Assembly: GCA_963575655.1 (NCBI GenBank) | Contig: CAUYTY010000197.1 | Location: 1-32,182, forward strand | Direction: 5' to 3' | Length of the DNA: 32,182 nt | From: Gammaproteobacteria bacterium | Lineage (GTDB): Bacteria; Pseudomonadota; Gammaproteobacteria; CAIRSR01 | Shown here: piece by piece, positions 1-32,182 of the stretch | Position numbering within the stretch: the first letter of the stretch is position 1 | How the letters are laid out: every line of letters starts with the position of its first letter | Notes under the pieces: generated by a model | The model's database searches: none | What the model saw: the letters and a program-made list of their open reading frames with translations, nothing else | What the model was told of the DNA's origin: nothing | Made by a program: the position numbers and the translations under genes

Positions 1-174
1 GATCTGCTCCTTGACTTCTGGCAAATACCCCTGGTAGGTATAATCTAAAATGAATGTCTTCCTACCACATTCCGGCTTCAGGCAGAGATAGCGTTGTTTT
101 CCAAGTTCCGTCTTGCCGCGTTTAACGACATGATCACATTTACAGCATGGACACAAAACAGCTCTGTTAGCCAT
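1..174 (-). CDS. IS1-family transposase, InsA-like N-terminal part (partial, runs off the left edge)
   Basis: An open frame starts at the ATG at 174 and is still open at base 1, giving 58 residues. The product has a compact zinc-ribbon pattern: CPCCKCDHVVKRG near the start, then YLCLKPECGRKTF, i.e. two CxxC-type knuckles. This is the N-terminal DNA-binding segment of InsA-type proteins of the IS1 family, which recognises the IS ends and helps control frameshifted production of the InsAB' transposase. GGAGG lies just upstream of the ATG and supports the start. The DDE catalytic part would lie left of the window, so I cannot say whether the element is intact. It lies about 100 bases downstream of the STAND NTPase stop. 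Confidence 0.8.
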   Translation of the reverse strand, partial: MANRAVLCPCCKCDHVVKRGKTELGKQRYLCLKPECGRKTFILDYTYQGYLPEVKEQI

Positions 175-243
175 TGGAGGTTCTTTCCAAGTAAAGTTCT
201 CGTTGCGCACGATAATACTTCAAAATTATGACGGAAAGTCACC
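1..243 (-). mobile_element. IS1-family insertion sequence, 5' end (partial)
   Basis: This is the left part of an insertion sequence read on the minus strand; the rest lies outside the window. It carries the first transposase ORF (1-174). Upstream of that ORF is a leader of about 70 bases that begins, read on the minus strand, with GGTGACTTTCCGTCATAA near base 243. A GGTGA/GGTAA-type start fits IS1-family terminal repeats. The exact end and target duplication cannot be set without the other end, so 243 is an estimate. Confidence 0.7.
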
Positions 244-339
244 CGATACCCATGCTTGAAGAATGGCTACCGCAATATCCAGGTCTGAAACACCACCGCT
301 AATTCTCCGAACTTAATTTCAAATGGGCGAACGGCAGGT

Positions 340-2454
340 TTAACATTTTTGAAACGTTTGGACTATTCCACGCAATCGTTCTAATTCTTCTCCGCTTCCC
401 ACTGAGGTAGCGGCCAGCAATCGCCGGGCAGATCCCAAAATAAACTCCAACGGTTTAGGACCAGCGTCGTAGGTACGCAACAATTCCAGGGCTTGGGTAT
501 AGGCCAATGCTGCGGGTCCAAATTGTTGCTGTGCCTCGTGTGCCTCTCCTACCCATAGCCAGGTGCCGCTGGACTCACGCTGCCGATTGGTTCGCCCTTG
601 CCAATCGAGGGCGGTGTGGTAGGCGGTGAGTGCGTCCGACCAACGCTCCTGGTCCGCATAGAGCTTTCCGATTCGATGCCAGGTACCGCCCATCTGTGGG
701 TATTGGCGGGTTCTCTCCCACCAATCCAAGGCGGTGCGGTAGGCGGTAAGTGACTCTGACCACTGCTGCTGCCCTGCCAAGACCTTTCCGATCTGAAGCC
801 AGGCCCCCCCCATTCGATGGGTTTGGCGGGTCCGCTCCCACCAATCCAACGCACTCTGGTAGGCGGTAAGCGATTGTTTTGTCGCGCGAATCTCTTCGCA
901 TACTCGACCAATGACGTGGTAGCAGGCACCGACCTCGGCCGGTCGGCCATCGTCACCAGGTTGGGCTGCGGCCTTTTCGACCAAGACCGTCAATTGCTGG
1001 GTATAGGCCAAACAACGTTCCACGGTGAGTTGTGGATTTAGCTGCCAAGGTATCGGTTCCACCAGCCCTTCTAGTGCCCCGCGAATCGCGCGAAGGTTGC
1101 CGTGGTACAGAGCCTGACGTAGCCCGCGATCTCGCAACACTGCGTGGTAGCGAATCAACTCGACCACTGCCTGTTGGGATGCTCCAGAGTCACCGCGTGC
1201 GCGAGTAACCAGATCCTGGGTCTGCTCCTTGACCTTTTTCGCCAAAACCCCGTAGAGCCGTGCCAGGTGATGATGGAAAAAACTAGCGAGACCCTCTGGG
1301 AGGCCCAGCGGAGGGGGGCGACTCAACAAATAATGACGCACCACCGGCAGGATCCTGTACCCCTCTGGTCCTTCTTCCACCAAAGCACGACGGGTTAACT
1401 CGGCCAGGGTCGCGCTTGCCCCTCGTACGGGCCAGCCTAAGACGCTTCCCACTGCTTGCCAGGCCCCTTCCAGGAATGGCCAGGGTTCACGATCCTCCAG
1501 AATGGCCAGCAATTCCAGCATGGGACGCACCGCCAGTGGCGCCCGTCCCACATAGTGATCCATTGCGGCATACTCACCAGCGCCATCGGCGGCACGGCGT
1601 CGAATCTCCGCTATGGTAGCAGTGGGATCGTCACCAGGGTCGGCCAGAAATAGAGTGAAAATATAGGGATGCCCCGCCATTTCGGTGAGAATCAACCGTT
1701 GGGTATCCCCATTCAAAGTGTTCCAGCGCAAGGGACTGCTGGGTAGCGTCAGACGCAACAGGGCGGTACGCTCGTCAGAAAACAGCGCCTCGACCGGAAA
1801 CCAATGAATTCGGTCGACCCCTCGCCCATCGCCGCCCTTGTTTTCCTCCCAGGCCAAGAGCGTAGCAGAGGGTACCTTTTGTCCGGTTCCGCCCCCAACA
1901 CGTGAGGTGCGGACCGTAAGCAGGCCACGCCAACCCGTCTGGCCAAACAATGCCGCGAGTAATTCACGGAGGTAAGGGTTGGCTATCTGTCCCTGGTTAT
2001 CCAGCACCGTCTCGCACTGATCCACAATGAGCAAACAATCGGGTCCCAGTGCCTGTGCTAGGGCGTAGGCCAAAGGTTGTGGGGCGGGTTGGACCTCGCT
2101 ACGTAGTTGCCGCGCCAGGTCCGGCTGCTCCATCTCTTGAAGGCAATCGGCGAGTTGGGAAAGCAGCCCGCCCGCGTTCGGGCAGATGCGCAGTTCTAGC
2201 CACAGAATGTGGCTAATCCGCAGGCGTGTGTTTCGTTGGCTACCGCCGCTGCCGCAGATGGCGGCCACGGCGTGGACCGAGGCGATGGTCTTACCAATCC
2301 CTCCGGGTCCGTACAGGCCTAACACCCGATGACCGGCGCGCCAAGCATCCACGAGTCGGGAGAGTAATGTCTCACGGCGCACCTCACGTCCAGTGAGGAC
2401 GGGATGGTCTGGAGAACTGTGATAGATGTGGGGAATAGTTGGGGAGTGCGACAT
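340..2454 (-). CDS. STAND-type (NB-ARC/NACHT-like) NTPase with C-terminal TPR repeats
   Basis: The 704-residue product begins with a P-loop NTPase module: Walker A GPGGIGKT at residues 49-56, Walker B LLIVDQCE at 141-148, and a sensor-like LLTVRTSR near 178-185. A helical/winged-helix region follows. The C-terminal 200 residues contain TPR-like helical pairs with a 40-residue period (ALDWWERTRQ, then GxxWxxIGKxxxxQxxW). This is the usual STAND plan of nucleotide switch plus repeat sensor, used in signal perception, transcriptional control or antiphage defence. No N-terminal effector domain (TIR, protease, nuclease) is present, only about 48 residues before the P-loop, so it may act through a partner. 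No recognisable partner is adjacent: downstream is an IS, upstream a TIR element. The ATG has no clear Shine-Dalgarno sequence. The domain class is firm; the role is not. Confidence 0.8.
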   Translation of the reverse strand: MSHSPTIPHIYHSSPDHPVLTGREVRRETLLSRLVDAWRAGHRVLGLYGPGGIGKTIASVHAVAAICGSGGSQRNTRLRISHILWLELRICPNAGGLLSQLADCLQEMEQPDLARQLRSEVQPAPQPLAYALAQALGPDCLLIVDQCETVLDNQGQIANPYLRELLAALFGQTGWRGLLTVRTSRVGGGTGQKVPSATLLAWEENKGGDGRGVDRIHWFPVEALFSDERTALLRLTLPSSPLRWNTLNGDTQRLILTEMAGHPYIFTLFLADPGDDPTATIAEIRRRAADGAGEYAAMDHYVGRAPLAVRPMLELLAILEDREPWPFLEGAWQAVGSVLGWPVRGASATLAELTRRALVEEGPEGYRILPVVRHYLLSRPPPLGLPEGLASFFHHHLARLYGVLAKKVKEQTQDLVTRARGDSGASQQAVVELIRYHAVLRDRGLRQALYHGNLRAIRGALEGLVEPIPWQLNPQLTVERCLAYTQQLTVLVEKAAAQPGDDGRPAEVGACYHVIGRVCEEIRATKQSLTAYQSALDWWERTRQTHRMGGAWLQIGKVLAGQQQWSESLTAYRTALDWWERTRQYPQMGGTWHRIGKLYADQERWSDALTAYHTALDWQGRTNRQRESSGTWLWVGEAHEAQQQFGPAALAYTQALELLRTYDAGPKPLEFILGSARRLLAATSVGSGEELERLRGIVQTFQKC
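601..870 (-). repeat. Tandem 120-bp repeat units encoding TPRs
   Basis: Within the STAND NTPase gene, the segments beginning CCAATC at 601, 721 and 841 are near copies spaced exactly 120 bases apart. Each continues into a GGTAGGCGGT-containing core. A more diverged copy seems to precede them near 481. Such DNA-level similarity between TPR units suggests recent duplication, and repeat number could change by recombination. Confidence 0.75.
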
Positions 2455-2610
2455 GCAGGGTAGGATACACCAAGCATTGGAATCCTTGGTTCAGTCCGCG
2501 TAGGAATACTGTATCGCTGGAGTGTTCCTCTCGTCGAACGACTGCTTTGAGCAACGTGACCCTTGGTAGACGAGTAGCCTTCCACCCTCCCGTTCGTGAC
2601 CGCTGCTCTG

Positions 2611-2636
2611 CGTTCCCATGCTGGAGCACGGGAACG
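2611..2636. repeat. Short imperfect palindrome in the 2455-2798 intergenic gap
   Basis: CGTTCCCATGCT is followed directly by GGAGCACGGGAACG, which pairs with it over 12 of 14 positions. Palindromes with CGTTCCCA...TGGGAACG arms are a common dispersed REP-like repeat type in environmental proteobacteria. There is no T-run in the useful direction for a terminator. The rest of 2455-2652 shows no gene I can support. Confidence 0.45.
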
Positions 2637-2652
2637 AGAAAAACTTGGATTA

Positions 2653-2792
2653 TAGGACCTACGCATTGACAAAAGTAGATTACCGAATAATCAATAGGTT
2701 ATACCGCTATTTTCGGTGGTTTCCTTGCGGGTTCTCTTCTTCGTAACTCGTTGTTATAGCTGAGTGTTTCGTTTGTCAATGCGTAAGTCCTA
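2653..2792. mobile_element. 140-bp non-autonomous TIR element (MITE-like) with GATTA target duplication
   Basis: The terminal inverted repeats at 2653-2673 and 2772-2792 match at 20 of 21 positions (TAGGACYTACGCATTGACAA and one further A). The element is flanked directly by GATTA at 2648-2652 and again at 2793-2797, a 5-bp direct repeat as expected from transposition. The 98-base interior has no ORF. The element therefore depends on a transposase encoded elsewhere. It sits one base beyond the stop codon of the FieF-like gene and upstream of the STAND NTPase gene, so it could influence the 3' end of one and the promoter of the other. Confidence 0.8.
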
Positions 2793-2798
2793 GATTAG

Positions 2799-3716
2799 TT
2801 ACCCGTCGTTTACTGGTTCCTGATGGATGTGGAGTTCAACGTTGGGAAATTGCTGTTTGATTCGATGCTCCACTTCATTGGTTACGCGGTGGGCCTCGGC
2901 CAAGGGAACGTTCCCGCAGATCTCGACCTGAAATTGAACAAATGTGGTGGTGCCAGCGCGGCGGCTCTTCAATTCACCTATCCCTCGTACAAGGGGATGC
3001 TCTCGCGCCAAACGGACAATAGCTTCACTTTCCTCTTCGGGCAACTCTCGATCCATGAGCAATTGTCCAGCCTCCCAGGCAATTTGCCCGGCACTGTAAA
3101 GGACATAGAACGCGATCCCCAGGGCAGAGACAGGGTCAACGCGCTCCCAATCGAATAACCAATCACAGGCTAAAGCGATCAATACTGCGCCGTTGGAAAG
3201 TAGATCGGTACCGTAGTGAAGAGAATCAGCACGGATCGAGACGGAATCAGTGGCACGAATTACCCTGCGCTGAAAACGCAACAGTAAAAAAGTTGCGACT
3301 ATCGAGAATATCATTACCGCGATCCCCACCCCAGTGTTTGTCAATGGCAGCGGATATCGGAGTCGGTCGATGGCCCCATTTACCAGAAACAAACCGGAGA
3401 TTCCGATGAACAGTGCCTGACCAAGTCCCGCCAGGGATTCCAGCTTACCGTGACCAAAACGATGTTCTCGGTCCGCAGGGCGTAGCGCATAGTACATCGC
3501 TACCAGGTTGGTGAGGGATGCGAGCATGTCTAAACCGGAATCGATGAGGGTGGCGAGAATACTCATCGCTCCGGTGGTAAACCACGCACCAAACTTGATC
3601 AAGACCAGCACCAGCGCGGTAGCTACCGAGGCGCGGGTGGCACGGCGCAGGAGAATGGCTGCCTGCTCAGGAGAAATAACCGAGGGAATAAGTTCATCAA
3701 CGGGTAATTCGGTCAT
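2799..3716 (-). CDS. fieF: Cation diffusion facilitator, FieF-like divalent metal/proton antiporter
   Basis: This 305-residue inner-membrane protein exports Zn(II)/Fe(II)-type cations in exchange for protons. It has the CDF transmembrane core followed by a cytoplasmic C-terminal metal-sensing domain from about residue 215. The two halves of the transport site are visible as D59-x3-D63 (LIDSGLDMLASLTNLV) and H167-x3-D171 (ADSLHYGTD). These correspond to the DxxxD and HxxxD pairs of E. coli FieF, and the length (FieF about 300) agrees. The frame stays open up to a TTG at 3776, but the ATG at 3716 is preceded by AAGG at good spacing and gives the family length, so I chose it. The gene is divergent from the chemoreceptor at 3965. 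No metal-dependent operator was recognised. Confidence 0.93.
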   Translation of the reverse strand: MTELPVDELIPSVISPEQAAILLRRATRASVATALVLVLIKFGAWFTTGAMSILATLIDSGLDMLASLTNLVAMYYALRPADREHRFGHGKLESLAGLGQALFIGISGLFLVNGAIDRLRYPLPLTNTGVGIAVMIFSIVATFLLLRFQRRVIRATDSVSIRADSLHYGTDLLSNGAVLIALACDWLFDWERVDPVSALGIAFYVLYSAGQIAWEAGQLLMDRELPEEESEAIVRLAREHPLVRGIGELKSRRAGTTTFVQFQVEICGNVPLAEAHRVTNEVEHRIKQQFPNVELHIHQEPVNDG

Positions 3717-3839
3717 GGCACGCCTTATAGATTGTGGTCTGCAGCCAATCGATGAGGGGGCAGGGAAATCACCCAACCCTTATTTTCCAGTTTTTTCGAT
3801 AGGATGAAAATCCTGTTTATCAACAGATGGTTATTCATT

Positions 3840-3868
3840 ATCGCTGGTCAGCGATTTACTTTTTTTTG
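3840..3868 (+). promoter_or_regulatory. Hairpin with downstream T-tract in the fieF/chemoreceptor divergent region
   Basis: ATCGCTGGTCAGCGAT at 3840-3855 is a perfect palindrome followed by TTACTTTTTTTT. In the plus direction it resembles a small intrinsic terminator, but no plus-strand gene lies upstream. It may instead be an operator or an attenuator in the leader of the chemoreceptor gene. The function is undetermined. Confidence 0.3.
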
Positions 3869-3964
3869 GTGGGATCCCTACAATACTGCTAGCTTTTGCC
3901 GGTACCCTCGGGTTTGATACCCATCAGAATCTCTGTTCGATTTTACCTTGGCGGTGGAGTGGCT

Positions 3965-5947
3965 ATGTCTCATACTAATCATAATGATAATCGTTTTTCC
4001 CTCCGATATAAGGTAATACTCGCAGTAGCAGGAGTATATTTTCTTGCGTTGATAGTGGTTACCCTAATATCTATTTCGGATCGACGTACCAATCTGGTGC
4101 GCTACGTCCAAGAACATGTGGAGGAAGTTGCCAACAGCTACTTCGATAGCCTGAATGTGCTCATGCTGTCAGGAGGCATTTCTCGCCGCGGAATCCTCGA
4201 GGAAAAGCTGCGGGCACGTTCGGGGGTCGAAGAGGTACGTACCATACGTAGTGATGTCGTCAATCAGATGTTCAAAACCCCCGGCCTAGATGGTCCGCAG
4301 GATGATTGGGATCGCCGCGCCCTGGGAGGTGAACAACAAGCCCACCTCACTGAGGATGCCACCGGGCGACATCTGACAGTACTCATCCCGATGCAGTCCT
4401 CCACGAATACACGTGGCACTAATTGCACAACTTGCCACACCGATACGGCGGGCCAAACTCTGGGGGCTGTGCGGGTGACCTACTCTTTGTCCCCCCACGA
4501 TGCTGCTTTTTCGCGGGAAACCTTGGATACGGTCGGGTCATCAGTGGTCTTGTTGGCTATTGGCATCGGGTTGGTGGGGTGGTGGTTGCGGTGGATTATC
4601 CTGCTGCCCATCTGTCGCCTCCAGGATACATTGTTGGTCATTGAGCGTGACGGCGACTTTAACGAGCGTGTAAAGATTGTTAGCAACGATGAATTAGGGG
4701 TCACCGCCGACGTTATCAACCGCCTGCTCGCAAAGTTCCACAATATAATAAAGGATATAGCCGAGACTACGGTGCAGCTCTCTGCGCAGGCCAACATGAT
4801 GTCTTCCCATTCGGAAGAGACCAACCAGCGCGTTACCCGTCAACAGGGTGAGCTTGAGCAGTTAGCCACCGCCATCAACGAGATGTCTAGTACTGTCCAA
4901 GAGGTGGCACACAATACCGCTTCTGCTGCCGATGCCACTCAGCAGGCCAATCAACAGGCAAATCAGGGGCATCAGGTGGTAGAGGAGACCATCGCCGCGA
5001 TTGGTACCCTGGTCCAGGAGGTGAAAGGGGCTGCGACTGTTATCCATCAGCTTGAGCAGGAGAGCGCCAATATCGGTACGGTCTTGGATGTGATTCGAGG
5101 GATCGCCGATCAGACCAATCTGCTCGCCCTGAATGCCGCCATCGAGGCCGCGCGGGCAGGTGAACAGGGCCGCGGCTTTGCCGTAGTGGCCGATGAGGTG
5201 AGAACCCTAGCCTCGCGTACCCAGCACTCGACGCGCGAGATCCAGGAACTCATTCAGCGCCTTCAGAACGGTGCGAGTCAGGCCGTGGCGGCGATGGAGC
5301 AGGGTAGCCGAACTGCCGAGGCGGGGATGGAGCAGGCCGCAAACGCAGGTACTGCTCTGGAGGAGATCCGCCGCGCCGTAGCGATCCTCAATGACCTCAA
5401 TATCCAGATCGCCACGGCTACCGAGGAGCAAAGTGCAGTGGCCGAGGAGATCAACCGTAACGTCTCCAATATCTCGACATTCGCCCACGATACCGCTCAC
5501 CAGACAGAATCATCCAGTAACGAAATGTATAATTTCTCGGAGAGTTTGCGTCGCCTTACCTCCAAATATACCACCAAGGATCAGAATCGTTTCGACTTTG
5601 AAGCCGCCAAAATCGCTCATCTGGCCTGGAAAACCCGCCTACGTTCCTTTCTGGATGGAACCGGTCCGCTTACCCGCGATCAGGCGGTTTCCCACCACCA
5701 CTGTCAGCTTGGCAAGTGGTATTACTCCGAAGGGTTAGAAAAATACGGCCATATCTCTGCAATGCGTCAGATCGAGCAGCCCCACGCCGAACTTCACAAT
5801 ACCATCAAAGAGGTACTGCGCCTCAAAGAAACGGGTAATATCAAGGGGGCGGAGGCGGAATATACCAAGGTGGAGGCCATTTCAAAGCACATTGTTGAGT
5901 TGTTGGGTAAGGTTCAGGCTAATATTGAAAGTATCCACTTAAAATGA
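3965..5947 (+). CDS. Methyl-accepting chemotaxis protein with periplasmic CXXCH (heme c) site and C-terminal CZB zinc domain
   Basis: The 660-residue receptor has TM1 at about residues 16-38, a periplasmic sensor to about 190, TM2 at about 191-216 and then HAMP. The conserved kinase-control hairpin lies around 381-403 ([20 protein letters not shown]). A CZB domain occupies about 551-650. The sensor contains CTTCH at 154-158, a c-type heme attachment motif, in a context ([11 protein letters not shown] downstream) seen in heme-binding chemoreceptor sensors. The CZB domain shows the expected 3His/1Cys zinc set: candidates are H552 (HLAW), C580 (HHCQLGKWY), H607 and H611 (PHAELH). Known CZB domains sense zinc and hypochlorite-type oxidants in the cytoplasm. 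Upstream in-frame residues begin with TTG at 3896; the ATG at 3965 has GGTGGAG 5-6 bases ahead and is preferred. A single-gene unit, ended by the terminator at 5965. Confidence 0.95.
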
Positions 5948-5964
5948 AAATGTGCTAGCCCGAT

Positions 5965-6011
5965 GCGGATGATTTTCTAACCATCAAGGTTGTGAAGTCA
6001 TCCGCGTTTTT
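5965..6011 (+). terminator. Rho-independent terminator of the chemoreceptor gene
   Basis: GCGGATGA (5965-5972) pairs perfectly with TCATCCGC (5998-6005) and is followed at once by GTTTTT. It lies 18 bases after the chemoreceptor stop codon. It separates that gene from the UDP-sugar gene at 6130. Confidence 0.85.
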
Positions 6012-6129
6012 ATGCAAGAGCATTTTGCGAGAATAAACGACACCGATCTGAGCGGTATCTCTGCTAATGGCTTGAATCTACTGAAGTAGTTGTTGGAACG
6101 GCCGATTGAAAACAAAAGAGGGGACTCTC

Positions 6130-7089
6130 ATGGCAAAGAATATTTTGGTTACCGGCGGCGCTGGCTTTCTGGGTTCGCACCTCTGTGATCGTTTACTAAA
6201 TGAGGGGCACGATGTACTCTGCATTGATAATTACTTTACGGGTAACAAGAAGAATATCGAGCATTTATTGAAAAATCCGCTGTTTGAACTATTGCGTCAT
6301 GACGTTACTTTTCCACTCTATGTCGAGGTAGATGAAATCTATAATCTGGCCTGCCCGGCCTCACCGGTCCATTATCAATTTGATCCAGTGCAGACGACGA
6401 AGACCAGCGTGCATGGTGCCATCAATATGCTCGGGCTCGCTAAACGAACCAAGGCACGCATCCTTCAGGCATCAACCTCGGAGATATACGGCGACCCCGA
6501 GGTCCATCCTCAAACGGAAGATTATTGGGGTCGCGTTAATCCGATTGGGCCGCGTAGCTGCTACGATGAAGGGAAACGATGCGCGGAGACCTTATTTTTT
6601 GACTATCACCGACAACATCACGTAGATATCAAAGTGGTGCGTATTTTTAATACCTATGGACCTCATATGCCGCCCAACGATGGGCGGGTGGTTAGCAATT
6701 TTATTGTACAGGCCCTACAGGGCAAAGACCTTACCATTTACGGTGACGGTTCGCAGACCCGTTCTTTTTGTTATGTCGATGATCTGATCGACGCTCTGGT
6801 GAAAATGATGGAGAGTCCAGCAGGATTTATTGGACCAGTTAATCTTGGCAATCCAGGGGAGTATTCAATGCTAGAATTGGCGCAGGCAGTTTTACGCCTC
6901 ACTGATTCTAAATCTACTATCGTGTTTAAACCACTCCCCATCGACGACCCTAGGCAGCGTAGACCGGATATCACCTTGGCTAAAACTCACCTGAATTGGG
7001 AACCCAAGATTTGCCTAGAGGATGGATTGCGATTGACTATTGAATATTTCAAACGTCACTGCCCAGCTATCCCCTTTGCACTCAAGTAG
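6130..7089 (+). CDS. UDP-glucuronate decarboxylase (UDP-xylose synthase) family SDR enzyme
   Basis: The 319-residue protein is an extended short-chain dehydrogenase/reductase with a Rossmann motif GGAGFLG at residues 9-15. The catalytic set is S/T-S-E (115-118, ASTSEIYG) and Y145-x3-K149 (SCYDEGK). The segments [18 protein letters not shown] and [16 protein letters not shown] are characteristic of the UXS/ArnA-decarboxylase branch. The expected reaction is NAD+-dependent oxidation and decarboxylation of UDP-glucuronate to UDP-xylose, a precursor of surface polysaccharides. The frame opens at a TTG (6106), but the ATG at 6130 follows AGAGGGG at good distance and places the Rossmann motif at the usual position. 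No other sugar-nucleotide genes are adjacent, so the polysaccharide it serves is unknown. The UXS assignment is strong but a close decarboxylase/epimerase is not fully excluded. Confidence 0.9.
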
Positions 7090-7296
7090 AGCGGAGTATT
7101 CAAGAGTTGTGCTTCGAGTTTGAACCCGCAGAATAAAAATATGCACTACGCTCGTAAAACAATAGCATTACTTTTCGTGAATACCTATAATTATAGGAGG
7201 CTTTTGTCGTAGTGTAGGTTAGGTCAACGTAAGGCACCACCAAAAATCAGGATCGGGCGTTATAATCCCCGGCCTTCGCCAGGAAGCCTCCCCAAA

Positions 7297-10221
7297 ATGA
7301 TCATCAAAAACCTCTTCAAGCCCCGCTGGCAACACAGCAACCCCCGGGTCCGACGCCAAGCCCTGGAAGAGTTGGTTGGCAATCACGACGTGCTGACCCA
7401 GGTAGCACGCCACGACCCCGATCCAGATCTCCGGATCCTGGCCATTGGACACCTCGTCGATCTCACCATCCTTGACCTTGCCGCCGGTACCGACATCGAT
7501 CCGAAAGTTCGGGAGCACGCTGTTTGCCGTCTGTGGGAGATAGTTACCGGCACCAGTGCGGGAGGACCCTCGCTGACGGAGCGCCTCCTCTGGCTCGAAC
7601 ATACCAACGACCCAGCACTACTGGTCCATATCGCCCGCCACGGTGTGGAGTCAAATCTACGTGGCATCGTTCTTGAGCGCATAACCGATGATGAGGTACT
7701 CGCTGCATCCGCCGTCGCTGATTCCGATGCTCGGATTCGGGCACTAGCTGCCAATCGCATTAAGGATCGCACGCTCATGGAGCGAGTCGCCAAACTCTCC
7801 CGCAACCGCGACAAAGGGGTTCACCGTATCGTCCAAGAGCGCTTGAACATCATCATCGAGGAAGAGGAACGGCCACGCCGACAGCGACAACTCCGAGAGA
7901 TCCTCTGTGCCGATGCCGAGGCGCTGGTGCGCCGTGGCCAGTGGCACGACGCTGCCACCCCCCTGGAACGCCTGGAAAACCGCTGGGCCACCGCTCCAGG
8001 AGAGGCAGCCCCCGATCTGGCAAAACGCTTTACAGCAGCGGTGGCCATCGTTCGCCATGGATTGATGGAGGAAGAGGAGCGCCAACGTAAACAGGCACGT
8101 ATCGAAGAGGCATTTGTCCCGATACGTACTGAAAAATTGTCCCTCTGCCTAGCCATTGAAAATCTCGCGGTCGATCTGGTGGGCCGCAGCCAACTCGGTC
8201 CCGAAGATGCGACCTCGGCGCGCACCCTACTCCGCACCGTTGAAGAAGGCTGGGCACAAAGCGGCACCTTGCCAGCCTCCGAGGAATCGCGCCTCATAAC
8301 CCGTTTTCAGGCAGCAAATACCCAGATTCATAGCCGTCTTGGTGACTTGTTACGCCATGTCGAACAGATCGCCGTGCGCCGCACCCAGTGTGAACGCGCC
8401 GAACAAGCCCTGAAGAGAAGACAGACTACGGAGGAAGCCACCCTCAAGGACTGGAACCGCGAGTGGCAGGGCCTGGGAACAACCGGCACCACCGACGATG
8501 CAGAGGTGATCGAGCTAACCCAACGTTTCCAATCGGCCATGCACCAGCTTCGCGAACGCGTACGGATGACACACGAACGCCGCGAGCAGGACCATGCCCG
8601 TGCCGAGGCAACGGTGATAGAACTGGAGCAAGCCCTAGAACAGGGAATACTGAAGGTTGCAACGCCAACGCTATCCGTAGCCCAAGCCGCCGTTGGCAAC
8701 CTACCCGCTGGCCCGCGAACCACGGCGCTGAAGGTTCGCGTTGAAAAAGGAGCAGCCGAGGTCCATAAACTGCAGGAGTGGCAAAGCTGGGGTAATATCC
8801 GCGAGCGTGACCGGTTATGTACCGAGGCCGAGGCGTTGGTTGGCGCAGAAGACCCCCCCGAACAGTTGGCAGCCCGGATCCGGGAGCTTCGTGAGGTCTG
8901 GAACCGTCTCGGACCGACAGAATCCGAACCAACCGACCAGGGAAGTCGTTTCAACACCGCCTGCGAGGCCGCTTTCGAGCCATGCCGGGTCTATTTCGCG
9001 GAACAGGCCCAGCGACGCGAGGTAGCGGCAGCGGCGCGAGAGGCCCTAATCGCCCGTGTTGAGGCATTCACGACCAACGCCGATTGGACGAAGATGGACT
9101 GGAATGCCGCCGACAACTTTCTCAGAGAGGTGCGCGATGCCTGGCGCAGTGCAGGATCAGTAGATCGGCGTGCGTTGGTGCGCCTGCAGGAGCGGTTTAC
9201 GACCGCGCTGGACCCACTACAACAACGGGTACGCCGCGAGCAACGACAAAACCTCAAGGCCAAAGAGGATCTGGTAGCCCGTGCTGAACGAACCCAAGGG
9301 GCTACCGATCTACGACTGGCGACCGGTGAGATCAAACAGATCCAAAGTGAATGGAAGGCCCTCGGTCAGGCGCCACGTCGACAGGAACAAGCGCTGTGGC
9401 GGCGGTTACGGACAGCGGCAGACGATGTCTTCGCCCGTCGTCACGCCCAAGTCGTAGCCCAAGATGAGGAACGCAACGCCGCCCGAGCGGCACGAGAGGC
9501 ACTCTGTGAACAGGTGGAGGCCCTGGCACAGCGTAGCGGACCCGAGTTGGCGCAGGCCCGAAACGAACTTGCCGCCCTGGAACAACAATGGACGACGCTC
9601 TCCGCCGCTCCCCGTGAGGATGCTGCAACACTGGATAATCGGTTGCGAAAGGCAGTCGCGGCTTACCACGATGCAGTTACAGCTTTCCGCCGCCAACAGG
9701 CCTGGGAATCGGTTGAAGCAATAATGGTTCGAGGAACCTTGTGTACCGAGATGGAAACCCTGTCCGAGAGAGACGATGACCAGGAAGAAGCGGTGGCGGC
9801 GGTACGTAATCGCTGGAATGAACTGGATCAGAAGGTCGATTCAGCCCTAGTCGCACGCTTTGACCGGGCCTATGCCCGAGCCTGCCTCCCTGCAACGCAA
9901 CGCCAGGGACACATCGCCCCCGAAGCGCGTGAAGCAGCGGCCCTGGAAACGCTCTGCATCCGTTTGGAAGTCCTCGCCGGGGTGGAATCTCCCCCAGGGT
10001 CGGCGCGGGCGCGTCTTTCACTTCAGGTCAATCGTCTTGCCGAAGGACTGGGCCAGGGCCAGGTTCAGGAGACCAATCCAGAACAGCGCCGTACCCAACT
10101 CCTGGAACTACTGCGGACGTGGTGCGCCACCGGCCCAATACCCGCAGAACTTCGCGCAGGCATGGAAACACGCCTCGCACGAGTATTGGCAGTGTTCAAG
10201 GAAAGCGTCAATTATCGTTAA
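7297..10221 (+). CDS. Large DUF349-repeat protein with N-terminal HEAT-like segment
   Basis: The 974-residue, charged, largely helical protein has no signal peptide or membrane segment. Residues about 1-170 resemble HEAT/armadillo repeats (NPRVRRQALEEL, DPDLRILAIGHL, DPKVREHAVCRLWEIV). From about 190 onward there are repeated DUF349 units, each recognisable by a W-x(2,3)-LG/W core (EWQGLGTTG, VWNRLGPTE, DAWRSAGSV, EWKALGQAP, QWTTLSAAP, RWNELDQK). I count about six. DUF349 proteins are widespread in gammaproteobacteria and have no firmly established biochemical activity that I can rely on. The ATG at 7297 lacks a well-placed Shine-Dalgarno; AGGAAG sits about 14 bases upstream. It is followed by an AT-rich inverted repeat and then mltB on the same strand. 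Confidence 0.88.
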   Translation: MIIKNLFKPRWQHSNPRVRRQALEELVGNHDVLTQVARHDPDPDLRILAIGHLVDLTILDLAAGTDIDPKVREHAVCRLWEIVTGTSAGGPSLTERLLWLEHTNDPALLVHIARHGVESNLRGIVLERITDDEVLAASAVADSDARIRALAANRIKDRTLMERVAKLSRNRDKGVHRIVQERLNIIIEEEERPRRQRQLREILCADAEALVRRGQWHDAATPLERLENRWATAPGEAAPDLAKRFTAAVAIVRHGLMEEEERQRKQARIEEAFVPIRTEKLSLCLAIENLAVDLVGRSQLGPEDATSARTLLRTVEEGWAQSGTLPASEESRLITRFQAANTQIHSRLGDLLRHVEQIAVRRTQCERAEQALKRRQTTEEATLKDWNREWQGLGTTGTTDDAEVIELTQRFQSAMHQLRERVRMTHERREQDHARAEATVIELEQALEQGILKVATPTLSVAQAAVGNLPAGPRTTALKVRVEKGAAEVHKLQEWQSWGNIRERDRLCTEAEALVGAEDPPEQLAARIRELREVWNRLGPTESEPTDQGSRFNTACEAAFEPCRVYFAEQAQRREVAAAAREALIARVEAFTTNADWTKMDWNAADNFLREVRDAWRSAGSVDRRALVRLQERFTTALDPLQQRVRREQRQNLKAKEDLVARAERTQGATDLRLATGEIKQIQSEWKALGQAPRRQEQALWRRLRTAADDVFARRHAQVVAQDEERNAARAAREALCEQVEALAQRSGPELAQARNELAALEQQWTTLSAAPREDAATLDNRLRKAVAAYHDAVTAFRRQQAWESVEAIMVRGTLCTEMETLSERDDDQEEAVAAVRNRWNELDQKVDSALVARFDRAYARACLPATQRQGHIAPEAREAAALETLCIRLEVLAGVESPPGSARARLSLQVNRLAEGLGQGQVQETNPEQRRTQLLELLRTWCATGPIPAELRAGMETRLARVLAVFKESVNYR

Positions 10222-10244
10222 GCATCTTCATTGTTTCTAACCGC

Positions 10245-10311
10245 AAAAGAAAATTATTTAATTATTTCTTAGCGAAATAACCAAGTAAGGTAATTAAATA
10301 ATTTTTCTTTT
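10245..10311 (+). terminator. AT-rich long inverted repeat between the DUF349 gene and mltB
   Basis: AAAAGAAAATTATTTAATTA (10245-10264) pairs with the 21-base arm at 10291-10311, with only one unpaired base, around a 26-base loop. The right arm is T-rich (TTTTTCTTTT) and ends exactly where the mltB-type frame's first ATG begins. In RNA it would form a long A-U hairpin that could end the DUF349 transcript or mask the start of mltB. It lacks a GC-rich stem, so it is not a textbook terminator. Confidence 0.5.
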
Positions 10312-11370
10312 ATGCCAACCACCACGATTCGAATCACAACGACTACTATGTCCTCCCGATCCATTCCAGCAAAACGATCTTACTTATTATTCGGCGTTGT
10401 CATGACATTGATCCTGTCCTGGATCCCCACTTTGGCTCGCGCGGAGGTAGCCACTATGCTACCCGAGGTCAATGACTTCATCGCCAACATGGCAGCACGC
10501 CACGGTTTCCAAATTGCGACATTACGCACGATCTTTGGCCAAGTGGTACTGCACCCCGAGATCATTGAGGCCATCACCCGCCCCGCCGAGGCCAAGCCCT
10601 GGTTTGAATATCGCAACATTTTTCTTACAGCGGCACGAATCGAGGGTGGCATCGAATTCTGGCAGGAGAATCAGGAGGCCTTGACGGTTACCGAGGCGCG
10701 CTACGGGGTCGACCCGGCAATAGTGGTTGCCATTATCGGCGTAGAAACTCGTTATGGTGCCAAGACCGGTACCTATCGAGTCATTGAGGCCCTATCGACG
10801 TTGGCCTTCCAATATCCAAAACGTGCTCCTTTTTTCCGTGACCAATTGGAGGAGTATCTGCTTCTCACCCGCAATGAGGGTATGGATCCGCTATTACCGA
10901 AAGGTTCCTACGCCGGGGCGATGGGGCTCCCCCAATTTATGCCAACCAGTTTCCGAGACTTTGCTGTAGATTTAGATGGAGATGGTCACCGCGATCTGTG
11001 GAATAATCCCTGGGATGCAATCGGTAGTGTGGCCAATTATTTACGTCGCCATGAATGGCAGCCGCATGGGCCAATAGCAGTGCCGGTCAATCTTAAAGAA
11101 GGTACCAACCCCACCCCCCTGCTGGGGACAGATCTCAAACCAAATCTGCGTCTAAACTACCTGTCTTCGTTGGGATTCCAATCCACTGAATCTATTCCCG
11201 GCAATCCAACCGCAGCCCCGTTGCGCTTGGAAGGAAAGAACTCTCTCGAATATTGGTTATGCTTTCAGAATTTTTACGCCATTACCCGCTATAACCACAG
11301 CCCCCTCTACGCTATGGCGGTCTACCAGCTTTCACAGGAAATTGCAGCGGGGATGGCGCAGAAGAAATAA
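10312..11370 (+). CDS. mltB: Lytic murein transglycosylase B (MltB) family
   Basis: The enzyme cleaves the MurNAc-GlcNAc bond of peptidoglycan non-hydrolytically, giving 1,6-anhydroMurNAc ends. An export signal is visible (hydrophobic stretch about residues 24-40, then LARA-E as a signal peptidase I site), with no lipobox cysteine, so this looks like a soluble periplasmic form and not a lipoprotein as in E. coli. The catalytic glutamate is E145 in IIGVETRYG. GSYAGAMGLPQFMP follows, and an EF-hand-like loop DLDGDGHRDLW at 220-230 matches the calcium site of MltB. Length (352) fits. The start is uncertain: the ATG at 10312 abuts the inverted repeat and has no Shine-Dalgarno, and the next ATG at 10348 (residue 13) also lacks one. 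Confidence 0.92.
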   Translation: MPTTTIRITTTTMSSRSIPAKRSYLLFGVVMTLILSWIPTLARAEVATMLPEVNDFIANMAARHGFQIATLRTIFGQVVLHPEIIEAITRPAEAKPWFEYRNIFLTAARIEGGIEFWQENQEALTVTEARYGVDPAIVVAIIGVETRYGAKTGTYRVIEALSTLAFQYPKRAPFFRDQLEEYLLLTRNEGMDPLLPKGSYAGAMGLPQFMPTSFRDFAVDLDGDGHRDLWNNPWDAIGSVANYLRRHEWQPHGPIAVPVNLKEGTNPTPLLGTDLKPNLRLNYLSSLGFQSTESIPGNPTAAPLRLEGKNSLEYWLCFQNFYAITRYNHSPLYAMAVYQLSQEIAAGMAQKK

Positions 11371-11527
11371 GAGATTTAGTGGAATCGATAAGGCCTTCAG
11401 CCCTTTGATCCTGCGAATCTAGTTTCTGGGGCGTTGCTCCTGACCGATATGAAATTGTGCCGTTGGCACCACCTGAGCAGTTACTAATTTTGTATTCTTT
11501 CCGTTCTTCTTCGGGATATATATTCAG

Positions 11528-11694
11528 TAGACATTATCGGAAACCAAAAACCTCACCCCCGCCCCCCTCTCCTTAACAGGAGAGGGGGAGATTTTTTGCC
11601 TGTTCCGTCCAGGAGTTAAGCATAACAACGGAATAATTCTCCCCCCTCCTGTTAAGGAGAGGGGGTTGGGGGGTGAGGTTTCCGATAATGTCTA
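11528..11694. mobile_element. 167-bp palindromic TIR element (MITE-like)
   Basis: TAGACATTATCGGAAACC at 11528-11545 is exactly repeated in inverse at 11677-11694. Inside these ends the arms continue to pair (CCTCACCCCC against GGGGGTGAGG). Each arm carries its own hairpin around CTCCTTAACAGGAG. The element lies between the convergent mltB and sigma-54 activator genes. No clear target duplication is seen. The rest of 11371-11825 holds no gene I can support. Confidence 0.65.
11563..11597 (+). terminator. Terminator-like hairpin inside the TIR element, downstream of mltB
   Basis: CCCCCTCTCCT (11563-11573) and AGGAGAGGGGG (11578-11588) form a perfect 11-bp stem with a TAAC loop. AGATTTTTT follows, ending at 11597. 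It has the form of an intrinsic terminator for plus-strand transcription from mltB, about 190 bases after its stop, supplied by the repeat element. Confidence 0.5.
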
Positions 11695-11825
11695 GTGTAT
11701 ATGGTGCGGCTCGATGCCATTTTTGCTTCAACCGTCGGGGGCGGTTATCGGTGCCTCAGTGGCTACGGTTACGCTTCCGTTGGTCGGAGGTTTTGTTTAG
11801 AAATGGTCAATGGGCCAAGCGTTGG

Positions 11826-13388
11826 CTAAGACCTATTGCGAAAACGACGCCAGTCAATCCCCAACTTGCGCATACGTGAACGAAGGGTGTGTGGGTTAAT
11901 TCCCAAAAGCAATGCAGCACCGTAGGGTCCCTCGATCCGGCCGTGAGTTCGAGTAAGAACCTCCTCAATGTGATGCACGATAGCAGTATCTAAGGCGGCA
12001 ACATCCTGACTGTTGCTAGGTCGGGCCTGAAATACGGATAACTCGTGGGAAAGGGGCGGCCCATGTTTCGTCGGTCGCGGGTTTGTCCCCAAGGCTCCTG
12101 CGATTTCAAGACACCGACCGTCCCCAAGGATGGCGGCCCGCTCAATCACTGTCGCTAGCTCGCGGATATTTCCCGGCCATTGGTAACCCAGCAACAGCGC
12201 AATATCATCTTGGGTAGGAGCAAGGGCCGATCCTCCCAAACGCATTCCAATCCGCAACGCAAAGTGAGCCGCCAGTGCCGGCAGATCCTCCATGTGTTCC
12301 CGGAGTGGGGGGAGGCGGATGGGGAAAACGCTGATGCGATACCAAAGATCCTCCCGAAAAGCGCCAGTCGCCACCATGGCGGGCATGTCTCGATGGGTAG
12401 CCGCGACAATTCGTACATCTACCGTGAGGGTGCGCTGTCCACCAACTCGCTCAAACGATCCGTCCTGAAGGATTCGTAGCAGACGTACTTGCGCGGCTAG
12501 CGGAAGTTCCGCCACCTCGTCCAGGAACAAGGTCCCCCCATCAGCCCTCTCGAACCATCCCTTGCGGGTGCTAACCGCACCGGTAAAGCTACCCCGCTCG
12601 TGACCGAAGAGTTCCGAGTCCACTAGCTCGGGGGGAATCGCACCGCAGTTGACCCGTACAATCGGACCTCCCACCCGGCGGGAGCGTGAGTGAATAGCAC
12701 GTGCAACCACTTCCTTACCCGAACCGGTCTCCCCCAGGATTAGCACGGGGGCATCGGTGGGGGCCACCTGCTCTACTCGTCCCATTACTGACCTTAATCC
12801 GGAGTCAGCACCGACGATCGACTCCAAGATCTCTTGCCGTTGGAGCCGTGACAGTAGTGCGCGATTCTCTGCCTCCACTGCCTCGCGAAGCCTAGCCAAC
12901 TCGTGGAAGCGTCGATCATTTTCCAGTGCTACCGTGAACGGCTCCAGCAAGGTCTGCATGATGGCTACGTGTTCGTCCAAGAAATGATGTGGCGCTCGCG
13001 TAATCATAAGCAAAATACCTACCTGGCCATCTTCATTAACGAGCGGGCCGGCCAGAATTGACCCGGTAACCTCCGCTGGCACCAGAATATTGAGCAACGA
13101 TGCCGATTTAGGTACAGATTCGTGGATGACAATCCCTTGTCGAAACCAGGCGGACAACCGCTCCAAATCTTCCGGGCGGCAATCGGTGCGCGCCTGTTGT
13201 GGAATGGTACCCGGTCGACAGAGGCTCGCCGCAACCGTTTCAATCAGTGAGCGCTCGGGATCGAAACGACGGATCATGACTAAATCCACGGGAAAACGGC
13301 GACTGAGCACCGGGGCCGTACGGGATATCGCCTCGTCGATCTCAATATGGCGGCAAACCTCTCGCCAAATATCTAGTAGCAAGTACAT
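11826..13388 (-). CDS. Sigma-54-dependent transcriptional activator (GAF, AAA+, Fis-type HTH)
   Basis: The 520-residue bacterial enhancer-binding protein has a GAF-like sensor at about residues 1-160, a coiled linker, an AAA+ domain and a C-terminal Fis-type helix-turn-helix (GAALLLGINPHTLRSRMRKL, about 490-510). Key motifs are Walker A GETGSGKE (219-226), the sigma-54 contact loop GSFTGA (266-271; the usual GAFTGA with Ala to Ser) and Walker B GGTLFLDEV (284-292). There is no receiver domain, so the GAF domain probably binds a small ligand or gas, as in NorR/FhlA-type regulators. The frame continues four codons to a GTG at 13400; I prefer the ATG at 13388, with AAGAG just before it. It is divergent from the gene at 13419. 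A strong sigma-54 promoter match lies about 1 kb away at 14443, in front of the sulfate transporter, a plausible target. Confidence 0.92.
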   Translation of the reverse strand: MYLLLDIWREVCRHIEIDEAISRTAPVLSRRFPVDLVMIRRFDPERSLIETVAASLCRPGTIPQQARTDCRPEDLERLSAWFRQGIVIHESVPKSASLLNILVPAEVTGSILAGPLVNEDGQVGILLMITRAPHHFLDEHVAIMQTLLEPFTVALENDRRFHELARLREAVEAENRALLSRLQRQEILESIVGADSGLRSVMGRVEQVAPTDAPVLILGETGSGKEVVARAIHSRSRRVGGPIVRVNCGAIPPELVDSELFGHERGSFTGAVSTRKGWFERADGGTLFLDEVAELPLAAQVRLLRILQDGSFERVGGQRTLTVDVRIVAATHRDMPAMVATGAFREDLWYRISVFPIRLPPLREHMEDLPALAAHFALRIGMRLGGSALAPTQDDIALLLGYQWPGNIRELATVIERAAILGDGRCLEIAGALGTNPRPTKHGPPLSHELSVFQARPSNSQDVAALDTAIVHHIEEVLTRTHGRIEGPYGAALLLGINPHTLRSRMRKLGIDWRRFRNRS

Positions 13389-13418
13389 AACTCTTCTCAC
13401 CGCACAACAGGTATCAAT

Positions 13419-14030
13419 ATGAAAAAGTCTTATTCACATTTCACCATTGCCGACATTGAAAGACTGGGGATGAATGTTCGCCGTGACCATTTATTTGCCT
13501 TGGTAAATGAAATCTTACCATCGGATTGGTTATTGCAAACCCTGGAAATTAATCAACAAGTGCCCGTTGACTCTGAAAAGGCAAAATCTGAACTATTGAT
13601 TACCCCGCTATTGAACGAAGTACGCCTAAAAAATCCGCAACGGTTTACTTATTTTTCTGGCTATCCATTCAATGTTGACCCAGAACGAGGACTAAAGGGA
13701 TTTTGCGATTTCATTCTCTCCAGAAGATATGACGCGGCCTTCATTAGTGCTCCTTTAGTAGCAATTGTCGAGGCAAAGCACAATCAAGATCTGCCCGATG
13801 CCTCACCGCAGTGTATTGCCGAGATGTATGCGGCCCAACTTTTTAATGAAAAGCATGGGGAAAACATTCGTACTATCTATGGCGCAGTGACTAATGGCTA
13901 TGAATGGCTATTTTTACGTTTAGAAAATCAACAAGTCACCTTGGATATCAATCGCTATCACCTACGGCAGCTTGGCGTGCTGTTAGGGGTTTGGCAGATA
14001 ATCATCGATAGCTTTGCCAATTCAGAATAA
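13419..14030 (+). CDS. Uncharacterised PD-(D/E)XK nuclease-like protein
   Basis: The 203-residue soluble protein has the sequence pattern of a PD-(D/E)XK nuclease core. It shows an acidic residue in a helix (E58, KSELLITPLLNEV), D97 in GFCDFIL, and E118-A-K120 in VAIVEAKHN at the end of the next strand. Helices follow around QCIAEMYAAQLFNEKHG and a strand TIYGAVTNGYEWLFLRL. Proteins of this type are often annotated as hypothetical or as type I restriction enzyme R-like fragments. The active-site set looks intact, but no methylase, helicase or toxin partner is next to it. Thirty bases separate its ATG from the ATG of the divergent sigma-54 activator, so the two promoters must overlap or lie inside the genes. 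I cannot assign a biological role. Confidence 0.7.
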   Translation: MKKSYSHFTIADIERLGMNVRRDHLFALVNEILPSDWLLQTLEINQQVPVDSEKAKSELLITPLLNEVRLKNPQRFTYFSGYPFNVDPERGLKGFCDFILSRRYDAAFISAPLVAIVEAKHNQDLPDASPQCIAEMYAAQLFNEKHGENIRTIYGAVTNGYEWLFLRLENQQVTLDINRYHLRQLGVLLGVWQIIIDSFANSE

Positions 14031-14138
14031 GAGGCCCCATGGAATATTCTGGTTTTTCCTATTACTCGTCTCATCCTGCGCAACCTCTACTATTTCGATA
14101 AGAGGTCTGGATGTCACGCAGATCGATGTAGCCATAGC

Positions 14139-14246
14139 GTTCCAACGTAAGCGTTCACTCTCCTCTGGGAGCACGAGCGTCTCGCCAGCTTTTGTGCGAC
14201 CAAGATGGCCATGCTCCCAGAGGGATCTGAACGATTACGTTCCAAC
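14139..14246. repeat. 108-bp palindromic repeat element in the long intergenic region
   Basis: Outer arms GTTCCAACGTAAGCGTTC (14139-14156) and GAACGATTACGTTCCAAC (14229-14246) pair over 15 of 18 positions. Inner arms CTCTGGGAGCA (14163-14173) and TGCTCCCAGAG (14212-14222) pair perfectly. This nested palindrome looks like a REP/MITE-type dispersed repeat. The surrounding 14031-14578 interval of 548 bases has no gene with convincing start and codon signals. Confidence 0.6.
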
Positions 14247-14404
14247 AAGTGGCGATGTAACGCTTCCTCATGATACCTCTTTATTTCCGTTATATACCAC
14301 GGATTAACTTCCATAACTGTTTTATTTAACGGTTTTTCTAGGCCGGAAAACCGTGACCGGGGGCGATGTTTAATCTTGTAATTAGAAAAGTTCACCGTGT
14401 TTAC

Positions 14405-14422
14405 AAACGATTACGTTGAAAC
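14405..14422 (+). repeat. Third copy of the GAACG-type arm, next to the sigma-54 promoter
   Basis: AAACGATTACGTTGAAAC at 14405-14422 repeats the outer arm of the upstream palindrome (GAACGATTACGTTCCAAC at 14229-14246) with three differences and keeps the 12-mer AACGATTACGTT exactly. It ends 20 bases before the -24 element at 14443. It may be a regulator-binding site or a solo end of the repeat element. Confidence 0.45.
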
Positions 14423-14442
14423 AGGGGGAAGTAACCGTCCTC

Positions 14443-14458
14443 TGGCACAGCTACTGCA
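14443..14458 (+). promoter_or_regulatory. Sigma-54 (RpoN) promoter, -24/-12 type, for the sulfate transporter operon
   Basis: TGGCACAGCTACTGCA matches the sigma-54 consensus TGGCACRN4TTGCW with one mismatch. GG (14444-14445) and GC (14456-14457) are separated by exactly 10 bases, the diagnostic spacing. The predicted transcript would start near 14470, about 110 bases before the sulfate-binding protein ATG. No competing sigma-70 promoter was obvious. Confidence 0.65.
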
Positions 14459-14578
14459 CTCCGCCTGACCCGGTGGTGAGCGTTCATTCCCTGCGTAATG
14501 CCTCATTAGAAAGGGGGGGAACGATTGCACCTGACAAGTTGGAACGTTGTTTCCCTGATCACAATCCGGTGAGTCTCA

Positions 14579-15640
14579 ATGAAGAAGATTAATCGAATCA
14601 TCATGATGTTCGTTCTTTCTGGGCTTGGACTGTTGACACTTCTAGACAGTTTTGCAAAAGACCCTGAGTTAAAAGAGCCAGATGGGGTGGTGACACGCAC
14701 CATCACCCTTGGTGCCTATACAACACCTCGAGAGGCCTACGGCAAAACTATCATCCCGCTGTTTAAAAAATACTGGAGAGAGAAGAGCGGCCAGGAGGTA
14801 GTCTTCGAGGAGTCATACCTGGGTAGCGGCGCACAATCACGCGCCATCATTGGCGGCTTCGAGGCAGATGTGGCAGCTCTTTCCCTCGAAGCAGACGTAG
14901 ACGCCATTACTAAGACCGGTCTCATCACCCATGATTGGAAGTCTGGCCCCAATAAGGGCATGGTAACCCGCTCAATCGTGGTCATTGCGACTCGTCAGGG
15001 CAATCCCAAGGGCATCAAGGACTGGGACGACCTGCGTCAGCCAGGGGTCGAGGTCCTAACTCCTAACGTGCGAACCAGCGGCGGCGCGATGTGGAATATC
15101 TGCGCCATGTACGGTGCAGCCCTCCGGGGTGGTACCTCCGCGCCTCAAGGTGATGTGAAGGCAGCGGAGGCCCTCCTTAGTGATGTACTCAAAAATGTGA
15201 TCGTCATGGATAAAGGTGCTCGCGAATCCATTACCAACTACGAAAAAGGCATTGGCGATGTTGCCATCACCTACGAAAACGAGGTGCTAGTAGGCCGAAA
15301 AGCTGGTCAGACCTACGAATATTCCGTACCAAAATCCACCATCCTGATCGAAAACCCTATCGCACTAATTGATGCCTCCGTAAACAAGCACGGAAATCGT
15401 GAAGTAGTAGAGGAATTCATCGCCTTCGTACAGTCCCCAGAGGCACAACGAGCATTCACCCGCTATGGACTGCGACCAGTGGACGAAATGGTGGGTAAGG
15501 AAGTGGTAGACCAGTTTCCACGGGTACATGCCTTGTTCACTATCAACGATTTGGGCGGTTGGCCCAAGGTCAATCAAACGCTCTTCGGCGCACAAGGAGC
15601 CTACGAACGGCTCTACAGCCAACTTGGGGCGGGGCATTGA
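14579..15640 (+). CDS. sbp: Sulfate/thiosulfate ABC transporter, periplasmic binding protein
   Basis: The 353-residue periplasmic protein captures sulfate (or thiosulfate) and delivers it to the CysT/CysW permease. An N-terminal signal peptide is visible (MKKINRIIMMFVLSGLGLL, cleavage probably after SFA near residue 26). The body shows the Sbp/CysP family landmarks: GSGAQSRAIIGGFEADV, GNPKGIKDWDDL, GVEVLTPNVRTSGGAMWN, KGIGDVAITYENEV and FTINDLGGW near the C-terminus. GGTGAG lies 5-6 bases before the ATG. It is the first gene of a four-gene operon, and its stop lies one base before the next start. Sequence alone does not separate Sbp from CysP, so the symbol marks the family. Confidence 0.93.
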   Translation: MKKINRIIMMFVLSGLGLLTLLDSFAKDPELKEPDGVVTRTITLGAYTTPREAYGKTIIPLFKKYWREKSGQEVVFEESYLGSGAQSRAIIGGFEADVAALSLEADVDAITKTGLITHDWKSGPNKGMVTRSIVVIATRQGNPKGIKDWDDLRQPGVEVLTPNVRTSGGAMWNICAMYGAALRGGTSAPQGDVKAAEALLSDVLKNVIVMDKGARESITNYEKGIGDVAITYENEVLVGRKAGQTYEYSVPKSTILIENPIALIDASVNKHGNREVVEEFIAFVQSPEAQRAFTRYGLRPVDEMVGKEVVDQFPRVHALFTINDLGGWPKVNQTLFGAQGAYERLYSQLGAGH

Positions 15641-15641
15641 G

Positions 15642-16472
15642 ATGAATGGAACAAGCGTTGCCGTTGAACCCGGTCGTGGTGGTTTGATGATTCGAGGCTG
15701 GGTAATCGCCTATGTCGCGATGCTGATCGTGATCCCGCTGCTGGCGTTGATAGTGCGTGGCCTGACAGGAGGGCCATCCCAACTGTGGGCGGCGATTACG
15801 ACACCGGTAGCGCTGAATGCCCTGATTCTGACCTTGTGGACGGCGGGGGCAATCTCAATCATCAATGCGGTCATGGGGACGGCAACGGCCTGGGTGTTGG
15901 TGCGGTACCAATTTCCAGGTCGCACGATCCTCTCCGCGTTGGTGGACCTGCCTTTTGCGATCCCCACCCTGGTGACCGGCGTAATGCTGGTTATCTTGTT
16001 TGGTCCTCAGTCCTTGATGGGTAAATGGCTCGCCGGGCATGGAATGAAGGTGGCATTTGCCTCGCCGAGTATCCTCCTGGCATTGATGTTCATCTCGCTC
16101 CCGTTTGTGGTGCGCGCAGTGGAACCAGTGCTCATGGAGCAGGACCCAGCGGAGGAAGAGGCCGCACGGACTCTGGGGGCTGGGCCGCTGACTACCTTCG
16201 TGAGGGTTCTATTGCCACCGATTGTGCCCGCGATCCTGTCTGGGACCATTCAATCTTTTGCGCGCGCGTTGGGAGAATTCGGGTCGATTGTTGTGGTCTC
16301 AGGAAACATCCCCTACCGAACCCTTACCTCGCCGGTATACCTGTTTGGCGAGATCGAGAGTGGACGCTCGGATATCGCCGCAGCAGTGTCGATCTTGTTG
16401 CTGGTCATCGCGTTGGGATTGAACTTCGCGGAGCGGGGCATCCGGCGATTGATGGGGATGAACCGTGCGTAG
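15642..16472 (+). CDS. cysT: Sulfate ABC transporter permease subunit CysT (CysU)
   Basis: The 276-residue inner-membrane permease (E. coli CysU about 277) has six predicted transmembrane segments. It carries the EAA-type cytoplasmic loop that contacts the ATPase (EEEAARTLGAGPLTTFVRVLLPPIVPAI, about two-thirds along). SFARALGEFGSIVVVSGNIPYRT is typical of the sulfate/molybdate permease family. The frame is open upstream to 15528 inside the binding-protein gene. The ATG at 15642, just after the previous stop and preceded by a G-rich segment, gives the family length and is preferred. Its last eight bases overlap cysW, indicating translational coupling. Confidence 0.93.
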   Translation: MNGTSVAVEPGRGGLMIRGWVIAYVAMLIVIPLLALIVRGLTGGPSQLWAAITTPVALNALILTLWTAGAISIINAVMGTATAWVLVRYQFPGRTILSALVDLPFAIPTLVTGVMLVILFGPQSLMGKWLAGHGMKVAFASPSILLALMFISLPFVVRAVEPVLMEQDPAEEEAARTLGAGPLTTFVRVLLPPIVPAILSGTIQSFARALGEFGSIVVVSGNIPYRTLTSPVYLFGEIESGRSDIAAAVSILLLVIALGLNFAERGIRRLMGMNRA

Positions 16473-17295
16473 ACACAACCAAACGGCCAACCGATTCACC
16501 ACCGGACAATGGGCGCTATTGGCGGCGGTGATCTTCTACATGGGCGTTATCTTGCTTCTCCCCTTGGGGGCGATCATTGTCCGCGCCCTCTCGGGTGGGG
16601 TGCAGCCGTTGATCGATGCGTTCCACGATGTCGATGCGCTTCACGGCCTCAAACTCTCGGTAATCTTGGCGGCGATTGCTCTTATCGCCAATGGGGTCCT
16701 TGGGGTTGGTGGCGCTTTGGTGTTGGTTCGTCACCGATTCTTGGGGCGGCGTTTCTTGGACACCCTGATCGACCTTCCCCTGGCTGTCTCTCCGGTAATG
16801 ACTGGGCTTGCCTTTCTGCTCATCTTCGGGCGTGGTGGCTGGTTTGAGCCACTTCTCGACAGCATGGGATGGAAGGTGACTTTTGCTTTTCCGGGATTGA
16901 TCCTAGCGACGCTATTCGTGACCTTCCCCTTTACTCTTCGAGAGGTTGGTTATGTTCTTGAAGAATTAGGCACCTCCGAAGAGGAGGCGGCCGTGACTTT
17001 AGGGGCTTCCCCTTGGAATACCTTTCGATTGGTCACCCTCCCCAATATTCGCTACGGACTTGGTTACGGGATTATTCTTACCGTGGCCCGTGCCCTCGGT
17101 GAGTTTGGCGCAGTACTGGTATTGGGTGGGGCTATCTCAGGAAAAACAGAAACGGCTACCACGTTTATCTACAACGCATTGGAAGAACGGCAGGAAGCGG
17201 CTGCCTACAGCATGGCCCTGGTCCTGGCGGTTGCCAGTATTCTCCTGCTGATTGGCCTTGAGTGGATGAAACATCAACGTAGCAAGGAGTTATGA
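16465..17295 (+). CDS. cysW: Sulfate ABC transporter permease subunit CysW
   Basis: The 276-residue partner permease of CysT has six predicted transmembrane segments. Its EAA loop is EEEAAVTLGASPWNTFRLVTLPNI. The segment ARALGEFGAVLVLGGAISGKTETATTFIYNALEER is characteristic of CysW. The start codon is GTG at 16465, eight bases inside the end of cysT, with GGGGATG a few bases upstream. The next gene, cysA, begins immediately after its TGA. Together with CysT it forms the heterodimeric sulfate channel. Confidence 0.93.
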   Translation: MRRHNQTANRFTTGQWALLAAVIFYMGVILLLPLGAIIVRALSGGVQPLIDAFHDVDALHGLKLSVILAAIALIANGVLGVGGALVLVRHRFLGRRFLDTLIDLPLAVSPVMTGLAFLLIFGRGGWFEPLLDSMGWKVTFAFPGLILATLFVTFPFTLREVGYVLEELGTSEEEAAVTLGASPWNTFRLVTLPNIRYGLGYGIILTVARALGEFGAVLVLGGAISGKTETATTFIYNALEERQEAAAYSMALVLAVASILLLIGLEWMKHQRSKEL

Positions 17296-18327
17296 ATGAG
17301 TATTCGCGTTGCAAATCTTCGTAAGTGTTTCGGTTCCTTCGTAGCGGTTGATGACGTCAATCTCGAAATCCCTTCGGGGGAATTGGTTGCCTTTCTGGGG
17401 CCATCCGGGAGCGGAAAGAGTACCATTCTCCGCATCATCGCTGGCCTAGAGACTGCCGATTCCGGTTCGGTGTTTTTCAATGGCGAAGTTGCTGACCATC
17501 TTCATGCCCGGTCACGGGGTGTCGGGTTTGTGTTCCAACACTATGCCCTGTTTCGCCACATGACTGTAATGGAGAACATTGCCTTTGGGCTTCGGGTCCA
17601 GGGGGCCAGTCGGCAGCGGCAAGCGGCCCGTGTCCGTGAGCTTTTGTTGCTGATGGGGCTTGAAGGGATGGGGGACCGTTATCCCTCCCAGCTTTCTGGA
17701 GGACAGAGGCAGCGTGTAGCGTTGGCTCGCGCCCTAGCGCCGGAGCCCAAAGTGCTGTTGCTGGATGAACCATTCGGGGCAGTGGACGCCAAGGTACGGG
17801 AGGAGCTACGTCACTGGCTACGTCGATTACATGATGAGGTCCATGTTACGTCGATCTTTGTGACCCACGACCAGGAGGAGGCGTTTTCGGTGGCTGATCG
17901 AGTCATCGTTATTCATCGAGGACGGGTCGAGCAGTCTGGCTCACCGGATGAGATCCTCGATCAGCCCGCCACAGAATTCGTCGCCCGTTTTATTGGTGAG
18001 GCCAATGTCTACAAGGCCACAGTAAACGATGGGATTGGTCAAGTTGGCGCGCTTCCTGTACCTGCGGCGGGGATTCCCAACGGCACACAAGCCACACTGG
18101 TAATTCGATTCTACGACCTGAAATTTTGGCTCGACGCTCAAGGAATCGCTACCGTGGTGCGCACCATGACTCTCGGTGATCGGGTCAAAGTCGAAGCAGT
18201 GATCGATGGCGCCACCACCATTTTCTCTCAATTTCCACGTCGTAGCAGTTTATTACGGGGCATCGAACCGGGTTGCCGGATCCATATCGAGGTAACGACG
18301 GCACGGGCCTATCCACAGAGTGGGTGA
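17296..18327 (+). CDS. cysA: Sulfate ABC transporter ATP-binding subunit CysA
   Basis: The 343-residue ATPase energises sulfate/thiosulfate uptake on the cytoplasmic face of CysT/CysW. It has Walker [10 protein letters not shown] (35-43), signature LSGGQ (133-137), Walker B ending LLLDEP (154-159) and switch histidine H191 in [11 protein letters not shown]-terminal TOBE-like segment (about 235-343) is typical of CysA. AAGGAG six bases before the ATG gives an excellent ribosome site, and the ATG directly follows the cysW TGA. The operon appears to end here. A near-perfect palindrome GCGTAGGATGC/GCATCTTACGC follows at 18332-18354, without a T-run. Confidence 0.95.
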
Positions 18328-18331
18328 ATCG

Positions 18332-18354
18332 GCGTAGGATGCCGCATCTTACGC
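18332..18354. repeat. Short palindrome after cysA
   Basis: GCGTAGGATGC and GCATCTTACGC pair at 10 of 11 positions around one base, five bases after the cysA stop. It may stabilise the 3' end of the operon transcript. There is no T-run, so I do not call it a terminator. Confidence 0.45.
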
Positions 18355-18419
18355 GGGTTAAGGACAACGCTAAGGAAGATGTTCGTAGCAGGCCCAGAAA
18401 CTGGAAGCTGTCTTGTGTT

Positions 18420-18626
18420 TCAAAGGTCTCTCGTTCTCCCAGATTGATGCTCAATAAGTGCCGCATTGATAATACAATCTAATTTTCCGCTATTTGAATC
18501 AACTTCCAACTGTTTATCCCAACGTGATTGATCGAATTCAATAAACCACTCACGAAGTTTTGAGAAAGAATCGTTATCCAATTCTGCCATGTTTCGCTCT
18601 AATAGTTCTACTTGAGTCATAATCAT
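18420..18626 (-). CDS. Orphan antitoxin-like small protein
   Basis: The 68-residue acidic protein ends with the pattern WDKQLEVDSNSGKLD followed by INAALIEHQSGRTRDL. This is the conserved C-terminal half of a common small antitoxin-like family (WDxQIExDxxxGKLDxLxxEAxxxxxxGxxxxL) usually found just upstream of a RelE/ParE-type toxin gene. The N-terminal half, MAELDNDSFSKLREWFIEFD, also fits. No toxin gene follows: downstream on the minus strand the only frame is an unconvincing short ORF before the 3' end of cysA. The start may be the ATG at 18626 or the one at 18620; neither has a strong Shine-Dalgarno. It may be a solitary remnant of a toxin-antitoxin pair or work with a distant partner. Confidence 0.6.
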   Translation of the reverse strand: MIMTQVELLERNMAELDNDSFSKLREWFIEFDQSRWDKQLEVDSNSGKLDCIINAALIEHQSGRTRDL

Positions 18627-18651
18627 GAGTCTTTTACTCTTTGTTTAGGGT

Positions 18652-18698
18652 AGCCCACATGGGATGCGGTTCATTCCTCACCGCATCCCATGTGGGCT
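18652..18698. repeat. Perfect 19-bp inverted repeat (strong hairpin)
   Basis: AGCCCACATGGGATGCGGT at 18652-18670 is exactly repeated in inverse at 18680-18698 around a 9-base loop. It lies upstream of the antitoxin-like gene and downstream of the caspase-like gene, both on the minus strand, so it may act as a transcript-end stabiliser or terminator between them. There is no T-run. It may also be a dispersed REP-like unit. Confidence 0.7.
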
Positions 18699-18781
18699 GC
18701 GTTACATTATGTGTATTGATCTAATGAAATTGGGCCAATGGGTGGCAACTCAGCCCAATTCAAAGGAATCAAATAGCAAAA

Positions 18782-20428
18782 TCACTGTCCCCCGCGCACC
18801 AACCGCACGGCGTAAGCATCGTTACGGCTGCCCCAGTAGTCGTAACCACCGTCGAAACTGACGAACCACGCGTAGTTCGAACTACCAGCGACCGGAGAAC
18901 CGGACCAGAAACTCGACGCTGGGGTATTTGGAAATGCTTCCTGATCAATGGCAGGACGTTGGTAATTTCCCGAACATATTTCATTTACTTTCATAGCACT
19001 GCCAAATACGCCAGTACTACTGCAATAGACCAAGCTTTTTAGTTCTTCATGGGTAGGTACACGCCAACCATTCTGTGTAGCAGGGAGATCGTCCCATTTA
19101 TACTCTTGTGGTGTGCCCGAGCAAGAGCTTCCGGTCCAAGTCTGTCCTTCGGCGCAACGTTTCCAACGTAGCTGGGTCTGGATATCAGTTACCGTACCAT
19201 CGCCGTGATCACGATAGCGACCATGAATTAATTGTCCCGTACTTACTTTTATCCTCGACGTTTGAATTCCCACTCGTGCCTCGGCCTCTTGACGGCGTTG
19301 TTCCGCTTCTCGGCGCTGCTGTTCCATCTCTACCAAGCGTGCCTCCTCCCTCTTTCGCTTTCCCTCCACTTCGGCGAGGCGCGCTCCTTCTTCCGCCTCG
19401 CGGCGCTGCTGTTCCAATTCCTGACGCTGTTTCTCGATTTCCACAAGGCGGGCCTCTTCCGCCTTGCGTTGCTCCTCTAATGCCGACAAGCGACTCTTTT
19501 CCGGGATCGGCGTGATCCCTTGAGGAATATCCTGTTGGGCAAGAGTCGTTGCTGGTTGTTTTCCACCGGATGGACTAGAAAAGTAAAAATGTTTCTGCAC
19601 GGTTTTCGGACCATTTACATAGGGCGTCTGCCGTCGATTACTCTTTTCTTCGACCCATTCACTGGCCACCGTGAGCACACCATCCAGGCTCAGGTCCTTA
19701 CCCGCGAAGGCCACACGCAGTCCCGCAGTAAATAGACCATTGCGTTCCTGACCGTCCTCCGCTGTATTACCAGGATCCGTGGCATAAACGATCACGGTGC
19801 CCTTGGGCATGTCACTGGGTGGCGCTAAACCGCGCCCGCCACCACCCCGAAATTCGCCAGTAAAGGGATTATTCCGACAGGCATCGAGCATAACGATATT
19901 AATCTTGCTCTTGGCATTGTCCATTTCATCGAGGGGATAATTGAGACTCACTCCTTCCTCGGCCACCTCTGCTAGGCTATGCACCGTGGCATCCACCGGC
20001 ATCAAGTAGTTCTGATTCTTACTCTGAATACCATGCCCCGCGAAATAAAACAGAGCGACCTCGGCGTTGCCGGCTTTGCGTCCCAACGTAGCGATGGCCT
20101 CCTTCATTGCACGCCGTGTCATATTCTTTCCGGTGATGACCTCGAAACCAAAACCACGCAAGGCTTTGGAAACATCCTCGGCGTCGTTAGTTGGATTTCG
20201 GAGCTTGGTCAGATGATTAGTGTCTTGGTAATCGCCATTACCGATGACCAAGGCCACCCGCGTCCCTGTTCGTAATTCCGGTCGCTCTCGCTGTGGGCTA
20301 TGGTCTTCCTCGCCGGACCCAGCAGACGTGGTCAATCCCCCAGCAGTACCCCGTTGCAATTCGTCTACGCATCCGACGAACGCCACACAAAGCAGAATTA
20401 TTAGAAGTAGATTCATTCGTTGCCACAT
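18782..20428 (-). CDS. Caspase-like (C14) lipoprotein with coiled coil and C-terminal DUF1566 domain
   Basis: From the ATG at 20428 the product has 548 residues. It begins with a lipoprotein signal (NLLLIILLCVAFVGC, lipidated Cys near residue 20; +2 residue Val, so probably outer membrane). A caspase p20-like domain spans about 55-285, with catalytic His about 132 (YFAGHGIQ) and Cys about 184 (MLDACRNNPF). A highly charged coiled coil runs from about 314 to 384, and a DUF1566 (C-type-lectin-like) domain from about 402 to 548. GAGG six bases before this ATG supports it. The frame stays open 47 codons further upstream to 20569, but those residues belong to an unrelated ATPase fragment. The last 35 residues have NNY-rich codons at most positions, as in DGR variable regions. 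Protease and binding domains suggest a surface sensor or effector; the role is inferred. Confidence 0.85.
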   Translation of the reverse strand: MWQRMNLLLIILLCVAFVGCVDELQRGTAGGLTTSAGSGEEDHSPQRERPELRTGTRVALVIGNGDYQDTNHLTKLRNPTNDAEDVSKALRGFGFEVITGKNMTRRAMKEAIATLGRKAGNAEVALFYFAGHGIQSKNQNYLMPVDATVHSLAEVAEEGVSLNYPLDEMDNAKSKINIVMLDACRNNPFTGEFRGGGGRGLAPPSDMPKGTVIVYATDPGNTAEDGQERNGLFTAGLRVAFAGKDLSLDGVLTVASEWVEEKSNRRQTPYVNGPKTVQKHFYFSSPSGGKQPATTLAQQDIPQGITPIPEKSRLSALEEQRKAEEARLVEIEKQRQELEQQRREAEEGARLAEVEGKRKREEARLVEMEQQRREAEQRRQEAEARVGIQTSRIKVSTGQLIHGRYRDHGDGTVTDIQTQLRWKRCAEGQTWTGSSCSGTPQEYKWDDLPATQNGWRVPTHEELKSLVYCSSTGVFGSAMKVNEICSGNYQRPAIDQEAFPNTPASSFWSGSPVAGSSNYAWFVSFDGGYDYWGSRNDAYAVRLVRGGQ

Positions 20429-20434
20429 CGTGCC

Positions 20435-20569
20435 CTCGCCACCCGTGATAGTGCATGCAGAATATAGAACTTTCAGAAAATGAGTTTTACCCGTACCATT
20501 GGCGCCAATCAAGATATTGACATCCGGTGAAAAGGTTTGATCACAGCACAGCCGAATGCTGTGAAACAT
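20435..20569 (-). pseudogene. Truncated N-terminus of an AAA-type ATPase gene
   Basis: The first 38 or so codons from the ATG at 20569 encode FSPDVNILIGANGTGKTHFL, with Walker A GANGTGKT. That is the typical start of OLD/AAA_21-type ATPases. The similarity ends around LYSA, after which the sequence turns into the leader of the caspase-like lipoprotein gene in the same frame. There is no Walker B or other ATPase part nearby. It is best read as the left-over 5' end of an ATPase gene cut by a rearrangement that brought in the caspase-like gene. A genuine fusion is unlikely because it would bury the lipoprotein signal. Confidence 0.6.
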
Positions 20570-20608
20570 TTTCTAATCTCGTATGGATAATTTTGCCCAT
20601 GGAGTTAT

Positions 20609-23191
20609 TTATCTCCTCTCCCCCGCATCCAACAACCCCCTCAACCGATAAAGCGCCTCTAATGCCTGCCGTGGAGTCAAATCATCCAGGGGCAATGTAC
20701 GCAAAGCAACCACGACCGGTGACTCTTCGGGAGGAAATAGCACGAGTTGCGACGGTTTTCCGGGACGACGACGCGGGGCGGGTTGATTATTTTCGAGACG
20801 ACGCAACCGGTTGCGAGCCTGATCAATAACCTGTTTCGGTACCCCGGCCAAGGCAGCTACCTGAAGACCGTAACTCTGATTGGCGGGACCTTCCTTGACC
20901 GCATGAAGGAAAACGATGTGATCACCGTGTTCAACGGCATCAAGATGGACATTGGCGACCGCGTCATTATCATCGGGGAGGGTGGTCAATTCGAAATAAT
21001 GGGTAGCGAAGAGGGTGTAGGACTGAGTCAGCCGTGCCAGGTGATCGGCACACGCCCAAGCCAGCGCTAAACCATCGAAAGTACTGGTACCCCGCCCAAT
21101 CTCATCCATCAGGATCAAACTCTCGCGGGTAGCGTTGTGAAGAATATTGGCGGTCTCGGTCATCTCTACCATGAAAGTTGAACGTCCAGCAGCCAGATCA
21201 TCACCGGCGCCGATACGGGTGAATATGCGGTCCACCGGTCCGAGAATGGCAACCCCCGCTGGCACGAAACTACCGATATGGGCAAGCAAAACGATGAGCG
21301 CAGTCTGACGCATGTAAGTGCTCTTACCGCCCATATTGGGACCCGTGATGATCAACATCCGCCGGGTTGCGTCGAGGTGAACATCATTGGGAACAAAAGG
21401 ATTGTCTTGGGCCTGTTCCACTACCGGATGACGACCAGCCTCAATGTGGAGACCGGGCTCGCTGCTCAATACCGGTTCACTCCAGTTCAGGGCTACGGCG
21501 CGTTCGGCAAAACTCGCCAGGGCATCTAGGGAAGAAAGTGCGGCGGCGGTCTGCTGCAAGGCAGGCAGATCGGTCTGAAGCCCCTCCAGCAACGTTTCGT
21601 AGAGTTCACGTTCGCGGGCCAATGCCCGTTCCCGTGCAGAGAGGGCCTTGTCCTCGAACGCCTTGAGTTCGGGGGTGATATAGCGTTCAGCACCGGTCAG
21701 GGTCTGGCGACGGATGAAGTCGGCTGGGACACGATCGGCATAGGCACGGCCAACCTCCAGGTAATAACCATGGACCTTGTTGTAGCCAATCTTGAGGTTC
21801 GGCAGCCCGGAACGCTCCCGTTCGCGCGCCTCTAGGGCGACCAGATACTGTCCAGCGTTTTCGTGCAGGGTACGAAGCTCGTCCAGTTCCGGGTCGTAGC
21901 CGGTGCGGATGACCCCGCCGTCGCGTACCAGGGACGGTGGATTTTCAGCGATGGCACGACTGAGATGGGCGTAAAGGTCTGAAAAGTCGGCAATCTCTCC
22001 GTAGATCTGTTGCAGGAGGGGGGAATCCAACGGCAGAATCTGGCGCGTTAGCTCCGGGAGTAGACCTAAGCCAGTACGTAACCCCACTAAGTCACGGGGA
22101 CGCGCGGTCTGGAGGGCGACCCGCGCCAAAATCCGTTCCATGTCACCTACCCCCCGTAACCGATCGTGAAGGTCCGTGTAGGCGTGGGTCTCAGCCAGCG
22201 TCTCGACCGCTTGGTGACGCCCGCGCAGCAAGATACGGTCACGTAGCGGACGACCAAGCCAACGTCGCAGCAGCCGGCTACCCATGGCGGTAACTGTGCG
22301 ATCCAGAACCGAGGCCAAGGTGTGATCAGTCCCTCCCGTCAGACGGGTCTCCAGTTCCAGATTGCGACGCGTAGCGGCATCCAGCAACAAGGCATCCTCG
22401 CGTCGTTCGGCGCTAAGGGTACGGAGGTGGGGAAGTGCGCCACGTTGGGTCTCCTGGGCATACTGAAGGAGACAACCGGCGGCACAGAGTCCAAGAGTAA
22501 GGTCGTCGCAACCAAAACCGGCGAGGTCATGGGTACCAAATTGTTGGGTAAGGAGGCGTTGCGCGGTATCCAAATCAAAGTGCCAGGGCGAACGCGAACG
22601 CACCCCACGGCGGCCAGCAAAAATCGCGTGGTCAATCCCCTCAGCGACCAAGACCTCGGCCGGACGCAGGCGTTCTAGTTCACCAGCGAGAGCCTCATCG
22701 CCACGCCCTTCGAGGACGATAAGCCGTCCTCCCGAGAGGTCCAACACCGCAAGCCCAAAACCAGCCTTGGTCAGATGGACGGCAACGAGCAGATTGTCAC
22801 GACGATCCTCAAGCAGAGCCTCGTCGGTAACTGTGCCCGGAGTGAGGATGCGTGTGACCCGCCGTTCAACCGGCCCCTTGCTCGTAGCGGGGTCACCGAT
22901 CTGTTCGCAGATGGCTACCGCCTCGCCCAACTTGATCAGACGCGCCAGGTAACTCTCGACCGCATGATAGGGTACCCCGGCCATGGAAATGGGCGCACCG
23001 GCACTTGCACCACGAGTGGTAAGAGTGATGTCAAGTAGTTGCGCTGCACGTCGGGCATCATTAAAAAACAGTTCGTAGAAATCCCCCATGCGATAGAACA
23101 ACAAACACTCGGGATGTTCACTTTTGATACGCAAATACTGCTGCATCATCGGCGTATGGCCGGTGAATTCTGAAGAAGGGGGTAGGTTCAT
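20609..23191 (-). CDS. mutS: DNA mismatch repair protein MutS
   Basis: The 860-residue protein recognises base mismatches and small loops and starts methyl-directed repair with MutL. The mismatch-binding F-x-E motif is visible in [10 protein letters not shown] near the N-terminus, after the conserved HTPMMQQYL. The ATPase has Walker [10 protein letters not shown] at about 617-625 and a later [16 protein letters not shown] Walker B region. The C-terminal helix-turn-helix region is complete, and length compares well with E. coli (853). I chose the ATG at 23191 because it puts HTPMMQQ at nearly the same position as in E. coli MutS. An ATG at 23230 would add 13 residues and lies 8 bases after the preceding gene's stop; neither has a strong Shine-Dalgarno. 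It is the second gene after the transglutaminase on the same strand. Confidence 0.97.
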
Positions 23192-23238
23192 TTTAGGAAT
23201 AAGGTTGTGTACAGAGATGTATTGTGACATTGTCCATG

Positions 23239-25245
23239 TTAATTGTGACGCATTAAACGACGCAAATGCCGCCGCCAACTACTGGGGGCGTTACGACCAT
23301 AACGCAGACGGGCATAGAGACGCGCAACAAGACGCACGCGATGGGCTAAATCGGGGTTGGCGGTGGCGATACGTTCGGCATAGGCGAGCGGGCCTTCGTC
23401 AGATCGTCGCGGAAATCCGGCACGAGCCAGTCGTCGGCAGAAGGATTCCCAATCTCTTAACAGTGGGTCGTGGGAACGAACCGGGCGTACCACAAGCTGA
23501 AACATAAGACCACTCAAAAATAGCAATACTGCACCTCCCATCAGTAGGGCAATGCTCTCATCCGACAATCCATGTAGTCCCAGTTGAGCAAGTAATTCAT
23601 CCCGATGTTGGGTGCTGTAGCCCAATACCCATTGATTCCATCGATTATTGAACGCATCCCATCCCCTGCGTAGGTTGTGCAGTACCTTTGCCATCGTTTC
23701 TTCAGAGGTTCCGGTAAGCGTCAGAACCTGGCTGGGTTGTTCTGACCAGTAGGTCGAGTCACGATTGACTCGCTCTGGTGGTAACACGGCTGTGGGGTCT
23801 ATTCGTACCCAGCCGTCGTCATCCAGCCAGGCCTCAACCCAGGCGTGCGCGTCCATCTGACGCACGAGAAGATAACCACCCAACGGGTTATATTCGCCTC
23901 CCAAGTAGCCCGTAACGACCCGCGCCGGAACCCCAGCAGCACGCAGTAGGGTGGCAGTGGCAGAGGCATAGTGCTCACAGTAACCTTGACGGGTACGGAA
24001 CAGAAAATCGTCTACCGGCTGTTGCATATCCAGGAGCGGAGGATTAAGGGTGTAGTAAAAAGGTTCTTCTCGTAGGTAGGTCAACAGACGATTTACCAAA
24101 ACTCGGGAATTATCGGCCGTCTTGGCCCAAGATGTGGCTAAGATACGAGTACGAGGATTGATACCCCCCGGCAGATTCAGATTGCGGTGGCGGGCGACAG
24201 ACGAAAGATTGCTCGTACGATAATCAAGGTAGGAAGTAAGTTGGTAACGCAGACGTTGGGTGATTGGTCGAGGCGCTAGAAATTGGAGATCGGATTGGAG
24301 GCTACCAATCTCGGGCGCGGCGCTCGGCATCTCCAAAGCGAATAGCCAACGATGCTGGTGAGGCTCCAGGGTAATGGTGTAGGTGATGGGATGGTCGCGT
24401 AATTCTAAATTTTCTTTGGTACCACTACTACGAGAAGGTTGCCAGTGTTGTCCATCGGTTATTTCGAAGACCGGGCCACGCCAGTAGCGTTGTCCCATCG
24501 GGGGTATCGTCCCTTCAAAGGTAACGCGAAAGGCTACTTCATTGGATTGAGAGAGGCGGCTTACATCTCCCGGAGTCATTGTCTCACTCAGCCCGGTGAC
24601 CCCAGTTCGAGTATCGTCGGACAGTGCCCAGAGCGGGTGGTCCAAACGTGGAAACAACAGGAACAGCAAGAGGGCAATCGGGACAGCCTGAAACAACAGC
24701 GACGCAGCAACGCCCAGTAGATGACGCATGGTCATTGAACCACAGAGGTCGTTGATGGCAATTAAATTGACTGTAAGGACCAACGTTACCAGCGATACAT
24801 AAAAGGAAGTGAGCAGCGATTGAGAGTGCAAAAATACGGTGGCGGTCGCGAAGTAACCGATAAAAATGACCACCCGAGCATCACGCTGATGCTGCAATTC
24901 GAGTAATTTGAGACTGAGCAACAGTACCAGGAGGGCAACTCCGGCCTGAGGTCCGAAAATGGTATGGTACGTGACAAAAATCCCACCTGCGATAGTGATC
25001 CCCAGTCCCAATAATACACCGGTAGATGGTAACGTCGTATAATGTCCCCGGGCACAACGCAACGCGATAATTCCCCGCCAGAGGATAAGCAGCGTAGCAA
25101 CTGTCGTGATCCAAATCGGCAATGCTGGTATATGGGCACTGACCGTAACGGCTAAGGTAATCAACGATAGATAAATCGTAGAAGTCGAAAGCACCATAGC
25201 CGAACGATCTTGACTTTGTGACAACTTCATTTCGTTATGTCCCAT
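23239..25245 (-). CDS. tgpA: TgpA-like membrane transglutaminase (DUF3488 plus transglutaminase core)
   Basis: The 668-residue inner-membrane protein has about seven hydrophobic segments in residues 20-200 (DUF3488). A periplasmic transglutaminase-like domain follows, with the triad C423 ([20 protein letters not shown]), H467 (DAHAWVEAW) and D483 (RIDPT). A last transmembrane segment lies at about 563-585 and is followed by a C-terminal DUF4129-like tail. It matches Pseudomonas TgpA in size and order. TgpA normally sits behind moxR-type ATPase and DUF58 genes; neither is present here, the upstream 250 bases being non-coding. The ATG at 25245 and an in-frame ATG at 25230 are both possible; neither has a good Shine-Dalgarno. 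The gene ends 47 bases before mutS, so the two may be cotranscribed. Confidence 0.9.
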
Positions 25246-25364
25246 AATTTAGTTTAACCCAAATTGCTACCTAGTAAACTGCTGGGCCATCATTTCAACA
25301 GAGATTATCGGAATCCAGATGACACGGATGGCTTAGTCGATGGCTCACGTCCCTGCGTCCTGGG

Positions 25365-25387
25365 ATTCCGACGTTCCTTGTCGGAAT
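25365..25387. repeat. Short hairpin upstream of the HD-domain gene
   Basis: ATTCCGAC (25365-25372) and GTCGGAAT (25380-25387) form a perfect 8-bp stem with a 7-base loop in the divergent region between the transglutaminase and HD-domain genes. Nearby, AGAGATTATCGGAATCC at 25300-25316 resembles the terminal repeat of the element at 11528 (15 of 17). This may be the remnant of a related element. Confidence 0.4.
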
Positions 25388-25497
25388 AACGGATCGGTAG
25401 CAGCTTGGATTAGTTTATTGATAACGATATCTTCCAACTTGAAACGACAGCTCGACTGACCATCTCACGGGACAGGAGTTGTGGAGGGGGAATCACA

Positions 25498-26382
25498 ATG
25501 TTTGACTGCACCAAACTCATCATTGACAACTACGTCACACACCTACAGAACAACTATCTGGAGATCTACAGCCAACTGGAACCAGACTATCCAGGAATCC
25601 TGGGGTTCTGTGGTCGTATCGCCTTGGAAAGCATCGCCAACACCGACGCTGCCTACCACGATATCACCCATACCATCCAAGCCACTGAAGCGGGACAGGA
25701 AATTCTCCGTGGTAAACACATCAACCAAGGCGGCGTATCCCCCTGGGATTGGCTACACGTAGTCATTTCCCTACTCTGCCACGACATCGGTTACGTACGC
25801 GGCGTGTGTCGCGGTGATGACAGTGGCTTCTACGTAAAGGACTTCGAGGGCAATACCATTAGTCTCCCAACAGGGTCTACTGATGCCTCACTCACCCCCT
25901 ACCATGTCACCCGTTCCCAGATTTTTGTGCGAGAGCGTTTCGGTGCTGCGGTAGCGGTCATCGATACCAATTTCATAACATCCTGCATCGAACGCACCCG
26001 TTTCCCGGTGCCGAAGGACAGCACCTATGCCACTACCGGAGATTACCCAGGACTGACACGGGCCGCTGACCTTATTGGCCAGATGGGAGACATGGACTAT
26101 CTACGCAAATGTACCGCCCTTTATCGAGAATTCGAGGAAATCGGCGCCGCCCGCCTCCTCAATTACACCAGCCCCGACGACCTACGCCGCAGTTATCCAA
26201 AATTCTTCTGGGCCACGGTTCACCCTCTCATTGATGATGCCCTACGCTACCTTCAAGTAACCCAGAAGGGCAGGCAACTACTAAACAATCTATTCGCCAA
26301 TGTATTTATTGAAGAACATCAGTTTCAGGGAGTGCTCAAAAATATCTACCCACATATCACAGGAAACGTAATTTTTGCATAA
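25498..26382 (+). CDS. HD-domain metal-dependent phosphohydrolase-like protein
   Basis: The 294-residue soluble protein has the metal-site series of the HD superfamily: H54 and H58 in YHDITHT, the H95-D96 pair in LLCHDIGY, and later histidine/aspartate residues (PYHVTRSQ near 136, AADLIGQMGDMDYL near 195-208). HD enzymes hydrolyse phosphate esters, often cyclic nucleotides or nucleotides; the substrate here cannot be told from sequence. No GAF, PAS or GGDEF domain is fused. GGAGGGGG 8-9 bases before the ATG gives a strong ribosome site. It stands alone between the divergent transglutaminase gene and the Tim44-like gene, with about 140 bases on the latter side. Confidence 0.8.
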   Translation: MFDCTKLIIDNYVTHLQNNYLEIYSQLEPDYPGILGFCGRIALESIANTDAAYHDITHTIQATEAGQEILRGKHINQGGVSPWDWLHVVISLLCHDIGYVRGVCRGDDSGFYVKDFEGNTISLPTGSTDASLTPYHVTRSQIFVRERFGAAVAVIDTNFITSCIERTRFPVPKDSTYATTGDYPGLTRAADLIGQMGDMDYLRKCTALYREFEEIGAARLLNYTSPDDLRRSYPKFFWATVHPLIDDALRYLQVTQKGRQLLNNLFANVFIEEHQFQGVLKNIYPHITGNVIFA

Positions 26383-26522
26383 TATTTAATAGGTTGCGCC
26401 TTTTGTTGGGTTGCTGGCGTCCTTGCCCACGGCAGGGTACAATCTCCCTTAAAGAAACAGTTGAGTATCAAAGTAGAGTAAAATAAAAACCTAGAATTTA
26501 TCTCAATTTGGAGGCAATCATC

Positions 26523-27395
26523 ATGTATAAGATCTTGTTTTTTATAGCTATCACACTATTAGGGCTGAGCCTCGCCGTGGACGAAGCAGCAGCAGCACGC
26601 ATGGGAGGCGGTCGGAACCTAGGCAGGCAGAGTCCTAGTTACTCGCGTCAAGCCACTCCTCCTCCGCCCTCCTACGCCAATCCCTCACCCTCCTACGCCA
26701 ATCCTCGAACCCCTCCTTCTGCTACCCCCTCAGGCGGGAGCCGCTGGCTCGGCCCCTTGGCAGGTTTGGCAGCAGGTGGTTTGCTCGCATCCTTATTCCT
26801 TGGACATGGTTTTGAGGGGATTCGATTCACGGATCTTTTGATCCTGGCTGGATTAGGGGTTGGTATCTATTTCTTGATTAAGACTCTACGTAAACGTGGA
26901 GACTTTACTTCACCCAGAGAACGACTCTCGACCGTTGGGGCAGTAAATGCAGAACGCTTTCAAACTGTGGATTTCAGTTCCGGTATGGCTGGCGGGGGGG
27001 GCAATGCTCGCCCTCTGGATGCTGCTCACTTGGCCTGGTTCAATGAGGAAAGTTTTCTGCAAAACGCCCGCACCTACTTCGTACGATTACAGGCGGCTTG
27101 GGATGCGGGTCAGATGGGAGAGATCGAAGAATACGTGACTCCCGAATTATATCGGCAACTGATCCAACAACGTGCGGCCCTCGGTCCGAATTTCACCGAG
27201 GTGGTAACTCTCAACGTCGATTTCCTGGGATTGGCAACGGAGGGAGATACCATTTTTGCTGGGGTGCGCTATAGCGGCCTTATTCGGGAACAACAGGGAG
27301 CGACGCCTATCCCCTTCACTGAGACTTGGCATGTCCAACGTTCCTTATCCGATCCCAACGCCAATTGGTACGTAGCTGGTATCCAACAAAGCTAG
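26523..27395 (+). CDS. Tim44-like domain membrane protein
   Basis: The 290-residue protein starts with a signal or anchor (MYKILFFIAITLLGLSLAV). A Pro/Ser/Tyr-rich linker with a duplicated SYANP unit follows, then one or two glycine-rich transmembrane segments (LGPLAGLAAGGLLASLFLG and LLILAGLGVGIYFLI, about 80-125). The C-terminal domain (about 165-290) has the Tim44-like pattern: FLQNARTYFVRLQAAWDAGQMGEIEEYVTPELY, ending in TETWHVQRSL and NWYVAGIQ. Bacterial members are widespread and their function is unsettled. GGAGG eight bases before the ATG at 26523 defines the start; the frame's earlier TTG at 26508 overlaps that Shine-Dalgarno. A hairpin at 27501-27559 lies downstream. Confidence 0.88.
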   Translation: MYKILFFIAITLLGLSLAVDEAAAARMGGGRNLGRQSPSYSRQATPPPPSYANPSPSYANPRTPPSATPSGGSRWLGPLAGLAAGGLLASLFLGHGFEGIRFTDLLILAGLGVGIYFLIKTLRKRGDFTSPRERLSTVGAVNAERFQTVDFSSGMAGGGGNARPLDAAHLAWFNEESFLQNARTYFVRLQAAWDAGQMGEIEEYVTPELYRQLIQQRAALGPNFTEVVTLNVDFLGLATEGDTIFAGVRYSGLIREQQGATPIPFTETWHVQRSLSDPNANWYVAGIQQS

Positions 27396-27500
27396 GACCA
27401 CAGAACGATAGAAGGCCAATTCAAATAAACGTAGGCCGCTGGTAAAAACATTGAGATATCTTCCATAAATTACTTGATAACTTCTCAATACGAAAACCCT

Positions 27501-27559
27501 AAACCTCACTCCCCGACTTGCTCTCTTACCAAAGATAAGGAGGCCGGGGAGTGAGGTTT
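27501..27559. repeat. 14-bp inverted repeat related to the 11528-11694 element
   Basis: AAACCTCACTCCCC (27501-27514) pairs exactly with GGGGAGTGAGGTTT (27546-27559). The arms resemble the inner arms of the TIR element at 11528-11694 (CCTCACCCCC...GGGGTGAGG), so this may be a shortened relative. In the 313-base gap between the Tim44-like gene and bioB it may also end transcription of the former. The rest of the gap shows no gene and no recognisable BirA operator. Confidence 0.6.
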
Positions 27560-27708
27560 TGTGGGCCACGGTTATATTGATACGACCACATTGCTTTCTT
27601 TTGTGATCAACACGTAACAAAAACCACTTATGCAATGCTGTCAAGTAATTCATTATGTGAGTGTAATATTCGATCCCACCACATTCGACTGTAGTAGAGA
27701 CTCTTTGG

Positions 27709-28710
27709 ATGACCACCAGATCTATCAATAACTTGCGACACGATTGGGTCCGTACTGAGGTTTTGGCTCTATTTGCCCTGCCCTTTAGCGACCTTCTCTA
27801 CCGTGCCCAGACCATCCACCGCGCCTACCATGACCCCAACCTGGTACAGATAAGTACGTTACTTAACATCAAGACCGGTGGTTGTCCCGAGGATTGCGGT
27901 TACTGTGGACAGAGCGCCCACTACGACACCGACCTTTCCCGCACGCGGTTGATGCCCCTCGATGAAGTGCTGGAGGCAGCACATCGGGCACGTGATGCTG
28001 GCGCCACCCGCTTCTGCATGGGAGCCGCTTGGCGTTCTCCCCAACCACGCGACCTAGAACCCGTACTCGCAATGATCCGAGGAGTAAAGGCGCTGGGACT
28101 GGAGACCTGCGTTACCCTCGGGATGCTCGACGCCGAGCAAACTCGACAACTCAAAGAGGCAGGACTCGACTATTACAATCACAACCTCGACACCGCGCCC
28201 GAGTTCTATGGCCGAGTGGTCACTACCCGTACCTACCAAGATCGCCTTGACACCCTCGCCCACGTTCGTACCCAAGGGATCCAGGTGTGTTGTGGCGGTA
28301 TTATCGGTTTGGGAGAAGGTCGAGAGGAACGGGCATCACTATTGGTGGAGTTGGCCAATCTCCCCCACCATCCTGAGAGTGTCCCGATCAATCTCCTGGT
28401 ACGAGTAGAAGGGACACCCCTCCATCAGATTGCGCCACTGGATCCCTTCGAGTTGGTTCGCACCATTGCCGTGGCCCGACTTATGATGCCCGCTTCAATG
28501 GTGCGTCTATCCGCAGGACGCGATCAGATGAGCGATGAATTGCAGGCTCTGGGATTCCTGGCAGGGGCCAATTCAGTGTTTTACGGCGAACGCCTTCTCA
28601 CCACCGCCAACATCGCCCCCGACCGCGACCGTGTCCTTTTCGATCGTCTCGGTCTACATACCGAGAATCATGCCTGGGACCTACAACCCCATGGTTGTAC
28701 GATGCAATGA
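27709..28710 (+). CDS. bioB: Biotin synthase BioB
   Basis: The 333-residue radical SAM enzyme inserts sulfur into dethiobiotin, the last step of biotin synthesis. The [4Fe-4S] cluster cysteines are C59, C63 and C66 ([12 protein letters not shown]). The [2Fe-2S] ligands are C103 (FCMGAAWR), C134 (TCVTLGML), C194 (VCCGGIIG) and R266 (VRLSAGR), each offset by six from E. coli C53/57/60, C97, C128, C188 and R260. The ATG at 27709 lacks a strong Shine-Dalgarno (GAGA about 12 bases upstream). The stop codon overlaps the bioF start (ATGA), so the pair is translationally coupled. The usual further genes bioH, bioC and bioD do not follow in this window. Confidence 0.97.
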
Positions 28711-29909
28711 AAGATCTTACCTCCTCACTCACCGAGCGCCATGCCCGTTCACTCTATCGCCAACGGCGGGTCTTAGAAGGACCAACGGGGCCAGAGGCAG
28801 TACTAGACAATCGGGTTGTTCTCAACTTCTCTAGCAATGATTACCTCGGTTTGGCCAATCATCCGGCAGTTGTAGAGGCCTTCGTGACCGGGGCACGACG
28901 CTACGGGGTGGGTGCAGGAGCGGCACACCTGGTAACCGGCCACCGTACCCCCCACCACGCCCTGGAAGAAGAACTCGCCACATTTACCGGTCGTCCTCGT
29001 GCCTTGTTATTTTCTACCGGCTATATGGCCAATCTGGGGATAATGGGAACACTTTTTGGGAGGCATGACCGGATCTACGAAGATCGCCTCAATCATGCCT
29101 CGCTATTAGACGCCGCCGGTTATGCCGGGGCGCCACTCACACGCTACCCCCACGCCGATACCACGGTATTGGAGGAACGTTTGATGCAGGCATCACCGGG
29201 AAGGGAACGACTGGTGGTGAGTGACGGGGTCTTCAGCATGGACGGCGACCTGGCGCCTCTTCCAGAATTGGCGGCAATCGCGCGTCGTTACGGGGCATGG
29301 CTGATGGTAGACGATGCCCACGGCATCGGTATCCTCGGAGAAGGACGCGGAACCGTCGCACACTATGGATTGGGATCCGAAGAAGTACCCATCCTGATGG
29401 GTACCCTGGGTAAAGCATTGGGTACTAGCGGGGCCTTTGTGGCGGGCACGGAGACACTCATTGAGACCCTAATCCAAGAAGCTCGCCCTTACATCTACAC
29501 CACGGCTACCCCTCCTGCCGTAGCCGAAGCAACCCGTGCCGCCTTACGGATAGTGGACGAAGAACCCTGGCGCCGCGAGCATCTTCGCGCCCTAATCAAC
29601 CGCCTACAAACGGGATTGCGCGAATTGCATCTGTCATTGTTGCCATCGCTAACCCCTATTCAGCCCCTAATCCTGGGAACAGCGGCCCGCGCCACTGCAA
29701 TAAGCGAGGCACTGTTGGCACGAAATATTCTGATCAGCGCCATCCGTCCACCTACAGTCCCCGAGGGTACCGCTCGTCTACGCATCACCCTCACCGCCGC
29801 CCACACTCTGGCGCAAGTAGACCAATTGGTAGAGGCACTAGGGCAAATCGTAATGTCCGAACAATTAGGAACCCCCCTCGGTACTGTGTTCAGCCCGATT
29901 ACGCTATAG
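28707..29909 (+). CDS. bioF: 8-amino-7-oxononanoate synthase BioF
   Basis: The 400-residue PLP enzyme condenses pimeloyl-ACP (or CoA) with L-alanine to give 8-amino-7-oxononanoate. The fold-type-I landmarks are present: SSNDYLGLA near 42-50, the substrate-binding LNHAS around 128-132, D202-x-x-H205 in MVDDAHGIG, and the PLP lysine K236 in GTLGKALG. Length is slightly above E. coli BioF (384). The ATG at 28707 overlaps the bioB TGA; an upstream in-frame TTG at 28695 is less likely. No bioH/bioC follows; after a 256-base gap come oppositely oriented small genes, so the biotin operon here ends with bioF. Confidence 0.96.
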
Positions 29910-30025
29910 CTATAATTTCTTGGGGGGAGAGACTACAGCGGATCAGACGACTCTACAGAGCACCAGAACGCCAAATACTCTGTTCATCTGCCAAACGGTA
30001 GGGATACAACACAAGCTTGTGACAA

Positions 30026-30155
30026 AGCTATTTCCGAAAAATCCCTCAGCCTATGAAATAGGACTAATAACCACACCTGCGCACCACAAGGGACACTAAT
30101 CCAATGCTCCCCGGCAACTCACATCTAGCGGGAACAAGATTTTTCGGAAATAGCT
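30026..30155. mobile_element. 130-bp TIR element (MITE-like) between convergent genes
   Basis: AGCTATTTCCGAAAAATC at 30026-30043 is exactly repeated in inverse at 30138-30155. CAA borders both outer ends and could be a 3-bp target duplication. The interior has no ORF. It fills most of the 256-base gap between bioF and the small membrane protein gene that converges on it, ending 10 bases before that gene's stop codon. Confidence 0.65.
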
Positions 30156-30165
30156 CAACTAGGGC

Positions 30166-30504
30166 CTACTGATAAAGCAGGTCGGCAATCCAGGCGCCGA
30201 TCACCCCCGAGGTGATGACAAAGATACGGCTTGCCGCCGCCGCCGCCGGGGAGACCACCGGGGCCGTGGTCTCGATCCCAACAGAGAGTGGCAACGTTCC
30301 CACACCATAGGTAAGCCAATTAACGCTCACCACACCCGCCAGGGCACCCGCCGCCAGTACAATTGGATAGATCTGGTCTGCTGGTTTATTTTCGATCAAC
30401 ACTTCAGATTGTTTCGTGGCCTGTTTAGGTGTATTCGCCGCCGAAACCAGGGATGGTGCAAAACCAATTAAACCAATCAAGGCAATGATGGCAAATCTGC
30501 GCAT
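30166..30504 (-). CDS. Small exported membrane protein, paralogue C of a three-gene cluster
   Basis: The 112-residue product starts with a signal peptide (MRRFAIIALIGLIGFAPSLVSAA). After a charged linker come two hydrophobic, small-residue-rich helices: PIVLAAGALAGVVSVNWLTYG and, at the C-terminus, SRIFVITSGVIGAWIADLLY. It aligns over its whole length with the two genes upstream (30662 and 31071), with the conserved features GA-x-x-GVV, P after a GT/GS/GF turn, SR-x-F and GAWIA-x-x-LY. An AGGAGGAGAAGG ribosome site precedes the ATG at 30504; the frame continues upstream by 13 codons without a better start. I do not recognise the family. The predicted product is a small inner-membrane or exported protein with two hydrophobic helices. 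Confidence 0.75.
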   Translation of the reverse strand: MRRFAIIALIGLIGFAPSLVSAANTPKQATKQSEVLIENKPADQIYPIVLAAGALAGVVSVNWLTYGVGTLPLSVGIETTAPVVSPAAAAASRIFVITSGVIGAWIADLLYQ

Positions 30505-30661
30505 CACCTTCTCCTCCTCAAGGGTAAAAACACACCACTGCAAGGAACGGCAGTGATCGTCAAAAGCTACGTACCAAAGGACATCCCCTCACCAGTATTT
30601 GAACATACGAGGGAACGAATCAGGGGCAACAGGAGTCTCTTTCCGGTTACCGCCCCATCTA

Positions 30662-31012
30662 CTACTGAGGCTCTCCTTCCTCCGGTCCATAGATATAGTG
30701 AGCGATCAAAGCACCGGCACCCGCCACCATGGTTGCCAAAACACGGCTTCCCAGCGCGATATCCACCGGAGTCGGGTCTAGTGGCGCGGCCACAAATGGA
30801 ACAGAACCCAAGGGATAGGTCAACATATTAAACACCACAATCCCAACAATGGCACCGGCACCAACCGCCATCAAACGATGATCGGGGGTGGAAACCTCAT
30901 CAGGATCCACTTGGACCACAGGGGCCTTCTGCGCAGCATAGGCACTGACCGGGGAGGCAAGTGGCACCACAGTCATCAGGGAAAGCAAAGCAACAATCAT
31001 CAATCTCCGCAT
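30662..31012 (-). CDS. Small exported membrane protein, paralogue B of a three-gene cluster
   Basis: The 116-residue product has a signal peptide (MRRLMIVALLSLMTVVPLA, cleavage near SAYA). Two hydrophobic helices follow: LMAVGAGAIVGIVVFNMLTYP and SRVLATMVAGAGALIAHYIY. The polar tail GPEEGEPQ is absent from its paralogues. GGAAG five bases before the ATG at 31012 supports this start; the longer open frame to 31144 overlaps paralogue A and is rejected. It lies 58 bases after paralogue A and 157 before paralogue C, in the same direction, so the three are probably cotranscribed from upstream of 31385. Function unknown. Confidence 0.75.
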   Translation of the reverse strand: MRRLMIVALLSLMTVVPLASPVSAYAAQKAPVVQVDPDEVSTPDHRLMAVGAGAIVGIVVFNMLTYPLGSVPFVAAPLDPTPVDIALGSRVLATMVAGAGALIAHYIYGPEEGEPQ

Positions 31013-31070
31013 GGTTCTTCCTCGGAATGGGACAAAAGGGCCCGACCGTACGCTGGTGTAAGTTATTGAC

Positions 31071-31385
31071 CTAATGGTCATAAAGCCAATTGGCAATCCA
31101 CGCACCGACAACCGCACTGGTGACGGCAAACATCCGGCTGACACCTACGGAAATCTCCGGCGCGATGGTAGCCGCTGGCGCAACAGTACTTTCTAGGAAT
31201 GGAAAGCCTGACGAACCGAACAGAATGAACTGGGTACCCACTACGCCGATAATGGCACCCAAACCGACCGCATAAGGATAAAAAGTTTCGGAAGGGGGCG
31301 GAGGCTGTTCCTGCACCTGGGAATAGCCAGTCATTGGCAAAATTCCTATCAGAACGATAAGGGCAATCAGCAACCGTCTACGCAT
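31071..31385 (-). CDS. Small exported membrane protein, paralogue A of a three-gene cluster
   Basis: The 104-residue product has a signal peptide (MRRRLLIALIVLIGILPMTGYSQ). A short Pro-rich linker (EQPPPPSE) leads into a helix YPYAVGLGAIIGVVGTQFILFG, and the C-terminal helix is SRMFAVTSAVVGAWIANWLY. It is the first gene of the cluster and shares SR-x-F...TS-x-V-x-GAWIA with paralogue C most closely. GGAGAG 4-5 bases before the ATG at 31385 is a good ribosome site. Nothing in sequence gives a function; glycine- and alanine-rich helices with small-residue faces suggest oligomeric packing in the membrane. Confidence 0.75.
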   Translation of the reverse strand: MRRRLLIALIVLIGILPMTGYSQVQEQPPPPSETFYPYAVGLGAIIGVVGTQFILFGSSGFPFLESTVAPAATIAPEISVGVSRMFAVTSAVVGAWIANWLYDH

Positions 31386-32120
31386 AGATCTCTCCAGTAT
31401 GGAAGTATCGGGACACGTCTGTTTTAGGGGGAAGGACGGGGGAGAGGAGGAACCGAGCCGTAACCCTGCTTTCCGTACCCCGTATCAACCATTCTCTCAG
31501 ATCTATCCAAACCTACCCATAGGTAGCTTCAGTGCTGAGTTCCTGTTTCATCGAGGTGGCCCAGGGAATGGTTCAGTTTTTACTGGTTAAGAATCCCCCT
31601 TGACGAGGGGAGCTCACGCGGCTTGCGTCGCAACCGACACCCCCCCCAGGTCTTACGACCTCTCCACAGGCTTAAAATCCCGTGGAACTCACGGTACAGC
31701 CCAATTATTCACCATATACCCGAATGTTGCAACCTACCCAAAACGGGAACAAATAGATAGTTATGTGCAGATTCAATTTCAGCCACTCAACCCACACTCA
31801 TAACAGGTAGACAATGCAGACCACATACACTTTGCATTCTCAATCCTGCAAAAAAGGCAGATAACTTTTAGTCTTGAAGTAAGAATCACTGAAACGGCAC
31901 AAATTTCCCTTTTATAACATAGCGATATGCACTATTAAAACACACCTAATCGAATCGAAAATGTTAATGCGTCTATCCTGGTTATCATCTACATCGATCG
32001 ACTACAAAGGACATTACCACTTTAGTTACAATTTAAAAAGGTTATACATACCATCCCAAGATGGGTTACCCTATCAAGTCTCTCGGCTATCGTGCCGATA
32101 CGCTGTGGCAGACTCTAGGC
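31386..32120. other. Intergenic stretch without a supportable gene
   Basis: This 735-base stretch has only short frames without ribosome sites or recognisable products. It must hold the promoter of the small membrane protein cluster, but I could not fix -35/-10 boxes. Base composition becomes AT-rich from about 31700. No tRNA, CRISPR or terminator was recognised. Confidence 0.6.
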
Positions 32121-32182
32121 CAAGCCACCGTCAATCACCCCGGGCTAAAGCCCGTGGCTTGTGAAAGCAAGCCCGAGATTGA
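32121..32182. mobile_element. Probable structured end of an IS200/IS605-type element (partial)
   Basis: CAAGCCAC (32121-32128) pairs with GTGGCTTG (32154-32161) around an inner palindrome CGGGCTAAAGCCCG (32141-32154). Subterminal hairpins with a GGGCTAAAGCCC core are typical of IS200/IS605 (TnpA/TnpB) element ends. No transposase is visible before the window ends, so this is tentative. Confidence 0.35.

Follow-up and report, generated by a model that had tools for sequence, protein, structure and literature searches.

A chemoreceptor gene combining a putative periplasmic heme-c Cache domain with a cytoplasmic CZB domain in a gammaproteobacterium

The window (the whole stretch of DNA that was analysed, 32,182 nucleotides from a gammaproteobacterium) carries on its forward strand a chemoreceptor gene at 3965 to 5947, with its ATG at 3965 and its stop codon ending at 5947, encoding 660 amino acids in the order Cache-HAMP-MCP-CZB, with a putative heme-c site in the first domain. 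All features of the receptor lie on the same strand. A first transmembrane (TM) helix at approximately residues 16-38 (4010 to 4078) is indicated by hydropathy and by helix 2-53 of the sensor model. It is followed by a periplasmic single-Cache-like sensor domain at about residues 39-186 (4079 to 4522), recognised from the predicted model, from Foldseek and from a second structural alignment, and by a second TM helix at approximately residues 187-207 (4523 to 4585; hydropathy and model). The cytoplasmic part comprises a HAMP domain at residues 207-257 (4583 to 4735; PF00672, E 1e-8), an MCP signalling domain (MCPsignal) at residues 322-504 (4928 to 5476; PF00015, E 3e-45) and a CZB domain at residues 552-618 (5618 to 5818; PF13682). 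The Pfam matches to MCPsignal and HAMP, together with the two TM helices seen by hydropathy, make the product a methyl-accepting chemotaxis protein. A preliminary description of this DNA had placed a CTTCH motif in the periplasmic sensor, and this placement holds: the motif, a putative heme-c attachment site (C154, C157 and H158; residues 154-158, 4424 to 4438), lies between the two hydrophobic TM stretches, which flank some 150 residues. In the source genome, 53 places match parts of the receptor, the receptor itself included, and PF01578, the family of cytochrome c assembly proteins, is matched three times, so that chemotaxis and heme attachment are both plausible.

The divergent gene at 2802 to 3716 on the reverse strand encodes a FieF-like CDF cation-efflux protein. 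It exceeds the cut-off of TIGR01297, with 215.1 bits against the CDF superfamily cut-off of 82.35, but falls short of the FieF equivalog cut-offs (314.6 against 447 bits and 308 against 420 bits). The description of this neighbour as a zinc/iron exporter is thus likely rather than firm. The adjacency of receptor and CDF gene was also said to fit a metal or redox theme; it is kept in a congener, but was not observed beyond the genus. A constant partnership of the sensor with FieF was rejected, there being one FieF-like match in 80 GTDB loci, and that non-adjacent. Elsewhere in the window, a sigma-54 activator at 11826 to 13400 (reverse strand) resembles the NifA, FhlA and NorR models but is below every curated cut-off shown; its identification as NorR was rejected because it is below the NorR cut-off. 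The reverse strand also carries, at 18785 to 20569, a caspase-like Peptidase_C14 domain fused to an Lcl C-terminal domain and, at 340 to 2454, a protein of 704 amino acids with a P-loop-like GPGGIGKT, repeated TPR-like segments near its C-terminus and one weak NCBIfam match.

Conservation of the CTTCH motif was followed in two sets of relatives, both gathered by sensor similarity without use of CXXCH. The first came from 369 genomes of the class, drawn from a larger group; matches, weak ones included, were found in 54 of these genomes, and all 67 that were listed (the 30 best and 37 weaker ones) keep CXXCH. The second came from a scan of GTDB contigs, in which 276 stretches matched the sensor and the best 80 loci were taken; the motif is present in all 81 sensor open reading frames (ORFs) of these loci. 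The scan relied on the pattern Y[FL]D[SG][LI]N[TA][ML]M, to which the window protein does not conform, and its closest relatives may have been missed. Such conservation in both sets rules out CTTCH as a chance motif. Poor conservation of the motif among orthologues, named beforehand as the observation that would count against a heme site, is the opposite of what these sets contain.

A second candidate ligand emerges from the same relatives. Alignment A1, made from the 30 best class loci after five near copies had been removed by hand (25 rows), has invariant residues that include D46, N49, M52, R77, R80, C139, C142 and H143 in domain numbering, to which 15 is added for protein numbering, giving Met67, Cys154, Cys157 and His158. 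Met67 (4163 to 4165) is proposed as the distal heme ligand on the strength of its conservation and its alignment with Met60 of 3b47. Its invariance in all 25 rows of A1 is free evidence, unlike that in the pattern-picked GTDB loci, where Met67, Asp61 and Asn64 are invariant in 112 of 112 rows (101 distinct members) partly by construction of the scan pattern. Among the 37 weaker class matches, all with CXXCH, a loosely defined D..N..M motif holding Met67 is kept in 20 and absent from 17. Met67 is at most a mark of the nearer subfamily, and Met ligation would be a trait of that subfamily. When the A1 profile was compared with the PDB, no solved heme sensor gave a significant sequence match on its own; the best was GSU0582 (3b47), with a weak E of 0.029 and CXXCH aligned. 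In this alignment Met67 stands opposite chain residue 26, which by offset is Met60, with His143 at chain residue 109 (numbering from the accessible part of PMC8396549).

A tree of 99 distinct sensors sets the window genus apart, as an isolated pair with full support at the end of a long branch. A subgroup of 47 of the 99 rows (L024, L025, L027 and similar) has no LALNA stretch in its ORFs, a few of which are cut or truncated; it occupies one part of the tree, alongside a few LALNA rows. Two distant relatives with CXXCH (L293 and L294) are fused to GGDEF-motif proteins, and several other distant relatives are without the MCP motifs that were searched.

The AlphaFold2 model of the sensor (pLDDT 91.7) has strands 119-129 and 150-159 flanking CXXCH at 139-143 (domain numbering). 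This is the arrangement expected of sCache_heme domains, a Cache fold with CXXCH inserted between two core strands, although other Cache domains also match the model well. The top two Foldseek matches are two chains of the c-type heme sensor GSU0935 (3b42; E 2.5e-5 and 1.6e-4), with a poor rmsd of 14 Å and 16% identity in the fold alignment. The second structural alignment matched Tll0287 (5b82) with Z 9.5 and rmsd 3.9 over 120 residues, where it stands among many Cache domains and is outscored by the non-heme Cache domains of WalK (Z 11 to 13.7). The model thus supports a Cache fold more firmly than a heme-Cache, and what is predicted is a Cache fold with the ligand residues of heme Cache domains. 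No Pfam model matches the window sensor domain, and this includes PF11845, the Tll0287 model, which matches 4 of 25 sensor subfamily members weakly (best E 3e-4) and has no match in the four genomes of the window's family. Canonical PF11845 membership was rejected because neither the window protein nor its genome family has a match. The sensor appears to fold like sCache_heme and may work alike, but it lies outside the PF11845 model. Motif and model together suggest that CTTCH carries a covalent c-type heme.

At the other end of the protein, the claim of a complete three-histidine, one-cysteine CZB set is borne out. PF13682 matches over its full profile (1 to 64 of 64; E 2e-16, 60.6 bits against a curated cut-off of 29.4), and the predicted ligands H552, C580, H607 and H611 align with those of E. 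coli DgcZ. A profile of 27 CZB sequences (A2) matches DgcZ (3t9o) with E 7e-5 and with the H-C-H-H ligands aligned, whereas phmmer with the window CZB alone found nothing useful in the PDB. The invariant A2 columns are H18, C46, H73 and H77, an invariance that is by construction, since the A2 rows and the CZB ORFs were picked with a motif containing the zinc ligands. The model (pLDDT 90) is a four-helix domain, and Foldseek ranks 3t9o first with TM 0.65 and a weak E of 0.11, returning nothing at E <= 0.001. Zinc binding by this domain is predicted from the ligand pattern, and all four ligands are intact both here and in the congener.

The receptor of the congener is split. In this genome (locus L051) the receptor spans 3420 to 5408, with the sensor in an ORF at 3420 to 4097 and the MCP-CZB part in another frame at 4152 to 5408, where the CZB domain scores 61.5 bits. 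The split is either real decay or an assembly error, and it weakens the case for selection on the fusion. The earlier claim that a single receptor joins a CXXCH sensor with a complete CZB set is true of the window gene, and the congener keeps both parts but spreads them over two frames. Among other sensor ORFs, a CZB motif is found in none of 81 in the GTDB loci, none of 29 at the other class loci and none of the 37 weaker matches in the class. These negatives come from a motif search, preceded for the class loci by inspection by eye, rather than from Pfam, and some sensor ORFs are cut at the 3' end (4 of 81, 1 of 30, this being L041, and 3 of 37).

From the CZB side, 91 ORFs were read, representing 90 distinct places among the matches listed (L001 and L154 are the same). 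These were 30 loci and 60 regions picked by hand with open frames of at least about 480 amino acids; two more listed CZB places lie outside those 60 regions, one of them being a place in the window genome that was covered as L054. CXXCH is present at three of the 90 places, namely in the window protein and in L168 and L193, and in all three it lies between two predicted TM helices. The latter two (L168 at 1365 to 3461 in genome G146, L193 at 1328 to 3427 in genome G121) belong to two other gammaproteobacterial families and have the order PF11845-HAMP-MCPsignal-CZB, with PF11845 matching at E 2.5e-28 and 2.7e-24, respectively. The sensors of these two share 47% identity and have no significant similarity to the window sensor by BLASTP, in which only L193 matched (E 0.048). 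Since these canonical sensors are unlike that of the window, heme-c Cache and CZB domains have been joined with at least two heme subfamilies. The pairing, put forward as noteworthy and as an architecture to be sought in relatives, is rare but not unique, recurring in two other families. The MCP core was set aside as a guide to the origin of the fusion: its nearest match is the congener (84%), followed almost equally by a heme-type core (52.6%) and a CZB-type core (51.8%).

It could be that the CZB domain is an evolutionary hitch-hiker, acquired by domain shuffling and adding little, which would leave the receptor as just another heme-c chemoreceptor. The absence of the CZB motif from the other sensor ORFs and the frequency of CZB in the class (116 of 369 genomes) speak for it, although some of those ORFs are cut and the congener has its CZB in a separate ORF. 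We think this quite improbable; neither congener has lost any of the four zinc ligands, and two other families pair CZB with another heme subfamily. Such recurrence suggests that it is useful to have both domains together.

Each part has been described before; a heme c outside combined with a zinc site inside, however, appears to be rare and little studied. Within the body of papers searched, the top-ranked results include none with both DUF3365 and CZB, and no title or abstract opening describing the pairing. The review PMC8846402 discusses CZB in DgcZ, and in its accessible part the ‘heme c’ wording proves to be ‘heme cofactor’ or ‘heme coordination’ and the pairing is not described. As far as the available text of PMC8262984 goes, globin and PAS/Cache domains are listed among the partners of CZB receptors, so that a heme partner for CZB may have precedent.

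The outer domain was thought able to read redox state or a gaseous ligand, and the fold matches to GSU0935 and Tll0287 would provide precedent for such an input. A 2026 preprint (PMC12889525), in which the words ‘CZB’ and ‘zinc’ are absent, describes in its accessible part slow NO release from a membrane sCache_heme of Pseudomonas azotoformans and argues that sensors joined to signalling modules are NO sensors. On this model the heme would be a selective NO sensor and the CZB domain an ancillary tail. Several named carriers of the sensor, Denitrificimonas and Thiopseudomonas denitrificans among them, have names that point to denitrification, which would suit an NO chemoreceptor, and the GSU sensors are reported to bind NO too (PMC8396549, in part). 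However, neither cd1 nor Cu nitrite reductase has a match in the window genome, so NO from its own denitrification is unsupported as the signal. Across the 369 genomes, which are phylogenetically non-independent, the window-type sensor has no association with cd1 (9 of 54 genomes with the sensor against 64 of 315 without; OR 0.78, p 0.71), whereas PF11845 is strongly associated with it (57 of 155 against 16 of 214; OR 7.2, p 5e-12), the cd1 set being the 73 genomes with a best E < 1e-60 and cd1 being only one NO source. CZB is likewise associated with cd1 (OR 4.1, p 2e-7), and among genomes holding CZB or the sensor, the sensor is under-represented with cd1 (OR 0.32, p 0.008). The co-occurrence of PF11845 and cd1 bears on the NO-sensor proposal for the PF11845 family. 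Other NO sources or NO-producing neighbours are possible, but we regard a dedicated NO receptor as unlikely here.

The lack of a tie to cd1 leans instead to redox-linked Met release as in GSU0582 and GSU0935, for which redox-linked release of Met60 and binding of NO and CO are described in the consulted part of PMC8396549; NO from elsewhere could still contribute. Taken to its limit, this becomes pure redox taxis, with the oxidation state of the heme as the sole outside signal and the CZB domain tuning gain with cytoplasmic redox by way of zinc availability, as has been proposed for Salmonella McpA. The predicted Met/His ligation resembles that of GSU0935 with its redox-linked Met release, and a 2026 preprint (PMC13370339, available in part) proposes that outside redox is signalled by the zinc pool, which CZB reads. 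This McpA model is a preprint account of a TlpD-like receptor, however, and Met67 is absent in some distant relatives. Redox as the only outside signal is possible, though we lean against it.

The reading that we prefer, at a probability of roughly 0.58, is a dual-input transmembrane chemoreceptor, in which a periplasmic redox/NO heme signal and a cytoplasmic zinc signal meet at the HAMP-proximal coiled coil. Heme c would be held covalently by Cys154 and Cys157, with His158 as proximal ligand; the distal ligand, an exchangeable one, would most likely be Met67. When the heme is oxidised, or binds NO or another diatomic ligand, Met67 would be released, and TM2 and HAMP would relay the shift to the coiled coil governing CheA. 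The C-terminal CZB domain would hold Zn2+ by its three histidines and one cysteine and, by analogy with TlpD, the CZB domains would sit astride that coiled coil at its base, immediately under HAMP. In TlpD the CZB domains straddle the MA coiled coil and the zinc-bound form is thought to be kinase-ON (PMC12871147, in the part available); by the same analogy, loss of zinc through depletion or through oxidation of C580 may lower CheA activity. Both inputs would then converge at the HAMP-proximal end of one bundle, and swimming would respond to the combined periplasmic redox/NO and cytoplasmic zinc/oxidant state. A natural protein with both domains poses the question of how the state of the heme outside and that of the zinc inside combine: by addition, by competition or by gating one another.

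A more speculative extension is a cross-membrane ‘comparator’, in which the heme would report periplasmic redox or NO, the CZB domain would read cytoplasmic zinc as an internal redox proxy, and the cell would steer by the difference. The adjacent CDF exporter would set the zinc pool that CZB reads, making a sensing-and-efflux unit, and the heme-c/CZB pairing would have arisen on two or more occasions, with different heme-Cache subfamilies as the source. As a whole this seems rather doubtful to us.

Among known systems, GSU0582 and GSU0935 of Geobacter sulfurreducens share with the window receptor two TM helices, a periplasmic Cache/PAS-like heme-c domain, HAMP and MCP (PMC8396549, in part); CXXCH and the Met60 position are in register in GSU0582, and GSU0935 is the top fold match. 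They differ in their cytoplasmic part, which is HAMP then MCP with no mention of CZB in the accessible text of that paper, and GSU0935 is distant in sequence. DcrA of Desulfovibrio vulgaris is likewise a methyl-accepting protein with a periplasmic c-type heme, proposed to sense oxygen or redox, but it has a cytoplasmic PAS domain, and the same partly available source does not mention CZB for it. The sCache_heme family (DUF3365/Tll0287, PF11845) resembles the window sensor in its Cache-like fold, in the CXXCH between two strands and in being joined to a signalling module, whereas its model barely reaches the window's subfamily and is absent from the window's family. The zinc half has its counterparts in TlpD, McpA and DgcZ, all with a three-histidine, one-cysteine CZB domain, which in TlpD-like receptors is C-terminal to the MCP coiled coil; those receptors, unlike the window protein, are soluble. 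Membrane-bound CZB chemoreceptors with 4HB, globin or PAS/Cache domains are described in PMC8262984, whose accessible text has no ‘heme’ words. L168 and L193 differ from the window receptor in their canonical Tll0287-like sensor, and match it in the order of functions, with CXXCH between two predicted TM helices and a CZB domain at the C-terminus.

Follow-up and report, generated by a model that had tools for sequence, protein, structure and literature searches.

Sulfate import in the usual model organisms is controlled by CysB or by unrelated regulators that act with the housekeeping sigma factor; in Escherichia coli, CysB is a LysR-type regulator that works with sigma-70. Sigma-54 enters sulfur metabolism through SfnR, which activates organosulfur (sulfone and sulfonate) use in Pseudomonas. 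Among GAF-type bEBP cassettes, NorR-norVW has the activator gene divergent from its target, and FhlA also belongs to this type. In other bacteria, the use of aliphatic sulfur sources has been noted to be under RpoN control (PMC4676750), and sulfate ABC transcripts are lower in an rpoN mutant of Paraburkholderia phymatum (PMC5979394). The sections searched in sigma-54 studies of Desulfovibrio (PMC4641369) and across bacteria (PMC3162934) describe no sigma-54 activator of a sulfate ABC operon, and none was found among open-licence papers.

The window (the whole 32,182-nt stretch of gammaproteobacterial DNA analyzed here) carries a candidate RpoN promoter, a divergent activator gene, and two palindromes that very probably drive a sulfate operon, with the GAF domain of the activator probably reading sulfur status. 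Sequence comparison supports the parts themselves, their conservation, and the linkage between palindrome and activator. The initial annotation had suggested sigma-54 control, and this proposal is strengthened by the conserved pairing of activator and transporter genes, by conserved −24/−12 sites, and by a palindromic enhancer found in the window when it was held out from motif learning. Coordinates are collected in the table.

Features of the sulfate operon, its predicted control region, and the neighboring activator gene
Feature	Coordinates	Strand	Basis
Sigma-54 enhancer-binding protein (GAF - AAA+ - predicted Fis-type HTH), 520 aa; proposed activator of the operon	11826..13388	-	Sigma54_activat 2e-68
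203-aa ORF between the divergent genes	13419..14030	+	without Pfam or NCBIfam match
Palindromic enhancer 1 (candidate), TTCCGTTATATACCACGGAT	14285..14304		top window match of motif from nine other loci; exact pattern match
Palindromic enhancer 2 (candidate), AACTGTTTTATTTAACGGTT	14315..14334		second-best window match; exact pattern match
−24/−12 promoter (candidate), TGGCACAGCTACTGCA	14443..14458	+	site match and counterparts at ortholog loci
Sulfate-type ABC substrate-binding protein (sbp)	14579..15640	+	TIGR00971 226 bits (cut-off 155.5); 1sbp E 6e-58
Permease CysT	15528..16472	+	TIGR02139 above cut-off
Permease CysW	16465..17295	+	TIGR00969 above cut-off; best model TIGR02140 below own cut-off
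ATPase CysA	17296..18327	+	TIGR00968 above cut-off

The target is a complete sulfate-type ABC operon, sbp-cysT-cysW-cysA (14579–18327, + strand), as the initial annotation had it, with the sulfate subfamily models TIGR00971, TIGR00969, and TIGR00968 all above their cut-offs. The first start of the cysT ORF overlaps sbp, and the true start is probably later. Of the residues that we take to be the sulfate ligands of 1sbp (S45, S130, G131, G132, A173, and W192), the first five are retained in the window protein and W192 is replaced by Tyr, as it also is in two other binding proteins, from a family relative (locus L002) and a Myxococcota MAG (L003); sulfate is the predicted rather than the proven substrate. 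These three proteins form a separate group (64–74% mutual identity, ∼40% to others), and the group with Tyr for Trp192 is common to Thiotrichales and a Myxococcota MAG. Directly 3′ of the operon, the product encoded at 18782–20569 (− strand) combines a caspase domain with an Lcl_C domain.

The GAF-type sigma-54 activator recognized in the initial annotation has the AAA+ motifs GETGSGKE at 219 (Walker A), GSFTGA at 266 (a GAFTGA variant), and GGTLFLDE at 284 (Walker B). The predicted C-terminal Fis-type HTH scores 21.4 bits with HTH_8, slightly below the cut-off of 22, in a region strongly conserved among orthologs. A GAF fold is predicted for residues 1–165, which match numerous GAF domains with a Z of about 14, among them 3k2n, a domain from a Chlorobium sigma-54 regulator. 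The prediction uses the N-terminal domain of a full-length model that is poor in the AAA+ part (pLDDT 20–40, 3 sequences). The ATG at 13388, chosen in the initial annotation, is the more likely start.

A protein search for activator orthologs (E ≤ 1e-100) covered the class (369 genomes), three orders, the phylum (398 genomes), and plasmids, and seven further relatives were followed up. Six (L109–L113 and L117) are divergent from a sulfate sbp, with further sulfate ABC genes after five of them; the L112 contig ends within the first permease gene, and L117 has sbp alone. The remaining one, L121, is divergent from a CitMHS/TrkA_C (SLC13-like) transporter gene. Searching with sbp added two loci: L003, where sbp is 64% identical and the contig stops within the activator gene, and L069, from a Gammaproteobacteria MAG, where YezD-like and porin-like genes (named by eye) precede sbp. 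Across the nine other loci, the ortholog thus lies divergent from sulfate ABC genes in eight and from the SLC13-like transporter in one. A Vibrio protein (H12, 40% identity) was excluded as another bEBP with no sulfate neighbor, and L036 because its match is confined to the AAA+ part. A small YezD-like gene (DUF2292, named by eye) precedes the sulfate genes in L069, L109, and L110.

The nearest genomes (G001–G003) have no activator ortholog and do not retain the arrangement of the window. On the G002 contig that holds L002, sbp is 74% identical and has no adjoining activator; activator, −24/−12 site (p 0.94 for the intergenic region), and palindrome are all absent there, and L002 is a rewired operon. 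At L002 (2052–4000), sbp follows a hydroxylamine-reductase-like gene (by eye).

The promoter candidate matches the consensus TGGCACNNNNNTTGCW with exact GG-N10-GC spacing and one mismatch, just as first described. Its 3′ end lies 120 nt before the sbp ATG; transcription is predicted to start at ∼14469, 12 nt 3′ of the GC and ∼110 nt 5′ of the ATG, in agreement with the 110-base distance given in the initial annotation. By itself the match is weak evidence, since such matches are not above chance genome-wide: those with at most one mismatch number 90, against 124 for a reversed control pattern, and within the window 13 with at most two mismatches are observed vs 15.6 expected. Because pattern counts alone gave no support, orthologs were compared. 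The resulting p values serve only as guides, as intergenic bounds were hand-set, the score penalizes loss of the GG or the −12 G, and same-genus pairs are included (L109 with L110, L112 with L117): in the 548-bp intergenic region of the window the match has p = 0.003 (dinucleotide shuffling), and the best sites in the nine ortholog regions, window excluded, give a Fisher p of 2.4e-9. A site is found in most of these nine regions, so that conservation in relatives speaks for the promoter; sites are weak in L113 (p 0.10) and L121 (p 0.15). Most lie 40–50 nt 5′ of the first gene.

With the window held out, the sequences 5′ of the −24 sites in the nine regions yielded a palindromic motif, TCCGT-N8-ACGGA (learned form TCCGTnAaATtTnACGGA); its log-likelihood was 68.3, whereas 20 shuffled sets averaged 26.4 (sd 1.4, max 28.9). 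The width of 18 was picked after trying 13–22 with the window sequence in view, and hence was not blind; widths 16, 20, and 22 select the same two window sites. The best matches in the 32-kb window are at 14286–14303 (score 19.1) and 14316–14333 (16.2), followed by a third at 11.3. The two palindromes are 30 bp apart, and the −24 element follows them at distances of 157 and 127 bp. In leave-one-out tests, p was ≤ 0.034 at 10/10 loci (combined 3e-16).

An IUPAC pattern built to fit the two window palindromes has exact matches only at these two places in the 4.2-Mb genome. G152 and G674 each have a single matching place, which is the activator locus in both genomes, and no exact match occurs in G001–G003 or in G263, G252, G304, and G395. 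When 80 sbp loci (675,823 positions) were scanned with the motif, sulfate operons without the activator lacked the palindrome; only L003, one of the two activator carriers in this set and itself part of the motif training set, reached a score of 16.2. The palindrome therefore tracks the activator, not the sulfate operon as such. In this genome, the activator appears to be dedicated to one operon.

Other candidate sites were set aside. The direct repeat AACGATTACGTT (14230 and 14406) is not the motif found at the other loci, and one of its copies belongs to an inverted-repeat element. One-mismatch palindromes elsewhere in the genome (C133, C195, and C222) are as frequent as those of the control pattern and were not taken as targets, including the one on C195, which adjoins another bEBP gene; a one-mismatch palindrome in G674 lies inside an ORF. 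On C195 of the same genome as the window (G000; L143, 3135–4990), another bEBP gene lies near a clear −24/−12-like site, TTTGGCACAGGAAATGCAT, before a divergent gene.

Between the activator and the operon there is a single ORF, in keeping with the one intervening gene reported initially. This 203-aa ORF is probably a later insertion, because its GC content is low (about 0.41–0.45 vs 0.55–0.62 in the activator), its relatives (42–47%) are mostly on cyanobacterial plasmids, and a search of the other activator loci found no counterpart. Just 5′ of the enhancer region, an imperfect 44-nt inverted repeat (14139–14246, 75% complementary) looks like a dispersed repeat element. A large inverted repeat rich in C/G runs, CTCACCCCC...GGGGGTGAGG (by eye), lies at 11550–11690, downstream of the activator gene.

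Were the −24/−12 match a chance one, expression of the operon would depend on a sigma-70 promoter and a LysR-type regulator, as with CysB. The genome-wide excess of control matches over one-mismatch sites is compatible with this, but the operon strand shows no sigma-70-like promoter ahead of the genes, conservation extends jointly to promoter, enhancer, and activator, and no CysB relative was detected at E ≤ 1e-30 in this genome or in three family relatives (six other activator-bearing genomes searched do have one). RpoN, by comparison, is encoded in the same genome (Sigma54_DBD 3.6e-69), and absence of a detected CysB next to a present RpoN agrees with the sigma-54 control first proposed; we regard a chance match as very improbable. 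Just as improbable is an ancestral arrangement now broken, in which the 203-aa ORF and the repeats have cut the activator off from its own promoter and the operon starts elsewhere. The inserted low-GC ORF, the repeat element, and a promoter-to-gene gap longer than that at most other loci (120 vs 40–50 nt) would fit such a break, but the activator retains its motifs, the two palindromes are undamaged, and an activator acts in trans.

The signal invites a different reading, namely that the activator senses gas or redox state in the manner of NorR and makes sulfate import respond to nitric oxide or oxygen rather than to sulfur status. A GAF domain is indeed shared with NorR, and the hydroxylamine-reductase-like neighbor of sbp in L002 could be cited in its favor. 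The N-terminal domain, however, does not resemble its NorR counterpart in sequence, the curated NorR model NF003451 scores 319 bits on the activator, far below its cut-off of 476, and the genes identified beside activator orthologs include none for nitric oxide or oxygen response. A GAF fold alone names no ligand, and the gas signal raised in the initial annotation is not supported; we consider it highly unlikely. Since sulfate transporters are constantly found beside the activator, sulfur shortage is the signal we favor, with the GAF domain probably reading sulfur status.

Under sigma-54 control, RpoN-RNA polymerase would transcribe the sulfate ABC operon from the −24/−12 site, and the activator would bind the two palindromes, loop to the closed complex, and open it by ATP hydrolysis. 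The operon would be switched on at sulfur shortage, sensed via the GAF domain. Transcription, direct activator binding, and the sulfur-limitation signal with its ligand are what we infer from the conserved arrangement. Whether the loci together form a hitherto undescribed family of GAF-type sigma-54 activators of sulfate uptake, with the enhancer code TCCGT-N8-ACGGA, small-molecule sulfur sensing, a role as CysB stand-in in the lineage of the window, and members in one Myxococcota MAG as well as in several lineages of Gammaproteobacteria, is an evenly balanced question.

If a dedicated sigma-54 activator is at work, sulfate would join nitrogen and carbon under enhancer-type, ATP-driven control. 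The system points to a little-known switch for sulfur uptake that recurs beside sulfate importers in distant bacteria; its enhancer code could be used to predict it in other genomes, and the sulfur metabolite that the GAF domain would read becomes a matter of interest.

With NorR-norVW, the locus shares a GAF - AAA+ activator with a predicted HTH, encoded divergently from its target, along with candidate paired palindromic enhancers and a candidate −24/−12 promoter; it differs in its sulfate import target, its TCCGT-N8-ACGGA enhancer, and an N-terminal domain dissimilar in sequence. SfnR has in common with it sigma-54 control in sulfur supply, but its target is not a sulfate ABC operon, a distinction drawn from description rather than sequence. 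The target operon type is that of CysB control, and activation under sulfur shortage is presumed here as well, whereas this genome has no detected CysB and would use sigma-54 instead of sigma-70. The P. phymatum rpoN regulon likewise includes sulfate ABC genes whose transcripts fall in the mutant, but in the sections of that report considered, neither an activator dedicated to these genes nor an enhancer or promoter for them is named, and the effect may be indirect (PMC5979394). What appears to be new is the link of a dedicated activator to sulfate import, together with its enhancer code; all of the parts are standard for sigma-54 cassettes.
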